Shown: positions 1 through 64,000 of the stretch, one piece after another | How positions within the stretch are numbered: the first letter of the stretch is position 1 | How the letters are laid out: each line of letters begins with the position of its first letter | Assembly: GCA_947303085.1 (NCBI GenBank) | Contig: CAMYXP010000002.1 | Span: forward strand, 62,001-126,000 | Length of the DNA stretch: 64,000 nt | From: an uncultured Bacteroidales bacterium | Lineage (GTDB): Bacteria > Bacteroidota > Bacteroidia > Bacteroidales > F082 | Direction of reading: 5' to 3' | Program-made: the position numbers and the translations under genes | Notes under the pieces: generated by a model | Database searches by the model: none | The model's input: only the letters and a program-made list of their open reading frames with translations | Told to the model about the DNA's origin: nothing

Positions 1-552
1 GAACACCAAATCCGGCAAAAGTTGGTTTTTGTCTTTTGCCTCAACCAACTCCTTTTTAATAATCTCCTCCGGCTTTGTACTTATTGCCGTTCGCTGATAC
101 AATTGTTTGTCAATTTGTTCATCCAAAGTCCTTGTATCCCAATGCTCTTTGGCACATATTTGGGCATAAAACTGGCGTTCCAAAGAATCGTTTATGCTCA
201 TCAGACTTCGCAAATGAGTCCATGTCAATTGGATACGCATTGCGTATCCTATTTCTTCTTCCGAAAAAGTGTACGCACTGCGTACACATTGTTGTAATTT
301 GTAGTAACTCCAGCCATTCCCATACTTTTCTTGCAACTTAACTGCAAGATTTTTAATCACTTGCTTACCATAATCAGCCCTCTGATTATAAAGCACATCT
401 TCCTTAATTCGTTTGCCGATATACCAATTGGTCATGCAAACTTCTGCATTCATGTAAGTCGCAACACGGCGGCGAACACCTTCAATTATTCCACATACAT
501 CTTTGTAAAGAGCCTCTTCTTGAGGTACATTTTCTTGAACTATATTATCCAT
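1..552 (-). CDS. DUF1016/YhcG-type PDDEXK nuclease family protein, N-terminal part (truncated by window edge)
   Basis: Open minus frame not in the ORF track because it runs off the window; translation begins MDNIVQENVPQEEALYKDVCGIIEGVRRRVATYMNAEVCMTNWYIGKRIKEDVLYNQRADYGKQVIKNLAVKLQEKYGNGWSYYKLQQ, typical of the DUF1016 N-terminal domain. Confidence 0.85.
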   Translation of the reverse strand, partial: MDNIVQENVPQEEALYKDVCGIIEGVRRRVATYMNAEVCMTNWYIGKRIKEDVLYNQRADYGKQVIKNLAVKLQEKYGNGWSYYKLQQCVRSAYTFSEEEIGYAMRIQLTWTHLRSLMSINDSLERQFYAQICAKEHWDTRTLDEQIDKQLYQRTAISTKPEEIIKKELVEAKDKNQLLPDLVF

Positions 553-830
553 AATTAAATTAAGTTAAAAAGTTTCATAAACTTTTCAGTATCTTGCTGC
601 AAAGATACACATTATTTTATTTCTAACATCAAGATTATCAAAAAAAATATTTAAAAAATGTATACTATATGTTAACTTTTTTTGTATTTTTGCAGTCCAT
701 TTTCGAGCCTTATTCCGAAATTGGTTTTTATAATTGAAAATCAATGACTTGAGATGGAAAATAAAAGTTTAACAATCCTCGATTGCCTAATTCGGAAGAG
801 CCGTCGGGTACAATTTTTACAAAAAAAATA

Positions 831-2666
831 ATGAGCGAATTAGAAAACACCGAAAAAATCCAGAAAGTGAAACCGGTTCCATCAGAAGACTTCGACTGGA
901 GCAGCGACGCTAAGAAACACGACAGCTACAAAGCTGAAGACCGCGCCCGCATGGAAGAAATGTACGAGAAGACCATGAGTCAGATCGGCGACCATGAAGT
1001 TATCGAAGGAACAGTTGTCGCTAAGACTTCACGCGAAGTCGTCGTCAACATCGGATTCAAGTCAGATGGTGTTATTCCGATTTCAGAATTCCGTCACAAC
1101 CCAGACCTTAAGGTGGGTGACAAAATTGAAGTTTACGTGGAGAACCAGGAAGGCATCAACGGCCAGCTCGTCCTTTCACACAAGAAGGCTCGCCTTCTCA
1201 AGTCATGGGACCGCGTCAACGAGGCCTACGACAGCCAGGAGATCGTCCGCGGCTTCGTCAAGAGCCGTACAAAAGGCGGCTTGATCGTCGACGTGTTCGG
1301 CATCGAGGCATTCTTGCCAGGTTCACAGATCGATGTCAAACCTATCCGCGATTACGACGTATTCGTCAACAGCACAATGGAATTCAAGGTTGTTAAGATC
1401 AACCAGGAGTACAAGAACGTGGTCGTTTCACACAAAGCCCTCATCGAAGACGAAATCGAGCAGCAGAAGAGCGAAATCATCAGCAAGCTTGAAAAAGGTC
1501 AGGTTCTCGAAGGCGTTGTCAAGAACATCACCAACTACGGCGTGTTCATCGACCTCGGCGGTGTTGACGGTCTTATCCACATCACCGACCTTTCATGGGG
1601 CCGCATCAACGATCCTAAGGAGATTGTCCAGCTCGACCAGCAGATCAAGGTCGTTATCCTCGACTTCGACGACAGCAAGAAACGCATCGCCCTCGGTCTC
1701 AAGCAGCTCACCCCACATCCATGGGATGCTCTCGACCCGAACCTCAAAGTTGGTGATGTCGTTAAGGGTAAAGTCGTTGTCTTGGCCGACTACGGCGCGT
1801 TCATCGAGATCGCTCCAGGCGTTGAAGGCTTGATCCATGTTTCAGAAATGTCATGGTCACAGCACCTCCGCACAGCTCAGGACTTCCTGAAGATTGGCGA
1901 CGAAGTTGAAGCTAAGGTCCTCACACTCGACCGCGAAGAGCGCAAGATGAGCCTCGGTATGAAGCAGCTCGTCCCGGATCCATGGGAGAACATCCAGGAG
2001 CGTTATCCAAAGGGTTCAAAACACACCGCCACAGTGCGCAACTTCACTAACTTCGGCATCTTCGTCGAACTTGAAGAAGGCGTTGACGGTATGATTCACA
2101 TCTCTGACCTCAGCTGGTCGAAGAAGATCAAACATCCGGCAGAGTTCACCAAGATCGGTGACAAGATCGATGTCGTGGTCCTCGATGTGGATCAGGAGAT
2201 CCGCCGCTTGAGCCTCGGCCACAAGCAGCTTGAAGAGAACCCATGGGATGTGTTCGAAAGCATCTTCACAGTCGGTTCAATCCAGCAGGGTACAATCATC
2301 AGCACAAGCGACAAGGGCGTCATCGTCTCATTGCCATACGGTGTTGAAGGTTTCTGCCCGAACCGTCATCTGAAGAAAGAAGACGGCACAACCGCTAAGG
2401 TTGACGAGACTTTGGATTTCAAGGTCATCGAGTTCTCGAAGGAAAACAAGAAGATCATCCTCTCACACTCACGCATCTGGGAAGACAAGCAGAACGCTGC
2501 AGCAGAAGCAGAGTCAGCTGAGAAGGAGAAAGCTGCAAAGAACACCAAGCGTGCCGTGAAGCAGATCAACGACAACGTTGAGCGCACAACTCTCGGCGAC
2601 CTCGATGTTCTCGCAACATTGAAAGAAAACCTCGAGAAAGAGGAAAAAGGCGGAAAGGCTGAATAA
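831..2666 (+). CDS. rpsA: 30S ribosomal protein S1 (multiple S1 domains)
   Basis: Repeated S1 RNA-binding motifs (GVFIDLGGVDGLIHITDLSWGRI etc.); start trimmed from 783 to the internal Met (MSELENTEK). Confidence 0.96.
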   Translation: MSELENTEKIQKVKPVPSEDFDWSSDAKKHDSYKAEDRARMEEMYEKTMSQIGDHEVIEGTVVAKTSREVVVNIGFKSDGVIPISEFRHNPDLKVGDKIEVYVENQEGINGQLVLSHKKARLLKSWDRVNEAYDSQEIVRGFVKSRTKGGLIVDVFGIEAFLPGSQIDVKPIRDYDVFVNSTMEFKVVKINQEYKNVVVSHKALIEDEIEQQKSEIISKLEKGQVLEGVVKNITNYGVFIDLGGVDGLIHITDLSWGRINDPKEIVQLDQQIKVVILDFDDSKKRIALGLKQLTPHPWDALDPNLKVGDVVKGKVVVLADYGAFIEIAPGVEGLIHVSEMSWSQHLRTAQDFLKIGDEVEAKVLTLDREERKMSLGMKQLVPDPWENIQERYPKGSKHTATVRNFTNFGIFVELEEGVDGMIHISDLSWSKKIKHPAEFTKIGDKIDVVVLDVDQEIRRLSLGHKQLEENPWDVFESIFTVGSIQQGTIISTSDKGVIVSLPYGVEGFCPNRHLKKEDGTTAKVDETLDFKVIEFSKENKKIILSHSRIWEDKQNAAAEAESAEKEKAAKNTKRAVKQINDNVERTTLGDLDVLATLKENLEKEEKGGKAE

Positions 2667-2698
2667 GACTTTAGTCGTTAGACTTTAGACCTTAGAAG

Positions 2699-2730
2699 GG
2701 CTGTCGCAAGACGGCCTTTCTTTTTTTGTC
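2699..2730 (+). terminator. rpsA intrinsic terminator
   Basis: GGGCTGTC-GCAA-GACGGCC stem followed by TTTCTTTTTTT. Confidence 0.8.
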
Positions 2731-2794
2731 AAAAACTAACGTCTAAGGTCTAGAGTCTAAGGTCTTTTATGTATCTTTGCAAAAAATTTTCATC

Positions 2795-3259
2795 ATGGCA
2801 AACAACCTCAATTCTGCACACTATATCGCCAATCTCGGTCTCCTTCCCCATCCCGAAGGAGGCTACTACCGCCAGCTTTTCGGAAATGACGAATCAGGTA
2901 AGAAGGCAATCTCGACCATCTATTACATGCTGACAGCCAACGACATTTCGGCTTTTCACCGTTTGCACGATGTTGTCGAGATCTGGTATTATCATGCTGG
3001 CGAGCCGCTCAACATCTATGTCATCGACACCGATGGAAAATTCAGCGTTCACAGCCTATCGCCCGAAAGCGAGATGCAGGTCATAATCCAGCCAGAGCAA
3101 TGGTTTGCCGCCGAAATCCCGTCAAAACAAGGGTTTTCGCTCGAAGGTTGCGCCGTCGCTCCTGCTTTCACTTTCGAGAACTTCGAATTGGCTGACAAAA
3201 AAGAGTTGTTGAAGCAGTTTCCACAGCATTCCGAGCTGATTGAAAGATTGTGCAAATAG
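2795..3259 (+). CDS. Cupin domain-containing protein (DUF985)
   Basis: LGLLPHPEGGYYRQLF...AFHRLHDVVEIWYYHAGEPLNIYVI. Confidence 0.85.
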   Translation: MANNLNSAHYIANLGLLPHPEGGYYRQLFGNDESGKKAISTIYYMLTANDISAFHRLHDVVEIWYYHAGEPLNIYVIDTDGKFSVHSLSPESEMQVIIQPEQWFAAEIPSKQGFSLEGCAVAPAFTFENFELADKKELLKQFPQHSELIERLCK

Positions 3260-3262
3260 AAA

Positions 3263-3838
3263 ATGGAAATCACCACCCTACTCGACATCCATTCACGCGA
3301 AGAGCTTTACCAGTGGTATCTCGAAAACCACGATAAAGCATCGGATTTTTGGCTGCGTATCAACCGCGCCGAAGCCGACTGTCCTGGCGTGGTCCGCTAT
3401 GTCGATGCCGTCGAGGTGGCGCTCTGCTTCGGATGGATAGACAGCACCATGAAGCGCATCGACGACGGGAAGCCGATCCAGCACTTCACGCCGCGCCGCA
3501 AAGGCAGTAACTGGTGCGAGCAGAACCTCGTGCGCTGCCGCCGCCTCGTCGAAACCGGCGAGATGACTCCAGCAGGACTCGCCGTAATCCCCGACATCGA
3601 CCCGTCGCGTTTCGTCTATGAAGATTGGGTTATCGAGGCTATCAAAGCCGACGAGCCGGCTTGGAAAAACTATCTTTCGTTCCCCGAAAACTACCGCCGC
3701 ATCAAGGTTGACCGCATACAGCATTATTACAATACAAAACGCCAAGAATACGCCTTCAAAATGTTGAAAAAGTTTGTTGAAGACTGTCACAACGGCAAGA
3801 TGCAATCAGGCTGGAGCGATTTCGGGAGGCTGGGATAA
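3263..3838 (+). CDS. YdeI/OmpD-associated family protein
   Basis: YLENHDKASDFWLRINR...DAVEVALCFGWIDSTMKRIDDGKPIQHFTPRRKGSNWCEQN. Confidence 0.8.
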   Translation: MEITTLLDIHSREELYQWYLENHDKASDFWLRINRAEADCPGVVRYVDAVEVALCFGWIDSTMKRIDDGKPIQHFTPRRKGSNWCEQNLVRCRRLVETGEMTPAGLAVIPDIDPSRFVYEDWVIEAIKADEPAWKNYLSFPENYRRIKVDRIQHYYNTKRQEYAFKMLKKFVEDCHNGKMQSGWSDFGRLG

Positions 3839-3873
3839 GGATTTTTTATATCTTTGCAAATAAATTCACAACT

Positions 3874-4083
3874 ATGATTAAAGAATACAAAACCGACGAG
3901 CTCACCATCATCTGGCAGCCGGAAAAATGCACACACGCCGGAGTCTGTGTGTATCAATTGCCAAAGGTTTACAACGTGAACGAGCGTCCGTGGTGCAAGC
4001 CGCAAAACGCGACAACCGAAGAACTGATAGCCCAAATCAAATTATGCCCTTCGGGAGCTTTAACTTACAAACTGAACAAATAA
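3874..4083 (+). CDS. YjdI-like (4Fe-4S) mono-cluster protein
   Basis: IIWQPEKCTHAGVCVYQLPKVYN...KLCPSGALTYK. Confidence 0.85.
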   Translation: MIKEYKTDELTIIWQPEKCTHAGVCVYQLPKVYNVNERPWCKPQNATTEELIAQIKLCPSGALTYKLNK

Positions 4084-4367
4084 TGGAAATCATTCAGAAA
4101 AACAATTCAAAAGACGGCTTCTTCATTGCCGAGGAAAACGGCAAACGGATGGGATACATTTCATACGAATGGATGAACGAATCAGTTTTTGCTATCATGC
4201 ATACCGTTGTTGAGCCAGCGTTTCAAGGCAAAGGCATCGCCAAGGCGCTCCTTGACGCTGCCGTGGCATACGCCAGAGAAAATGGCCTCAAAATCCATGC
4301 GGTCTGCTCGTATGTGGTAAGGCAGTTCGAGAAGGAGGAGTATGATGACGTGAATAGTAGGAAGTAG
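4083..4367 (+). CDS. Small GNAT/YjdJ-like N-acetyltransferase
   Basis: TAATG overlap with the preceding gene; VEPAFQGKGIAKALLDAAVAYARENGLKIHAVCSYV; ORF-track start 3927 is too early. Confidence 0.85.
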   Translation: MEIIQKNNSKDGFFIAEENGKRMGYISYEWMNESVFAIMHTVVEPAFQGKGIAKALLDAAVAYARENGLKIHAVCSYVVRQFEKEEYDDVNSRK

Positions 4368-4452
4368 GGGCACCCTGTAGCGCGGCTCTGCGTTTTTCTA
4401 GCTCGGAGTTCTCAGAGCACTCAGAGTTCTCCAATCACTCCGAGAACTTTGA

Positions 4453-5040
4453 TTAGCTCCTCTTCTCCACCCTCGCCTTATACATCTGCTCCTTAATTCC
4501 GCCCTCTTGCAAAAACCGCCTCTTTTGCGATTCTATCAAACTTGTTATCATCACATCAAACTGATGCAGCATTGTTATCGCAATATTTGCAATAGTTTCC
4601 GCCGAGCGCGTCTCCACAGCCAAGCGATATTCTTCAGGATCCATGTGCTTTTTGCAATAAATTCTCACTTGCAGTGTCCTCGGATCATCAATTGACCATT
4701 TTTTAAGACCGCGAGCAAGTAAAAAGTCTTCATAATCTATCCGAAGCTCGTGCATACTGCCTTTCGCGACAATCGTCAGTTTGATTTCCATTTCAGCCGA
4801 TGAGGCGCCATCCACACTGCCTTCGGCAATGTTTTGTTTTCCACTTCGAGCCGCCTGAATCATCTGATCTCTTGTGCGGTCGCCTTTTTCCAGATGCCGA
4901 TGCGCAAACGCGTATGTTAGCGCATAAATGCAGTTTCCAAGTTGATAAACCCTGAGGTTTCTATAATCTCCTCGTTGAGGAATGAATTTTTTATTCGTTT
5001 TATTTATGCCATTTTTCTCGTAAAACTCTTTTTTTGCCAT
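4453..5040 (-). CDS. Four helix bundle suffix domain / S23-like four-helix bundle protein
   Basis: DQMIQAARSGKQNIAEGSVDGASSAEMEIKLTIVAKGSMHELRIDYEDFL. Confidence 0.8.
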   Translation of the reverse strand: MAKKEFYEKNGINKTNKKFIPQRGDYRNLRVYQLGNCIYALTYAFAHRHLEKGDRTRDQMIQAARSGKQNIAEGSVDGASSAEMEIKLTIVAKGSMHELRIDYEDFLLARGLKKWSIDDPRTLQVRIYCKKHMDPEEYRLAVETRSAETIANIAITMLHQFDVMITSLIESQKRRFLQEGGIKEQMYKARVEKRS

Positions 5041-5073
5041 ACATTTAATTTTTAAACATTAAACAATAAAAAT

Positions 5074-5135
5074 TCCTTTCGCAATCCTGCGAACTCCCCA
5101 TCCCATTAGTATTTTGTTTTACGATGCTCTTTAGT
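5074..5135 (-). promoter_or_regulatory. Conserved 62-nt leader element, copy 1 (upstream of four-helix-bundle gene)
   Basis: 59/62 identical to 18085-18146; hairpin TTCGCA-GGAT-TGCGAA; preceded by a TATCTTTG -7 box (5155-5162) and ends 33 nt before the ATG. Confidence 0.75.
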
Positions 5136-5284
5136 TTTGATTCAAAATCGGGTACAAAGATACAGAAAATTTTGGTTTTGGCAAGATCTTTTATAACAAT
5201 TCTACAGCAGTTTTATGTGCAGGACGTAATATGTTGAACCAAAAATCGAGTCAGAAATATCTGACTCGATTTTTAGAATGTACT

Positions 5285-6886
5285 TTAATTTTTCAGATTT
5301 ATAGTTGTTCCTTTGGTTTGTTTAGGTACATTCCATGATTCTTTATTAGGTGAGACTAAATAACCACTAGCTTGAATTGATTCAAGATGGCCATAATCAT
5401 CTACTGATATTGTTAGTTTTTTATATCCATAACCTTTTACCTGTCCTATATATTTACCGTTAATATAAATGTTTCTTGGATCCGAGTGTCTGTTTTCAAA
5501 ATTTATATAATAGACATAAGAGTCCTGTAATTTCTTATACTCAGAATCGGTATCATCTTTAAAAACATAATAATCTGGCTTACCATAAGGTTTCAACACT
5601 ATATCATTATATATCCATCCTGTTTTATAACTGTTTTTATCAATTATTTTTATTGATCTTGTTCTTTCTGGAATCCTTTCAAAAAACAGAGAATATTCCC
5701 ATATACCCTTCCCGATATGTTTATAATCTTTATTATCCGAGTATATCTTAACTATATTAATATTTGAAGCATTTTTTAGTTTATAATGTCTTCCTGTTAC
5801 TATATCCTCGATGTATGAATCCGCACCTATACCAATTACTTGAGTGTCTGATAATGACAAGTATTTGAATGTGACTTTTGTGTAGTTGTCTTTATTTTCC
5901 AAACTAATTAAAAAGCTTTGATTATTGCCATTATCTCCATAAGCACATGTAGAATATTCTTGTTGAGAATATTGTTCCTCTATTTGCTGTTGTCTTATTC
6001 GTTCTTGTTCTAATAAATCATCATAAACTTTTTGAGTATTATCCTCAAACACAAATGTATTTTCATCTCCATAAGGTTTTAAAACAATATCTTTATATGC
6101 CCAACCATTTGGCTCAATAATTCTGATGTGCTTGGTATCTTCTGTTATTCTATTAAAAATAAATGAATACTCCCAAATACCTTTCCCAATTGATGTATAT
6201 CGTGTATTACCAGAATCCATGATATTAATATTTGATGCATCAACTAAATAATACTTTTCGTGAGTATCTATATCTTCAATATATGTACCCCGATTAATGC
6301 CAATTCTTGCATTCGGACTTACTGATACGTATTTCATACTTACGATAGTGTAAGAATCTCTATTCACAATTTTAACAATAAAACTCTCGTTTCCACCATT
6401 ATCACCATATGCATATGTGGAGAATTCTTTTGTATTTCCTATTAATTCATCTGCCACCGCTTCAGAAACAGACATAAGCTCTCCCAACGATTTCAATTCT
6501 GATGATTTCCTTGCTGTTTTCCAAACTCTTTGAGTTCTTATATCCAAAAGACGAGAAACAATGTAATATTCATCACCGAATTTTGTTATTTCTGCTACAC
6601 AAACATTGCTTGCACCATATTTCTGACCGAGTTCAAACAACTTTTTATCATCAATATTATTATATCGACCTTGCTCTTGCGATACTTGTGCCAAGAAATC
6701 ATCTGTTCTTTCAATTGCCACGTAATCTGGATTTCTTGTAATGGCAGCTACCAATTCACTGCCTAAAATTCTTTTTGTTTCTTGTGGAACGCCTTCGCTT
6801 GCTGTCACGTAAACCGCGACTGTCTTTTGGGCAAATGATATCATTGATAACATCAAACCCAGAATTAATGTAAATACTTTTTTCAT
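5285..6886 (-). CDS. Secreted protein with CsgG/TolB-like N-terminal region and tandem duplicated C-terminal domain
   Basis: Signal peptide MKKVFTLILGLMLSMISFAQ; duplicated 'S.[CY]AYGDNG..SF'...'GKGIWEYS..F.RI'...'KDIVLKPYG' modules. Confidence 0.6.
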   Translation of the reverse strand: MKKVFTLILGLMLSMISFAQKTVAVYVTASEGVPQETKRILGSELVAAITRNPDYVAIERTDDFLAQVSQEQGRYNNIDDKKLFELGQKYGASNVCVAEITKFGDEYYIVSRLLDIRTQRVWKTARKSSELKSLGELMSVSEAVADELIGNTKEFSTYAYGDNGGNESFIVKIVNRDSYTIVSMKYVSVSPNARIGINRGTYIEDIDTHEKYYLVDASNINIMDSGNTRYTSIGKGIWEYSFIFNRITEDTKHIRIIEPNGWAYKDIVLKPYGDENTFVFEDNTQKVYDDLLEQERIRQQQIEEQYSQQEYSTCAYGDNGNNQSFLISLENKDNYTKVTFKYLSLSDTQVIGIGADSYIEDIVTGRHYKLKNASNINIVKIYSDNKDYKHIGKGIWEYSLFFERIPERTRSIKIIDKNSYKTGWIYNDIVLKPYGKPDYYVFKDDTDSEYKKLQDSYVYYINFENRHSDPRNIYINGKYIGQVKGYGYKKLTISVDDYGHLESIQASGYLVSPNKESWNVPKQTKGTTINLKN

Positions 6887-6946
6887 ATCGAATAATTTTT
6901 AATTATTAATTGCAATTTGACAAATAAAAAACCGCGAGCTTCTGTT

Positions 6947-7079
6947 TATACCCGAGGTTCGCCAAAACCTGTACTACAAACAAGAAAGCCCACGGCAAAA
7001 CCGTGAGCGTTTCATGCTTTCACGTGTAGTACGTTTGAAATTGGCGATTTCGGGTATACTATGAAAAGCGGAAACGCTT
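6947..7079. ncRNA. Candidate structured RNA / repeat element, copy A
   Basis: Nested helices TATACCCGA/TCGGGTATA, TCGCCAA/TTGGCGA, GTACTACA/TGTAGTAC, CACGG/CCGTG, AAGCG-GAAA-CGCTT; same architecture as 58170-58315. Confidence 0.55.
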
Positions 7080-7240
7080 ATTTACAAATAATACTTATTT
7101 CTATTTCTTCATTTTTTCTTATTTTATCAGCGCAAATTTACAAATTATTTTGAATTCTCGCAGTTATTTTGATTATTTTTAATTGTCGTTTGTTTGTTAA
7201 AACATTTTTGTTATTTTTGCAATGATTAATTATACTTAAT

Positions 7241-8287
7241 ATGGCTGAACAAAACAACACACCGACAACAGATTGCCCAAACAGTCCTAATAAAAAATCC
7301 AAAGAAACAAACGTCCCTAAATATGGACATTTATTCCTTATAATTCTTACAATTTTTACACTTGCTTTTATTGGTTTCCTTATTCTTGCAAATAGAGAAT
7401 CTCATAAATCTCAAGAAAACATCATACATAGTTATGAACAACATATAAAACAAGCTGATAGTTTATATTTTAATATGGTAAATTATAATACACGATATAT
7501 ATTAGACCTAAACTCACTTAGCACGAAAATATCAACTGATTCTTTAATAAAATCAACACTAAATTCTAAAAGAGGGATTTCAAAAGAACAATATAACAAT
7601 TTGTCAAAAATCATCACATCTTATTTCGATGACATGAGGCAACTACACGAACAATACGACAGAAAAATACGACATGATTCTTTGTTGATATGTGCAGAAG
7701 AACAATTATTGAAAGGTCAAACAAATAAGTTATTAGAACTTCATTTGAACAAAGTAGAGCATGAGTATAGTAACATTACAATTTGGGCTGCTGTTTTGAC
7801 AATACTTTTTCTTGTCTTTAGTTTCTATAGTATTTTTAAGATGGACGAGCTTGTCAAACAAGGTCACGAAGGTGTAAGGGATATACGCAAACTAACGGAT
7901 GAAGGAAAAAACGCCATTGAAACCGTTAAAAGTAATGGAGAAACATTATTATCTGATACTAGGAAAAGATTAAAAGCATTTACTGACGAGCAGCAACAAA
8001 TAATAGCTAAAACAACAGAGAACGCTAGCAAGCAAGCAAATGAGCGTATTGATACAATAGACGAAGCCATTAAAAAAGCATATTTATCAATAGAAGAAAT
8101 AAATAATATTAGGGAGCAATCAACAGAATTATACAAACAACAATTGGTAAAAATAAATTCCGATTATGATTTGAAAATTAATGAAAAAATACAATTACTT
8201 GACACATTTATTGAAAGCTTTAAAGCGCTTATGGAAGAAAAAGGTATACAATCTCAAGTAAAAGAGGAGGGCGAAAAAAATGAATAA
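7241..8287 (+). CDS. Hypothetical two-TM membrane protein with long C-terminal coiled coil
   Basis: TM segments HLFLIILTIFTLAFIGFLILA and ITIWAAVLTILFLVFSFYSIF; charged helical C-terminus. Confidence 0.7.
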   Translation: MAEQNNTPTTDCPNSPNKKSKETNVPKYGHLFLIILTIFTLAFIGFLILANRESHKSQENIIHSYEQHIKQADSLYFNMVNYNTRYILDLNSLSTKISTDSLIKSTLNSKRGISKEQYNNLSKIITSYFDDMRQLHEQYDRKIRHDSLLICAEEQLLKGQTNKLLELHLNKVEHEYSNITIWAAVLTILFLVFSFYSIFKMDELVKQGHEGVRDIRKLTDEGKNAIETVKSNGETLLSDTRKRLKAFTDEQQQIIAKTTENASKQANERIDTIDEAIKKAYLSIEEINNIREQSTELYKQQLVKINSDYDLKINEKIQLLDTFIESFKALMEEKGIQSQVKEEGEKNE

Positions 8288-8744
8288 CATTTCTTTTATT
8301 AATTCGTCAAATGAATTAACAACGGCTCAAAATATACAACAACAAATATCTCAAAAAGAATTCGAGATACAACTTGTTGATATTAATAGTCGTTATTCTT
8401 CTTTACAAGATAGTAATTATTATTACAACCCGCAAAAGAAGTATTTTCTTAATATGGAAATACAAAATTTAAAAAAACAACGAGACGAGCATCTTATCAA
8501 CGCTATTACATATGCTTTGACCGATGCAGAATCTGAAATGAACTTTAGTATAGCATTTTCTACAGCTGCTGTTTCTATATCCAATATATGTTCATTCATA
8601 AGAAGATATAATATCAAACTCAATATTACATTGCAGTTAATGTTAAAAATCTCTTCCATATCATCAAGACTATCAACACGATTAAACTCAACGCAACTAA
8701 AACAAGAAATAACAAATCTAAAAACACAGTTAAATATACTCTAA
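8280..8744 (+). CDS. Hypothetical protein, translationally coupled to upstream gene
   Basis: Start overlaps the end of the upstream ORF by 8 nt; no family recognised. Confidence 0.65.
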   Translation: MNNISFINSSNELTTAQNIQQQISQKEFEIQLVDINSRYSSLQDSNYYYNPQKKYFLNMEIQNLKKQRDEHLINAITYALTDAESEMNFSIAFSTAAVSISNICSFIRRYNIKLNITLQLMLKISSISSRLSTRLNSTQLKQEITNLKTQLNIL

Positions 8745-8852
8745 CAGATAATTTCATTTTGTTTACAACATTAGTTTTGATAAAGTGGGCGTTATTCTCT
8801 GATTCGTTTGTTTTAAGTTTGTAATACAACATGATTTTACAAAAAACTTATC

Positions 8853-9173
8853 ATGGCAAGCAATCCCAATTATGTACAATATATCGCTGACCAGTGCGAA
8901 GGGGCTGGCGAAATAATGGTCAAAAAGATGTTCGGCGACTACGGCATCTATTGCGACGGCGTTATCTTTGGCCTCATTTGCGATAATTGTTTCTATCTGA
9001 AACCGACGGAAGTCGGTCGGGCTATGCTCCGCATTGTCGATATGCGCCCACCATACGACGGAGCGAAAGACTATTTCTTCATTGAAGATGTCGATGACCG
9101 CGATTACATGTCGGAACTGGTTAAAACAACCTGCAAGGAATTGGCATTTCAGAAACCGAAAAAGAAAAAATAA
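8853..9173 (+). CDS. TfoX/Sxy family N-terminal domain protein
   Basis: VKKMFGDYGIYCDGVIFGLICDNCFYLKPTEVGR. Confidence 0.85.
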   Translation: MASNPNYVQYIADQCEGAGEIMVKKMFGDYGIYCDGVIFGLICDNCFYLKPTEVGRAMLRIVDMRPPYDGAKDYFFIEDVDDRDYMSELVKTTCKELAFQKPKKKK

Positions 9174-9184
9174 TTGATTTCATT

Positions 9185-10681
9185 ATGAAAAAATCCCTAA
9201 TATCAATCCTGATAATCACAATAATCCTAGCATTGTTTGCCGTTTCGTGCAATGATGAGAAAGAGACGTTTCGGGAAACGTCTCTACAAACCGAAACCAC
9301 ATTGCAAGAATTCCGCAACGACCATTTCGGGATGTTTATTCATTTCGGTGTGTATTCAAAATTAGGCGGCATCTGGAAAGGCGAAAAAATTCCTTATTAC
9401 GCCGAGCAGATAATGAACCATGCGAGGATTACCATTCCTGAATATGAGGCGGTGGCAAGGGAATTCAACCCTACCGATTTCAACGCTGATGAGATTGTGC
9501 TGCTCGCCAAAAACAACGGCATGAAATATATCGTCTTCACCACGAAGCATCACGACGGATTCTGCATGTTCGACACGCAAACAACTGATTATGATATAGT
9601 TGACTTCACGCCATACGGCAAAGACATCGTGAAAGAGCTCGCCAACGCCTGCCATCGTCATGGGATGAAACTCGGTTTCTACTACTCCCTCCCCGACTGG
9701 CATTTCCCTCACGGAATTCCGCACCTCGATCCGGATTCAACGACAAATTGCACCGAACACGTGAATCAGGTTTATTCGCCTCTCGAGATTATCACGCCCG
9801 AACTTGAAGATTATATCGTGGCTCAAATCACTGAACTGCTCACAAACTACGGCGAAATATACACCATGTGGTTCGATATGGGACTCGTCACCCTCGAACA
9901 GAGCCGCCGTTTCCGCGAGACGGTGAAAAACATTCAGCCTCAATGCCTTATCAACGGCCGCATCATGAACAACATGGGCGATTACATGACTCTTCCCGAC
10001 AACGGCAATATCTCGTCATACGGCGATATCTATTGGGACAACCCAGCATCACTTTATAATTCATGGGGTTACAAATCGTGGATTGAGCGTCCTGAACTTG
10101 GTCAACAGATTGAAACTCAGACTCAACGCCTGCTTACAACAGTCGTTAATGGCGGAAATCTTCTGCTCAACATCGGTCCTGACGGCACCGGTAAAGTCCT
10201 TGATTATGAAAGAGATGTATTAAATGGAATCGGCGATTTCCTGAAAGCACATCCCGATACTTTAGAGCATCTGCAGCCCTGCCCTATCGATTGCATCATC
10301 GGCGTCGGCAAAGACGGTCACATCCCCACTCTGACGCCTCAAGATTGCAAGCCTCACGCCGCCATCGACGGCACCGGCTACATGAGCGTGCAGCCCAATT
10401 CTTGGCTCTCATGGCAACTCGATTCCCAAACCTCCGGTGAATACGATATTTTCATCGTCTATAAACCCGAAAACGACGCCAAAGAATACACTCTCACCTG
10501 CAATGGAGTCTCAACCACACGTGTGCTTCCTGGCGTTGACCGTATGCTGCAGACTTCCTATTTCGGCACCTTATTAATAAAAGAAGGATATAATTATATC
10601 GTTCTCGATCAGGCAGAACGCTGCAATCCGCTCGAGCCGTTGGGATTGGAATTGAATCGTATTATTTTACGTAAACGTTAA
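9185..10681 (+). CDS. Alpha-L-fucosidase (GH29), lipoprotein
   Basis: Lipobox LFAVSC; FGMFIHFGVYS, FTTKHHDGFCMFDT, GFYYSLPDWH, WFDMG. Confidence 0.92.
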   Translation: MKKSLISILIITIILALFAVSCNDEKETFRETSLQTETTLQEFRNDHFGMFIHFGVYSKLGGIWKGEKIPYYAEQIMNHARITIPEYEAVAREFNPTDFNADEIVLLAKNNGMKYIVFTTKHHDGFCMFDTQTTDYDIVDFTPYGKDIVKELANACHRHGMKLGFYYSLPDWHFPHGIPHLDPDSTTNCTEHVNQVYSPLEIITPELEDYIVAQITELLTNYGEIYTMWFDMGLVTLEQSRRFRETVKNIQPQCLINGRIMNNMGDYMTLPDNGNISSYGDIYWDNPASLYNSWGYKSWIERPELGQQIETQTQRLLTTVVNGGNLLLNIGPDGTGKVLDYERDVLNGIGDFLKAHPDTLEHLQPCPIDCIIGVGKDGHIPTLTPQDCKPHAAIDGTGYMSVQPNSWLSWQLDSQTSGEYDIFIVYKPENDAKEYTLTCNGVSTTRVLPGVDRMLQTSYFGTLLIKEGYNYIVLDQAERCNPLEPLGLELNRIILRKR

Positions 10682-10686
10682 TAAAA

Positions 10687-10775
10687 ACAAAAAGATTATT
10701 GGTGTCATTCGCAGAATTACGACTTACCACAGGGTACTGAGAGTAATTCGAGAATGATACCAATAATCTTTTCAA
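10687..10775. repeat. Long imperfect inverted repeat between convergent genes (probable bidirectional terminator)
   Basis: AAAGATTATTGGTGTCATTC...GAATGATACCAATAATCTTTT with inner GAATTAC/GTAATTC. Confidence 0.7.
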
Positions 10776-10805
10776 TCTATAGTCTAAGGTCTAAAGTCTA
10801 ATGTC

Positions 10806-11315
10806 TTACTTCAGCGCTGATGCCTGATGATACTGTCTTGCGCCCAATTCCTTATCGAACATAAACAGTCCGAGGGCGTTGTCGCCGATGGCCTTCAAAG
10901 CCTCGAGGTTCTTGCCTGCCTCTTCCTCTTCTTCAACCTGCTCGTCGACAAACCACACCATGCGGTTCTGTGTTGCATAGTCCTTAGCCTCGATTGCGAG
11001 TTTGTTGATGTTGTGAATCATTTCGGTCACTTTCTTCTCGTGAGCGAGTGTATCTTCAAATGCCTCAACTGGTGATTTCCAATCGGTCTGCACCTTCGCG
11101 ATAGGCTTCAAAACCACGCGTGCGCCACGGCTCTGCATGTATTTGTAGAAAATCATGGCGTGGTCCTGCTCCTCCTTGAACTGGACCTCAAACCAGTTGG
11201 CGATGCCGTCCAAACCCTTCGCACGGAAGTTGGTTCCCATTGATAAATAAAGGTATGCCGACCATAATTCAGCATTAATCTGCGCATTGATAGCGTCTTC
11301 AATCTTCTTGTTCAT
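10806..11315 (-). CDS. ftnA: Ferritin
   Basis: NAQINAELWSAYLYLSMGTNFRAKGLDGIANWFEVQFKEEQDHAM. Confidence 0.93.
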   Translation of the reverse strand: MNKKIEDAINAQINAELWSAYLYLSMGTNFRAKGLDGIANWFEVQFKEEQDHAMIFYKYMQSRGARVVLKPIAKVQTDWKSPVEAFEDTLAHEKKVTEMIHNINKLAIEAKDYATQNRMVWFVDEQVEEEEEAGKNLEALKAIGDNALGLFMFDKELGARQYHQASALK

Positions 11316-11475
11316 AGTGGTAATTTTTAATGTTTTTATTCTAATCTAAACCAAAAATATTCAAATTATTTCATGCAAAATTACACCGATTTTTGAACTT
11401 TGTCAATATTTTTCAAAAAATTTTTCTTTTTTCTCCAAAAATGCTTTAACTTTGTAAGGATAAAATTTTTGAATT

Positions 11476-12975
11476 ATGACAACACTCTCTTCTGCCGACA
11501 AACAGCAACTCGAAGCTTTAGGAATTTCAGCTCAACAAGTTGAAAATCAGATAGTTCAGTTTAAAAACGGATTTGCTTTCAGCGATCTTATCGCACCTGC
11601 TACAATTGGAAAAGGTATCGTCCGTTTCGATGAAAATGAGATAAAAGACCTTGTCAGGCAGTTCGACGAGGACAAAAAATACTACGATATCATCAAATTT
11701 GTGCCTGCTTCGGGCGCGGCGAGCCGAATGTTTAAGGACCTCTACGCCATGAAGCCAGATGCGGTCGAGACTTTTATAAAAGGTATTCATAATTTCGCAT
11801 TTTTCAATGACTTGAAATGCCAGCTTCAAGCTAAGGGCAAGAATATCGAAAAGATGATGGAAAACAAAGAGTATCAAGAGATTGTCGATACCCTGCTCAA
11901 CGCCGACGGCATGAATTACGGCAACCTTCCGAAGGCTTTGTTGAAATTCCACAAATATGGCGATTCTGCTCGTCTCGCGATGGAGGAACATCTCGTGGAA
12001 GCTGCTGAATACAGCAACAACGGCGAGGTGGCGAAGCTGCATTTCACCGTGTCGCAAGAGCATATCGATATCTTTAAGAAGATTGTGAATTACGTGCTGC
12101 CGAAATACGAGAAACAGTTCGGCATAAAGTACAAAATCGGTTTCTCGGTGCAGAAGCCTTCAACCGACACCATCGCCGTCGATATGAACAACGAGCCGTT
12201 CCGCGACAAGGACGGCAAATTGGTGTTCCGTCCGGGCGGTCACGGTGCTTTGATACAGAACCTCAACGACTTACACAAGGAAATCATCTTCATAAAGAAT
12301 ATCGACAACGTGGTTCCCGACCGTTTCAAGGCGACAACTTACGAATATAAAAAGGTGCTTGGCGGCTATCTCTTCCGTCTCCAGCAGCAACAGTTCGAAT
12401 ACCTCGAGATGCTCGACGACGGCAATGTCACCAACGAGGAACTCAACGAAATCACCGCTTTTGCGAAAAACAAGCTGATGATCGACATCCCCGATTTCTT
12501 CAGCACCTACAACGAAATAGAGAAGATCGACTTCCTCTACGGCAAGCTCAACCGCCCGATGCGCGTGTGCGGCATGGTGAAAAACGAGGGCGAGCCTGGC
12601 GGAGGTCCTTATTTCACTCGCAACAGCAGCGACGAGATCTCGCTTCAGATTGTCGAGTCGTCACAGATTGACCACAAAAACGAGAAACAGGAGGCGATGT
12701 TCCGCTCCTCCACCCACTTCAACCCAGTGGATTTGGTCTGCGCCACCCAGGATTTCAAGGGCAACTCGTTCAACCTTCCGGATTACGTTGACCCGGAAAC
12801 CGGCTTCATCTCGATGAAGTCGAAAGACGGTAAAGACCTGAAAGCCATGGAGCTCCCCGGCCTCTGGAACGGCGCCATGGCCGACTGGACCACCATCTTC
12901 GTCGAAGTCCCTATTCTGACGTTCAACCCAGTAAAAACGGTTAATGATTTGCTAAGGGAGACGCATCAAGGATAA
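11476..12975 (+). CDS. DUF4301 family protein
   Basis: KFVPASGAASRMFKDLY...FRPGGHGALIQNLNDL. Confidence 0.85.
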   Translation: MTTLSSADKQQLEALGISAQQVENQIVQFKNGFAFSDLIAPATIGKGIVRFDENEIKDLVRQFDEDKKYYDIIKFVPASGAASRMFKDLYAMKPDAVETFIKGIHNFAFFNDLKCQLQAKGKNIEKMMENKEYQEIVDTLLNADGMNYGNLPKALLKFHKYGDSARLAMEEHLVEAAEYSNNGEVAKLHFTVSQEHIDIFKKIVNYVLPKYEKQFGIKYKIGFSVQKPSTDTIAVDMNNEPFRDKDGKLVFRPGGHGALIQNLNDLHKEIIFIKNIDNVVPDRFKATTYEYKKVLGGYLFRLQQQQFEYLEMLDDGNVTNEELNEITAFAKNKLMIDIPDFFSTYNEIEKIDFLYGKLNRPMRVCGMVKNEGEPGGGPYFTRNSSDEISLQIVESSQIDHKNEKQEAMFRSSTHFNPVDLVCATQDFKGNSFNLPDYVDPETGFISMKSKDGKDLKAMELPGLWNGAMADWTTIFVEVPILTFNPVKTVNDLLRETHQG

Positions 12976-13003
12976 AAATGCACGGTCATGATGCATTTTT
13001 TTG
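12974..13003 (+). terminator. Intrinsic terminator of DUF4301 gene
   Basis: AAAAATGCA-CGGTCATGA-TGCATTTTTTT. Confidence 0.65.
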
Positions 13004-13046
13004 AAATTTTTGCACTGTCGTAATGCAATTTTGCGTATTTTTGCAG

Positions 13047-13147
13047 CGTAAAAAATCGCAGATCGGCTTTTGCATGGATTAACTGCATTTTTACGACTAA
13101 AAACGTGTAGATCGGCTTATGCATGGATTAACTACACGCTTTTTTTA
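13047..13147 (+). ncRNA. Candidate small RNA: two tandem hairpins with near-identical 21-nt loops and terminal T-run
   Basis: -7-like TATTTTTG at 13036-13043; stems CGTAAAAA..GCAG/CTGC.TTTTTACG and CGTGTAG/CTACACG; loops ATCGGCTT[T/A]TGCATGGATTAA; ends CTTTTTTT. Confidence 0.5.
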
Positions 13148-13664
13148 TATACTCCAGGCTGTATTGGACGTTTCGACCATCGCTTTTCTTACCTATCACC
13201 ACTTCAATCGTGAAATTCTTGTAATCTTCCGTTTTACTATTGAATGTATATCTCAGTTTTATCAGCTCAACATAGCGGTTTTTCTTCTGATTACCGTCTT
13301 TAATGTCAAAACTCCTGTAATTCTCATCAAATGGTTTGGCATATTTCAAAACATCGGGTAATTTAAGCACTGCATAAGTCGTTTGCCAATATCGTGTAGC
13401 GTTATTTGATGCTTTCTGAAAGCTTTCCTTCCAAATTATATAGATATTTTCATCAAGAAAATCATTTTTTATGAAGTTATTGCCGTTTAATTTTGACAAC
13501 AAAGCCTTGTAAGCGTCTTTAATTATCTTACGTTTTTCACCACGAATCTCTTTAATAGGATTTGTTGGAATTCTAAACCATAAATTTGTCCCTTGCAAAT
13601 TTGTTTCGATAAAATCAGGTATCTGTGTCATATTCGTAAAAGATTTATAATAATAAAGCGCCAA
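13128..13664 (-). CDS. Hypothetical protein
   Basis: 178-aa ORF; alternative start at 13631 (MTQIPDFIE); no recognised family. Confidence 0.55.
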   Translation of the reverse strand: MALYYYKSFTNMTQIPDFIETNLQGTNLWFRIPTNPIKEIRGEKRKIIKDAYKALLSKLNGNNFIKNDFLDENIYIIWKESFQKASNNATRYWQTTYAVLKLPDVLKYAKPFDENYRSFDIKDGNQKKNRYVELIKLRYTFNSKTEDYKNFTIEVVIGKKSDGRNVQYSLEYIKKACS

Positions 13665-13836
13665 ATATACGACCCTTCAAACGAATTAGTCGTACGAAAA
13701 ACGACTAAGTTTTCAACATCGTTCTAAATAATTGTATTTCAGCCATTTACAAACTGTTTTTGGGAGATTTAATGCTTTTTTAAATGTTAATAAATTTTAA
13801 CATTTGCACTTAACTCATTGAATATAAGTCACATAT

Positions 13837-13915
13837 CGTATCAAGTTCGGACTAATTACTATAGTTTCATTCGAACTTGGTACGAACTTGGTATTAATTT
13901 TGTGCGAACTTGCAA
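13837..13915. repeat. CGAACTTG iteron-like repeats (period 11 bp)
   Basis: CGAACTTGGTA at 13872 and 13883, CGAACTTGCAA at 13905; inverted CGTATCAAGTTCG at 13837-13849. Confidence 0.6.
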
Positions 13916-14050
13916 CCTTGCAAAACATGGAAAAATCATGCATAATCAGGCAAAGAAGCGCATTTAAAACCGAATTTGATTTTCTAAAAAATTTTTATAT
14001 ATTTTTGTTGCGGTTTTAAAATTTAAATCGTTAAACAAAAATAAAAAATT

Positions 14051-14689
14051 ATGGGAAAAATCAGAAAAGGAGTCCTCGGGGGCTTTTCAGGCAAGGTTGG
14101 AACGGTTATCGGTTCCTCATGGAATGGCATCAGCTATATGCGCAGTCTTCCTCAGCATTTCAACGACGCTCGCACGCCGCGGCAGCTTCAGCAACGGGCG
14201 AAATTCAACAAGGCGATGGAGTTTTTGACACCGATTAAAGATTACATTCGTGTCGGTTATAAGACCTATGCTGTAAAGAAGTCGGCTTTCAACGCGGCGG
14301 TTTCGTATGTTGTTAAAAACGCTGTCGGCGGCAGTTATCCTGACGTTGAGATAAATTATTCGCGAGTACTTGTGTCACGTGGCGATTTGACACCGCCGAA
14401 AGATGTCGTTGCCACAATTTCAGAACATTGTGTGACAATAACTTGGACCGATAACAGCGCGGAAGGCTCAGCCAATGCCACCGATTTGTCGATGCCGTTG
14501 GCTTATAATGTTTCAAAAAGCCAGGCAATATTTGAAATCGCAGCCTCCACAAGGTCGAGCAAATCAGTCGCTTTACCCCTTCCCTCCGACTGGATTGGCG
14601 ACACCATTCACCTCTATCTTGGCTTCATCTCTGAGGACGGCATGGAAGTTGCGAATTCGGTTTATTTTGGGAGTGAGATAATGACTTGA
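14051..14689 (+). CDS. DUF6266 family protein
   Basis: MGKIRKGVLGGFSGKVGTVIGSSWNGISYMRSLP...RTPRQLQQRAKF. Confidence 0.85.
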   Translation: MGKIRKGVLGGFSGKVGTVIGSSWNGISYMRSLPQHFNDARTPRQLQQRAKFNKAMEFLTPIKDYIRVGYKTYAVKKSAFNAAVSYVVKNAVGGSYPDVEINYSRVLVSRGDLTPPKDVVATISEHCVTITWTDNSAEGSANATDLSMPLAYNVSKSQAIFEIAASTRSSKSVALPLPSDWIGDTIHLYLGFISEDGMEVANSVYFGSEIMT

Positions 14690-14707
14690 AATGTTTGAAC
14701 GGAGAAA

Positions 14708-14771
14708 GCGAGGTAAATTTTTCTTCCACAAAATTCTTGCACAAGCTAAAAAATTACTAATTTTACCTCGC
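14708..14771. promoter_or_regulatory. 10-bp perfect inverted repeat upstream of WYL regulator (candidate operator)
   Basis: GCGAGGTAAA (14708-14717) and TTTACCTCGC (14762-14771). Confidence 0.45.
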
Positions 14772-14784
14772 AAAAACTCCAACC

Positions 14785-15696
14785 ATGATAGTCGATAAAA
14801 TAAAACGCTACGTCTGGCTGCTCGATACCATCTATCGTGCCGGCGAATCAGGCATCACATTCGATGAAATCAACGAGAAATGGCAACGCTACGACCTTCT
14901 TTCAGATGGCGAGCGTTACCCGAAGCGCACATTCGAGCAACACAAAGAAGAAATCCAGAACACCTTCAACGTCGAGATCTGCTGCGACCGCAAAACCAAT
15001 CGTTATTACATAAATGACCGTGAAGAATTACGAAATCAGAACCTCGTGTTGCGTTGGCTCATCAACACCTTCAATCTCAACAACATCATCGGCCAAAGCA
15101 AAAGCCTGAAAGACCGCATCGGTCTCGAAGACATCCCTGCAAGTCAAGACACGCTAATCGACATCATCGATCTAATGAACAACAGCTGCACTTTCGATAT
15201 GGAATATCAGAAATTTTATTCCGATGAAAAGAAGCTGTACAAAAACATGGAGCCCTACGGAGTCCAAATCTTCCAGCGTCGCTGGTATGTGCTGGCTCGC
15301 AATCCCGAAAACGACACGCTCCACACCTTTGCTCTCGACCGCATCACCAGCCTGCAGAAAAACAGCATCACCTTCCGCATGCCGTCCGATTTCTCCATCA
15401 ACGATTTCTTCAGCGGCTGCTATGGCATCATCAAAGATGAAACCCCAATCCAGCGAGTGGTACTGAAGGCAAACCATTTCCAAGCCCAGTACTTGAAAAC
15501 CTTGCCACTTCATCATTCTCAGAAAATTGTCTCAGACGATGCCGACTACACAGTCTTTTCATACTATATCTGCCCAACCCTCGATTTCAAACAGAAAGTC
15601 CATTCATACATGAGCAACATCGAAGTCCTCGAGCCAGCCTCATTCCGCAAAGAGATTAAGGAAGAAATCGAACTTATGAGAAAAATTTATAAATAA
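14785..15696 (+). CDS. WYL domain-containing transcriptional regulator
   Basis: N-terminal HTH-like region, YGVQIFQRRWYVLARNPENDTLHTFALDRI WYL core. Confidence 0.85.
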   Translation: MIVDKIKRYVWLLDTIYRAGESGITFDEINEKWQRYDLLSDGERYPKRTFEQHKEEIQNTFNVEICCDRKTNRYYINDREELRNQNLVLRWLINTFNLNNIIGQSKSLKDRIGLEDIPASQDTLIDIIDLMNNSCTFDMEYQKFYSDEKKLYKNMEPYGVQIFQRRWYVLARNPENDTLHTFALDRITSLQKNSITFRMPSDFSINDFFSGCYGIIKDETPIQRVVLKANHFQAQYLKTLPLHHSQKIVSDDADYTVFSYYICPTLDFKQKVHSYMSNIEVLEPASFRKEIKEEIELMRKIYK

Positions 15697-15760
15697 TCAT
15701 TGCTTCCACATTGATTTAGCACAAGATAATGGTATTATTGCATTGTAAATTACATGAACC

Positions 15761-16900
15761 ATGAATTATAACGAATTACAAAATTGGCTGGATAATTTGA
15801 AAAAAATCCCAGTGCGACCGCCAAAAAAACGAACGTTGATGGATATCACAGGTATCAAACATCATGAAAATTTGTGGTCAGATATCTACCAATTCTTCTT
15901 CACAATAAATGAAGAACACCTGTTGGGCGATTTATTTATTCGAAGTTTGGAATCACTTATTGGCATAAAGCCTGGATATCTTGAATCGTTTTCTGTTACA
16001 AGAGAATTCTCTGTCAATGAGAAACGAATCGATTTGTTACTTTGTGATAATAGAAACGGTCGAGCCATTATCATTGAGAACAAAGTCAACCATATCTTAA
16101 ACAATGATTTAAACCTGTATTATACCAAAGTCCAAGATAAAGGCTATTCTGATGTTATTGTTATAGTTCTTGGCCTACAGAGATATAATCTAAAACTATA
16201 TAAAAGAGCAAATAAAATCCCAAGTGATAAACTTTTTAGCATAACACATCAGGATTTAATGGTAGAAATCGGTAAAGTATTGCCGGAATACAAAAAAGAT
16301 GCCAATCTTCAACATCTTTATTTGCTGCAGGAATTTTCACAAAACATCACAAACAAAACAAATGACATGAATACTGACGAAATAAACTTCTATTTTAAAG
16401 ATGATAATCGGAAGAAAATCAATCAATTGTCTGAAATCAAAAGGCATGTTATTGAATATATATCTGACTCATTAGAGAACAAAGAGATTCTCAAACCTCT
16501 TCTTCGTAAATATAATCTAGCTCTTGATGTGGATAAATGTAAAAACAACGAATACATTTATTTCCCATATAAAGGATATGATGGACACATCATGATTACT
16601 TTGGTATATGACCGCTTGTGGAATTTCGATAAAAACGGTAGCAGGATACAAGCAATATTGGAAATTCAAGGCGATATGATTGATTGGGTTGAAAAAAATG
16701 AAAGCAACAAATCCATGGAAGGCTTAAAGAAATATCAAAAATTTTGGCATTACAGCAGTTGTGATATTCCGTTTAGCCTTGATGAATTAACCAGCAATTT
16801 TCAAGAAAACCTTTGTAAGAAATTGTCAGATGAGACCATATGTCCAATCTACACAATAGGCTTGGAAATAATTGAAAAACACAAGCTTACTCAAAAATAG
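15761..16900 (+). CDS. PD-(D/E)XK nuclease superfamily protein (PDDEXK_4-like)
   Basis: RIDLLLCDNRNGRAIIIENKVNHILNNDLNLYYTKVQDKGYSDVIVIVL matches the D-xn-ExK core. Confidence 0.8.
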   Translation: MNYNELQNWLDNLKKIPVRPPKKRTLMDITGIKHHENLWSDIYQFFFTINEEHLLGDLFIRSLESLIGIKPGYLESFSVTREFSVNEKRIDLLLCDNRNGRAIIIENKVNHILNNDLNLYYTKVQDKGYSDVIVIVLGLQRYNLKLYKRANKIPSDKLFSITHQDLMVEIGKVLPEYKKDANLQHLYLLQEFSQNITNKTNDMNTDEINFYFKDDNRKKINQLSEIKRHVIEYISDSLENKEILKPLLRKYNLALDVDKCKNNEYIYFPYKGYDGHIMITLVYDRLWNFDKNGSRIQAILEIQGDMIDWVEKNESNKSMEGLKKYQKFWHYSSCDIPFSLDELTSNFQENLCKKLSDETICPIYTIGLEIIEKHKLTQK

Positions 16901-16988
16901 TATTTAGCTTTGTGAATTATTATCAAGTCTTCCACATTCTTTTTGCGGAAGCCTATTCTATTTTTGCCATGTTAAAAAATTGTTTAAC

Positions 16989-17975
16989 ATGGAACTCTCA
17001 AAATACCTCCTCGACAACCCCAGCTCAAGCTTCGACATCCTGAAGCACCTGGTTAATGCATTGCCACAAGATCAGTTAATCGAAATTCGCGACAACACCA
17101 CCAATGAAGATTTGTGGCTTTACACCAACAATCTCATCAATCCCAAACCCGCAAAAGATACTGCAAAACACGTAAACGCTCCGCTCCAACAGCTACTCAA
17201 TGAGTTTACAAATAGCCGAGGTAAACATTTGCAGGCAACACGTCGTGAGATTCAGAAACGGTTCGATGGCCAGTCGTATTCCGACCAAGAGCATATCATC
17301 GAAACTTTCATGAAAAAAGGCACAAAAAACGATGTCGTGTGGTGCTCCAAATACTTTGTCGAAGACTATGCCGACACCGTCACTTATCTGGATCAAACAT
17401 TTGATCTAGTCGGCCAGCTGTTTTGGAAAGACAAATACCTCGACATCGTCAAACGCTATTGGGAAGAAGACATTGAAAACTACAAGCTTCTGAAAGTCAT
17501 CCTCCAGTTCGATTCCATTGAGTATATGAAAGCAAAAATCAATGAACTTGAAAGCTATAGTGATGGAGTTATCGACGACGTGGCCTATCCACAATTACTA
17601 ATCAAAGTCTGCGAAGACAAAAACTATACTCTTCCAAAAGGCAGGCTAACGCCATTCCAAATCGCCTATATCTCAGCTAAAGCCGACCGCTCCATCACTG
17701 AAGAAGAGGCATCTGCATCCCTCCGTTGGGTCATAAACAACGAGTTGAACTGGCATTTTTACTTTATCCGCAATCTCCAAGGCCACATCGTTTTTCGTGA
17801 TTACAAATACAGCACGATTGGGCTCACACTCTGGTCACTCTCAAAGCTCGGCCACACATCAGAAATTATTGCTTTTAATGAATGGATCAAACAAATTGTT
17901 AATAAACTTGAATCCATAAAACACATTGATAGTGAATCAATCAATAAAACTGTTGTTACACTTATCCCAACCTAA
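16989..17975 (+). CDS. Hypothetical protein downstream of WYL/PDDEXK genes
   Basis: ORF with start trimmed to MELSKYLLDNPSS; no recognised family; predominantly helical by eye. Confidence 0.6.
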   Translation: MELSKYLLDNPSSSFDILKHLVNALPQDQLIEIRDNTTNEDLWLYTNNLINPKPAKDTAKHVNAPLQQLLNEFTNSRGKHLQATRREIQKRFDGQSYSDQEHIIETFMKKGTKNDVVWCSKYFVEDYADTVTYLDQTFDLVGQLFWKDKYLDIVKRYWEEDIENYKLLKVILQFDSIEYMKAKINELESYSDGVIDDVAYPQLLIKVCEDKNYTLPKGRLTPFQIAYISAKADRSITEEEASASLRWVINNELNWHFYFIRNLQGHIVFRDYKYSTIGLTLWSLSKLGHTSEIIAFNEWIKQIVNKLESIKHIDSESINKTVVTLIPT

Positions 17976-18084
17976 ACACCAGAATTAAACATTCTCCATA
18001 GTATCATCAAAAAGATACATACTTTAAAAAATAATTGACAACCAAGGATTTTTTGTTTATCTTTGCCCCAGTTATTGAACCATA

Positions 18085-18146
18085 ACTAAAGAGCATCGTA
18101 AAACAAAATACTAATGGGATTGGGAGTTCGCAGAATGGCGAAAGGA
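18085..18146 (+). promoter_or_regulatory. Conserved 62-nt leader element, copy 2
   Basis: 59/62 identical to revcomp of 5074-5135; TATCTTTG -7 box upstream; ends 33 nt before ATG at 18180. Confidence 0.75.
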
Positions 18147-18179
18147 TAACTTATTATTAAAAAATTAAAATAAAAAACT

Positions 18180-18299
18180 ATGGATAACAACGGTTTATCA
18201 ATTTACGACACCCAACTTTCAAGGTGCAAAATTTTCACCTTGAAAAACTTACCAACTCATTATGAATCAATCAAAACTGAAACAAGAGGCGGTAGATAG
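18180..18299 (+). CDS. 39-aa short ORF following the conserved leader (possible small protein or gene remnant)
   Basis: MDNNGLSIYDTQLSRCKIFTLKNLPTHYESIKTETRGGR*; same 33-nt leader-to-ATG spacing as copy 1. Confidence 0.35.
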   Translation: MDNNGLSIYDTQLSRCKIFTLKNLPTHYESIKTETRGGR

Positions 18300-18320
18300 T
18301 AATTATATGATTAAAAAAAC

Positions 18321-18336
18321 TTACTTTATAAAGTAA
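18321..18336. promoter_or_regulatory. 16-bp perfect palindrome upstream of XRE regulator
   Basis: TTACTTTATAAAGTAA just upstream of TATTATTTTTGCAACG promoter-like sequence. Confidence 0.5.
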
Positions 18337-18383
18337 ACTTTTAAAAAATTTTATTATTTTTGCAACGTAAAAAAGTTAGAAAT

Positions 18384-18749
18384 ATGACAAAGGTTCCGCA
18401 AAACCTTATGAAACAAGACTTGGAAGGACAAAAACTGTTTCATCAGATAGTTGATGAAACTCCAATTGAACTGAAAACACAGCTCCGTTTTTCAGATGCC
18501 ATTGCTGAAAAACTCAACAGAATGCTTCAAAAAAGAGGCATGACACAACGTGATTTAGCACGAAAAACAGGCAAGACCGAAGCTGAAGTTTCTCGCTGGC
18601 TCGGTGGCACTCACAATTTCACTTTGAAAACTCTGGCTCTTATTTCAGTTGCTCTTGATGAAGATGTGATAACAATCTTAAATCAATATAAATCAGCATC
18701 TGAAAGCAGTCCCATGGCAGCGGAAACTCAAACATTATATTGGAAATAA
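18384..18749 (+). CDS. XRE-family helix-turn-helix regulator (HigA-like antitoxin fold)
   Basis: LNRMLQKRGMTQRDLARKTGKTEAEVSRWLGGTHNFTLKTLALISVALD; start trimmed to MTKVPQ. Confidence 0.85.
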   Translation: MTKVPQNLMKQDLEGQKLFHQIVDETPIELKTQLRFSDAIAEKLNRMLQKRGMTQRDLARKTGKTEAEVSRWLGGTHNFTLKTLALISVALDEDVITILNQYKSASESSPMAAETQTLYWK

Positions 18750-18889
18750 TGCCGCAGGCATCTCCCCCACGTCGCTTCGCGGTGCGGTGGCCTGCGCAAA
18801 AAGTGCGGTTCGAGCTTATTTTTGCGCTTGATCTTTGGTTCTTTCCATCAAGGGAAAGAACAAGAAAAAACCGCCCGTCAGGGCATAAC

Positions 18890-18921
18890 AAAAAAAAGCC
18901 CGCATCCCTGCGGGCTTTCTT
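18890..18921 (-). terminator. rplT operon terminator (minus strand)
   Basis: Minus strand AAAGCCCGCAGGGATGCGGGCTTTTTTTT. Confidence 0.8.
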
Positions 18922-18943
18922 TACCACTCATTCTTTGAAAACA

Positions 18944-19288
18944 TTATTTTATTTTTTCAACAATAGCTTTGAAAGCTTCCGGGTTGTTCAAAGCCAGGTC
19001 GGCTAAAACCTTGCGGTTCAAGTCGATGTTGGCAGCATGAATCTTACCCATGAATGTACTGTATGTCATACCGTACTCGTGTGCGGCAGCGTTGATACGT
19101 ACAATCCAAAGGCTTCTGAAATCACGTTTCTTGGCCTTTCTGTCACGATAGGCGTAGGTCAAACCCTTTTCCCAAGAGTTCTTGGCCACTGTCCAGACGT
19201 TCTTACGTGCGCTGAACTGTCCCTTCGTCTGTTTTAATACTTTTTTGCGTCTTGCTCTTGAAGCAACTGCATTTACTGATCTTGGCAT
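18944..19288 (-). CDS. rplT: 50S ribosomal protein L20
   Basis: [23 protein letters not shown]...[23 protein letters not shown]. Confidence 0.97.
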
Positions 19289-19374
19289 AATTTTCTAATT
19301 TTTATCCGTTAGAGCGCCCCGCATCTTCCCGGGAACTTTCTTCCGCTCTAACAAGAGTTAAACAATTTTGTTGA

Positions 19375-19569
19375 TTACATGAGAAGCATTTCTCTTACAG
19401 CTGCCATGTTAGCTGGCTCCACAATTGTCTGATGACCTAAAGCGCGTTTACGTTTGTTGGTCTTCTTTGTCAAAATGTGGCTGTGATAAGCGTGCTTTCT
19501 CTTGACTAAACCGGTGCCAGTGATTCTGAAACGTTTCTTGGCAGCGGATTTTGTTTTCATTTTAGGCAT
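19375..19569 (-). CDS. rpmI: 50S ribosomal protein L35
   Basis: [36 protein letters not shown]. Confidence 0.97.
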
Positions 19570-19609
19570 TTTAAAACTATTTTTTAAATTTTACGAATGA
19601 GTGTCTTTC

Positions 19610-20173
19610 TTATTTCTTAGGAGCTATTATCATCAACATGCGCTTTCCTTCGAGCTTCGGCAACGACTCAACTTTGCCTACATCCTCCAAAGCCTGAGCA
19701 AACTTGAGCAAAACCAGCTCTCCCTGCTCCTTGTAGGCGATGGAACGTCCGTGGAAGAACACATCGACTTTCACCTTAGCACCGTCCTCGAGGAACTTCT
19801 TGGCGTGGTTCAACTTGAACTCAAAGTCGCTGTCGCCAATCTGAGCACCGAGACGTAACTCCTTGATAACCACTTTGGTTGCCTTAGCTTTGATTTCTTT
19901 CTGTTTCTTCTTCTGGTCGAAGAGGAACTTCTTGTAATCCATGATCTTACAGACCGGTGGATTTGCGCTTGGTGAAATCTCCACTAAATCGAGACCTGCC
20001 TCGTCAGCCATTCTGATGGCCTCGCGAATCGGGTGTATCTCGTTGTCACCGGCCTCGCCGACGACTCTCACCATTGGTGCCGTGATCCTGTTGTTTATTC
20101 TGTGCGGATCATCGTTCTGCTTGCTTTTCGGAGGTCTGTTCTGGTTGCCTCCGTTGTTTACTGGAAGTGCTAT
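19610..20173 (-). CDS. infC: Translation initiation factor IF-3 with probable AUA start codon
   Basis: Conserved INNRITAPMVRVVGEAG region runs upstream of the track start; in-frame codons back to a TAG contain no ATG/GTG/TTG; AGGAG is 9 nt before ATA at 20171-20173. Confidence 0.85.
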   Translation of the reverse strand: MALPVNNGGNQNRPPKSKQNDDPHRINNRITAPMVRVVGEAGDNEIHPIREAIRMADEAGLDLVEISPSANPPVCKIMDYKKFLFDQKKKQKEIKAKATKVVIKELRLGAQIGDSDFEFKLNHAKKFLEDGAKVKVDVFFHGRSIAYKEQGELVLLKFAQALEDVGKVESLPKLEGKRMLMIIAPKK

Positions 20174-20206
20174 GGTATGTATCTCCTATATTAATTTAAC
20201 AATATT

Positions 20207-22150
20207 TTAATATTCAACTTTTTGCTCTTCTGCCACCTGATTTTCAATCATCTTAGCGAAATCAGCGATTGGCATCGAACCGAGGTCGCCTGTACCGCGC
20301 TTACGCACTGACACAAGGCCCTCGCCTTCTTCCTTCTCGCCCACGATGAGCATGTAAGGAATCTTCTTCAATTCGGCGTCACGAATCTTACGACCGATCT
20401 TTTCGCTACGGTCATCAAGCAACACTCTGACTTCCGAATTCTTCAATGTCTCATACACCTTCTCGGCATATTCCTGATATTTCTCGCTGATAGGCAGGAT
20501 GATAGCCTGGTCAGGAGCGAGCCACAACGGGAAGTCGCCGGCGCAGTGCTCGAGCAACACAGCCACGAAACGTTCCATTGAGCCGAATGGAGCTCTGTGA
20601 ATCATCACCGGACGGTGTTTCTCGTTGTCCTTGCCGATATATGTGAGGTCGAAACGCTCTGGCAAGTTGTAGTCAACCTGGATGGTACCGAGCTGCCAAC
20701 GACGACCGAGTGCGTCTTTTACCATGAAATCCAACTTCGGACCGTAGAACGCTGCCTCGCCGAGCTCTTCTCTTGCCGGAAGATTCTTCTCTGCGCAAGC
20801 CTCTCTGATGGCCTGTTCTGCTCTCTCCCAGTTCTCGTCTGTACCGACGTACTTCGTGGTATTCTTAGGGTCACGGAGTGAAATCTGAGCTTCAAAGTTC
20901 TGGAAATTCAAAGCCTTGAAGATGATTTCGATGATGTTCATCACGCGGATGAACTCGTCTTTCACCTGGTCAGGACGGCAGAAAATGTGAGCGTCGTCTT
21001 GTGTGAACGAACGGACACGTGTCAAGCCATGCAACTCACCGCTCTGCTCGTAACGATACACTGTACCGAACTCTGCCAAACGGAGCGGGAGGTCTTTATA
21101 AGAACGTGGCTGCCACTTGTAAATCATGCAGTGATGAGGGCAGTTCATTGGCTTCAGCAAATAAATCTCACCTTCCTCAGGTGTTGTGATTGGCTGGAAG
21201 CTGTCCTTGCCGTAATGATCCCAGTGACCTGATGTCACATAAAGATTCTTGTTTCCGATATGAGGAGTGATAACCTGCTCATAACCATAGTGTTTCTGAA
21301 TCTTTGTGAGATATTCCTGAAGGCGGTTACGCAGAGCTGTACCTCTTGGGAGCCACATCGGGAGGCCCTTGCCAACCATGTCGGTGAACATGAACAGCTC
21401 AAGCTCACGACCGAGTTTGCGGTGGTCGCGTTTCTTAGCTTCCTCAAGAAGAACGAGGTACTCCTCGAGTTCTTTCTGCTTCGGGAAGGTGATACCGTAG
21501 ATACGTGTCAGCTGCTTGCGGTTCTCGTCACCACGCCAGTAAGCGCCAGCGATTGATGTCAGCTTCACAGCCTTGATGCATGAAGTATCTGGGATATGTG
21601 GTCCGCGGCACAAATCAGTGAAACTTCCTGATTTATAATATGTTATGGTACCATCTTCAAGCTCGTTGATAAGCTCAACCTTGTACTCATCGCCTTTCTC
21701 GGTGAAATATTTCAAAGCGTCGGCCTTGCAAACGTCAACACGCTCAAATGCCTGTTTTTCCTTGGCAAGTTCGAGCATCTTTTTCTCAATCTTCACGAGG
21801 TCTTCTTCGGTCAATGTCATGTCGCCGGTGTCGATGTCATAGTAGAAACCGCTCTCGATAGCCGGACCGATGCCGAATTTCACGCCTTTGTAAAGCTGCT
21901 CGATAGCCTCTGCCATGAGGTGGGCCGATGAGTGCCAAACTGTAGCTTTTCCCTCAGGGTCGTTCCACGTAAACAACTGAATATTAGCGTCTTCGTTGAT
22001 TGGACGAAGTGCATCCCACATCTTGTCATTCACCTTTGCTGACAACACGTTGCGAGCCAAGCCTTCGCTGATGCTTTTGGCAATGTCCATTGGCGTTACG
22101 CCCGCTTCAAACTGTCTGACTCCACCGTCAGGAAATGTAATATTTATCAT
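20207..22150 (-). CDS. thrS: Threonine--tRNA ligase
   Basis: TGS domain, [29 protein letters not shown] motifs. Confidence 0.97.
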
Positions 22151-22229
22151 ATCAAATTATTTTTCGCAAAAAAGCGCTGCAAAATTACGAAATTTTTTAA
22201 CACAAAATTCACTGATTATCAAAAATTTT

Positions 22230-23837
22230 TCAATCAATCTTAACTCTCCGCAAATCCAGCAAATTCACGGGGTTTCCGTCGAATCCGCTCACCCTTTTGT
22301 TGACAAAGCGCAGCACCTCGTCGTAAAACAGTATCACAACAGGCGCCTCAGTCATCATCAAAGAGTCCATTTCGTGATATATTTCGGCTCTGGTTTTCAA
22401 GTCGTTAGTGGCAATCGCTTTCGCGTAAAGCTCATCAAATTTCGGGTTGGAATAATGAGTGTAATTCGGACCTTTCGGAGCAAAATTTTCGGTCGTGAAA
22501 AGCGACAAATAATTCTCCGCATCAGGATAATCTGCGACCCATGAACTGCGGAAGAAAGGCAGGCTGCACTGGGCGCGTTTCTCACGCAAAGCCGCCGGCA
22601 TCATCTCCTCCACTTTGCAAACCAGCCCGACATCAGTCACCGACGATTGCACAAACTTCGCCAAATCGATGTAATCCTTTGTGGTATAAAGCTTTATCTC
22701 GCTTCCTTGCAGATGATATTTCTCGATAATCTCAAACGATTTCTGCTGATTGAAGGCATATCCGATTTGTCCCAAAGAATCGTATCCTGGCAGTCCCGCA
22801 GGAATGATTCCGCCGTTTCCTGGATTTCCGATGCCGTTTCTCAGATATCGCAGCATCTTCTCCCTGTCGATCGAATAATTCACCGCCTGACGCAACGCCA
22901 CTTGACGCTCTTTATCATCTCTTTCCTCTTGATTATCAATATAAAACGAAAGATATTCAGTATTCAGATACGGCTCACGGATCAGATAAAAACGGTCCTC
23001 ATATTTGCTTCGCAAAAAGCCATCGCGAGTCAGCAGTTCGTCCTTGTAACGCGCATCGACACCCGACATGAAATCGGTTTTTCTTTTCACAAACTCCATG
23101 AACGCCACCTGCTTATCGATGAGAAAACTCACCGAAACTGCATCAATATATGGCAAACGTTCACCATTTTCAAACTCGAAATAATCAGGATTTTTGCGCA
23201 TCACGAGGCGCACGCCTTCTTTCCAATACTGGAATTTAAATGGTCCGGTTCCAACAGGATGCCTACTGAAGTTTTCGCCGTAAAACTCCACTGCTTCATG
23301 AGGCACCACCGAGGCGTAAGTCATTGATAATATGCCAAGAAACGCCGGAAAAGGCTCTTTCAATTCAACTTGAAAAACGCTGTCATTCAATGCCTTGAAA
23401 GCGTAACCGTTGTCATCTTGTTTCACCTGAGCGAAAATCCAAGTTCCTGGCGAACTTAACTTCCTGTCAATCAACCGGTTGAATGAATATTCAAAGTCCT
23501 GAGCCACCACTCTCCTACTCTGTCCGTTGAAGCAGCTGTCGTTGTGGAAAAACACGTCGTCGCGAAGCAAAAAAATGTAGGTTTTGCCATCTTCTGATAT
23601 CTCCCAACTCTTCGCCACCGCCGGCACCACGTTCATATCATTATCAAAAGCTACAAGACTGTTATACAATTGGTTACAAGCCCAGATATGCGGCTGGTCT
23701 TTGGCATAAATCGGATCCAAAGTGAGGATTCCCGCCGCCTCGTTGTACTTGAAAATCTTGAGGTTTTCGTCATTCAACTTCCGTCCGCACGACGCGATGA
23801 CCAATAACAACAATATGAAGTATAATAGTTTTTTCAT
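22230..23837 (-). CDS. ABC transporter substrate-binding protein, peptide/oligopeptide (family 5), lipoprotein
   Basis: Lipobox LVIASCG; VPAVAKSWEISEDGKTYIFLLRDDVFFHND. Confidence 0.9.
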   Translation of the reverse strand: MKKLLYFILLLLVIASCGRKLNDENLKIFKYNEAAGILTLDPIYAKDQPHIWACNQLYNSLVAFDNDMNVVPAVAKSWEISEDGKTYIFLLRDDVFFHNDSCFNGQSRRVVAQDFEYSFNRLIDRKLSSPGTWIFAQVKQDDNGYAFKALNDSVFQVELKEPFPAFLGILSMTYASVVPHEAVEFYGENFSRHPVGTGPFKFQYWKEGVRLVMRKNPDYFEFENGERLPYIDAVSVSFLIDKQVAFMEFVKRKTDFMSGVDARYKDELLTRDGFLRSKYEDRFYLIREPYLNTEYLSFYIDNQEERDDKERQVALRQAVNYSIDREKMLRYLRNGIGNPGNGGIIPAGLPGYDSLGQIGYAFNQQKSFEIIEKYHLQGSEIKLYTTKDYIDLAKFVQSSVTDVGLVCKVEEMMPAALREKRAQCSLPFFRSSWVADYPDAENYLSLFTTENFAPKGPNYTHYSNPKFDELYAKAIATNDLKTRAEIYHEMDSLMMTEAPVVILFYDEVLRFVNKRVSGFDGNPVNLLDLRRVKID

Positions 23838-23864
23838 TATCTATTTTTTTGCAAAATTACAAAA

Positions 23865-23956
23865 AGACTTTAGACTTTAGACCTTAGACCTTAGTTTTTT
23901 TCGGCAATTTGGCTAAAGTCTAAGGTCTAAAATCTAAGGTCTAACGTCTAAGGTCT
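23865..23956. repeat. Inverted arrays of 7-bp repeat (GACTTTA / TAAAGTC family)
   Basis: AGACTTTAGACTTTAGACCTTAGACCTTAG ... CTAAAGTCTAAGGTCTAAAATCTAAGGTCTAACGTCTAAGGTCT. Confidence 0.85.
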
Positions 23957-23992
23957 TCAAAAAATATGTATTTTTGCAAAAATTTTCATTTC

Positions 23993-24565
23993 ATGCGCAT
24001 TAAAGAAATTCACTCAGACCGCGGCATCCTCATCATCACCGATTTCGGTGACCGCACGATGGTCATTCCTTTGAACAACCGCGACAAACTGCTGAGTTTC
24101 ATGCGCTCTAACGCCACCAACGTGCCGCTATTTCCGATGGAAGTGATTGACAGTCTTGCCGATGTGGCATCGCACAAGGTGCAAATCAAGATGGAGGCGA
24201 AGAAAATCCTCACCGACTGGCCTTATTTCGTTCTCGACGTAAACTTCAGGTACTCAAAGAGTTACGATATCTCTTTTGAGGAGCCGTTTTTCAAGCTCTC
24301 CCACCCTCTCGACGACGGCACCGACTTCTTTCGCGTCGAATACGAGGAAATTGAGAGCGACTTCACACCCAACGGCAAATATCGTGGCGCCCACGCCCGC
24401 CGCTACCACCTCGACGAGATAATGGAAAGTCTGGAATATCTCGCAAAAGACACCCCAGACTTAAAACTTGAAGCTGTGATTCAAACCACCGCCGGAGAGG
24501 TTTATACTTCAGAAACCTTGAATCCAGTTATTTTCTTATGCGAATCCACTAAGAACTTGTTGTAA
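23993..24565 (+). CDS. Hypothetical protein, 3' end overlaps lon convergently
   Basis: MRIKEIHSDRGILIITDFGDRTMVIPL; promoter-like TATTTTTG upstream. Confidence 0.7.
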   Translation: MRIKEIHSDRGILIITDFGDRTMVIPLNNRDKLLSFMRSNATNVPLFPMEVIDSLADVASHKVQIKMEAKKILTDWPYFVLDVNFRYSKSYDISFEEPFFKLSHPLDDGTDFFRVEYEEIESDFTPNGKYRGAHARRYHLDEIMESLEYLAKDTPDLKLEAVIQTTAGEVYTSETLNPVIFLCESTKNLL

Positions 24566-27006
24566 TCCAATGAGTTAACCTCTTGTTCCTTCTCCAAGGC
24601 GAGGTCGAGAACTTCAAGCATGTTGTCGACGAAATGGAACTGCAGACCTTCGATGTATTCCTTCTTGATGTCCATGAAATCGCGCTCGTTGTCACGTGAC
24701 AAAATGACATCTGTCACGTCGTTGCGCTTGGCGGCCAACATCTTCTCCTGGATGCCTCCAACCGGCAAAACCCTGCCACGAAGCGTGATTTCGCCTGTCA
24801 TTGCGAGTTTATCCTTGACACGACGCTGCGTGAACGCCGACGTCAACGCTGTCAGCATGGTGATACCTGCAGATGGTCCGTCTTTAGGCGTAGCACCCTC
24901 TGGAACGTGAATATGAACGTTCCATTCTTCAAACACTATCGGATTGATTTTCAACTCGTTGGCATGTGCCTTAATGAATTCGTATGCTATCGTAGCCGAC
25001 TCCTTCATCACATCGCCGAGGTTACCTGTCATGTTCAAAAGGCCATGTCCCCTACTCAAGCTGACTTCAATCGACAGGATCTCGCCGCCGACTGGTGTCC
25101 ATGCCAATCCGATGGCAACGCCAGGCATAGTGTGCTTCACCTCGTCCTCATCGTGATGCATAGGCACGCCAAGGGCTTTCTTGAGGTCTTCTTCAGTGAC
25201 TTTCTTGTCGTAATCGCCACCGATGACAATGGATTTCGCCTTCTTTCTAATCACATCGGCGATTTTGCGCTCCAAATTACGAACGCCAGCCTCACGAGTG
25301 TAATCATCAATGATTTTGTAGATTATCGTCTCTGAGAATGTAACGTCTTTAGCCTTTAAACCATGCTCTTTCAATTGCTTAGGAATCAAATGGCGTTTTG
25401 CGATCTGATATTTCTCCTCACGCAGATAGCCGTTCAAATCGATGATTTCCATTCTGTCGCACAATGCCGGGTGGATGGTCTGGAGGTTATTCGCGGTGGC
25501 GATAAACATCACCTTCGAGAGGTCGTAATCCAACTCGATGAAGTTATCGTTGAATGTGTTATTCTGTTCAGGATCAAGGATTTCGAGCAATGCAGCCTGC
25601 GGGTCACCGTTGATGTTGTTGCCGCTCACCTTGTCGATTTCGTCAAGCACAAAAACAGGGTTCGACGACTTCGCTTTCTTCAAATTTTGAATGATTCTGC
25701 CAGGCATTGCGCCGATGTAAGTCTTACGATGTCCACGCAACTCCGACTCGTCACGAACACCACCCAACGACATACGTATGTATTTGCGTCCCAATGCTTT
25801 AGCTATCGACTTGCCCAACGATGTCTTACCCACGCCAGGAGGTCCGACCAGGCACAAAATCGGGGCTTTCATGTCGTTTTTCAGCTTCAAAACCGCCAGA
25901 TGCTCAACGATTCTGTCCTTGATTTTCTCAAGTCCGAAATGGTCTTTGTCAAGCACTTTTTGAGCGTGTTCGAGGTCGAAATTATCTTTCGTGTATTCAT
26001 TCCACGGAAGCTCAACGAGAGTCTCTAGATAATTATGCTGGATGCCGTAATCTGCCTGTTGCGGATTCATTCGCTGCAGTTTCTGAAGCTCTTTGTCAAA
26101 AACTTCTGCCACTTCCTTGCTCCATTTCTTTTTGGCAGCTTTTTGTGTCAGTTCCTTGACATCCTGTTCGTTAGGTGTTCCGCCAAGCTCTTCCTGAATG
26201 GTCCTAAGCTGTTGATTCAGAAGATATTCTCGCTGTTGCTTATCGAGATCAGTCTTCACCTTGCTTTGAATCTGCTGTTTCAGGTCAACCATCTGCATCT
26301 CACTGTTGAGGAGCTTCAAAAGCTGGTTGGCGAATGTTGTTATATCGTTGATTTCCAACAACTTCTGACGGTCTTCCATTTTCGCCACAAGGTTACTCCC
26401 AATGAAGTTTACCATAAACCATGGGCTCTCGATGTTACGGATGGCGAATGTCGCCTCAAACGGCACCGCTCCCGACTTCTGCACTATCTGCATCGCCATA
26501 TCCTTGATGCTCTGAATCAGGGCCTTAAACTGGCGGTCGCGAGGCACTGGCGAGTTGTCGCCAAACGGGGTGATTCTGCCACGCAGATATGGCTCTGTCT
26601 CGGTTATCTCTTCCAGTTTAAAACGGCGTTTTCCCTGAATGATGACGGTGGTGTTGCCATCGGGCATCTCCAGTGTTTTCATGACTTGAGCGATGGTGCC
26701 TATCTCGAAAAGGTCGGCTTGCTGCGGTTCCTCAACCTTGGCGTCGCGCTGTGTGATGACACCAATATCCATACCTTTTTTATACGCGTCTTTTACTAGG
26801 CGTATGGTTTTGTTACGACCGACGGTGATAGGTATGACAACGCCCGGGAACAGCACAGCGTTACGCAATGCCATAATCGGCAGTTCCTCAGGAAGTTGCG
26901 CGTCAATCATGCGTTTCTCGTCTTCCGGCGAAAACAGCGGAATATATTCTGTGTCAGCCTCAATGATATCGCTGACAATTATTTCGTGGTTGATATTATT
27001 ATCCAT
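24502..27006 (-). CDS. lon: ATP-dependent protease La (Lon)
   Basis: GPPGVGKTSLGKSIAKALGRKYIRMSLGGVRDESE; KDGPSAGITM catalytic Ser; start trimmed to MDNNINHEI. Confidence 0.96.
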   Translation of the reverse strand: MDNNINHEIIVSDIIEADTEYIPLFSPEDEKRMIDAQLPEELPIMALRNAVLFPGVVIPITVGRNKTIRLVKDAYKKGMDIGVITQRDAKVEEPQQADLFEIGTIAQVMKTLEMPDGNTTVIIQGKRRFKLEEITETEPYLRGRITPFGDNSPVPRDRQFKALIQSIKDMAMQIVQKSGAVPFEATFAIRNIESPWFMVNFIGSNLVAKMEDRQKLLEINDITTFANQLLKLLNSEMQMVDLKQQIQSKVKTDLDKQQREYLLNQQLRTIQEELGGTPNEQDVKELTQKAAKKKWSKEVAEVFDKELQKLQRMNPQQADYGIQHNYLETLVELPWNEYTKDNFDLEHAQKVLDKDHFGLEKIKDRIVEHLAVLKLKNDMKAPILCLVGPPGVGKTSLGKSIAKALGRKYIRMSLGGVRDESELRGHRKTYIGAMPGRIIQNLKKAKSSNPVFVLDEIDKVSGNNINGDPQAALLEILDPEQNNTFNDNFIELDYDLSKVMFIATANNLQTIHPALCDRMEIIDLNGYLREEKYQIAKRHLIPKQLKEHGLKAKDVTFSETIIYKIIDDYTREAGVRNLERKIADVIRKKAKSIVIGGDYDKKVTEEDLKKALGVPMHHDEDEVKHTMPGVAIGLAWTPVGGEILSIEVSLSRGHGLLNMTGNLGDVMKESATIAYEFIKAHANELKINPIVFEEWNVHIHVPEGATPKDGPSAGITMLTALTSAFTQRRVKDKLAMTGEITLRGRVLPVGGIQEKMLAAKRNDVTDVILSRDNERDFMDIKKEYIEGLQFHFVDNMLEVLDLALEKEQEVNSLDYNKFLVDSHKKITGFKVSEV

Positions 27007-27048
27007 AAAAATGTTTTTTCCAATTACCCCCAATCAAAAATCGTGCCA

Positions 27049-27083
27049 AAAAAAGCCCTTGTCATTTCTGGCAAGGGCAAAAC
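27049..27083 (-). terminator. rpmE2 terminator (minus strand)
   Basis: Minus strand GCCCTTGCCAGAAATGACAAGGGCTTTTTTT. Confidence 0.75.
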
Positions 27084-27118
27084 TTCATTATGAAAAATTT
27101 AACAAACCTATTTTCGGA

Positions 27119-27385
27119 TTATTTTTTCTTAGCTTCCTGAAATTTTTTGTACTTGTTGTTGAATTTATCAACGCGACCAGCTGTGTCGACGAGTTTCATC
27201 TTACCTGTGTAGAACGGGTGTGATGTGTTTGAAATCTCAAGTTTCACCAATGGATACTCGTTACCGTCTTCCCAAACGATAGTTTCCTTCGTGTTGATGG
27301 TGGAACGTGACATAAAAGCGTGGTCGTTTGACATGTCTTTAAACACGACCAGTCTGTAATTCTTTGGATGTATGTCTTTTTTCAT
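27119..27385 (-). CDS. rpmE2: 50S ribosomal protein L31 type B
   Basis: [35 protein letters not shown]...SHPFYTGK; start trimmed from track. Confidence 0.93.
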
Positions 27386-27573
27386 TGCAGTATAATTTTC
27401 TTTCAATCGGGCTGCAAAATTACAACTTTTTTTAATACGAAAAATATTTTTTTGAAAATTTTTTAAAAAAATTATTTTCATCAATATTTGTACACCATAT
27501 TAATTTTATTAGTACCTTTGCAACGCAGAAAAAATGGAAAAATTCAATTAAAAACAACTTAAAATATAACGTA

Positions 27574-28671
27574 ATGAAACACAATTTCAATGCGGGACCA
27601 TGCGTCCTTCCAAAAGAAGCCGTTGAATCAACAATCAACGCAATTCGTAATTTTGACAACACCGGCATCGGTTTGATGGAAATCTCACACCGTACTCCAG
27701 GTTGGGAGCGTATCATGGAGGAAACACGTCAGTTGTGGCGCGACATCCTCAATATTCCTGCAGAATATGAAGTCCTTTTCCTTGGTGGCGGCGCAAGCAC
27801 ACAGTTCTTCACAGTGCCAGCTAACCTTTTAAAGACAAAGGCAGCTTACCTCCAGACAGGTGTTTGGGCAAAGAAAGCAGCAAAAGAAGCTAAACTTTTC
27901 GGTAAAGTCGAGATCGTCGCTTCATCAGAAGACAAGAACTACACTTACATCCCGAAGGGTTACACCATCCCAACAGATGCTGACTACTTCCACATCACAA
28001 CAAACAACACCATCTACGGTACAGAAATCCGCACCGATATGGATTGCCCGGTGACATTGGTTGCTGATATGTCATCAGATATCATGAGCCGTCCAGTCGA
28101 CGTGAAGAAATACGGTTTGATCTACGGTGGCGCTCAGAAGAACGTCGGTCCTGCCGGCGTGACATTCGTCATCGTCCGTAAAGACCTCCTTGGCAACATC
28201 GGCGACCGCGCTTATATGAACCCACTTCCAACAATGGTCGACTATAAGACACACGCAGCTGAAGAAGCTAAGAACATCTCTATGTTCAACACACCTCCAG
28301 TACTTCCTATCTTCGTCATGCACGAGACATTGACATGGTTGAAGAACACCATCGGTGGTGTCGAGGCTATGAACAAGCTCGCAGTTAAGAAGTCAAATAT
28401 GCTTTACGAAGAAATCGACCGCAACTCAATGTTCGTCGGTACAGCTGAGAAAGACTCACGTTCAATCATGAACCACTGCTGGGTGATGGCTCCAGGTCGT
28501 GAAGACCTCCAGGACGCTTTCATGGCATTCGCAAAAGAACGCGGCATGGTCGGTATCAAGGGTCACCGTTCAGTCGGCGGCTTCCGCGCTTCATTGTACA
28601 ACGCCTGCCCAATCGAGTCAGTTGAGGCTCTCGTTCAGTGCATGCAAGATTTCGAAAAAGCTAACAAGTAA
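27574..28671 (+). CDS. serC: 3-phosphoserine/phosphohydroxythreonine transaminase
   Basis: [18 protein letters not shown]...[23 protein letters not shown]. Confidence 0.96.
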
Positions 28672-28674
28672 GAC

Positions 28675-28702
28675 ATTGGCTGTTGGCCATTGGCTATTGA
28701 CA
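28675..28702. repeat. 7-bp tandem repeat (ATTGGCT family)
   Basis: ATTGGCT GTTGGCC ATTGGCT ATTGACA. Confidence 0.7.
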
Positions 28703-28721
28703 ATTTAAAAAAATTTTTGAA

Positions 28722-29639
28722 ATGAAAGTATTAGTTGCAACAGAAAAGCCATTCTCAGCAGCAGCTGTCAATGGAATCCAGAAAATAGTTGAAGAAGCTG
28801 GTTATAGCTTTGCAAAACTCGAGAAATATACTGACGTTCAGCAGTTCTACGATGCAGTCGCTGACGCTGACGCTCTCATCGTGCGTTCAGACAAAGTGAC
28901 TAAGGAAGTCATCGACCACGCCAAGAACCTCAAGATCGTGGTTCGCGCCGGCGCAGGTTTCGACAACCTCGACCTCGCAGCTTGCACAGCAAGAGGCATC
29001 GTGGCAATGAACACACCAGGTCAGAACTCAAACGCAGTCGCTGAGTTGGCAATCGGTATGATGATCTACATGGCCCGTAACACATTCAAACCTGGCACAG
29101 GCTGCGAATTGAAGGGCAAGAGAATCGGTATCCAGGCTTACGGTAACGTCGGTCGCCTCGTGGCTGAGAAAGCTAAGGCATTCGGCATGGAAGTCTGGGC
29201 ATTCGACCCATTCGTACCAACAGAGAAGATGGAAGCTGAAGGCGTTCACGTCCCTGCAACACTCGAGGAACTCTACGCACACTGCGACTACATCTCATTG
29301 CACATCCCGGCAAACGACCAGACAAAGAACAGCATCAACTACGCTCTTCTTTCGAAGATGCCAAAGGGTGGCTGCTTAGTCAACACAGCTCGTAAGGAAG
29401 TCATCAACGAGGCTGACATGGAGAAGATGCTTGCTGAAAGAGCAGACTTCAAGTATGTGACCGATATCGCTCCAGCAAACGCAGAAGCATTGGCACAGTT
29501 CGCTCCACGTTTCTTCGCAACACCTAAGAAACAGGGTGCTGAGACAGCTGAGGCTAACATGAACGCAGGTCTTGCAGCAGCTCGCCAGATAGTGGGCTTC
29601 TTCAAAGACGGTTGCACAAAATTCCAGGTTAACAAATAA
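28722..29639 (+). CDS. serA: D-3-phosphoglycerate dehydrogenase / NAD-binding 2-hydroxyacid dehydrogenase
   Basis: RAGAGFDNLDLAACTARGI, GKRIGIQAYGNVGRLVAEKAKAFGM; adjacent to serC. Confidence 0.9.
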   Translation: MKVLVATEKPFSAAAVNGIQKIVEEAGYSFAKLEKYTDVQQFYDAVADADALIVRSDKVTKEVIDHAKNLKIVVRAGAGFDNLDLAACTARGIVAMNTPGQNSNAVAELAIGMMIYMARNTFKPGTGCELKGKRIGIQAYGNVGRLVAEKAKAFGMEVWAFDPFVPTEKMEAEGVHVPATLEELYAHCDYISLHIPANDQTKNSINYALLSKMPKGGCLVNTARKEVINEADMEKMLAERADFKYVTDIAPANAEALAQFAPRFFATPKKQGAETAEANMNAGLAAARQIVGFFKDGCTKFQVNK

Positions 29640-29651
29640 AAACGAAACAAT

Positions 29652-30920
29652 ATGTCAGTTATAAGACCTTTCAAAGGATATCGTCCACCGGTTGATATCG
29701 TTGAGAAATTAGCTTCAAGACCATACGACGTTTTGAACACAGAGGAAGCACGCGAGGAATGCAAAGGCAATCCTTACAGCCTTCTCCACGTGACCAAAGC
29801 TGAAATCGACCTTCCAGCCGGCCACAAAGACAGCGACCTTGAGACTTACATCAAAGTTGTCGAGAACTTCAACATGTTCAAAGACTACGGATGGCTCGTC
29901 CAGGACAACGAAGAGAAGCTGTACATCTATGCTCAGAGCATGAACCCGAAAGATGCCAACGCACACTGGCAGTATGGTATCGTGGCATGCGCATGGAGCG
30001 AGGACTACATCAACAAAGTGATTAAGAAACACGAGTTGACACGTAAGGACAAGGAAGAGGACCGTATGAAACACGTCCGCATCACCAACGCCAACGTGGA
30101 ACCAGTGTTCTTCGCATATCCGGCAGTGAACGAGATTGACGCCATCGTCAACAACATCGTCCGCCACGAGAAGCCGATCTACGACTTCATCGCTAAGGAA
30201 GACGGCTTCGGTCACCGTTTCTGGGTCATCGACGACAAGGCTACCATCGCCAAGTTAGTTGAGTTGTTCGACAAGAAAGTCCCTGCAATGTACATAGCCG
30301 ACGGTCACCACCGCAGCGCTGCAGCAGCATTGGTCGGACAGGAAAAGAAAGAGCACAACCCACACCACACCGGCAAAGAGGAATACAACTTCTTCATGAC
30401 AGTTATCTTCCCTGACAACCAGCTGAACGTCATCGACTACAACCGCGTTGTTAAGGATTTGAACGGCTTGAGCAAAGACGAGTTCATCAAGGCTCTCGGC
30501 AAGACATACGTTGTCGAAGACATGGGCACAGAGATCTACAAGCCAGCTAAGTTGCATGAACACAGTATGTACCTCGACGGTCACTGGTACAAGATGTCAG
30601 CAAAACCTGGCACATACAACGACAGCGACCCAATCGGCGTTCTCGATGTGACAATTTTGAGCAACAACGTGTTGGACAACATCCTCGGCATCAAGGATCT
30701 CCGCACCGACAAGCGCATCGACTTCGTTGGCGGTATCCGCGGTCTCGGCGAGTTGAAACGTCGTGTTGACAACGGTGAGATGAAGGTTGCATTCGCAATG
30801 TATCCTGTTTCAATGAAACAGATCATCGACATCGCTGACACAGGCAACATCATGCCACCTAAGACCACATGGTTTGAGCCGAAACTCAGATCAGGTCTTG
30901 TGATTCACACATTGGAATAA
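29652..30920 (+). CDS. DUF1015 family protein
   Basis: PFKGYRPPVDIVEKLASRPYDVLNTEEAREECKGNPYSLLHV; YIADGHHRSAAA. Confidence 0.9.
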   Translation: MSVIRPFKGYRPPVDIVEKLASRPYDVLNTEEAREECKGNPYSLLHVTKAEIDLPAGHKDSDLETYIKVVENFNMFKDYGWLVQDNEEKLYIYAQSMNPKDANAHWQYGIVACAWSEDYINKVIKKHELTRKDKEEDRMKHVRITNANVEPVFFAYPAVNEIDAIVNNIVRHEKPIYDFIAKEDGFGHRFWVIDDKATIAKLVELFDKKVPAMYIADGHHRSAAAALVGQEKKEHNPHHTGKEEYNFFMTVIFPDNQLNVIDYNRVVKDLNGLSKDEFIKALGKTYVVEDMGTEIYKPAKLHEHSMYLDGHWYKMSAKPGTYNDSDPIGVLDVTILSNNVLDNILGIKDLRTDKRIDFVGGIRGLGELKRRVDNGEMKVAFAMYPVSMKQIIDIADTGNIMPPKTTWFEPKLRSGLVIHTLE

Positions 30921-30921
30921 T

Positions 30922-30949
30922 GTAGAGACGCACGGCCGTGCATCTCTAC
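30922..30949. repeat. Palindromic dispersed repeat (GTAGAGACG... family)
   Basis: GTAGAGACGCACGGCCGTGCATCTCTAC. Confidence 0.75.
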
Positions 30950-30953
30950 CAGA

Positions 30954-30985
30954 AAAAAAATCCCGCCATTTGACGGGATTTTTTG
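30954..30985 (+). terminator. Terminator after DUF1015 gene
   Basis: AATCCCGCC-ATTT-GACGGGATTTTTTG. Confidence 0.75.
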
Positions 30986-31009
30986 TATTTTTGCAAAAAT
31001 TTTGATATT

Positions 31010-32035
31010 ATGTCTGAGAAATCTTTTGACCCCAATGCGGCGGCGGCCCTAGGTTCGGGAATTTACGGATTGCCTTGCACGGCTGAAGAAGCGGAAATAA
31101 TAATCATTCCGGTGGAATGGGAATTGACAACGAGTTACAACCGCGGCACTGTCGACGGGCCGAGTACGGTGTTCGACGGCTCGATGCAGGTTGATTTGTG
31201 TCATCACGACTATCCGGATTTGTGGCAGCGCGGCATCTGGATGGACGAATTCCCAAAGGAATTGAGGAAACTGCACGACAAACTGGCACCTGTCAGCGAG
31301 GAGATAATTGAAGCTATCGAAAACGGCGAAGTCGACGAGTTTCCATGGAAATACGAGGCAAAATACAAAGCTATCGAAGACGGCTTCGAGAAGATGTTCG
31401 CCTGGCTGCGCGAGCGCATTGAATACTGGAAAAAACAAGGCAAGAAAGTAGGTCTGCTTGGCGGCGATCACAGCACGCCACTACCCTATCACCAATACCT
31501 TATTAATAAAGGTGTGAAATACGGCATTCTGCACGTCGACGCACACAGCGACCTCAGAGAATGTTTTGAAGGATTTAATTATTCGCATGCCTCTATTTTC
31601 TACAACGTCATGAAGCTTGAAAACGTTGAGAAACTGGTGCAGGTGGCTATTCGCGACTACTGCCATCAGGAAAAACAGCTTGTGCAAGACTCAAACGGCA
31701 GAATCAAGGTGTTTTACGACCGCGATAACCGCCGCAGGATGTACGAAGGCACATCGTGGAAACAGATTTGCGATGAGATTGTGAACGCTTTGCCTGAAAA
31801 GGTATATATTTCAGTGGATATCGACGGACTGGATCCGAAACTCTGTCCTAACACAGGAACCCCGGTTCCAGGAGGCATGGAATACGAGGAGCTGATGTAT
31901 TTGCTCAATAGAATCAAAGAATCGGGAAAAGAGATTATCGGCTTTGACCTCTGCGAGGTCTCGCCAGGTGAAGGCACTGAATGGGACGGAAATGTCGGAG
32001 CGAGAGTGCTGTATCACCTTTGCGGAATTATATAA
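31010..32035 (+). CDS. Agmatinase/arginase (ureohydrolase) family protein
   Basis: GLLGGDHSTPLPYH, LHVDAHSDLRE, SVDIDGLDPKLCPNTGTPVPGG. Confidence 0.92.
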   Translation: MSEKSFDPNAAAALGSGIYGLPCTAEEAEIIIIPVEWELTTSYNRGTVDGPSTVFDGSMQVDLCHHDYPDLWQRGIWMDEFPKELRKLHDKLAPVSEEIIEAIENGEVDEFPWKYEAKYKAIEDGFEKMFAWLRERIEYWKKQGKKVGLLGGDHSTPLPYHQYLINKGVKYGILHVDAHSDLRECFEGFNYSHASIFYNVMKLENVEKLVQVAIRDYCHQEKQLVQDSNGRIKVFYDRDNRRRMYEGTSWKQICDEIVNALPEKVYISVDIDGLDPKLCPNTGTPVPGGMEYEELMYLLNRIKESGKEIIGFDLCEVSPGEGTEWDGNVGARVLYHLCGII

Positions 32036-32042
32036 TCAAATA

Positions 32043-32149
32043 CGTCATTTCGACTGTAGCGTAGCGAAACGGAGAAATCCCCTGCAATAAAGCAATTACT
32101 CTATTTGTAGGGGATTTCTCGACTTCACTTCGTTTCGCTCGAAATGACG
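32043..32149. repeat. REP-like long inverted repeat (GTCATTTCGA family)
   Basis: CGTCATTTCGACTGTAGCGTAGCGAAACGGAGAAATCCCCT ... AGGGGATTTCTCGACTTCACTTCGTTTCGCTCGAAATGACG. Confidence 0.85.
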
Positions 32150-32158
32150 GAAAGGGAA

Positions 32159-32869
32159 TTATTCCATGTTTGTGTAAACTGCCTGCACGTCCTCGTCGTC
32201 TTCAACTTTGTCGAGGAAGTTCATGATGCTCTCGATTTGTTCGTCGTTGAAAGCTACAGGGTTGTTGGCAAAGCGCTGGAGGTTAGCCTTCACTATGTTA
32301 ACCTTCATGCCTTCCAATGCCTCGTGCATTGTGCCGTATGATGTCCAGTCGCTGTATGCGAATGTGCCGTCTTCTGTCTCTTCAATCTCTTCGAGACCAG
32401 CGTCGATGAGTTCAAGCTCGAGGTCGTCCTTGCTCATTCCGGCAGGGATTTCGATCTGGAACACAGCCTTACGTGTGAACATATATTCAAGCTGACCAGT
32501 CTTCAACAACTCGCCGCCAGCCTTGTTGAAATATGAACGGACGTTGGCAACTGTACGTGTTGTGTTATCTGTAGCGCATTCAACCACACAGAGAACGCCG
32601 TGAGGACCCTTGCCTTCGTAGACGATTTCAACCATATCAGCCGTGCTCTTATCGGTAGCACGTTTGATTGCTGCATCGATATTGTCTTTTGGCATGTTTT
32701 CCGCCTTGGCGTTAAGGATAGCCTGACGGAGTTTAGGGTTCATATCCGGATCGGGACCGCCTTCTTTTGCTGCGATTGTGATAATTTTTCCAAGTTTCGG
32801 GAACACTCTTGACATGTGACCCCATCTTTTCATCTTAGCCGCCTTGCGGTATTCAAATGCTCTTCCCAT
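32159..32869 (-). CDS. YebC/PmpR family DNA-binding regulatory protein
   Basis: MGRAFEYRKAAKMKRWGHMSRVFPKLGKIITIAAKEGGPDPDMNPKLR. Confidence 0.94.
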   Translation of the reverse strand: MGRAFEYRKAAKMKRWGHMSRVFPKLGKIITIAAKEGGPDPDMNPKLRQAILNAKAENMPKDNIDAAIKRATDKSTADMVEIVYEGKGPHGVLCVVECATDNTTRTVANVRSYFNKAGGELLKTGQLEYMFTRKAVFQIEIPAGMSKDDLELELIDAGLEEIEETEDGTFAYSDWTSYGTMHEALEGMKVNIVKANLQRFANNPVAFNDEQIESIMNFLDKVEDDEDVQAVYTNME

Positions 32870-32948
32870 TTTATTACAATTTTATTTTTCGGGCGCAAAA
32901 TTAAGAAAAATTTTTCTTATATTATAAACAATGTGCAAAATTTTTACT

Positions 32949-33003
32949 TTGGCTGTTGGCTATTAGCTATTGGCAGCCAACGGCCAATCGCCAAAAGCCA
33001 ATG
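32949..33003. repeat. Inverted arrays of 7-bp repeat (TTGGCTA family)
   Basis: TTGGCTGTTGGCTATTAGCTATTGGC ... GCCAACGGCCAATCGCCAAAAGCCAA. Confidence 0.75.
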
Positions 33004-33009
33004 TCAGCA

Positions 33010-34284
33010 TCATGTTTTTTGTTTTTTCTTTTTTGCAGCAGGAAACAGCACATTATTCAATATAAGGCGGTAGCCCGGTGAATTTGGGTGCATGTCGAGT
33101 TCAGTCGGCGGATCGCCTACAAGATGCTGGTAATCCTCAGGGTCGTGACCGCCGAGGAAAGTCCAGAAGCCATTGCCGTAGTCGCCGTGGATGTAGCGGT
33201 CTTCTTCAAGTGCGGCGTTATCGCCAAGCACGACAACAGTCGGCTTCACGTATCGTTTGTCGAAAGCCGTTGTCTGCCCCATGAAACCTTTTATCAGCTT
33301 CTCATGATCCTGTGTGAGCATGGTCGGCACCGGATCCCATTTCGCTGAAAAATCGAATAACAAAAAGAAATCGTTGCCTTCACGAACAGATTTCGGTCGA
33401 TGCAAGGTAACATCGATGTTCGAAACCTCGTATTCCTGAGGATTTGTGGAGACAGTGAAGTCAGTGAAAGCGAAGCAATTATCATAGTTAAGACGCTGCG
33501 GGTCGCCACTACGTATCGCGTCGCCATCGAACATCACGTCGCAGATGTCGAGACCTTCCGCGGCAAGAGCGATATCGAAGCTATCGGGAGCCGAGCACAT
33601 TGCGAATAGATATCCACCACCTGCAACGAAATCACGGATTTTTTTAGCCACTGCAAGTTTCAGCTGCGACACTTTTGTAAAGCCATGTCTCCTCGCCGTC
33701 TCCTCTTGTTTTTTCACGTCTTCCTGATACCATGGATAATTTCTGTATCTTGCCCAGAACTTTCCGTATTGCCCAGTAAAATCTTCATGATGCATGTGTA
33801 GCCAGTCGTAAGTCGGCAGAACGCCGTCTAAAACTTCATCATCGTAGATGATATCATAAGGTATTTCGGCATAAGTAAGCACCAAAGTCACTGCATCATC
33901 CCATGGAAGTATGTTTTTCGGGGCGTAGACTGCCAGGCGAGGCACTTTCTGGAGCTTCATCTCATCCATATTCACGCCCGGGTCGGCAATTTCAGTCAAT
34001 ATGCTCTGCGCCTGAACGTCGGCGATAACTTGGTATGACACATTTCTGAGTTTACATTCACGTTCAAACATGTCATGATAGGGCATCAAATAACTTCCTC
34101 CTTTATAATTAAGGAGCCAGCTTATCTCCACCTCGCGTTGCAGCACCCAATATGCCACGCCGTATGCCTTCAGATGGTTGGTCTGCGTCTCGTCCATCGG
34201 AATCAGAATGTAGGCGGCGAAAATTTTTGGCATCGCCAACATCATGATTATCAAAAGGATTATATATTTCTTAAACTTTTTCAT
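33010..34284 (-). CDS. Secreted Bacteroidota protein of the family often labelled 'asparagine synthetase B'
   Basis: Signal peptide; AYILIPMDETQTNHLKAYGVAYWVL...GGYLFAMCSAPDSFDIALAAEG. Confidence 0.75.
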   Translation of the reverse strand: MKKFKKYIILLIIMMLAMPKIFAAYILIPMDETQTNHLKAYGVAYWVLQREVEISWLLNYKGGSYLMPYHDMFERECKLRNVSYQVIADVQAQSILTEIADPGVNMDEMKLQKVPRLAVYAPKNILPWDDAVTLVLTYAEIPYDIIYDDEVLDGVLPTYDWLHMHHEDFTGQYGKFWARYRNYPWYQEDVKKQEETARRHGFTKVSQLKLAVAKKIRDFVAGGGYLFAMCSAPDSFDIALAAEGLDICDVMFDGDAIRSGDPQRLNYDNCFAFTDFTVSTNPQEYEVSNIDVTLHRPKSVREGNDFFLLFDFSAKWDPVPTMLTQDHEKLIKGFMGQTTAFDKRYVKPTVVVLGDNAALEEDRYIHGDYGNGFWTFLGGHDPEDYQHLVGDPPTELDMHPNSPGYRLILNNVLFPAAKKKKQKT

Positions 34285-34373
34285 CTTTATTAAAATTTAA
34301 TGCAAAGATATCAAAAAAAATTCATAATTTTGCAGTTTCAAATATTGAAAATATAATTTTTATACGTAATATT

Positions 34374-35492
34374 ATGGAAAACACAACATTGAAAAAGACT
34401 GCATTGAATGCAATGCACTATGAAATGGGCGCCAAGATGGTTCCATTTGCAGGTTTCGACATGCCGGTTCAGTTTGAAGGCGTGAACGTTGAACACGAGA
34501 CAGTCCGCAAGGGCGTTGGTGTTTTCGACGTCTCTCACATGGGCGAGTTCCGCGCAAAAGGTCCTAAGGCTTTCGCATTGGTACAGCGCTGCACATCAAA
34601 CGACGTGGCAGCATTGGTTGACGGTAAGGTCCAATACACCTGCCTCCCGAACGGCAAAGGCGGCATCGTCGACGATATGCTCGTTTACCGCATCTCAGCT
34701 GACGAATATTTCATGGTTCCAAATGCAGCCAATATCGATAAAGACTGGGCTTGGATGTCGAAAGTCGCTGAAGAGATGGGCATGAAGCTCGGCGTCGACT
34801 TCATCAACGAGAGCAACCAATGGTCACAGCTCGCAGTGCAGGGTCCTCTCGCACTCAAGGCTATGCAGAAGCTCACAAAGGCTAACGTCGTCGATATGGA
34901 ATACTATACATTCCAGATCATCGAGTTTGCTGGCGTGAAAGACATCATCTTCTCAACAACAGGTTACACCGGAGCAGGCGGATGCGAGATCTACATCCCG
35001 AATGCAGAAGCAGTGAACGTTTACAAGAAGGTTCTCGAAGCAGGTAAAGAGTTCGGTATCAAACCTATCGGTCTCGGCGCTCGCGACACATTGCGTCTTG
35101 AGATGGGATTCTGCCTCTATGGCAACGACATCTGCGACACAACCTCACCTATCGAGGCTGGTCTCGGCTGGATCACCAAGTTCGTTGACGGCAACGACTT
35201 CATCGACCGCGCTTACAACGAAAAACAGAAAGCTGAAGGCGTCACACGCAAGCTCGTCGCTTTCGAGGTGACAGGCAAAGGCATTGCACGTCACGAATAT
35301 GAGATCTGCGACGCTGAAGGCAACCACATCGGCGAAGTGACTTCAGGAACAATGGCTCCATCAGTGAAGAAAGCTATCGGTATGGGCTATGTGAAGAAAG
35401 ACTTCTCAAAGGTCGGAACAGAGATCTTCATCAAGGTGAGAGACAAACTCATCAGCGCAGTCGTTGTGAAACTTCCTTTCTACAAAGGATAA
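34374..35492 (+). CDS. gcvT: Glycine cleavage system aminomethyltransferase T protein
   Basis: FDVSHMGEFRAKGPKA, STTGYTGAGGCEIYIP, GLGARDTLRLEMGFCLYGND. Confidence 0.96.
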   Translation: MENTTLKKTALNAMHYEMGAKMVPFAGFDMPVQFEGVNVEHETVRKGVGVFDVSHMGEFRAKGPKAFALVQRCTSNDVAALVDGKVQYTCLPNGKGGIVDDMLVYRISADEYFMVPNAANIDKDWAWMSKVAEEMGMKLGVDFINESNQWSQLAVQGPLALKAMQKLTKANVVDMEYYTFQIIEFAGVKDIIFSTTGYTGAGGCEIYIPNAEAVNVYKKVLEAGKEFGIKPIGLGARDTLRLEMGFCLYGNDICDTTSPIEAGLGWITKFVDGNDFIDRAYNEKQKAEGVTRKLVAFEVTGKGIARHEYEICDAEGNHIGEVTSGTMAPSVKKAIGMGYVKKDFSKVGTEIFIKVRDKLISAVVVKLPFYKG

Positions 35493-35506
35493 TTCAAAAC
35501 AAAATT

Positions 35507-35534
35507 AAAGGCGGTCAATCGACCGCCTTTTTTT
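35507..35534 (+). terminator. gcvT terminator
   Basis: AAAGGCGGTC-AATC-GACCGCCTTTTTTT. Confidence 0.85.
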
Positions 35535-36936
35535 ATTGGTTATATTTTCCAATCGTCCAAACAATTCCCATTCTCACTCCGGCGGTCTTATATGCCGTGG
35601 CGAACTCCACTGTAGGCGCTGTGACCTTAGTCAAAGCTAGGATGTTGTCGGCAACGAAATAGCAGTTGAACGGTCCGAAATGACCTCCGAGGCCAAGACC
35701 GACAGCCTGTCCTGTATACTGCGACATGGTATAGCTCAACGAGAGGTTGAAGTGATTGAGGAACAAGCCGCTGTAAGCCAATGTCAACGAAGGCTTCATC
35801 TCGCCTCTCACCGAATACAACTGGCCGATGGCCGTAATGCGCAGCATCGGGTTGTATTCATAGTAACCCTGCAGCAAGATTCTGGTCTTGAGCGATGTCT
35901 TGTAATCTTCGCCGGCGGTCAACGTGTCGTCACCCCACACATTATCGACAATCTTCTTGAGCATGTCGTTATAGTCGAGTTTCATCGATGTCAAATCTTC
36001 AATATTATTGAAGATAGCACTGTTCAGAGTGACATCTTCCTTGTTGGTCTTTTTCACTTTTGAATTTTTCCACTTGATATAGCCAAGGTCATAAACGCCA
36101 GCCGCCACGCCCCAGTGGTCGTTAATCTTGTACGATGCACCGAAATCGATGCCGAAGCCGTAATTGTTCTTGGCATCAAACATGCTTCCGACACCAAGCG
36201 AATCCATCACATTGACAATATCGCTGATACGGTTAAAGTCGGTCTTGAAAACCGAAGCCGCCTTGATGTCGAGATTCACATCTGCAGAAATAGAGTATGT
36301 GTCAGGATCGGTGTAAATCTTTGTCTGCTCGTTTGTAACTGTAATATTTGCAAGACCATTCAGCAATTTCGGACGCACACCGATAGTGAGTTTGTCGTTG
36401 ACATCATATTGCACTCCAAGTCCGAATTCCATGAAAGCCGTAGCGTCGGCGCCCACATTGAAATCGCAAGGATTATCATCACCTAAATAATGACCGTTGC
36501 CCAACACGAAAAATCCCACAAAATCCTTTGAATATTGGAATTCGGTATTAACTCTGGTTCTCCAATCGAGATTGAAGAATAATTTGTTAACTCTGAAACC
36601 GACATTTAAAATATCCAACGACATGTTGAAATTGAAGAAGTTATCCTGTTCTTCGAGACTGTTTATCAAGCCTTCTCCGTCGATAACCTCTTCCCCATTA
36701 TCGTTGAATGTATAAAGGTTTTTATAGATAATACTCGAGTTGAAAACCGAGACGTTGATATTCGAAAATCCCACACCCACAACGCCTTTGTATGGAACTC
36801 TAATACCAGGATTATAATAATTGTAATAAGGCATTTGCGGCAGAAGCGTAAATGTGACACCGTCATTTTGGGCATTGGAAATCAGCGATGAGCAGACCAA
36901 CGCCATAACAATCAACAACTTATATAATTTCTTCAT
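35533..36936 (-). CDS. DUF5723-like outer membrane beta-barrel protein
   Basis: Signal peptide; MPYYNYYNPGIRVPYKGVVGVGFSN; OMPP1/PorV-like strand pattern. Confidence 0.75.
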   Translation of the reverse strand: MKKLYKLLIVMALVCSSLISNAQNDGVTFTLLPQMPYYNYYNPGIRVPYKGVVGVGFSNINVSVFNSSIIYKNLYTFNDNGEEVIDGEGLINSLEEQDNFFNFNMSLDILNVGFRVNKLFFNLDWRTRVNTEFQYSKDFVGFFVLGNGHYLGDDNPCDFNVGADATAFMEFGLGVQYDVNDKLTIGVRPKLLNGLANITVTNEQTKIYTDPDTYSISADVNLDIKAASVFKTDFNRISDIVNVMDSLGVGSMFDAKNNYGFGIDFGASYKINDHWGVAAGVYDLGYIKWKNSKVKKTNKEDVTLNSAIFNNIEDLTSMKLDYNDMLKKIVDNVWGDDTLTAGEDYKTSLKTRILLQGYYEYNPMLRITAIGQLYSVRGEMKPSLTLAYSGLFLNHFNLSLSYTMSQYTGQAVGLGLGGHFGPFNCYFVADNILALTKVTAPTVEFATAYKTAGVRMGIVWTIGKYNQ

Positions 36937-36948
36937 AACGTCCATCTC

Positions 36949-38523
36949 CTATTTTATAATTTCGTCAATATCAATATCGGTAATCCTAGTCAAAATCCTG
37001 ATTCCGATTTTCAAGTCATCGGTGGTTCGGAACATGACGTAATCGCTGCTGATGTCATCTGTTGAAATGCCTATTCTCAAATATAGTTTGTCGCATTCCA
37101 TCACAGTGTGAAGCCGCTCATCGTTGACAACAGCTTTAATCGTTGAATGCTCATTATATTTAATGTATTGTTTCTCGCTGAACAAAGAATCGACAGCGAT
37201 GTCATTCTTCAGGAAAATAGCTTGAATATTGACATCTAGTGGTATTCTGCTCGCCAAATCGACGTAGAAATCGATGCCGTCGAACAGGCTATTCTGTATG
37301 TCATCATTGGTGAGCTTGAGAGCCATTGTGTCGCAATACACCATATCTTCAATTCTAACCGCGAGAGGCAACTCGATATTAATGCCAAGGTCGATTTTCG
37401 AGTCGTCGTTGATAGTCACAACGCCTTCATCAAGTTTCATCTGAACGTCACCGGCAAATTCAAGCTTGTTGTAGCCCGACAAGACATCGATATCACTTGC
37501 GAGGCCCACAACGCTCATATCTTCGAAGTTACCGTTGGTAGGAATGATATTGACATGTACTTCATCAGCGCTGAGCAAGTTGGTTGAAACGCCAGTGTTG
37601 GAGTTTTCGAATTGCAGGAAATTCACCGTGCCTTCAGCGCCTAATTCAAAGGTATTGTTACGCGTCACCACCACGCTCGGCATCTTGATAACGCCGTTGC
37701 CGGTAAGGTTTTTGATACCGAAATCGATTGCTACCGTGTCGTTGAAAATGGTGTCGATATTATGGGTTATGAATCCGGTAAATGTCCTGAAGGCTATATC
37801 TTTCAAGCCGCAAGCCACCACGCAGTCGTAGGTACCGCCGGCGATGCCTTCGATAGGATAATAAAGGATATCGATAGCTCCGGCGAAGTTGATGTTTCCG
37901 GCGATATCAGGGATAACAGTGCAGCCGGCGAGGTTTATTTCCTTGTGAGCGGTACCATTATTAATAATGAGTTCCACTTCCAGGCCGAGTCCGTTCTGCA
38001 TAATTATCTGTCCGGTGGTTAAAACCACCCTTCTGGCGACGTCGAATGCCGGCGAGAACGAGAGATCCAAGACGAGCTTACCGTCGCGCATCGCCACCGT
38101 GTTTATTCCGAAGCCGTCGAAGGTGAACGGCACTACCGCCAGCTCGCCATACATCAACGTGGTTTCAATTGGCGGCAGCGAAGGATCAGGAATAGGCGGA
38201 ACAGGAATGACATCAAACTGTGTGCTTGTGTTAAACTCAGAATCTTCAATTTTGCCGAAGATATCATTTCCTTTGATGACATCGAAAACCGTGTCACAAT
38301 AAAATGCGAATATCGAGTCATTTCTCAGACGCAGCCATGAGTTGGCGGTGCTGTCCATCATACCCAAAATCTTATTAATTGAGATAGTGTCGCGCAGCAG
38401 CGAGACGGCGAACTGGTTATCCACCTGAATCTTCTTGACATTCTTCTTTTTGCACGAAACAGCAATCAGCACAAGAAAAGCGACGACAAGAATCGAAACA
38501 ATTTTTGTAAATCTGATTTTCAT
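36949..38523 (-). CDS. Hypothetical lipoprotein, operonic with the downstream beta-barrel gene
   Basis: Lipobox LVLIAVSCKKK; 12-nt gap between the stop codon and the next start. Confidence 0.7.
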   Translation of the reverse strand: MKIRFTKIVSILVVAFLVLIAVSCKKKNVKKIQVDNQFAVSLLRDTISINKILGMMDSTANSWLRLRNDSIFAFYCDTVFDVIKGNDIFGKIEDSEFNTSTQFDVIPVPPIPDPSLPPIETTLMYGELAVVPFTFDGFGINTVAMRDGKLVLDLSFSPAFDVARRVVLTTGQIIMQNGLGLEVELIINNGTAHKEINLAGCTVIPDIAGNINFAGAIDILYYPIEGIAGGTYDCVVACGLKDIAFRTFTGFITHNIDTIFNDTVAIDFGIKNLTGNGVIKMPSVVVTRNNTFELGAEGTVNFLQFENSNTGVSTNLLSADEVHVNIIPTNGNFEDMSVVGLASDIDVLSGYNKLEFAGDVQMKLDEGVVTINDDSKIDLGINIELPLAVRIEDMVYCDTMALKLTNDDIQNSLFDGIDFYVDLASRIPLDVNIQAIFLKNDIAVDSLFSEKQYIKYNEHSTIKAVVNDERLHTVMECDKLYLRIGISTDDISSDYVMFRTTDDLKIGIRILTRITDIDIDEIIK

Positions 38524-38689
38524 AATAATTCCATTAAACAAAACAGGCTTCAAAGTTAGGTAATATTTCAATACAAACGATATGTTTTTATCAATTTTTA
38601 TTTTTAAAAAATTTTTGAAAATTTTTGTTTTTCGTAAATAAAAATGTTGTAATTTTGCAGTCCGAAAAATTTAGAGAAAAAGAATAGAT

Positions 38690-38959
38690 ATGTATTTAAC
38701 TGCAGAAAAGAAACAAGAGATTTTCACAAAGTACGGTAAAAACGCACAGGATACCGGCTCAGCAGAAGGACAAATTGCATTGTTCACATTCAGAATCAAG
38801 AACTTAACAGAACACATGAAGGGTGCTAAGAAGGACTTGGCAACAATGCGTTCATTGGTTGGTCTCGTAGGTAAGAGAAGAAAACTCCTCGCCTACCTGA
38901 AGAAGAAAGATATCGAGAGATATCGTGCTATCATCAAAGAATTAGGTATCAGAAAATAA
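38690..38959 (+). CDS. rpsO: 30S ribosomal protein S15
   Basis: DTGSAEGQIALFTFRIKNLTEHMK...LVGKRRKLLAYLKKKD. Confidence 0.97.
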   Translation: MYLTAEKKQEIFTKYGKNAQDTGSAEGQIALFTFRIKNLTEHMKGAKKDLATMRSLVGLVGKRRKLLAYLKKKDIERYRAIIKELGIRK

Positions 38960-38990
38960 TAGCATTGTCAATCAATGCCCTTGCGAAAAA

Positions 38991-39014
38991 AGGCAATATT
39001 ACGTTGCCTTTTTT
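38991..39014 (+). terminator. rpsO terminator
   Basis: AAAGGCAA-TATTACG-TTGCCTTTTTTT. Confidence 0.8.
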
Positions 39015-39074
39015 TGCATTGTTGTATACCTAACAAAAAGCGGTTTATTTAATTAATTATTAAAAAGTTTTATT

Positions 39075-41297
39075 ATGGGTCCAGAAGGTATCAAACAGAC
39101 CATACAAACTGGTAAGGACATCATTACCATCGAGACAGGACGTCTGGCCAAGCAGGCCGACGGTGCAGCGGTAGTGACATGCGGTAAGACAATGCTGCTC
39201 GCGACAGTGGTTGCGGCAAAAGAAGCGAAAGACGATGTCGATTTCCTGCCTCTTTCAGTCGATTATAAAGAAAAATACGCCGCCACAGGCAAGTTCCCTG
39301 GCGGTTTCTTCAAACGTGAAGGCAAGCCATCAGACTATGAGATTTTGATCTCACGTCTCGTTGACCGTGCCATCCGTCCGTTATTCCCTGACGATTTCCA
39401 CGCAGAAATCCAGGTTCAGATCACATTGCTCTCTGGTGAGCAGAACGTGTTGCCGGATGCTTACGCGGCATTGGCAGCATCAGCAGCTATAGCAGTGTCA
39501 GACATTCCGTTCCACGGTCCTATCTCAGAAGTACGCGTCGCGATGATCAACGGCGAATACGTCATCAACCCTCGTGCCGACGAACTCGAGAACGCCGACC
39601 TCGAACTCATGGTGGGTGCCACAATGAAAGACATCTGCATGGTTGAAGGCGAATCGAAAGAGATTTCAGAAGCCCAGATGATCGGCGCTTTGAAAGCCGC
39701 TCACGAGGCTATCAAAGGTCAGGTGCAAGCACAGCTCGACCTCGCTTCGAAGGTTGAGAAAGCACAGACAAAACGCGAGTACTGCCACGAAGTCAACGAC
39801 GAGGATCTCCGCGCCGACATGATGGAGTGCTGCTACAAGCCATGCTACGACTTCGCTCTCACAGGCAACGCCAACAAACACGAGCGCGAGGACGCGTTCA
39901 ACGCAATTCTCGAGAATTACTTGACAAAATACACCGAAGAGGAACTCGAAGAGAAGACCTCGATGGCAAAACGTTACTTCCACGACATCGAGCGTAAGGC
40001 AGTGCGCGACGCCATTTTGATCGAGCGTAAACGTCTCGACGGCCGTAAACTCGACCAGATCCGTCCTATCTGGACAGAAGTCGACGTGCTTCCTTCATGC
40101 CATGGCTCAGCCATCTTCACACGTGGTGAGACCCAGGCACTGGTGACAGTGACTTTGGGTACCAAGCTCGACGAGCAGACCATCGACGGCGCTGTCGTTG
40201 AAGGCACAAGCAACTTCATGCTGCACTACAACTTCCCTAGCTTCGCAACAGGCGAATGCAAAGCCAGCCGCGGTGTCAGCCGTCGTGAAATCGGTCACGG
40301 CAACCTCGCCGAGAGAGCTTTGAAGAACATGATTCCTTCAGGCGACGAGAACCCTTACACCATCCGCGTGGTGTCAGACATCCTCGAGTCAAACGGCTCA
40401 TCATCAATGGCTTCGGTGTGCGGTGGTACATTGGCATTGATGGACGCAGGCGTGAAGATGAGAAAGCCTGTCGCAGGTATCGCAATGGGTCTCATCACCG
40501 ACAACGACAAATACGCTGTTTTGTCAGATATCCTTGGCGATGAGGACCACCTCGGCGACATGGACTTCAAGGTCACAGGTACTGTTGACGGCATCACTGC
40601 ATGCCAGATGGATATCAAGGTCGACGGACTTTCATACGAAGTATTGAGCGAGGCTCTCGAGCAGGCAAAGGCTGGCAGAATGCATATCCTCGGCGAGATG
40701 GCAAAGACCATCACCGAACCACGTGCCGACTACAAAGAGTCAGTGCCACGTATCGAGAAGATCATCATTCCTAAGGACTTCATCGGCGCTGTCATCGGTC
40801 CTGGCGGAAAGGTCGTTCAAGAGATTCAGAAGACAACTAACACCGTCATCGTCATCACTGAAGACGAGAAATGCGGTGTTGTCGAGATCGCTTCAACCAA
40901 CAAGGAAGACCTCGAGGCAGCTAAGGCACGCGTGCGCGCTATCGTTGCAGTGCCTGAGGTTGGCGAGGTTTACGACGGCACAGTGAAGTCAATCATGCCG
41001 TTCGGCGCTTTCGTCGAGATCCTTCCAGGTAAAGACGGTCTGCTCCACATCTCTGAGATAGATTACAAGCGTCTCGAGACCATGGACGGCGTTTTGAACG
41101 AGGGTGACAAGATCCAGGTGAAGCTCATCGACATCGACCCTAAGACCGGCAAGCTCCGTCTCTCAAGAAAGGCTTTATTACCGAAACCGGAAGGTTACGT
41201 TGAGAAGCCAGAGAGACCGCGTGGCGAGCACAAGGGCGGTGAAAGAAAAGGTGGCGATCACAAAGACCATAAAGGTCCGCGTCACGAGAAGAAGTAA
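39075..41297 (+). CDS. pnp: Polyribonucleotide nucleotidyltransferase
   Basis: PNPase core, KH ([12 protein letters not shown]) and S1 domains. Confidence 0.97.
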
Positions 41298-41314
41298 ATC
41301 TTAATAAAAAAAAT

Positions 41315-42178
41315 ATGAGGCAGTTAAAGATTACCAAACAAGTTACCAACAGGGAAACAGCTTCTTTGGATAAGTATCTCCAGGAGATTGGTAAAGTTGA
41401 ATTGATAACGGCTGACGAGGAAGTCGAGCTTGCGCAGAGAATCCGTCAGGGCGACATGGCCGCTTTGGAGAAGCTCACGAAGGCGAATTTGAGATTCGTA
41501 GTCTCCGTGTCGAAACAGTACCAAAATCAGGGATTAAGCCTCCCCGACCTCATCAATGAGGGCAACCTCGGACTTATCAAGGCGGCACGCCGTTTTGACG
41601 AGACAAGAGGTTTCAAGTTCATCTCTTACGCTGTGTGGTGGATCCGTCAGTCCATCCTCCAGGCTCTTGCAGAACAATCACGTATCGTCCGACTTCCATT
41701 AAACAAGATCGGCTCGATCAACAAAATCAACAAGACATACGCAAAGCTGGAGCAGGAATTTGAGCGCGAACCGAACGCCGAAGAGATAGCTGAAGTTCTC
41801 GACCTCACCGAAGCCGAAGTCAAAGAATCGATGAAGAACGCAGGTCGTCATGTGTCAATGGACGCACCGCTCGTGCAGGATGAAGACAACAATATGTACG
41901 ACGTCTTGAAGAGTGACGAAGTGGTGACACCTGAGACAGAACTTCTTTACGAGTCACTTCGTAAGGAAATCGACCGTGCCATCTCGACTTTGACACAACG
42001 CGAGGCCGACGTCGTCCGTCTTTATTTCGGACTCAACGGCGGTCACCCGATGACTTTGGAGGAAATTGGCGAGAAGTTTGACCTCACACGCGAGCGTGTG
42101 CGTCAGATCAAGGAGAAGGCAATCCGCCGCTTGAAACACACAAGCAGGAGCAAGATTCTCAAGAGTTATCTTGGTTGA
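41315..42178 (+). CDS. rpoD: Primary RNA polymerase sigma factor (short Bacteroidota RpoD)
   Basis: [56 protein letters not shown]. Confidence 0.95.
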
Positions 42179-42300
42179 TCTTATTATTTGATTATTGAGG
42201 GATTAACAGGGCTGGTGACAGTCCTGTTATTTTTTTGCCTACTCCCCTATCAATTCAAAATATTTTGTATATTTGCAGATTGTATTAAACATTTTTAATC

Positions 42301-42948
42301 ATGCAAAAACTTATCGCTCCATCGTTGCTTTCAGCTGATTTCCTTCATCTTTCGAGGGATATCGATATGGTGAATAAAAGTCAGGCGGATTGGTTCCATT
42401 GCGACATCATGGACGGGGTGTTCGTGCCGAATATATCATACGGCATCCCGCTGGTGCAAGCCATTAAAAAAGAGGCACTTAAGCCTCTCGACGTTCATCT
42501 TATGATTGTCGAGCCGGACCGCTATTTCGAGAAGTTCCGCGACGCAGGAGCCGACATCATCACCTTCCACTACGAGGCTAGCACCCATATCCATCGCAGC
42601 GTGCAGATGCTGAAATCTCTCGGCGTAAAAGCCGGCGTGGTGCTGAATCCGCATACCTCGGTGACGCTCCTCGAAGATATCCTTGGCGATTTAGACCTTG
42701 TTTTATTAATGTCGGTCAACCCAGGATTCGGAGGTCAGAAATTCATTGAAAGAACATACGCAAAAATCGAAAAACTGCGCCAGATGATTGATAATCAAGA
42801 ATTAAATACATTGATTGAAATCGATGGCGGCGTTAATGTCGAGAACGCGCAGAAACTTTTCAATGCTGGAGCTGATGTTTTAGTGGCAGGAAACGCGGTC
42901 TTCAAGTCGGAAGACCCAATTAAGACAATAGAATTATTAAAACATTAA
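42301..42948 (+). CDS. rpe: Ribulose-phosphate 3-epimerase
   Basis: LIAPSLLSADFLHL, FHCDIMDGVFVPNIS, MSVNPGFGGQKFI. Confidence 0.96.
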   Translation: MQKLIAPSLLSADFLHLSRDIDMVNKSQADWFHCDIMDGVFVPNISYGIPLVQAIKKEALKPLDVHLMIVEPDRYFEKFRDAGADIITFHYEASTHIHRSVQMLKSLGVKAGVVLNPHTSVTLLEDILGDLDLVLLMSVNPGFGGQKFIERTYAKIEKLRQMIDNQELNTLIEIDGGVNVENAQKLFNAGADVLVAGNAVFKSEDPIKTIELLKH

Positions 42949-42952
42949 TATC

Positions 42953-44416
42953 ATGAACGAAGTAGTATTAAAACTTAAACCGGAAGGCGTTTGGAAAGAA
43001 TTCCAAGGCATCATGGGCGTGCCACGTCCTTCAAAGAGAGAAGAAAAAATGGTCGCTTACCTCGAGAAATGGGCAAAAGACCATAAAGTGGAATACAAGA
43101 AAGAACCTTGCGGCAACATCATCATGAGCGTGCCGGCAACAAAAGGCATGGAAAACCGCCAGACCGTCATCCTGCAGGCTCATATGGACATGGTGTGCGA
43201 GAAGAACGGCGACAAAGTCCACGACTTCGACAAAGACCCTATCGAGGCTGTGATGAAAGGCGAATGGCTGCATGCTAACGGCACCACCCTCGGCGCTGAC
43301 GACGGCATCGGAGTGGCTGCTGCATTGGCAGTAATCACCGACAAAGACGTGAAACACGGTCCACTCGAGTGCATCTTCACAGTGGACGAAGAGACAGGTC
43401 TCACCGGCGCCGAGAAACTCGACCCGAAAGACTTCACAGGCCGTATCCTCCTCAACCTCGACTCAGAAGACGAAGGCGAAATCTTTATCGGATGCGCCGG
43501 CGGCATGGACACCATCGTCAAGATTTTCTACAAACTCGAGAACGCTCCTGAAGGCTACATCCCTTACGACATCAAGGTCAGCGGACTGAAAGGCGGTCAC
43601 TCAGGCGACGACATCAACAAGAACCTCGCCAACGCTAACAAGCTGTTAACCAGAATCTTATGGCAGGCGACAAACGACTACGACCTCCGTATCTATGACA
43701 TCCAAGGCGGTAACTTAAGAAACGCCATCGCTCGCGAGGCAACAGCGGTCGTCTTCATCCCAAAAGACTGCGCCAAGAAGTTCGAGGCTATGGTGAAGAA
43801 GTTTGAAAAGAGCTTCAAGAACGAATATCAAGTGGCAGACCCGGGCATCACCGTAAAGGCAAAGAAATCGGAGACTACAGCCGACGTCGTCATCGACGAG
43901 ATGACACAGTTCGACCTCCTGAACGGCCTCCTCACCTGCCCTCACGGCGTCATCGAGTGGTCACAGACCATCCCGAACTTCGTGGAGACATCGACAAACC
44001 TCGCTTCAGTGAAGAAAAAAGAAGGCTATTTCTTCATCCAGACCTCACAGCGCAGCTCAATCGAGTCGGCTAAGGAATATGCAGCGGCAATGGTCGAGGC
44101 TTGCTTCAACCTGGCTAACGCCGAAGTGAAACACACCGACGGCTATCCGGGCTGGACACCGAACCCGAACTCGGCAATCTGCGCCATCGCTGAGAAAGTC
44201 TACAAGAAACGCTTCGGCAAAGACCCGAAAGTGAAAGCCATCCACGCAGGTCTCGAATGCGGCCTCATCGGCGACAAGATCGCTGGCATGGACATGATTT
44301 CATTCGGTCCGACACTCCGCGGCGTGCACTCACCTGACGAGAGAATCGAGATCAAGACAGTCCAGATGTTCTGGGATTTGCTGTGCGACATTCTGCTCGA
44401 AGCACCTAAAAAGTAG
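42953..44416 (+). CDS. pepD: Aminoacyl-histidine dipeptidase
   Basis: LQAHMDMVCEKN, GADDGIGVAAALA, TVDEETGLTGA. Confidence 0.95.
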   Translation: MNEVVLKLKPEGVWKEFQGIMGVPRPSKREEKMVAYLEKWAKDHKVEYKKEPCGNIIMSVPATKGMENRQTVILQAHMDMVCEKNGDKVHDFDKDPIEAVMKGEWLHANGTTLGADDGIGVAAALAVITDKDVKHGPLECIFTVDEETGLTGAEKLDPKDFTGRILLNLDSEDEGEIFIGCAGGMDTIVKIFYKLENAPEGYIPYDIKVSGLKGGHSGDDINKNLANANKLLTRILWQATNDYDLRIYDIQGGNLRNAIAREATAVVFIPKDCAKKFEAMVKKFEKSFKNEYQVADPGITVKAKKSETTADVVIDEMTQFDLLNGLLTCPHGVIEWSQTIPNFVETSTNLASVKKKEGYFFIQTSQRSSIESAKEYAAAMVEACFNLANAEVKHTDGYPGWTPNPNSAICAIAEKVYKKRFGKDPKVKAIHAGLECGLIGDKIAGMDMISFGPTLRGVHSPDERIEIKTVQMFWDLLCDILLEAPKK

Positions 44417-44474
44417 TTTAAAGTTTAGAGTGTAGAGTTTAGAGTAGTTCTACAGTTTAGAGTTTAAAGTTTAA
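44415..44474. repeat. 7-bp tandem repeat (GTTTARA family)
   Basis: GTTTAAA GTTTAGA GTGTAGA GTTTAGA ... GTTTAGA GTTTAAA GTTTAAA. Confidence 0.75.
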
Positions 44475-44502
44475 AAAGTGGCGAGAAATCGTCACTTTTT
44501 TC
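44473..44502 (+). terminator. pepD terminator
   Basis: AAAAAGTGGCGA-GAAA-TCGTCACTTTTTT. Confidence 0.75.
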
Positions 44503-44575
44503 TTTTTTGGCACGATTTTTGTATAATTTTTTATATATTTGCACGTTTTTTTTTAAATTAACTAATGATTTAACC

Positions 44576-45043
44576 ATGAAAAAATTACTGATTACAGCGT
44601 TGGTGCTTTTAGGATTTTTTTCTTCGGCCTTCGCACAGGATGAGGTCACCTTCACCATCTTGAAAACCGACGGCAGCACTAAAAGTTTTACAATGAACCG
44701 CGACGCGAGAATCTACTATTCCGACACGCAGCTCATGTTTTTCAATGGAAACACTACCACTTCCATCAACTTTTCAGAAATAAGAAAAGCTTATTTTACC
44801 GCTCCGCAAAACGTGGAAGAAATTGATAATCAGCAATTTGTGGTATATCCAAATCCTGCAAAAGATGTCTTGAGAATTAGCGGCATCGCTGAAAATCAGG
44901 AAGTTACGATTTATACGATAAACGGAGATGTGATGATGAAGCTTATCGCATCGGAAGGCTGCGAAATCAACATCAGCGATTTGCGTACAGGCCTATATAT
45001 AATAGGTGTAGGCAACGAGTTTTCCAAATTTATAAAGATGTAA
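44576..45043 (+). CDS. Small T9SS type A sorting domain protein
   Basis: Signal peptide; C-terminal FVVYPNPAKDVLRISGIAENQEVTIYTINGDVM...GLYIIGVGNEFSKFIKM. Confidence 0.85.
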   Translation: MKKLLITALVLLGFFSSAFAQDEVTFTILKTDGSTKSFTMNRDARIYYSDTQLMFFNGNTTTSINFSEIRKAYFTAPQNVEEIDNQQFVVYPNPAKDVLRISGIAENQEVTIYTINGDVMMKLIASEGCEINISDLRTGLYIIGVGNEFSKFIKM

Positions 45044-45046
45044 GCC

Positions 45047-47341
45047 ATGAAGAGATTTTTGTTAGTTATATCATTGATAATCATTGGATTATCAGCCAAC
45101 GCTCAAGATGGCGAATATCATGTGCGCATTCATGGACATCAAAATAAAGGTGTTATCTTTGACGCTCCCGCAACTTCTATCGACAGCATGTACATCAACG
45201 ATAACGGTGAGCTGAGAGTTAGGAAAATCAACGATTCTCACTCATTCAGCTTCGCTGAAATCGACAGCTTGACCTTCCCTTGGATTCCGACAGGCAGCGG
45301 CGATATCGTTTACATCACTTATAACGGCACCAGCGTCGACATAGTCAACCCATACCCTTCAACCCAAGTCGACATCTCGGCAACAGGAGCCAAGGTCTCT
45401 GTGACATCAACTAGCTCAGCCAACATAACTTATTGTCTTTCAGGCACTGCCAATCCCGGACGTTTTGAGATTGAGAGCACTACGACACCTACAATACAGT
45501 TGAATGGCGTCACACTCACCAATCCTACAGGAAAAGCTATGGATTTGACCTGCAATGCAGGAATTATCATGGAGCTGGCCAATGGAACTCAAAACTCACT
45601 GACCGACGGCACCGAAAGCGACAAGAAAGCCGCTCTTATGAGTAACAACGACCTGCTCATACAAGGCGAAGGCACCCTCACTGTCACAGGTCTCGTGCAG
45701 CACGCCATGAAGGTGAAAGGTCAGTTCAACATGACTTCAGGCAACCTCATCATCGCAAGCTCAGTCTCCGACGGCGTTCACGCTGAGGGACTTCTCGTCA
45801 ATGGCGGCAACATCACCGTTGAGTCGTGTGGCGACGACGGCGTCACCAGCGAGCTTGACGGCTACATCAACGGCGGAAGCATCACCGTGACAAGCGGCAG
45901 CACCGACATCAACGCCATCTCTGCCGACAGCACTCTCGTCATAAACGGCGGAAATATCAACATCACGATAACTGGTGCTGATTCAAAGTGCATCAAAGCT
46001 GATAAGGAATTGACTATCAACGGCGGAACGTTCGTTCTTAACCATTCAGGAAACACCTCTAAAGGTATAAAATCGGATGCCGACATCACCATCACCGACG
46101 GCAACTTCACCATCACTTCAAGCGGCGCCACTGTGATTGCCAACAACGACCCGTCATATTGCACCGCAATCAAAGGCGAAACGAATATCTATATCTCCGG
46201 AGGGACCTTCAACATCAACCTCCCGTCATCAAACAATGGAGGCAAAGGCATCACGTGCAACGGCGATATGATTATCAGCGGCAACAACACCATCAACATC
46301 GAGACTCACGGCGATGGTAGCACTTATACAGCCACTTCAGGCACCGACACCTATTCCAGCTCATGTCTCCGTGCTGAAGGCAACATGCAGATTCTGAGCG
46401 GCAACATCACCCTCACAAGTACAGGAAAAGCTGGTAAAGGCATCAAGGTCGGATCGAAGAATGGCAACACCTACACTGGCACATATACCCAAGGAAATCA
46501 AGATGGCAGCGGTCCTACCCTCACAGTCACCACATCTGGAGCTCAAGTCGGTTCAAGCGGCGGCTGGCCTGGTCCTGGCGGCGGCAGTTCATCGTCAAGA
46601 GCATCGGCTAAAGCCATCAAATCGGGTGGCGTGGCGACCGTTTACGGAGGCACCACAACTGTCAACACATCTACAAGCGGTGCCGAAGGTCTGGAATCGA
46701 AGACTCAAATCAACATCGAAGGCGGTCAGCATTACTTCAAATGCTACGACGACTGCATAAACTCTTCGGGTAAGATTTTCTTCAACGGCGGCGTGACGGT
46801 GTGCTTCAGCAACGGCAACGATGCCGTCGACTCGAACGCTGGACAGGCTGGCGCTATCACCATCGGCAACGGCACAGCTTTCGCCTACACAACCAAAGGC
46901 AGCCCTGAGGAAGGCTTCGACTGCGACAACAACAACTATATCAGGATTACAGGCACCGGAATCGGCATTAGCGCTGGAGGCTCACAAGGCGGTGGCGGAT
47001 GGCCTGGTCCTGGTGGCGGAGGAGGCAGTGGCGGCACCATCACCAACCCTGCGCAAGGCTATAAATTCTACACCAGCAGCTACAGCTTCCAAACAGGAAA
47101 ATATTACACCTTGTCGAATACCAGCGGCACAGGCGGCACCAATATGGTGACATTCAGCTTCGAAGCCAACTGCAGCAGCAACCTCACCCTCATCACAGCG
47201 ACAGGCATGGTAAGCGGTCAAACTTATTATGTGAAATACGGCACTGAAGCGCCAAACAACCCGACGACATCATTCCACGGGCTTTACCTCGGCGGGACAT
47301 CGTCGGCCTCAACGCAGGCGTTTAGCTTTACAGCGCAATAA
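45047..47341 (+). CDS. Carbohydrate-binding domain (DUF4353-like) secreted repeat protein
   Basis: Signal peptide; repeated INGGxITVTS beta-helix-like units; GGWPGPGGG glycine-rich loops. Confidence 0.8.
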   Translation: MKRFLLVISLIIIGLSANAQDGEYHVRIHGHQNKGVIFDAPATSIDSMYINDNGELRVRKINDSHSFSFAEIDSLTFPWIPTGSGDIVYITYNGTSVDIVNPYPSTQVDISATGAKVSVTSTSSANITYCLSGTANPGRFEIESTTTPTIQLNGVTLTNPTGKAMDLTCNAGIIMELANGTQNSLTDGTESDKKAALMSNNDLLIQGEGTLTVTGLVQHAMKVKGQFNMTSGNLIIASSVSDGVHAEGLLVNGGNITVESCGDDGVTSELDGYINGGSITVTSGSTDINAISADSTLVINGGNINITITGADSKCIKADKELTINGGTFVLNHSGNTSKGIKSDADITITDGNFTITSSGATVIANNDPSYCTAIKGETNIYISGGTFNINLPSSNNGGKGITCNGDMIISGNNTINIETHGDGSTYTATSGTDTYSSSCLRAEGNMQILSGNITLTSTGKAGKGIKVGSKNGNTYTGTYTQGNQDGSGPTLTVTTSGAQVGSSGGWPGPGGGSSSSRASAKAIKSGGVATVYGGTTTVNTSTSGAEGLESKTQINIEGGQHYFKCYDDCINSSGKIFFNGGVTVCFSNGNDAVDSNAGQAGAITIGNGTAFAYTTKGSPEEGFDCDNNNYIRITGTGIGISAGGSQGGGGWPGPGGGGGSGGTITNPAQGYKFYTSSYSFQTGKYYTLSNTSGTGGTNMVTFSFEANCSSNLTLITATGMVSGQTYYVKYGTEAPNNPTTSFHGLYLGGTSSASTQAFSFTAQ

Positions 47342-47346
47342 ACATC

Positions 47347-47374
47347 GTAGGGGCGAATCATCATTCGCCCCTAC
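47347..47374. repeat. Palindromic dispersed repeat (GTAGGGGCGAAT... family)
   Basis: GTAGGGGCGAATCATCATTCGCCCCTAC. Confidence 0.8.
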
Positions 47375-47383
47375 ATTATTTCA

Positions 47384-48676
47384 TCAAATTATTTCTCCGT
47401 AACAATCAAAATAATCAGCCTGATTTATCTTCACATTGACAAAACTGCCAATCTGCAAATCATTGTCTTTCATCGAGATAAGCACCTCGTCGTCGACTTC
47501 AGGGGAGTCGTATTGGGTGCGACCGACGTAATAGCCGCCTTCGGTGCGGTCGATAAGCACTTTTTCAGTTCTTCCCAGACGTTTTTGATTGATTTCCAAT
47601 GAGATATCCTGTTGGACATCCATAAATTTATCAACGCGCGCCTTCTTCACCTCTTCCGGAACATCGTCTTCGAGTTCGTATGCCGGTGTCCCCTCTTCAG
47701 CCGAGTAAGCAAACACGCCGGCGCGCTCGAATCTCATCTCCTTGATGAAGTCTATCAACTCATTGAACTGCTCCTCCGTTTCGCCCGGGAAACCAACAAT
47801 AAACGTGCTTCTGAACGCGATGTCGGGAACATACGAACGCACTTTCATGACAAATTCAACGGTTTGCTCGTGTGTCACACCACGGCGCATGGCTTTCAAA
47901 ATTGGCGTGCTGATGTGCTGCAAAGGCAAATCGATATAATGGCAAATCTTCGGATTGTCACGCATCAGTTCGAGAAGCTCCACCGGGAATCCCAGCGGAT
48001 AGCCGTAATGCAAGCGAATCCACTCGATGCCGTCGATTTCGGTCAGTTTCCGAACCAGCTCCACAATATGCGACTTTCCGTCAATGTCGTAGCCGTAATA
48101 TGTGAGGTCTTGAGCAATGAGTATCAACTCTTTAACGCCTTTCTTCGCAAGGTTTTCAGCCTCTGTGATGAGGTTTTCCATCGGCACCGACTTATGCTCG
48201 CCGCGAATCAGCGGAATCGCGCAGAAAGCGCAATGGCGGTTACAGCCCTCCGAAATCTTCAGATATGCGTAATGCGAAGGTGTCGAAAGCACTCTTTCAC
48301 AGCAATACTCAGCATGGAAATCCGATTTCAAGATGTCGGCAGCAACATGCTGCACTGGCTCCACGCCAAAGAAAGCGTCAACTTCGTGAATCTCTTTGCG
48401 CAACTCTTTCTTGTAACGCTCCGAGAGACAGCCCATCACATATAACTTCTTGATTTTATTGGCTTTACGCAGCTCGGCGTATTCCAAAATGGTGTCAATC
48501 GACTCCTCTTTGGCATCGCCTATGAAACCGCAGGTGTTGACAATCACCACATCGGATTTCTCCTCCGAATCGTGGACAATCTTGTATGTGTCGTTCAACA
48601 ACGCCGCCAGATGCTCAGAATCGACTTTATTTTTGGAACATCCTAATGTTACTATGTTTATAACAGGCTTTTTCAT
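47384..48676 (-). CDS. rimO: Ribosomal protein S12 methylthiotransferase
   Basis: VTLGCSKNKVDSEH, ISEGCNRHCAFCAIP, FIVGFPGETEEQF. Confidence 0.95.
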   Translation of the reverse strand: MKKPVINIVTLGCSKNKVDSEHLAALLNDTYKIVHDSEEKSDVVIVNTCGFIGDAKEESIDTILEYAELRKANKIKKLYVMGCLSERYKKELRKEIHEVDAFFGVEPVQHVAADILKSDFHAEYCCERVLSTPSHYAYLKISEGCNRHCAFCAIPLIRGEHKSVPMENLITEAENLAKKGVKELILIAQDLTYYGYDIDGKSHIVELVRKLTEIDGIEWIRLHYGYPLGFPVELLELMRDNPKICHYIDLPLQHISTPILKAMRRGVTHEQTVEFVMKVRSYVPDIAFRSTFIVGFPGETEEQFNELIDFIKEMRFERAGVFAYSAEEGTPAYELEDDVPEEVKKARVDKFMDVQQDISLEINQKRLGRTEKVLIDRTEGGYYVGRTQYDSPEVDDEVLISMKDNDLQIGSFVNVKINQADYFDCYGEII

Positions 48677-49629
48677 TGGAACAATGAATCAACAAACTCT
48701 TTTCTGTCGAAAATCTGCAGATTTTCCATCTTCTCTCCCACTCCGATGTATTTCACCGGAATCTTGAACTGGTCGGAGATGCCGATGACCACACCGCCTT
48801 TGGCTGTACCATCCAACTTGGTGAGTGCCAAAGCGTTAACCTCAGTTGCAGCAATAAACTGGCGAGCTTGCTCAATAGCATTTTGTCCTGTTGAAGCGTC
48901 CAAAACCAGCAACACCTCATGCGGTGCATCAGGGATGACCTTCTGGCACACTTTCTTGATTTTCGAGAGCTCGTTCATCAAGCCGACTTTATTATGCAGA
49001 CGGCCTGCTGTGTCGATCAAAACCACGTCAGCGCCTTGAGCCACTGCCGATTTCACCGTGTCGAACGCCACTGATGCCGGGTCAGCGCCCATGCCTTGCG
49101 AGACGATTGGAACGCCTACCTTGTCGGCCCAAATCTTGAGCTGGTCGACAGCCGCCGCGCGGAAAGTGTCGGAAGCGCCGAGCATCACCTTCTTGCCTGC
49201 CATCTTGAAGTTGTATGCAAGCTTGCCGATGGTGGTGGTCTTGCCCACTCCGTTCACGCCCACAACCATGATGACGTAAGGTTTCTTATCCTCAGGAAGA
49301 TCAAAAGTGCTGCCGTCGCCTGAGTTGTTTTCCTGAAGCAACGATGCTATCTCTTCCTTCAAAATCGAGTTTAACTCGCTGGTTCCCAAGTATTTATCGC
49401 GTGCCACACGTTTCTGAATACGGTCGATGATCTTCAAAGTGGTGTCAACACCAACATCTGAAGTAACCAAAATCTCCTCAAGGTTATCCAAAACCTCGTC
49501 GTCAACCGTCGACTTTCCGATTATAGCCTTCGAAATGCGGTCAAACACGCTGGTTCTTGTCTTCTCCAGACCCTTGTTCAGGTCTTCCTTGGCTTCCTTA
49601 TCTTTCTTAAAAAACGAAAAAAATCCCAT
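48673..49629 (-). CDS. ftsY: Signal recognition particle receptor FtsY
   Basis: VGVNGVGKTTTIGKLAY, DTFRAAAVDQL, LIDTAGRLHNK; 4-nt overlap with rimO. Confidence 0.96.
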   Translation of the reverse strand: MGFFSFFKKDKEAKEDLNKGLEKTRTSVFDRISKAIIGKSTVDDEVLDNLEEILVTSDVGVDTTLKIIDRIQKRVARDKYLGTSELNSILKEEIASLLQENNSGDGSTFDLPEDKKPYVIMVVGVNGVGKTTTIGKLAYNFKMAGKKVMLGASDTFRAAAVDQLKIWADKVGVPIVSQGMGADPASVAFDTVKSAVAQGADVVLIDTAGRLHNKVGLMNELSKIKKVCQKVIPDAPHEVLLVLDASTGQNAIEQARQFIAATEVNALALTKLDGTAKGGVVIGISDQFKIPVKYIGVGEKMENLQIFDRKEFVDSLFQ

Positions 49630-49682
49630 TTATTAATATTTTTGCAAATATACAAAAAAAATGTATATCAATTCATTGTATT

Positions 49683-49783
49683 TGTCATTTCGAGCGAAAC
49701 GAAGTGGAGTCGAGAAATCCTATTCAAACGTTAACATTAATAAAAAGATTTCTCCATTTCGCTCCGCTACAGTCGAAATGACA
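49683..49783. repeat. REP-like long inverted repeat (GTCATTTCGA family)
   Basis: TGTCATTTCGAGCGAAACGAAGTGGAGTCGAGAAATC ... GATTTCTCCATTTCGCTCCGCTACAGTCGAAATGACA. Confidence 0.85.
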
Positions 49784-49794
49784 ACAAGCACAAA

Positions 49795-49825
49795 AAGCCT
49801 TCCCGCCGAGACGGGAAAGCTATTC
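49795..49825 (-). terminator. rpmG-DUF4295 operon terminator (minus strand)
   Basis: Minus strand AGCTTTCCCGTCTCGGCGGGAAGGCTTTTTG. Confidence 0.7.
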
Positions 49826-49849
49826 TAAATCAATTCAAAAAACTATATA

Positions 49850-50002
49850 TTAGTTCTTTGCGATGAATTCCTGTGCAGAATCGATAGGAACGATGGTCTC
49901 TTCAAAATAGTAAGCACCAGTCTTCTCTGATTTCTTCATCTTGATGACCTTTGTGAATTCCTTACCTGCTGTGTGCAATGATGCAACTACCTTCTTTGCC
50001 AT
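49850..50002 (-). CDS. DUF4295 family small protein
   Basis: Not in ORF track (50 aa): MAKKVVASLHTAGKEFTKVIKMKKSEKTGAYYFEETIVPIDSAQEFIAKN, next to rpmG as usual in Bacteroidota. Confidence 0.9.
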   Translation of the reverse strand: MAKKVVASLHTAGKEFTKVIKMKKSEKTGAYYFEETIVPIDSAQEFIAKN

Positions 50003-50012
50003 ATCCTAAATC

Positions 50013-50201
50013 TTATTTAATTTCTTTGTGAAGAGTCATTTTCTTAAGGATTGGATTGTATTTCATGAGTTCCAATCTCTCTGGGGTGTTCTTCTTGTTC
50101 TTTGTAGTAACGTAACGAGAAGTTCCCGGGATGCCTGTTGCCTTTTGCTCTGTGCACTCCAAAATCACTTGTACGCGTGCGTCTTTAACTTTCTTTGACA
50201 T
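50013..50201 (-). CDS. rpmG: 50S ribosomal protein L33
   Basis: [43 protein letters not shown]. Confidence 0.96.
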
Positions 50202-50326
50202 ATTCTTATCCTTTCAAATTTCGGACTGCAAAAATACAGATTTTTTTAATATCTGACAATATTTTTTGTCCAAAAATTTTATCAACTTTGAAATTTTCTT
50301 ATTTCTCTGATTATCAATTATTTAAA

Positions 50327-52027
50327 TTACTCTTTGTTGATAATTTTATTGACAACCTCGAGAATTTCAGCCTCTTTCTTGATGGCAGCGGCCTCAATCT
50401 TTGCGCCGTCGGCGACAATTTTCTCGGCAAATGCTCTGTCCTTCAATCCTGCTGCGTTGATCTTCACATTGAGATATGCTCCCATCACAGCACTTCTGCA
50501 GCACAAAGCACCTACTCCGGCGTCTGACACTGATGCAGGATTGCCTGTTCTTGCCATAGCCTCAACGATGTCGAATGCCTCAAATGCCACGTTCATGGTC
50601 TTGAAAGGCACCTTTGTCGCATACTGCGATGCAAGCTCAAGTGCTTCCATACGTGCAGCCTTGTCGGCGTCGGTCTTCTTCGGCATCTGTAATGCAGCCA
50701 TGATCTTGTTGAATGCGTTGGTATCTTCGTCAACCAAGTCAAGTAATTGATCCTTTAGGACTTGACCTTTTTCAGCGATCTTCGAGAACTCTTCCCAACG
50801 GTCATCCCAACCTGGTTTGTGTGATGAAAGGTTAGCCACCATCGTTGCCAAAGCTGCGCCGAGAGCGCCCATGTAAGCTGAGATTGAGCCGCCACCTGGT
50901 GCCGGACTCTCGCTGGCTGTCTCGTTGGCAAAGCCTGTGCAGGTCATGTCGACAAGCTTCTTCTGTGTCATGTCTTCAATCAAGAATTCGATGACTTTTT
51001 CCTTCGGGTTGAATGGTTTCAGATCGTCGAGACCCATCGACTTGATAGCGATCTTCATGATTTCGTCCTCGCTCACGCCTAATGAACGCTGCTGTTTTGC
51101 AAGATAATACTTACCAGCGTCGATAAGCACCTTCTTAGGAATCAAACCGACGATCTCGCAGCCTGTCACGCGCACTCCACGAGCTGCAGCTTTAGCGCAG
51201 ACCTCGTCGAAGCAGACGTGAACCGGTGAGACGTTGATGTTTGTGATGTTCATTGAAACCTGGGCGATGCCGTATTCCTCGATGAACCAGCCGATAGCCT
51301 TGGTGCTCTTCAGAGTGCCAGGAATCATGATGGTGTTGCCGTTTTCGTCTTTCATCGGCTTGTCGGTGACCTTCGGTCCCACTCTCTTCGGACGGCCTTT
51401 CTCGCGAACGTCGAAAGCGATGGCGTTGGCGCGGCGTGTCGAGGTGGTGTTGAGGTTATAGTTGATAGCGATGAGGAAGTCTCTGGCTCCGACCTGTGTG
51501 GCGCCGGTCTGTGCCACATGCTCGTTCCACTCGTTCGGACCGAAATCAGGTTTCCATTCCTCTGTGCCGAGACGGCTCGACAATGACTCGTATTCACCCG
51601 TGCGGCAGTAAGCCAAGTTCTTACGTTTTGGCTGGAAAGCGGCCTCTTCGTAGCAGTAGATCGGGATATTGAGCTCTTCGCCGAAGCGTTTTGCGAGGTT
51701 ACGGGCATAAACCACCACCTCGTCCATTGTGATGTTTGAAATCGGGATGAGAGGGCAAACGTCTGTTGCACCCTGACGTGGATGGTCGCCGTGATGGTTA
51801 CGCATGTCGATAAGCTCGGCAGCCTTCTTCACCACGCGGAATGCGGCTTCGCACACGTTTTCCGGCTCGCCCACAAAAGTGATGACGGTACGGTTAGTTG
51901 TCGCACCCGGGTCAACGTCCAACAATTTCACGCCTTCAACCTTTTCGATTTCGGCAGTCACCTGATTGATGATGTTCATATCGCGACCTTCGCTGATATT
52001 CGGAACACATTCGATTAATTGTTTCAT
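50327..52027 (-). CDS. ftcD: Glutamate formimidoyltransferase / formimidoyltetrahydrofolate cyclodeaminase
   Basis: IECVPNISEGRD; C-terminal SPAPGGGSISAYMGALGAALATMV cyclodeaminase domain. Confidence 0.94.
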   Translation of the reverse strand: MKQLIECVPNISEGRDMNIINQVTAEIEKVEGVKLLDVDPGATTNRTVITFVGEPENVCEAAFRVVKKAAELIDMRNHHGDHPRQGATDVCPLIPISNITMDEVVVYARNLAKRFGEELNIPIYCYEEAAFQPKRKNLAYCRTGEYESLSSRLGTEEWKPDFGPNEWNEHVAQTGATQVGARDFLIAINYNLNTTSTRRANAIAFDVREKGRPKRVGPKVTDKPMKDENGNTIMIPGTLKSTKAIGWFIEEYGIAQVSMNITNINVSPVHVCFDEVCAKAAARGVRVTGCEIVGLIPKKVLIDAGKYYLAKQQRSLGVSEDEIMKIAIKSMGLDDLKPFNPKEKVIEFLIEDMTQKKLVDMTCTGFANETASESPAPGGGSISAYMGALGAALATMVANLSSHKPGWDDRWEEFSKIAEKGQVLKDQLLDLVDEDTNAFNKIMAALQMPKKTDADKAARMEALELASQYATKVPFKTMNVAFEAFDIVEAMARTGNPASVSDAGVGALCCRSAVMGAYLNVKINAAGLKDRAFAEKIVADGAKIEAAAIKKEAEILEVVNKIINKE

Positions 52028-52031
52028 GATT

Positions 52032-53081
52032 TTATATTTTATTGTTATTACTAATTTTGCTTTTTATTTCCCAATGTCCAGTTTTATTACTTCCTACTCT
52101 GACAATCACTCCTTGGTTTTTCAATTCTCCCAAACGACGTTTCACGGTAGCCTCCGAAACGCCAAGCAATTCTGCGTATTTCGAATAATTAAGTCTGTTA
52201 TTTGACAACAACTCCTTATATAAACGGTCAGTTATCGGGTCAGAGAATGATTTTATCGGGTCAGATTTGGTATTTATCGGGTCAAAATCCAACGATTTTT
52301 TATGTGCATCAATCTCTTTACTAAGATTTTTGATATGTTCCTGAAGCATAAACTCTCGAAAAGGATTTGGTGATTCCAAATCCCTCGAATCTATCAGCGA
52401 CTGTATGTATTCGGCTTTATCTTCTTTGACAACCTTAACAGGTACCAATCCGAATTCATATTGCAGATGATTCATAACAAGACGCGACATTCTGCCGTTG
52501 CCATCAACCCATGGATGAATTGTAACCAATTGATAATGTGCATCAAAACTAATAATATATTGGGTGATTACATCATTTTTATCAATTAATTGATGACGGT
52601 TTGTATTTATCTGCTGACAGAACTCCAAAAGTTTAGCAGGAACTTTATGATAATCCATATAAGAAGGACCGCCTATGCCAGCACTAACGTTTAGTAAACG
52701 GAAATCGCCTTTTGATGCATCGAAACTCCCTTCTAGCGTATTATATTGGCCACCAGTGTTTTTCATAACTACAGCCGACATGCTTTTTAGCATATCCAAA
52801 GAAAAATCGGCATGTTTCCCAGCTAATTTCATCGAATATTCATACGCCGCCTTAAGGTCGAGGTTCATCATCTGCTCCATCATGGTTCTTTTGTTGCTGG
52901 TGATGCCCTCATCAAACAAAAGCTGATTCTCAACCTCAGTAACTGTTGAGCCTTCGATAGCTGTCGAATGGGTAATAATCGAGTACAGATAGAACTTCTG
53001 ATAGTCTATCTGCTCGGTAATGCCCAGTGATTTGTATTCATTGAGCACATTCAACAACTTCTTGACCAACTCCTGCTTCAT
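52032..53081 (-). CDS. Fic family protein with C-terminal winged HTH
   Basis: Fic motif IHPWVDGNGRMSRLVMN; C-terminal SKYAELLGVSEATVKRRLGELKNQGVIVRVG. Confidence 0.92.
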   Translation of the reverse strand: MKQELVKKLLNVLNEYKSLGITEQIDYQKFYLYSIITHSTAIEGSTVTEVENQLLFDEGITSNKRTMMEQMMNLDLKAAYEYSMKLAGKHADFSLDMLKSMSAVVMKNTGGQYNTLEGSFDASKGDFRLLNVSAGIGGPSYMDYHKVPAKLLEFCQQINTNRHQLIDKNDVITQYIISFDAHYQLVTIHPWVDGNGRMSRLVMNHLQYEFGLVPVKVVKEDKAEYIQSLIDSRDLESPNPFREFMLQEHIKNLSKEIDAHKKSLDFDPINTKSDPIKSFSDPITDRLYKELLSNNRLNYSKYAELLGVSEATVKRRLGELKNQGVIVRVGSNKTGHWEIKSKISNNNKI

Positions 53082-53146
53082 TTGCTTTGAAATAATTCAA
53101 ACTGCAAAGATAGTAAAAAGTTTGGAGTTGGAAGTTTTTTTCACAA

Positions 53147-53174
53147 TAAAAAAAGCCCGCTATACTGCGGGCTA
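53147..53174 (-). terminator. Terminator downstream of small 86-aa gene (minus strand)
   Basis: Minus strand AGCCCGCAGTATAGCGGGCTTTTTTT. Confidence 0.75.
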
Positions 53175-53231
53175 AATTTCACAAAACAAAAACAATTGTT
53201 TTGTCATTCCGACCGAAGCGGAGGAATCTCG

Positions 53232-53492
53232 TTATTTTCTCCTCTTGCGAGCGACGGCGTAGCCAGCACCGAGGGCGGTGAGGACTAACAAACCGCTGCC
53301 GAGAGGTGCTTGCTCGTTTTGACCATTACCTAATGTGGTGTTGCCTGGCAGATTGAAATCTACTGATGATGGATTAATCATTCTGTCGGAGTAATCATTA
53401 TAATACGAACCAAAGAAACCATCACGACCCTGAGCGCTTGCTGATAAACCAAGCATCATAACTATAGCGATTGCAAATAATATCTTTTTCAT
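53232..53492 (-). CDS. Small secreted protein with CTERM-like tail (PLGSG - TM - RKRRK)
   Basis: Signal peptide MKKILFAIAIVMMLGLSASAQ and C-terminal APLGSGLLVLTALGAGYAVARKRRK. Confidence 0.75.
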   Translation of the reverse strand: MKKILFAIAIVMMLGLSASAQGRDGFFGSYYNDYSDRMINPSSVDFNLPGNTTLGNGQNEQAPLGSGLLVLTALGAGYAVARKRRK

Positions 53493-53514
53493 TGTATTTT
53501 CTCCTTATCTTTAA

Positions 53515-56500
53515 TTATCTAACAACAATTTTCTGAGTTTTAATATCTGTTCCAACCAAACGAAGAACGTAAACGCCTTGAGCGTTGACATTGATTAATT
53601 CAGTGCCATTGACGTTTTGTGTTGAAACCATGCGACCAATTACGTCGAATATTTGCAATTCGCCTTCGCCGCTAACAATTATATCTGAACCATTCTGGTA
53701 TGCGAAGATGTCTTCACCATTGTTGTCGTAGTTAGGCAGATAGCCGAGATGTACAATGAAGCGAGCTTCGCTGTCTTGTGGTGAGCCTATGAAGCTGTAT
53801 TCACCTTCGAGCAACATATCGATGTCCTCGCCAGTCATGCGGTCGATGACATGGAGATAATTGAACTCGCCCTTTGTCTTGAAGCTAAGCTTGTACTGTC
53901 CCATTGTCATAGCCTTGAAGTTGAGGTTAAATGACTGAGTATTATCAGCCATTGTTGCAACGGCAAAGCTTTCGCCATCTTTAGGGATGTAGATTTGCTG
54001 GATATTTGAATTGCGGTGGTTAATCTTGTTAAGACCATGACCTTCGTCGAACAATGCAAATGTCACATCTTCGTACTGGTTGTTGGCAACGATAAATTTG
54101 ATATAGTCGTTGTTGGCTCTTCCTTTACTAGATTGTGCTGTTTTGTGAATATATGCATCACCAGCAGTTGTTGCCTGAACGAGGAATCCTTGACATGGTG
54201 CGATTTCATCATCATTTTCTGCAGTGAGTTTAGTGGTCCATGCATCTTCGCCAGTAAGGACATAACATGCATCTAATGTGTTACCATCAGCAACAACATG
54301 TTTCAATGTAATGTTGTGTGAATATGGGTTGCCGAGGAGAGCGAAACCTCTAAGACCTTCTACGCTTGCATCTACTGTTAATGATTGCTTATAGCTTTCA
54401 GCGACGTTGATAGTACCGGCAAACTCCAAAGCATCGGTATCACCTTTTCTATATAAGTAACCACGACCTTCTTCAAACATATCATCATCGAAACCAGCCC
54501 CGATACTATTTTCCCAAGTCATTGTGCTTTCTTTGTAACGATAAATATCGTATAATCTATTATCGCCATCCATTGGCTTGAGGTTTTCAACATCACCAAA
54601 ACCAGTTGAACTTGTTGGAGTTGAAATGGTGTACCAGCCAGTTTTATTTTCTGAATCCCATGCTTTGTCGATATTCTTTTTGATAGTGGCTACCACTGCG
54701 TTGGGGCAATTGAGCTGACCACCGTCTTCGATGATGAGTTTGGCATAGCCCAAATTGTTCGTCAGCACATTTTCACCCATATCCAACGTCTTGCCGCTCG
54801 GGATGATGGAAGGACCTGTAATAGTGACTTTGTCCGTGACGGTCTCGTTCACGAACACGCGAGTGTAGTAGGTAGTTGTACCCAAAGAAACAACAACTTC
54901 CTTGTAGAGCTGGATGGGCTGCTGACTATAATCCTTGTAATAGCGGAAACGATAATTGGATACTCCAGAAGCATTATTAAATCTTAATGCAACTGTATTA
55001 CTAGCACTTCCAAGAATATTTACACATTCGTTTTCATCATTATAACTGATTGTATTTTCATACGCAGTGGCATCACTAGAATTCAATCCATTGCTATAAG
55101 CTGTTTTTCCAATGTAATAGCCGCTTGCACTTTGGATGGAATACCCATTTTCATAGGTATCAATGGTGAAGATAGAACCATTAACATCATCATCAGAATT
55201 GATAATACCATTGCTAATAGTTACTCCTATGACATTATGTCCACCATCTAATTCAGTCAAACTGCCATCAAAAGCAACGCTTTCATATTCTTGTACAATC
55301 AGATAGTTGCCTCTCCAGTCTTGGAGGTCTTCGGTGACTTTCTCGTAATAGGCTTCACGACCTTCGATGCGGGCATACACGGCATAGAAAATCTCATCGC
55401 CTTGGATGGTCACTTGAGCGCCCGCAGCCATAGGCGTATCGATGTTGGCAGGAGTGGTGGTCCAACCAGCAAAGCTGAACTCGCTGTCCAAATCCTCACC
55501 AACGGGGAGCGTGAGCGTATTGGAAAGCACTTGGGCTTGGGTTTCTACACCATTTTCAGAATAAGTGATGTTATAGACCGAAACCGCCGTAACGGTGATG
55601 GTAACATTTTGTGCAGGCATGTTGAAAGTATAGAGCCCGCCCTCAATATCATCCACATGATTGACGTCGTTCACCATCAGTTCGCTGATGGCGTAGCCTT
55701 CTTCGGCGCTAACGCTGAGGGCAATCGGAGTGCCTTCGGTGACTTGGGCGGCATCCTCGCCTTCAAACAAGGAGACCCAATTGTTATCATCGGGGTCGGT
55801 GGCATCGAAGACTTCGATTCCAGCATGGCTCACGCTGGTGACTTCGAGGGTGTATTGCTGGGCTTGGTGAGGCGTCCGGGAAACAATTTGGCAACCTTGG
55901 TTGAACTCATAAATTGAGTTGTTATAAAGAGTCATTGAGCCAGAAACCACAACAACATCGCCAACAGCGACATAGGCGGCATCATTACCTCCGCAACGAT
56001 AAGCACGCAAGTATGCTTGATCGCCAACTGCATCCACCATGTCGAACGTGACATTAGAAAATTGTGAATCATATGCTGTTACAATACTAGAAACAATACC
56101 AGTCACATAAGCATCTGCAACATTGTGATTAGCGGCATTGTCAATAGCATCAATGGCATCAGCCACACTCATCGGAGTAACCACCGAGCCGTTGAGGGCG
56201 ATGGTAACCGAAGTGGCGCCTGTGGACGAAAGGGTGAGCGTACCCGTAGGATTGCCCGTCTGGTTGGCCTTCATGCGAACCCAAATAGTAGTGGAAACTT
56301 CACCGTTAGATTCAGCGAGGGTGAGTGAATTGGTATAAGTGCCATTCTCGGCAGTCGAAATCTCGAAAACGCTGTTGGCACCGACCGATGCAGTAATATC
56401 ATCAGTAAGGTTAGCACCTGTAACGGCAACCGACTGGGCAGCACTCGGATCGGTGCTGGTGCTCAGGCAAGAGAAAGTGTTCAGCGTGGAAGGGCTGGCT

Positions 56501-57945
56501 GAAATGGTAGGAGTAGAACCTGTTGACTCGATTGTAACAACAATTGATGCAACACGGGCTTGGCCATTAGCATTGAACGCAACCGACGAGGCATCACCTA
56601 TCCAAGTTCCAACATTATTATTGGTTGTATAGCTGCCCGTACTACCAGAAGCAACCGAGAGCCTACTCACATGATTAGAAGTATTATTTCCACCATCGAA
56701 GATGATCTTAGTGATGGTATATCCAGCAGCCACAGAAATGGTTGTAGTGGAACCAGAATAGAGGCGATATTGAGCGGTGGCAAAAGCAGCATCGCTACCA
56801 TAGACAGTAACACCACCCTTTTGCATCTCATCAGGAGAGTTATTACCAGATGAAGTACCTGTTTCCGTTCCAGCGGTGAAAGTCACATCAGTGCCAGTTG
56901 ACGGGGTATTGTCGACGACGGTGAGTTGATAAGTGTCGGAGGAAGTAGCATAGGTTTGGTCTCCAGCATAAGTGGCAGTAATATTGGTTGTACCGACAGC
57001 CACAAGGGTGACAGCGCCAGTCTGGTCGACAGTTGCCACGTCAGTGTTGCTCGAAGCCCAAGTGACAGTGGCACCGCTGATGTTGGTATTGTTTACGTTT
57101 TCCTTCACAGAAGCACTCAACGAACCGGCAGCTGGGCCGTTTTGAAGGTCTGTATTGGTGAGGTAGGTGTCGTCGATGGTGACAGTGGTGGCAGGCAGGA
57201 AGGTAGCACCGACATACACATCCTCGTCAGGCATGGTGAAACTCCAAGTGCCATTATTATTGTTGGTAAGTTGATAGGAAGTGGAGCCTTGGCCAATGAC
57301 ATCCATTGAACCTAGAACATAGTTCGTAGCGGGCTGGGGAGTAAGGGTTACAGAAACACCTTGGGCAGCTGTTTCATGGCTTGATTGAACCGTGCCGTTC
57401 ATCATCGAGTTAATTGTAATATTATGAGTGGTACCACCTCCTCCATTATCAGTAGTTGTAATAGAAATACTGTGCATATACATGGAATTGGTCGAGCAAT
57501 TCACTACAAAAGTCACCGTTCCCGACACTGGAGTTGCAAATTTCAAGTCATAATCTGCAAATTTTGAATTTGTAGAAAGAGAGCATATTGTTTGTGCAGT
57601 TCCTCCGCCAACGCTAATTGTTATATTGCCGACGCCTTTTGAAGTGGTAGCTGCATTCACAGAAATCTTAGTAATGTTAGAAAAAGAGTTTTTACTTGTG
57701 GCTCCTGCACCAGTATAAGAAGCATTAGCTGTTACTTGAACACAGCCTCCTCCAATGGAGGATTGGTATGATTGTCCCGCTTTGTTGCAAGTCCATGAAT
57801 TATTGGCATCTGTCCAATTAGCATTGGTTATCCAATTATACGTTGTCACAGTTTCCGTTTTTGTTTGTCCCCACCCTGCCATTGTCGGCATCATGAAGAC
57901 CAGCAGCGCGAGAGCTGCAAACAATTTTGTAAATGTTTTTTTCAT
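53515..57945 (-). CDS. Large secreted T9SS type A sorting domain protein with Ig-like and DUF5689-like regions
   Basis: Signal peptide; BIG2-like SSNTDVATVDQTGAVTLVAVGTTNITATYAG; C-terminal LQIFDVIGRMVSTQNVNGTELINVNAQGVYVLRLVGTDIKTQKIVVR. Confidence 0.9.
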   Translation of the reverse strand: MKKTFTKLFAALALLVFMMPTMAGWGQTKTETVTTYNWITNANWTDANNSWTCNKAGQSYQSSIGGGCVQVTANASYTGAGATSKNSFSNITKISVNAATTSKGVGNITISVGGGTAQTICSLSTNSKFADYDLKFATPVSGTVTFVVNCSTNSMYMHSISITTTDNGGGGTTHNITINSMMNGTVQSSHETAAQGVSVTLTPQPATNYVLGSMDVIGQGSTSYQLTNNNNGTWSFTMPDEDVYVGATFLPATTVTIDDTYLTNTDLQNGPAAGSLSASVKENVNNTNISGATVTWASSNTDVATVDQTGAVTLVAVGTTNITATYAGDQTYATSSDTYQLTVVDNTPSTGTDVTFTAGTETGTSSGNNSPDEMQKGGVTVYGSDAAFATAQYRLYSGSTTTISVAAGYTITKIIFDGGNNTSNHVSRLSVASGSTGSYTTNNNVGTWIGDASSVAFNANGQARVASIVVTIESTGSTPTISASPSTLNTFSCLSTSTDPSAAQSVAVTGANLTDDITASVGANSVFEISTAENGTYTNSLTLAESNGEVSTTIWVRMKANQTGNPTGTLTLSSTGATSVTIALNGSVVTPMSVADAIDAIDNAANHNVADAYVTGIVSSIVTAYDSQFSNVTFDMVDAVGDQAYLRAYRCGGNDAAYVAVGDVVVVSGSMTLYNNSIYEFNQGCQIVSRTPHQAQQYTLEVTSVSHAGIEVFDATDPDDNNWVSLFEGEDAAQVTEGTPIALSVSAEEGYAISELMVNDVNHVDDIEGGLYTFNMPAQNVTITVTAVSVYNITYSENGVETQAQVLSNTLTLPVGEDLDSEFSFAGWTTTPANIDTPMAAGAQVTIQGDEIFYAVYARIEGREAYYEKVTEDLQDWRGNYLIVQEYESVAFDGSLTELDGGHNVIGVTISNGIINSDDDVNGSIFTIDTYENGYSIQSASGYYIGKTAYSNGLNSSDATAYENTISYNDENECVNILGSASNTVALRFNNASGVSNYRFRYYKDYSQQPIQLYKEVVVSLGTTTYYTRVFVNETVTDKVTITGPSIIPSGKTLDMGENVLTNNLGYAKLIIEDGGQLNCPNAVVATIKKNIDKAWDSENKTGWYTISTPTSSTGFGDVENLKPMDGDNRLYDIYRYKESTMTWENSIGAGFDDDMFEEGRGYLYRKGDTDALEFAGTINVAESYKQSLTVDASVEGLRGFALLGNPYSHNITLKHVVADGNTLDACYVLTGEDAWTTKLTAENDDEIAPCQGFLVQATTAGDAYIHKTAQSSKGRANNDYIKFIVANNQYEDVTFALFDEGHGLNKINHRNSNIQQIYIPKDGESFAVATMADNTQSFNLNFKAMTMGQYKLSFKTKGEFNYLHVIDRMTGEDIDMLLEGEYSFIGSPQDSEARFIVHLGYLPNYDNNGEDIFAYQNGSDIIVSGEGELQIFDVIGRMVSTQNVNGTELINVNAQGVYVLRLVGTDIKTQKIVVR

Positions 57946-58063
57946 ATTTTGTTTGTTTAGTTTTAGTTAGTTATTATTTTGTTATTTCTATTTTTCTTTA
58001 TACTTGCTTTAACCACCTTACCGCGGCTGCCTTAAGGCCTTTAATGGCGTTAATGGCTTTAAA

Positions 58064-58132
58064 GCCTTTAAGGGTGCCGCTGTAACGCCCTTAAGGATGC
58101 CGCTGTAACGCCTTTAATGGTGCCGCCTTAAA
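58064..58132. repeat. Three tandem ~23-bp repeats upstream of large T9SS gene
   Basis: GCCTTTAAGGGTGCCGCTGTAAC / GCCCTTAAGGATGCCGCTGTAAC / GCCTTTAATGGTGCCGCCTTAAA. Confidence 0.75.
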
Positions 58133-58169
58133 ATGAAAAAGGCGTCGGCTGCTTCTTCGTCCGCTTATC

Positions 58170-58315
58170 GTTGTTGAGGTATCGCCAAACACCTACCATG
58201 ATAATAAGCACGAAACAACCCACGCCAAATAGCGTGAGCTTTCCGCATTCTTACTCCATCATGGTATTTAAAAACTGGCGATTTTCAACAACCTGGAATA
58301 AGAGCGCAAAGCTCT
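58170..58315. ncRNA. Candidate structured RNA / repeat element, copy B
   Basis: Helices GTTGTTGA/TCAACAAC, TCGCCA/TGGCGA, TACCATGAT/ATCATGGTA, CACGC/GCGTG, AGAGC-GCAAA-GCTCT; same architecture as 6947-7079. Confidence 0.55.
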
Positions 58316-58443
58316 GTTTTTTAATATGTTACAATTTTATCTTCTACACAATCTTTTTGTTTTACAATAGCGATTTTTCGCGGTGCAAAATTAGCATTAA
58401 TTTTTAAATTACAGATGTTATATTAATAAAAATTTACAAAAAA

Positions 58444-58463
58444 AGAGACGGATATCCGTCTCT
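58444..58463. repeat. Palindromic dispersed repeat (AGAGACG...CGTCTCT family)
   Basis: AGAGACGGATATCCGTCTCT perfect 20-bp palindrome followed by ACA. Confidence 0.75.
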
Positions 58464-58540
58464 ACATTAAGATTTCTCCGCTCCGCTTCGCTACGGTCGA
58501 AATGACGAAGTGAAAGGTCATTCCGGTCGAAATGACGGGG

Positions 58541-59785
58541 TTAATGCATCAACTTTCCCTTAATCACCATCCTCTCCACCTTGTTCGCACCGTAGTAATA
58601 CGGCATAAACTCCAGCTGCGTCATCGGCTTGGTGATAATCACATTAGCGATCTTGCCTTTGGTGATTGAGCCGAGCTCGTTAGCGACATCCATAGCGTAG
58701 GCGGTGTTCAGAGTGGTTGCATTCAATGCCTCCTCAGGTGTCATGCGATAGCGGATGCAGGCACATGAGAGCACAAACTGCATATTGCCCGACGGCGATG
58801 TCCCAGGGTTGAAGTCGGATGCCATTGCAACTGGCAGACCGGCGTTAATCATATCGCGCACTGGTGAAAGCGGCAAGTTCAAGAAGAACGCGCAGCCAGG
58901 CAACACCGTAGGCATGGTGTCGGAGCCTTTCAAAGCCTCGATTTCCTCTTTTCCCATCTGCTCGAGATGGTCAACAGAAATAGCGCCGTATTTCACGCCC
59001 ACCTGCACGCCGCCCGACACAGCCATCTCGTTGGCATGGATCTTCGGGCGCATGCCGTATTTGATGCCCGCCATCAAGATTCTTTCAGTATCTTCAACGG
59101 TGAAAAAGCCCTTGTCGCAGAAAACATCAATGAAATCTGCCAAATCCTCAGCCGCAACAAGCGGAATCATCTCGTTGATGACGAGATCGACATAGTCTTC
59201 CTGATGTCCGCGATACTCCATCGGGATGCCGTGAGCGCCAAGGAAATTCGACTTTATCGTCATCGGTGAGTTTTCCTTCAAACGACGAATCACACGCAGA
59301 AGCTTCAGCTCGCTCTCGGTAGTCAATCCGTAGCCGCTCTTTATCTCGACAGCGCCGGTTCCCATGCGCATTATCTCATCCAAGCGCTGCATTGCCGACT
59401 CGTAAAGCTCGTCTTCGCTAGCTGCTGCTGTGGCTTTCGCCGAGTTGAGGATGCCTCCTCCCCTTTTTGCGATCTCTTCGTAGCTCAAGCCACGAATCTT
59501 GTCGCAAAACTCCATCTCGCGCGAGTTGGCGTACACCAAGTGTGTGTGCGAGTCGCAGAACGCAGGCAAGACCAAACCGCCCTTGGCATCGACGACTTTT
59601 CTCTCTTTCGCCATATATTCCTGGTATTTCTGAGATTTCATCTCGCCATAGTCGGCAATCTTGCTACCTTTTATATATAGGTATGCATTCTTGATACGCT
59701 TAACGTCCGACATCGCGGAGCCGGCCTTCCACAGACTGCCGTCCTCCACGATGCCGCAAAGTTCTTTAATATTAATGATTAGCAT
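58541..59785 (-). CDS. hutI: Imidazolonepropionase
   Basis: VLPAFCDSHTHLVYANSRE, GAVEIKSGYGLTTESELK, ASDFNPGTSPSGNM. Confidence 0.95.
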   Translation of the reverse strand: MLIINIKELCGIVEDGSLWKAGSAMSDVKRIKNAYLYIKGSKIADYGEMKSQKYQEYMAKERKVVDAKGGLVLPAFCDSHTHLVYANSREMEFCDKIRGLSYEEIAKRGGGILNSAKATAAASEDELYESAMQRLDEIMRMGTGAVEIKSGYGLTTESELKLLRVIRRLKENSPMTIKSNFLGAHGIPMEYRGHQEDYVDLVINEMIPLVAAEDLADFIDVFCDKGFFTVEDTERILMAGIKYGMRPKIHANEMAVSGGVQVGVKYGAISVDHLEQMGKEEIEALKGSDTMPTVLPGCAFFLNLPLSPVRDMINAGLPVAMASDFNPGTSPSGNMQFVLSCACIRYRMTPEEALNATTLNTAYAMDVANELGSITKGKIANVIITKPMTQLEFMPYYYGANKVERMVIKGKLMH

Positions 59786-59795
59786 ATTTAAAATT

Positions 59796-59822
59796 GCCAA
59801 TAGCCAATAGCCAACGGCTAAT
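59796..59822. repeat. 7-bp tandem repeat (GCCAATA family)
   Basis: GCCAATA GCCAATA GCCAACG GCTAAT. Confidence 0.7.
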
Positions 59823-60867
59823 GTTTATAAATATTCTGCCAATTCTTGTATTCACGTTTCTTCCACGGTCCGTTGTGATATACGTATGACGCAATCATCG
59901 GGATGACAGTTGTACCTTCAGCGTAGACCATCTGCTGGAGCTTCTCGCTCACCTTGCCCCATGAACCTGCCTCGAGCAATGTCGATGATGAGCAGGCGCC
60001 GTCGCGCACGTCGGCAACGGTGATCTGGATAGCGTATTTGTGCATTGGCACCTCATGTCCAAGGATTTCAGCACAGACAACGGTGTCTTGAGCGAAGTTC
60101 TTAGGTGTGCCGCCACCGACCATAAACAAACCTGTTTGTGGTGCAGCCATCTTGATTTCTGTCAGCTCGAGGAAGTCGGCCACTGAGTCGATGCTCACGT
60201 ATGGCTTGCCGGCTTTCTTGCGCTCCCACTGGTGCAGACCGATACCGAAACCTGCTGAAGAATCCGAAAATGCCGGGCAGAACATCGGGACGCCGCACTC
60301 GTAGCATGTCTGGATGAGGCTGTCTTTCTTCACGCCGTGGCCTTCATGCAGCCATTTACCGAGATTCCACAGGAACTCGCGTGATGAATACGGACGTGGC
60401 TCGAGGATGTTGGCCAGCTCGTAAGTGGCGTGGTCACACACCTGAAGCTGTTCCTCATCGATGAAAGTATCATAGATACGGTCGATGTAGAGCTCACGAA
60501 GCTTTGTGTCAGGGATGATGTTCTCTTTTTCGCCGATATAGTGTTTGAAACCAAGGGCTTCGAAGAGGTCCATATCGATAACTGAAGCGCCTGTCGAGAC
60601 GACGACATCAATCATTTTGTTGCGAACCATGTCGACGTAAACCTGCATACAGCCTGCCGCTGAGGTTGAACCTGCCAGAGTGAGGATGTTGGTGCAGTTC
60701 TTTTCCTTCACCATCATCATATAAATGTCAGCTGCGCGGGCGGTGTCGCGTGAGGTGAACGACATGTTACGCATTGCATCGATGATTTCTGTTGAGTCGT
60801 ACTTCTTGATGTCGATGTGCTTCACGACATTCTTCAATAAGTCTTTCTTTTCAAGTTTTCTTGCCAT
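59818..60867 (-). CDS. Deoxyhypusine synthase family protein
   Basis: NILTLAGSTSAAGCMQVYVDMVRNKMIDVVVSTGASVIDMD; start trimmed to MARKLEKKD. Confidence 0.85.
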   Translation of the reverse strand: MARKLEKKDLLKNVVKHIDIKKYDSTEIIDAMRNMSFTSRDTARAADIYMMMVKEKNCTNILTLAGSTSAAGCMQVYVDMVRNKMIDVVVSTGASVIDMDLFEALGFKHYIGEKENIIPDTKLRELYIDRIYDTFIDEEQLQVCDHATYELANILEPRPYSSREFLWNLGKWLHEGHGVKKDSLIQTCYECGVPMFCPAFSDSSAGFGIGLHQWERKKAGKPYVSIDSVADFLELTEIKMAAPQTGLFMVGGGTPKNFAQDTVVCAEILGHEVPMHKYAIQITVADVRDGACSSSTLLEAGSWGKVSEKLQQMVYAEGTTVIPMIASYVYHNGPWKKREYKNWQNIYKH

Positions 60868-60952
60868 TTTATTTAGTTTTTTAATTGTTATGTTTCCTTT
60901 TAACCTGCAAAAATACAAAATATATTACATAGTACAAAAAAAAGTAAAAAAA

Positions 60953-60983
60953 TCTAAGGTCTAAAGTCTAAAGTCTAAGGTCT
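60953..60983. repeat. 7-bp tandem repeat (GTCTAAR family) between divergent genes
   Basis: TCTAAGGTCTAAAGTCTAAAGTCTAAGGTCT. Confidence 0.8.
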
Positions 60984-61013
60984 TTTTGTATCTTTGCGAA
61001 AATTTTATTCATC

Positions 61014-61499
61014 ATGAAAAAATTATTGCTCGCGACACTTATTTCAATAGCGTTTTTAGCCTCTTGCGGAAGCTCCGACAGCAACAACAAAACTAATTCT
61101 CAAGAAGAGGTAACCGCTTCAGAATCAACTGATAACGATTCATATATCAAAGTTTTGACATATAACAAATTTCTCAAAAAAGTTTGGGATTTCGAAAAAT
61201 ACACCGACACCTTCATCTATGCCGGCAACAGGCCTTGCGTCATCGATTTCTACGCCACCTGGTGCGGTCCATGCAAGAGAGTAGCCCCTATCATGGAAAA
61301 ACTCGCCAAGGAATTCGACGGGAAAGTCGATTTCTATAAAGTCGACACCGACGAAGAGCAGAAACTCGCCGCGATATTGAAAATCAGGAACATACCTTCA
61401 ATTTTCTACATCAGAGGCGACGAACAGCCCGGCTATACAGTAGGTGCCAACACTGAGGAGTTTTATCGCGCACATATTAACAAGATGCTCAGTGAATAA
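61014..61499 (+). CDS. Thioredoxin-fold lipoprotein
   Basis: Lipobox AFLASCG; VIDFYATWCGPCKRVAPIMEKLAKEF. Confidence 0.93.
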   Translation: MKKLLLATLISIAFLASCGSSDSNNKTNSQEEVTASESTDNDSYIKVLTYNKFLKKVWDFEKYTDTFIYAGNRPCVIDFYATWCGPCKRVAPIMEKLAKEFDGKVDFYKVDTDEEQKLAAILKIRNIPSIFYIRGDEQPGYTVGANTEEFYRAHINKMLSE

Positions 61500-62100
61500 C
61501 ATTTTCCCGACATCGTATCTTCCTGGCATTCAATATGTTGCGCTGTTTTTAAAAAATGAGGCGCCTCGCATCGAATTGTTCGAGACGTATCAGAAACAGT
61601 CGTGCCGCACCCGCTGTAACGTAATGACAGCCAACGGTTTACAAACATTGACAGTTCCTATCGTCAAAACCAACGGCAACCATACCCTAACGAAAGACAT
61701 CGCCATAAGCTATCGTGAGCCTTGGCAACAGATTCACCAACGCTGTCTGGAGGCTGCCTATCGCAAAACACCGTTTTTCGACTACTATTTCCCTTATCTT
61801 GAAAAAGTTTTCACAACAAGATTTGAAAAACTCATCGACTTGAACGAGTTTTGTCTGAAATTTATTCTTAAAACATTGAAAATCAATAAGGAAATAGTTT
61901 ACACCGAAGATTTTACTCCTATTTCCGATTCGGAAGATTATAGAATAAAACTATCGAAATGGTCGCCTGAAACGACTGATTTTCCTAAATATTACCAAGT
62001 TTTCGACGATCGCCAGCCATTCATCTCAAATCTGTCAGTAATAGATTTGATCTTCAACGAAGGACCGGAAGCGGTTAATTACCTGGATACGCTATTCTGA
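61492..62100 (+). CDS. WbqC-like family protein (GTG start)
   Basis: SYLPGIQYVALFLKNEAPRIELFETYQKQSCRTRCNVMTANGLQTLTVPI; GTG at 61492 overlaps the thioredoxin 3' end. Confidence 0.85.
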   Translation: MNNIFPTSYLPGIQYVALFLKNEAPRIELFETYQKQSCRTRCNVMTANGLQTLTVPIVKTNGNHTLTKDIAISYREPWQQIHQRCLEAAYRKTPFFDYYFPYLEKVFTTRFEKLIDLNEFCLKFILKTLKINKEIVYTEDFTPISDSEDYRIKLSKWSPETTDFPKYYQVFDDRQPFISNLSVIDLIFNEGPEAVNYLDTLF

Positions 62101-64000
62101 CGTGATAGATACTCATCAGCTTCTTCTTCAGCACCTTCTTCGTGACGTTGATGTCGTGGAAGGTGATGTTGGTGTTGTCGAACTGATTTGCCTTCATCTG
62201 TCCGTCGATGATGTTGTCGACAAGTTTATTCAATGATTCCTCGGTTTTATCTTTCATGCTACGTGAGGCGGCTTCCACAGCGTCGCACATCATCAGCACG
62301 GCGGTCTCCTTCGAGAACGGCACAGGACCGTGATAGCAGAAGTCGCGTTCGTCGACGCCGTCAGGGTTTTCACGCAGTTCCATCTGATAGAAATACTCGG
62401 TGCGGCGGGTGCCGTGGTGAGTTCTCACAAAGTCGATAATCTGCTCAGGAATATGGTATTCGCGACAGATCTCGATGCCGTCGATCACGTGGCTGATGAT
62501 AATCTGGGCGCTCTCGGTATATGAGACGTCGTCGTGAGGGTTATACTTACCATTCTGATTTTCAATGAAATAGAAAGGATTCCTGGTCTTTCCGATGTCG
62601 TGATACATGGCGCCTGTGCGGACGAGCAGCGGGTTGCCACCTATATTATATATAACCTCTTCGCAAAGGTCGGCCACCTGCATCGCATGCTGGAAGGTAC
62701 CTGGTGCCTCGGAAGCTAGTTTGCGCAGCAGCGGACTGTTGGTGTTGCTCAGCTCGAGCAGCGAGAGGTCGGTGACGAAGCCGAAGACACGCTCAAACAG
62801 GAACGCGAGCGGCAGCGAGAGCATGGTGAAGAAGGCGTTGCCGGCGTAGATGATGACGACACGCCACGAGAAGGCGTCGAAACCACCGTCGAAGATAAGC
62901 ATCATGCCCAGATACACGATGACGTAGGTCAGGAATACCGCCAGCGAAGTGCCGAAATAACTGGCTCTGCGGGTGCGGCGTATCATGCTGAACACCGCCA
63001 CGAACGACACCAGCAGCTGCACAAAGAAATACTGGAACGGGTTAGGCACCGCTAAGCTTATGATTATCAGCGTCATAACCTGCACCACTATGGACACGCG
63101 CGCGTCGAAGAACGTCATCAACAGCATCGCCATGATCGCGACCGGCATAAAGTAGATGAAGGTCGGAGCAAACTTCAGCAGCAGGAAAGACGGTACGATA
63201 GTAAACAGCATCAACAGCAAAATAAGGTTGATGTAACGCAGATGCTCGAAAATATCGGGGCGTAACAGCTTGAGTGTCAGGTACAAAGCCAAGAAGACAA
63301 TGCTCACAAGCAACAGCTGGCCGTAGAAAACAAAGTTTTTGCTGAAGAAATTGTTCTCGGTGATATCGGCGTATTCGCGCTGTAACGAGCTGAGTACCTG
63401 ATACTTATATTCTGTAACAATCTCGCCTTCCATGATGATCAGCTCATCTTTCTGAACCATACCAAAAGTGAGCATGATATTGTCGACAGCCATCTTCTCG
63501 GCCTGTTTTGTCATGCTCTCCGAATAAATCACATTTTGGCGCAGCGAGCTATGTAACAAATTGTTAATCAATTGCATAGTACTGTAGTCGGAGATGCTTG
63601 TCAGGCGGCCGTGGATGTAAGCCGAAGCCGATGCCATGGTGTTGAGGTCACCGTAGAGGCAGTTGGTTTGAATCTTGTTGCGCACCACCACCACCTGCTC
63701 GTCGCCCTTGAAACTGTTGGTGCGGTCGTTTTTCGCCACCACGCCGTTGTTTTCGATATGGTCGTAGATATTTACAATGAGATTTTCGTAATATGCCTTG
63801 TCGCCGATGGTGTCATTCCATTGATCTTCAAAGTCTTTCAGCAGTTTTTCGCGGCCGTTTTCAGTGCCGAGAGCGTCGAAGACGAAGATAGGCTCGATGT
63901 TTTTCAAAGCCTCTTCCTTCTCCTTTCTCACTTCATCGTCGGTCTTGTAAATCGGGAAGTTGAACGGAGCATAAAGCGTTTCGTGCTGCCATGGGCGCAT
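62075..64000 (-). CDS. 7TM-HD family phosphohydrolase (PgpH-like c-di-AMP phosphodiesterase), 5' end at or beyond window edge
   Basis: Multiple TMs then HD motif TGAMYHDIGKTRNPFYFIENQ...HVIDGIEICREYHIPEQIIDFVRTHHGT. Confidence 0.92.
   Translation of the reverse strand: MRPWQHETLYAPFNFPIYKTDDEVRKEKEEALKNIEPIFVFDALGTENGREKLLKDFEDQWNDTIGDKAYYENLIVNIYDHIENNGVVAKNDRTNSFKGDEQVVVVRNKIQTNCLYGDLNTMASASAYIHGRLTSISDYSTMQLINNLLHSSLRQNVIYSESMTKQAEKMAVDNIMLTFGMVQKDELIIMEGEIVTEYKYQVLSSLQREYADITENNFFSKNFVFYGQLLLVSIVFLALYLTLKLLRPDIFEHLRYINLILLLMLFTIVPSFLLLKFAPTFIYFMPVAIMAMLLMTFFDARVSIVVQVMTLIIISLAVPNPFQYFFVQLLVSFVAVFSMIRRTRRASYFGTSLAVFLTYVIVYLGMMLIFDGGFDAFSWRVVIIYAGNAFFTMLSLPLAFLFERVFGFVTDLSLLELSNTNSPLLRKLASEAPGTFQHAMQVADLCEEVIYNIGGNPLLVRTGAMYHDIGKTRNPFYFIENQNGKYNPHDDVSYTESAQIIISHVIDGIEICREYHIPEQIIDFVRTHHGTRRTEYFYQMELRENPDGVDERDFCYHGPVPFSKETAVLMMCDAVEAASRSMKDKTEESLNKLVDNIIDGQMKANQFDNTNITFHDINVTKKVLKKKLMSIYHVRIAYPGN

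Follow-up and report, generated by a model that had tools for sequence, protein, structure and literature searches.

What are the two long foldable sequences that precede two minus-strand genes in the window (the whole 64,000-nt stretch of Bacteroidales DNA that was analysed), and what do they do to the genes behind them? A preliminary description had proposed them as copies A and B of a structured RNA family, but it understated the case: the strand, the alternative terminator fold, the U-tract, the wide spread of the family and its targets other than secreted proteins were all missed. It is likely that the element is a cis-acting leader RNA of about 150-180 nt that works as a transcription attenuator, in which an antiterminator and a terminator compete co-transcriptionally, and it probably controls whether the gene behind it is transcribed. 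This reading draws on sequence statistics for the RNA strand, both folds, the U-tract, the leader position and the breadth of the family.

The element is composed of four strands that can pair in two ways, each excluding the other (Table 1). Fold 1, the long hairpin of the preliminary description, combines the 2:3 helices (P3/P4) with P2 and with 1:4 (P0/P1); it would sequester strand 3 and act as the antiterminator, with the gene on. Fold 2 combines 1:2 with 3:4, and the 3:4 stem followed by the U-tract would constitute an intrinsic terminator, with the gene off.

Table 1. Positions in the window of the parts of copies A and B and of the genes that follow them
Copy	Feature	Position	Strand	Sequence or remark
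A	Whole element	6926-7079	minus	5' arm to U-tract
A	-7 promoter box	7133-7140	minus	TAAATTTG; sequence of the Bacteroidetes type TAnnTTTG
A	Short upstream ORF	7101-7112	minus	ATG AAG AAA TAG (family norm ATG-NNN-stop)
A	Strand 1	7051-7079	minus	5' arm AAGCGTTTCCGCTTTTCATA and P1 5' strand GTATACCCG; 1:2 and 1:4 pairing tested
A	P2 5' strand	7038-7050	minus	TCGCCAA, AAA/UUU on flanks; loop of hairpin P6 in fold 2
A	Strand 2	7001-7032	minus	P3 5' strand and P4 5' strand (CGCTCACGG)
A	Strand 3	6971-6995	minus	P4 3' strand (CCGTGGGC) and P3 3' strand; partner strand 2 (putative antiterminator) or 4 (putative terminator)
A	Hairpin P5	6955-6970	minus	AGGTT[TTGGCG]AACCT, loop = P2 3' strand
A	Strand 4	6932-6954	minus	P1 3' strand CGGGTATA and predicted terminator 3' strand AACAGAAGCTCGCGG
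A	U-tract	6926-6931	minus	TTTTTT
A	Downstream gene	5285-6886	minus	533-aa exported protein without a Pfam family; start codon ~40 nt past U-tract
B	Whole element	58136-58316	minus	5' arm to U-tract
B	-7 promoter box	58386-58393	minus	TAATTTTG
B	Strand 1	58285-58316	minus	CAGAGCTTTGCGCTCTTATTCCAG and P1 5' strand GTTGTTGA
B	P2 5' strand region	58270-58286	minus	GAAAATCGCCAGTTTTT
B	Strand 2	58232-58265	minus	P3 and P4 5' strands, end GCTCACGC
B	Strand 3	58195-58225	minus	P4 3' strand GCGTGGGT and P3 3' strand
B	Hairpin P5	58177-58194	minus	AGGTGT[TTGGCG]ATACCT
B	Strand 4	58141-58177	minus	P1 3' strand TCAACAAC and predicted terminator 3' strand, end GACGCC
B	U-tract	58136-58140	minus	TTTTT
B	Downstream gene	53515-57945	minus	Exported protein, 1476 aa, with Big_2 domain

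Every stem named in the preliminary description is present, and both copies fold far better than shuffled sequences, with z-scores on the plus and minus strands of -5.4 and -6.3 for copy A and -5.9 and -6.8 for copy B (0 of 200 shuffles as good for either). The transcribed strand, left uncertain there, is the minus strand, which folds better and in which G·U pairs vastly outnumber A·C. The paired columns of P4 give G·U to A·C ratios of 128:2, 113:3 and 37:1 in three alignments, and as G·U is kept while A·C is almost absent, the element is an RNA with a fixed strand. The claim that the helix bases differ between A and B holds for P1 and P3, but the TCGCCA/TGGCGA helix (P2) is essentially the same in both. 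AAGCG-GAAA-CGCTT, which had been taken for a separate hairpin, is really the 5' arm (strand 1) of the larger switch. The start codon behind copy B is farther away than that behind copy A because AAGGCCTTTAATGGCGTTAATGG-type repeats intervene (58018-58137). Other repeats of the window are inverted-repeat arrays of AGACTTTAGAC/CTAAGGTCT at 23846-23982 and 2673-2765, and intergenic inverted repeats, whose ends are GTCATTTCGA and whose cores are GAGAAATC, at 32043-32149 and 49682-49784, which look like a dispersed palindromic repeat.

Searching with a pattern built on the P2 helix that A and B share brought up another copy in this genome (L003) and several dozen further copies in 150 related genomes; these were taken out with their flanks, and a covariance model (R1) was built from 43 copies. 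This genome holds nine copies, and 13 other genomes gave 2 to 38 matches each with the covariance model at E <= 0.1, including a few antisense matches to copies already counted. Under strict filters, 30 genomes in a phylum-wide sample of 250 contain a match. Among the matches listed, 146 non-redundant copies belong to Bacteroidales, other Bacteroidota and some Lentisphaerae/Kiritimatiellae records; the named records include Prevotella, Hoylesella, Dysgonomonas, Rikenellaceae, Muribaculaceae, Paludibacteraceae, Sunxiuqinia, Winogradskyella and Psychroserpens, as well as Lentisphaerae and Kiritimatiellae bins, metagenome bins being prone to misassignment. Cultured hosts of the element are Hoylesella loescheii, Dysgonomonas capnocytophagoides and Winogradskyella haliclonae. 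In three loci (L049, L057, L091) the element occurs in pairs of the same orientation, 0.8-3.1 kb apart.

The proposal of a functional RNA family with maintained pairing is borne out by very strong covariation. In the R1 alignment 94% of cells are paired and the covariation score is 0.53, compared with 0.18 for shuffled alignments and at most 0.10 for slid structures. Compensatory change is strong in P1, P2 and P4 across the family, with two-sided changes in all eight P1 pairs (model R1, 43 copies). P2 was invariant by construction in the first set because the copies had been collected via its sequence; once covariance-model matches remove this bias it varies with compensation, also in other copies of this genome (TCTCCA/TGGAGA, TCGACA/TGTCGA, CTGGTA/TACCAG, GTGAGAA/TTCTCAC and others). 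Alignment by sequence alone (MAFFT) fails on P3, so that its covariation was assessed through the 2:3 duplexes instead of column by column. A homologue of the gene behind copy A, in genome G033, is 66% identical over 292 residues, and its leader keeps switch strands 1-4 largely unchanged with P1, P2 and P3 swapped for other complementary sequences. The P1-P3 helices therefore look either free to drift or selected to differ, a possible reason for the latter being avoidance of trans pairing among the copies of one genome.

These data also bear on whether the element is a mobile repeat, such as a MITE-like insertion or a transposon end, or an attC-like recombination site acting as single-stranded DNA. 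Several copies per genome would suit a mobile repeat, as would the 38 matches (E <= 0.1, a few antisense) in a single fragmented genome, some of them close to contig ends, and the presence of the element on eight IMG/VR viral contigs (L283-L290). A MITE or transposon end would not, however, be expected to show covarying helices that have no primary sequence in common, nor a fixed orientation and distance to the gene, and the G·U to A·C asymmetry of 128 to 2 fits RNA rather than an attC-like DNA site. The MITE, insertion sequence and attC readings were rejected on these grounds as extremely improbable, in agreement with the earlier view that the element is no simple insertion repeat. On the IMG/VR contigs the element is followed by genes for secreted-type proteins and, judged by eye, one apparent type I restriction subunit.

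The absence of a named Rfam family was likewise confirmed: Rfam 15 gave no match in the window at gathering threshold, the element is unmatched in 38 other loci, and the best hits at relaxed thresholds, rnk_leader (17.6 bits) and Afu_304 (20.6 bits), lie far below threshold. In one locus a DUF805 RNA (RF03081; L041:3390-3458, minus strand) stands directly 3' of the U-tract of the element, placing two leader RNAs in tandem.

The argument for attenuation starts from what lies 3' of P1. In nearly every copy examined, the P4 5' strand is repeated there and is followed by a U-tract. The repeated segment (strand 4) is complementary to the P4 3' strand (strand 3), and the 5' arm (strand 1) is complementary to strand 2. 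In the 3:4 stem 83% of cells are paired, as opposed to 29-55% in slid versions, and it has accumulated 67 two-sided changes compared with 22 in shuffles. A run of at least five T follows strand 4 in 84% of copies and in 4.8% of random 18-mers; in some copies the U-tract is interrupted (UUUCUUUUU). A predicted intrinsic terminator, stem and U-tract, is thus placed between promoter and start codon.

Duplexes 1:4, 2:3, 1:2 and 3:4 formed within a copy are better than those formed with its five nearest relatives (p from 1e-13 to 5e-24), an advantage also seen against random partner copies, whereas the control pairings 1:3 and 2:4 are no better within the copy than with the five nearest relatives. 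The copy-specificity of all four duplexes indicates that {1:4, 2:3} and {1:2, 3:4} are both maintained, although the four tests are not independent, since in a switch of this layout 1:4 and 2:3 already imply part of 1:2 and 3:4. The antiterminator and terminator would be mutually exclusive, 2:3 and 3:4 being copy-specific and having strand 3 in common. An H-type pseudoknot, in which strand 4 would pair with P4 while P1-P3 are formed, was discarded, as it would demand a linker bridging ~25 bp and as P5 offers a nested alternative.

Fold 2 contains two short hairpins, P5 and P6, whose loops are the P2 strands and are complementary over 6-7 nt. P5 (AGGYN...NRCCU) covaries (GTGT/ATAC, GCGT/ATGC, GGTT/AACC, GGTA/TACC, GGCT/AGCC); P6 (GAAA(U)...(A)UUUC) occurs in roughly 60% of copies, mostly as invariant A/U, and is missing from some subfamilies. 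In 82 of 166 copies both hairpins have stems of 4 bp or more, where shuffled flanks predict 0.4. The complementarity of the loops suggests that they may come into actual contact.

Pairing in P5 and P6 explains most of the bases that seem conserved and unpaired in the long hairpin. It is these bases, AAA/ACC and UUU/GGU around P2, that would form the pocket of a ligand riboswitch whose metabolite controls the terminator. The terminator/antiterminator layout and the position in the 5' leader match such a riboswitch, but the conserved unpaired bases are few and largely accounted for by fold 2, and P1, P2 and P3 are freely replaced, so that even the helix beside the supposed pocket changes. The downstream genes have no common pathway and the element matches no Rfam riboswitch, which makes this explanation very unlikely. 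A T-box was rejected in view of the unrelated genes and the lack of an Rfam match.

Nearest-neighbour energies favour fold 1 by ~10 kcal/mol, and it is the more stable fold in nearly all copies; at equilibrium the terminator is formed in just 3% of copies. Predicted folding of the nascent transcript gives 1:2 first in 95% of copies, and 2:3 then replaces it as strand 3 and P2' emerge. Fold 2 would consequently need kinetic trapping, a factor, or a loop-loop stabilisation that lies outside the energy model. The stability of fold 1, which brings the two ends of the element together by pairing, could also point to a role in mRNA stability or translation, with the long hairpin as a shield for the 5' end or an insulator of the leader and the U-tract as no more than a partner for the A-rich 5' arm. 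This does not account for the presence of the P4 5' sequence again in strand 4, or for the covariation of that strand with the P4 3' strand. For duplexes between the U-tract region and the distal A-rich 5' arm, partners from one copy (-5.6) are barely better than partners from different copies (-5.0), and this pairing was set aside. Taken together, a stability element is distinctly unlikely.

Attenuation, the preferred reading, places the element between a promoter and a gene. In 108 of 132 testable copies an ORF of at least 100 aa begins on the same strand no more than 300 nt downstream, compared with 26 of 122 in the divergent control, and the median gap from U-tract/element to ORF start is 56 nt. 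Upstream, TAnnTTTG occurs in 96 of 143 copies on the element strand and in 23 on the other. An ATG followed by no or one codon and a stop is found in 57 of 143 copies (~40%), more than twice the 21.6 (sd 3.4) in shuffles, with a positional peak 50-55 nt before the model start; the stop is exactly one codon on for 55 of 151 ATGs, compared with 7-17 at other offsets. Examples of AUG-NNN-stop are ATGACATAA, ATGGGCTGA and ATGGTATAA, with variable middle codon and stop, and carriers include L089, L129, L237 and the Prevotella loci L164, L180 and L218. More than half of the copies have no mini-ORF, and some have a TSS-proximal hairpin or a AAGAAACAGA motif instead. In one subclass (L043, L063, L085, L227, L229) the promoter abuts the element and a small variable 5' hairpin, e.g. 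GTTCTTAGGAAC or GTCTCTCGGAGAC, replaces the mini-ORF region.

The enrichment of this mini-ORF would be expected if the ribosome were the input of the attenuator. A ribosome on AUG-NNN-stop would keep strand 1 off strand 2 and so allow 2:3, turning the gene on when mini-ORF termination is slow or translation is inhibited. Against this special case of attenuation, the mini-ORF is missing from over half of the copies, including copy B, which has no ATG mini-ORF upstream, and its stop lies ~20 nt before strand 1, so that a terminating ribosome would hardly cover that strand. A trp-type leader peptide with regulatory codons over strand 1 was not found, as the mini-ORFs end before it. Control by the ribosome is, on balance, unlikely.

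That both copies stand upstream of genes for secreted proteins, as described earlier, is a trend of the whole family: an N-terminal hydrophobic segment, a crude heuristic for export rather than a SignalP call, is present in 69% of downstream proteins and in 33% of the other ORFs of the same loci (p = 8e-12). The remaining targets comprise type III methyltransferases, PLD-SNF2 helicases, small HTH-like proteins and a methyl-accepting protein, so that restriction-modification and helicase/defence genes are among the non-exported ones. In several sampled Bacteroidia outside Bacteroidales the downstream gene is, by eye, TonB-dependent-receptor-like, and in one sigma-factor-like. The 115 downstream proteins fall into 71 Pfam families, none represented in more than four, and no coherent regulated gene set or pathway was found among them. 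Such varied genes give no hint of the input signal.

It is proposed that in the growing transcript hairpin 1:2 would form first, followed by 2:3. As the terminator is rare at equilibrium, termination would require 1:2 to persist until strand 4 is made; we infer that termination does occur and that its outcome is set by 1:2 forming first and by the timely arrival of strand 4. The gene would be switched on by whatever opens or blocks strand 1 or leaves enough time for the strands to exchange. Because the loops of fold 2 are complementary, contact between them could set off the change to fold 1, which would resemble the pairing of an antisense RNA with its target but inside a single molecule. The input presumably acts on strand 1 or on folding speed, candidates being an RNA-binding protein, RNA polymerase pausing and, in the ~40% of copies that have it, a ribosome on the AUG-NNN-stop mini-ORF.

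The four-strand logic is that of trp-type attenuators, in which 1:2 and 3:4 alternate with 2:3. The element likewise would build an exclusive terminator and antiterminator from four leader strands, with a U-tract after 3:4, but it has no regulatory leader peptide of repeated codons, its large and mostly conserved architecture precedes unrelated genes, and its two hairpin loops are mutually complementary. In this last respect it resembles the kissing-loop antisense systems of plasmids (ColE1 RNA I/II, CopA/CopT, pT181 attenuation), which also have two hairpins with complementary 6-7 nt loops, a contact that can extend to full strand exchange, and variable, co-varying specificity sequences. Unlike these, the two partners of the element reside in cis in one molecule and plasmid copy control is not involved. 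Terminator-type riboswitches and T-box leaders have the leader position and the terminator/antiterminator expression platform in common with it, but the element has few conserved unpaired bases from which a ligand core could be built, its genes have no common pathway, and it has no Rfam match. DUF805 RNA (RF03081), of an Rfam class that is cis-regulatory and with one copy adjoining the element, is a separate and shorter motif of 68 nt that does not match the element itself.

The palindromic Bacteroidetes candidate RNAs of Fremin and Bhatt (2021; PMC8040213), e.g. HMP2_4205, are terminator-like and, compared by description only, could overlap with the element; the main-text section that presents them contains no switch model. 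A search of openly readable main texts found no description of the element. The family and its architecture appear to be new, with a possible overlap with those candidates, and attenuation itself is a known kind of control.

A broader and tentative possibility, doubtful at present, is that the element is a phylum-wide, modular 'self-antisense' leader, i.e. a hairpin and its own cis antisense hairpin joined by a loop-loop contact, which would serve as a folding timer and would sense not a metabolite but the speed of transcription or a folding factor. P1, P2 and P3 would then have diversified against trans pairing between copies, and exported-protein and restriction/defence genes would have one general control module in common. 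The combination of a hairpin and its antisense hairpin in one molecule would provide a clean natural system for the study of co-transcriptional strand exchange. If attenuation holds true, the input would be directly testable in the cultured hosts that carry the element. The nine copies of this genome belong to a family that precedes genes for surface and secreted proteins, lipoproteins, TonB-type receptors and restriction or helicase proteins, and under attenuation this large set of accessory genes would share one RNA device.

Follow-up and report, generated by a model that had tools for sequence, protein, structure and literature searches.

Hairpin RNA Genes Paired with LPD3-Like Proteins in Uncultured Bacteroidales: a Candidate Type III-Like Toxin-Antitoxin Unit

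Introduction

In the ToxIN, CptIN, and TenpIN families of toxin-antitoxin (TA) systems, a tandem-repeat RNA is encoded together with a single protein gene, the RNA repeats and the protein co-evolve, and the number of repeats varies (PMC5086642). These features are shared by the RNA-protein pair that we describe here from an uncultured member of the Bacteroidales, which consists of a short hairpin RNA gene and a gene for a protein related to the LPD3 domain (the LPD3 unit). The layout differs: the described families use one promoter, with the RNA upstream on the same strand and a terminator ahead of the toxin gene (PMC5086642), whereas the LPD3 unit has separate promoters and an RNA on the opposite strand, convergent with the protein gene or, rarely, divergent from it. 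In addition, the known families have identical repeats of one specificity, a ToxN-type endoribonuclease, and a pseudoknotted RNA, in contrast to the strings of apparently differing specificities, the LPD3 fold, and the nested hairpins of the LPD3 unit (for which nested pairs alone were modeled).

The closest working analogue is AbiF/RCd22 of Clostridioides difficile, where a noncoding RNA with two motifs neutralizes a toxic protein by direct binding, both in cis and in trans (PMC12373285). The likeness lies in the two copies of a structured motif within a noncoding RNA; AbiF belongs to the Abi_2/AbiD/F family, to which the protein studied here has no Pfam match. In AvcID, an RNA antitoxin of ∼170 to 300 nt inhibits a deoxycytidylate deaminase toxin (PMC10511110); AvcID resembles the LPD3 unit in setting an RNA antitoxin against a protein toxin outside the ToxN families, and its toxin is unrelated to LPD3. 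The LPD3 domain (PF18798) is known from the literature solely as a component, without an established function, of large proteins of phages and conjugative elements; Iyer et al. 2017 assigned it no function and reported no RNA partner (PMC5512222), whereas the unit described here has one.

Results

The twin-hairpin RNA gene

The window, by which we mean the whole 64,000-nucleotide stretch of DNA that was analyzed (positions 62,001 to 126,000 of contig CAMYXP010000002.1, assembly GCA_947303085.1), contains a predicted RNA gene with two successive hairpins (Table 1). Their cores, ATCGGCTTTTGCATGGATTAA (13062-13082) and ATCGGCTTATGCATGGATTAA (13111-13131), are mismatched at 1 of 21 positions, and AUCGGCUUNNGCAUGGAUUAA is common to both, set on covarying stems. 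At up to three mismatches, these are the only two core matches in the window (0.01 expected by chance), and the whole 2.3-Mb genome has the same two sites and no further copy. A REP-like dispersed repeat is ruled out, the genome's only close copies being these two hairpins. The RNA start was placed ∼7 nt past the -7 box, which matches the Bacteroidota -7 consensus TAnnTTTG (PMC7366714), and the end was placed at the T-run.

Table 1. Features of the LPD3 unit in the window
Feature	Position	Strand	Basis or remark
-7 promoter box of RNA gene, TATTTTTG	13036..13043	+	Exact TAnnTTTG
Predicted RNA gene, ∼97 nt, twin type A module	13050..13146	+	Both ends inferred; no transcript data
Hairpin 1	13058..13086	+	GCAG/CTGC stem (13058-13061/13083-13086), core ATCGGCTTTTGCATGGATTAA
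Hairpin 2	13104..13138	+	CGTGTAG/CTACACG stem (13104-13110/13132-13138), core ATCGGCTTATGCATGGATTAA
7-T run, RNA terminator together with hairpin 2	13140..13146	+	Sequence; kept in relatives
Partner gene, 167 aa, LPD3-like predicted toxin	13128..13631	-	Homologues adjoin RNA in almost all loci
-7 box of partner gene, TATATTTG	13662..13669 (read 13669-13662)	-	Sequence; just upstream of start

The plus strand folds with z scores of -3.0 (13045-13150) and -2.6 (13050-13147) relative to shuffled sequences. In the predicted structure, which was modeled with nested pairs only, the core is internally paired (AUC/GAU plus GC/GC) and capped by a variable UUNN tetraloop, with a G and AUG unpaired in an internal loop and UAA unpaired in a bulge. 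No Rfam family matches the RNA, and a minus-strand match to the RAGATH-1 hammerhead was rejected as a chance match (19.4 bits versus a threshold of 56.3).

The first-pass annotation of this DNA had proposed a self-contained small RNA with a -7-like box followed by two near-identical loops on different closing stems. The box proved to be an exact consensus match, the loops agree at 20 of 21 positions, and the stems do differ, with outer-stem pairs that covary in relatives. The loop sequence is as had been described, but the term itself needs amending, as the loop is structured by inner pairs and a tetraloop. Similarly, the RNA does have its own promoter and terminator, but it is not free-standing, being the partner of the convergent gene.

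Conservation of the RNA

Searching 174 genomes of the same family recovered tandem cores 46 to 49 nt apart in ∼20 genomes, all of the same genus, with never more than a few copies per genome. The promoter, hairpins, and U-tract are retained in the loci that we retrieved although their surroundings vary. Across 26 distinct hairpins, 94.2% of pairs are intact and double changes occur at 5 of 7 outer-stem pairs; the covariation score was 0.302, compared to 0.121 for shuffled alignments (0/500) and at most 0.097 with the strands slid against each other. The inner core pairs are nearly invariant, and covariation speaks neither for nor against them. This retention of promoter, both cores, covarying stems, and terminator in ∼20 relatives supports the small-RNA reading, transcription itself being unproven. 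The annotation had named an unconserved core, leaving a plain bidirectional terminator, as one outcome that would overturn it, and this is not what the homologous loci contain. In one locus (L039, genome G071), the two hairpin cores have undergone identical changes, ATGGATTAA to ATAGATTTA, a pattern that gene conversion or a change in the protein partner would be expected to produce.

In wider samples, profile matches were found in 10 of 395 sampled Bacteroidales genomes and, in a sample of 300 genomes from the phylum, in the source genome only. Nearly all named records are metagenome assemblies of rumen or gut Bacteroidales; the outlying labels are Dysgonamonadaceae, Tannerella, and Bacteroidia PG1894_40.

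The convergent gene and its LPD3-like product

Homologues of the convergent gene adjoin the RNA in nearly all loci. In the window, the gene had been annotated as 13128-13664, from a TTG codon; the start is probably the ATG at 13631, which is conserved among homologues. Its stop codon (13128-13130) does lie inside hairpin 2, as had been noted. Only 36 of 87 homologues have a -7 box within 150 nt upstream of the protein start.

Two AlphaFold2 models are confident (pLDDT of 93.7, for the window protein, and 93.0). A Foldseek search matched large polyvalent phage proteins with probability 1.00 (E values from 2e-5 to 1e-4), and the names of two among the three best hits refer to polyvalent-protein-associated domains. 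Against the Pfam LPD3 profile (PF18798, cutoff of 27 bits), the window protein scores 20 bits, below the cutoff, and two homologues exceed it (L230, 32.3 bits; L054, 40.8 bits). On the strength of these models, the window protein shares its fold with LPD3-bearing phage proteins. It is a globular protein of 167 aa, not a short hydrophobic peptide of the kind found among type I TA toxins. Its conserved polar residues include S70, T85, Q115, and Y157 (numbered on the 167-aa protein).

Neither a PDB sequence search nor a PDB structure search with the two confident models gave a significant match, and the latter recovered no ToxN-type fold. The nearest named toxins, both below significance, were CdiA-CT EC3006 of E. 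coli 3006 and BrnT (E values of 0.077 and 1.2); as structural matches, these give no more than a hint toward an RNase, and a BECR fold is not established. The protein has no family in PADLOC or NCBIfam, no meaningful match in PHROGs, and no match to Abi_2 in Pfam, and our literature searches found no description of this RNA-LPD3 system or of an LPD3 function.

Protein searching yielded ∼110 matches, which included fragments and came from 67 of the 174 genomes, all in the same genus. Paralogues with 35 to 45% identity have the same arrangement of a promoter, a hairpin RNA, and a U-tract running into the stop codon, but with a different RNA. All 88 near-full-length homologues have an adjacent hairpin RNA, nearly always convergent on the stop codon. 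We sorted these RNAs into types A to J by sequence profiles, which classified the RNA of 80 of the 88 proteins; by inspection, the remaining 8 have another RNA type or have the RNA on the other side of the gene (L044 and L046). A -7 box on the RNA strand lies within 260 nt of the stop codon in 84 of 87 genes, compared to 18 of 119 other open reading frames in the same loci (P = 2e-35), and is mostly located 15 to 19 nt ahead of the first module. The RNA of most types extends only to the stop codon and overlaps the gene little, and in three genomes (G087, G088, and G090; loci L044 to L046) the RNA and protein genes are divergent. Because of this divergent arrangement, the RNA is not necessarily antisense to the mRNA, and the partner is met in trans.

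An order-wide search with PF18798 found short proteins in other families that consist of LPD3 alone, and all nine such solo loci that we inspected (L264, L266 to L271, L273, and L291) combine a -7 box with a structured RNA that reaches into the end of the gene. Three of them (L268, L270, and L271) contain twin repeats with near-identical loops, and L267, only partly seen, looks alike. None of five longer LPD3-bearing proteins inspected has such an RNA, and it is also missing from L227 (218 aa), the most divergent homologue. The RNA thus goes with the solo LPD3 protein, with the longer proteins serving as an internal control.

Several individual loci merit description. The source genome contains a second LPD3 unit (L230; G000:C2:25936-26340, minus strand) with a convergent type J RNA. 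Locus L052 (G119:C8:129000-136000) has four paralogous LPD3 genes in ∼5 kb, with RNA types E, A, J, and F. The type C RNA of L130 (G069:C9) lacks a -7 box of its own and lies directly behind a tRNA-like sequence, with which it may be cotranscribed.

RNA types, protein clades, and module strings

When the gene-proximal RNA types were mapped on a tree of the 88 proteins, 10 changes sufficed for 10 types (minimum possible, 9), whereas types shuffled 1,000 times on the same tree required a mean of 55.3 and at least 47. The additional change comes from L043, in which a type A hairpin is followed by a B-like one. Such agreement between type and clade could come from physical linkage alone, and it is for this reason that RNAs of mixed composition matter. 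Many of the RNAs comprise two to four modules in a row, with the last one matching the neighboring protein. Single-module units and homotypic strings (A-A, I-I, and I-I-I) occur, and in 21 loci, representing 15 arrangements (e.g., E-C-H-G and D-B-H-G), modules of a foreign type lie upstream in the transcript. The twin state that the annotation had proposed to look for in homologues therefore exists, but single, triple, and mixed strings do too.

The foreign upstream modules match other protein clades and are undecayed, with profile scores similar to those of the proximal modules. In a like-for-like control, upstream modules also clustered on the tree (7 changes; minimum, 6), because whole strings are inherited by close relatives; the telling fact is therefore the mismatch with the neighboring protein's clade, since in just 1 of 31 cases did an upstream foreign module agree with the type of the nearest relative itself. 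A common layout (outer stem, UUCC/GGUCC, GGUAAY/GGUAC, outer stem) seems to underlie modules C, E, F, G, and I, which raises the possibility of a single ancestor for the RNA types.

RNA genes without a protein, and genomic context

Searches for type D and C modules conducted independently of the protein identified a complete type D RNA gene with no protein remnant found beside it (L303, genome G118), at a site that appears equivalent to one in G093 where the protein gene follows, and an intact RNA next to a decayed protein gene (L320). Intact RNAs also adjoin broken protein genes in six further loci (L040, L041, L049, L050, L055, and L058), and within the clade we found no intact solo protein without an RNA. 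This pattern is no more than suggestive, because the protein is the longer mutational target.

In the window lineage and in four other genomes (G049, G062, G121, and G142), the unit directly follows a DUF4301 gene that is core to the genus; many close relatives have in its place a gene that we recognized by eye as rplT, and in G123, where the flank is similar, a WYL gene comes directly after it and the unit is absent. No neighboring gene recurs across all loci as a conserved third component. As a check for phage decoys, we searched viral contigs for exact matches to modules A, C, D, I, and J and found none; the protein likewise had no match in viral contigs, phages, or plasmids.

Past the unit, at higher coordinates, the window encodes a DUF6266 protein of unknown function (14051-14689, +), a WYL-domain regulator (14785-15693, +), and, adjoining the latter, a PD-(D/E)XK nuclease-like protein (15761-16897, +) that matches the candidate defense family PDC-S26 (E value of 1.6e-38), placing the unit beside a possible defense locus. 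By eye, the DUF6266 gene is not seen at the corresponding site in G123.

Discussion

We observe here the pairing of the RNA with the LPD3 protein, the RNA's structure, the matching of RNA type to protein clade, the mixed strings, and the persistence of RNA without protein. It is likely, in our view, that these features reflect a type III-like TA unit in which the RNA neutralizes an LPD3 toxin by direct binding, with toxicity, binding, and expression all unproven. Such neutralization explains the RNA's own promoter, the type matching, the extra copies, the occurrence of the RNA on either side of the gene, and its outliving of the toxin. Also in its favor are the enrichment of -7 boxes on the RNA strand, the covariation of outer stems around a fixed core, the association of the RNA with solo but not longer LPD3 proteins, the presence or absence of the unit at the DUF4301 site, and the precedent of AbiF/RCd22. 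The RNA would be transcribed from its own promoter and, once folded into hairpin modules, would bind the convergent gene's LPD3 protein and hold it inactive, with two tandem modules per transcript providing surplus binding sites. Recognition would be type specific, residing in the inner core, while the outer stem could drift as long as pairing was kept. Should RNA synthesis stop, through phage takeover or loss of the unit, the RNA would decay and the protein would be freed. In the simplest history of the strings, a new protein with its module would displace the old one at the downstream end while the old module stayed in the transcript, and the resulting strings would neutralize several toxins. 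We regard the protein as a probable RNase or other enzyme acting on nucleic acids or nucleotides, an activity that is likewise unproven. Of the options that the first-pass annotation gave for the duplicated loops, that of a tandem protein-binding site has held up, with the product of the convergent gene as the likeliest ligand, in the absence of binding data.

We propose more tentatively, as a possibility that we cannot yet favor outright, that this is a new system of LPD3 toxins and RNA antitoxins with strings of mixed specificity, in which only the last module serves the neighboring protein and the others confer immunity to toxins from elsewhere, either other units or mobile elements entering the cell.

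Several points count against the neutralization of an LPD3 toxin. There are no transcript, toxicity, or binding data, so RNA expression, RNA-protein binding, toxicity, and toxin release are inferred only, and no known toxin is a significant structural match. Furthermore, part of hairpin 2 lies over the final codons and stop of the gene, and its conservation is to that extent coding in origin.

Unlikely, yet not to be discounted, is an activating ribonucleoprotein in which the RNA is a cofactor or guide of the LPD3 protein, in defense or processing, and mixed strings widen its range of targets. The strict matching of RNA type to protein clade suits a cofactor as well as an inhibitor, but intact RNA genes remain where the protein has been deleted or has decayed (L303 and L320), whereas a cofactor without its enzyme should decay, and the strings hold modules of foreign type. 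Distinctly improbable is a type I-like antisense mechanism, whereby the convergent RNA would pair with the 3' end of the mRNA and block expression of the protein: the overlap at the stop codon, found in the window and most loci, is what such a mechanism would use, but it is slight in most types and absent from the three genomes with divergent genes, and antisense pairing needs neither outer-stem covariation nor the retention of foreign modules. We give very little credence to a small regulatory RNA that acts on many mRNAs and has nothing in common with the adjacent gene beyond a terminator region; the single-stranded bulges could serve as seeds, and a free-standing RNA gene does exist (L303), but the RNA type tracks the clade of the neighboring protein, and the RNAs found at this position beside solo LPD3 genes in distant families are unrelated. 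A simple bidirectional terminator can hardly be maintained at all, despite a hairpin and T-run between convergent genes and a minus strand that also folds well, since a promoter precedes the hairpins, the core is conserved and duplicated, and mixed strings and divergent copies exist.

Returning to direct neutralization of an LPD3 toxin, the unit works, on this inference, like a type III system but stands outside ToxIN, CptIN, and TenpIN, from which it differs in layout and fold. To our knowledge, protein-directed RNA antitoxins have so far been described for a small number of protein folds only, and LPD3 would add a further, apparently unrelated family. With at least 10 RNA types matched to protein clades, a code of RNA-protein recognition becomes directly testable. 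In polymorphic toxin systems, arrays of orphan immunity genes allow a cell to keep antidotes to toxins that it does not carry; those antidotes are separate protein genes, whereas in the LPD3 unit they would be RNA modules on one short transcript. If the more tentative reading is correct, the mixed strings are the RNA counterpart of such arrays, and they would be the first natural multispecific RNA antitoxins that we know of. It would also supply a first function for LPD3, a domain found in large and possibly injected proteins of phages and conjugative elements, and the RNA-paired family suggests a function for this domain that can be tested.
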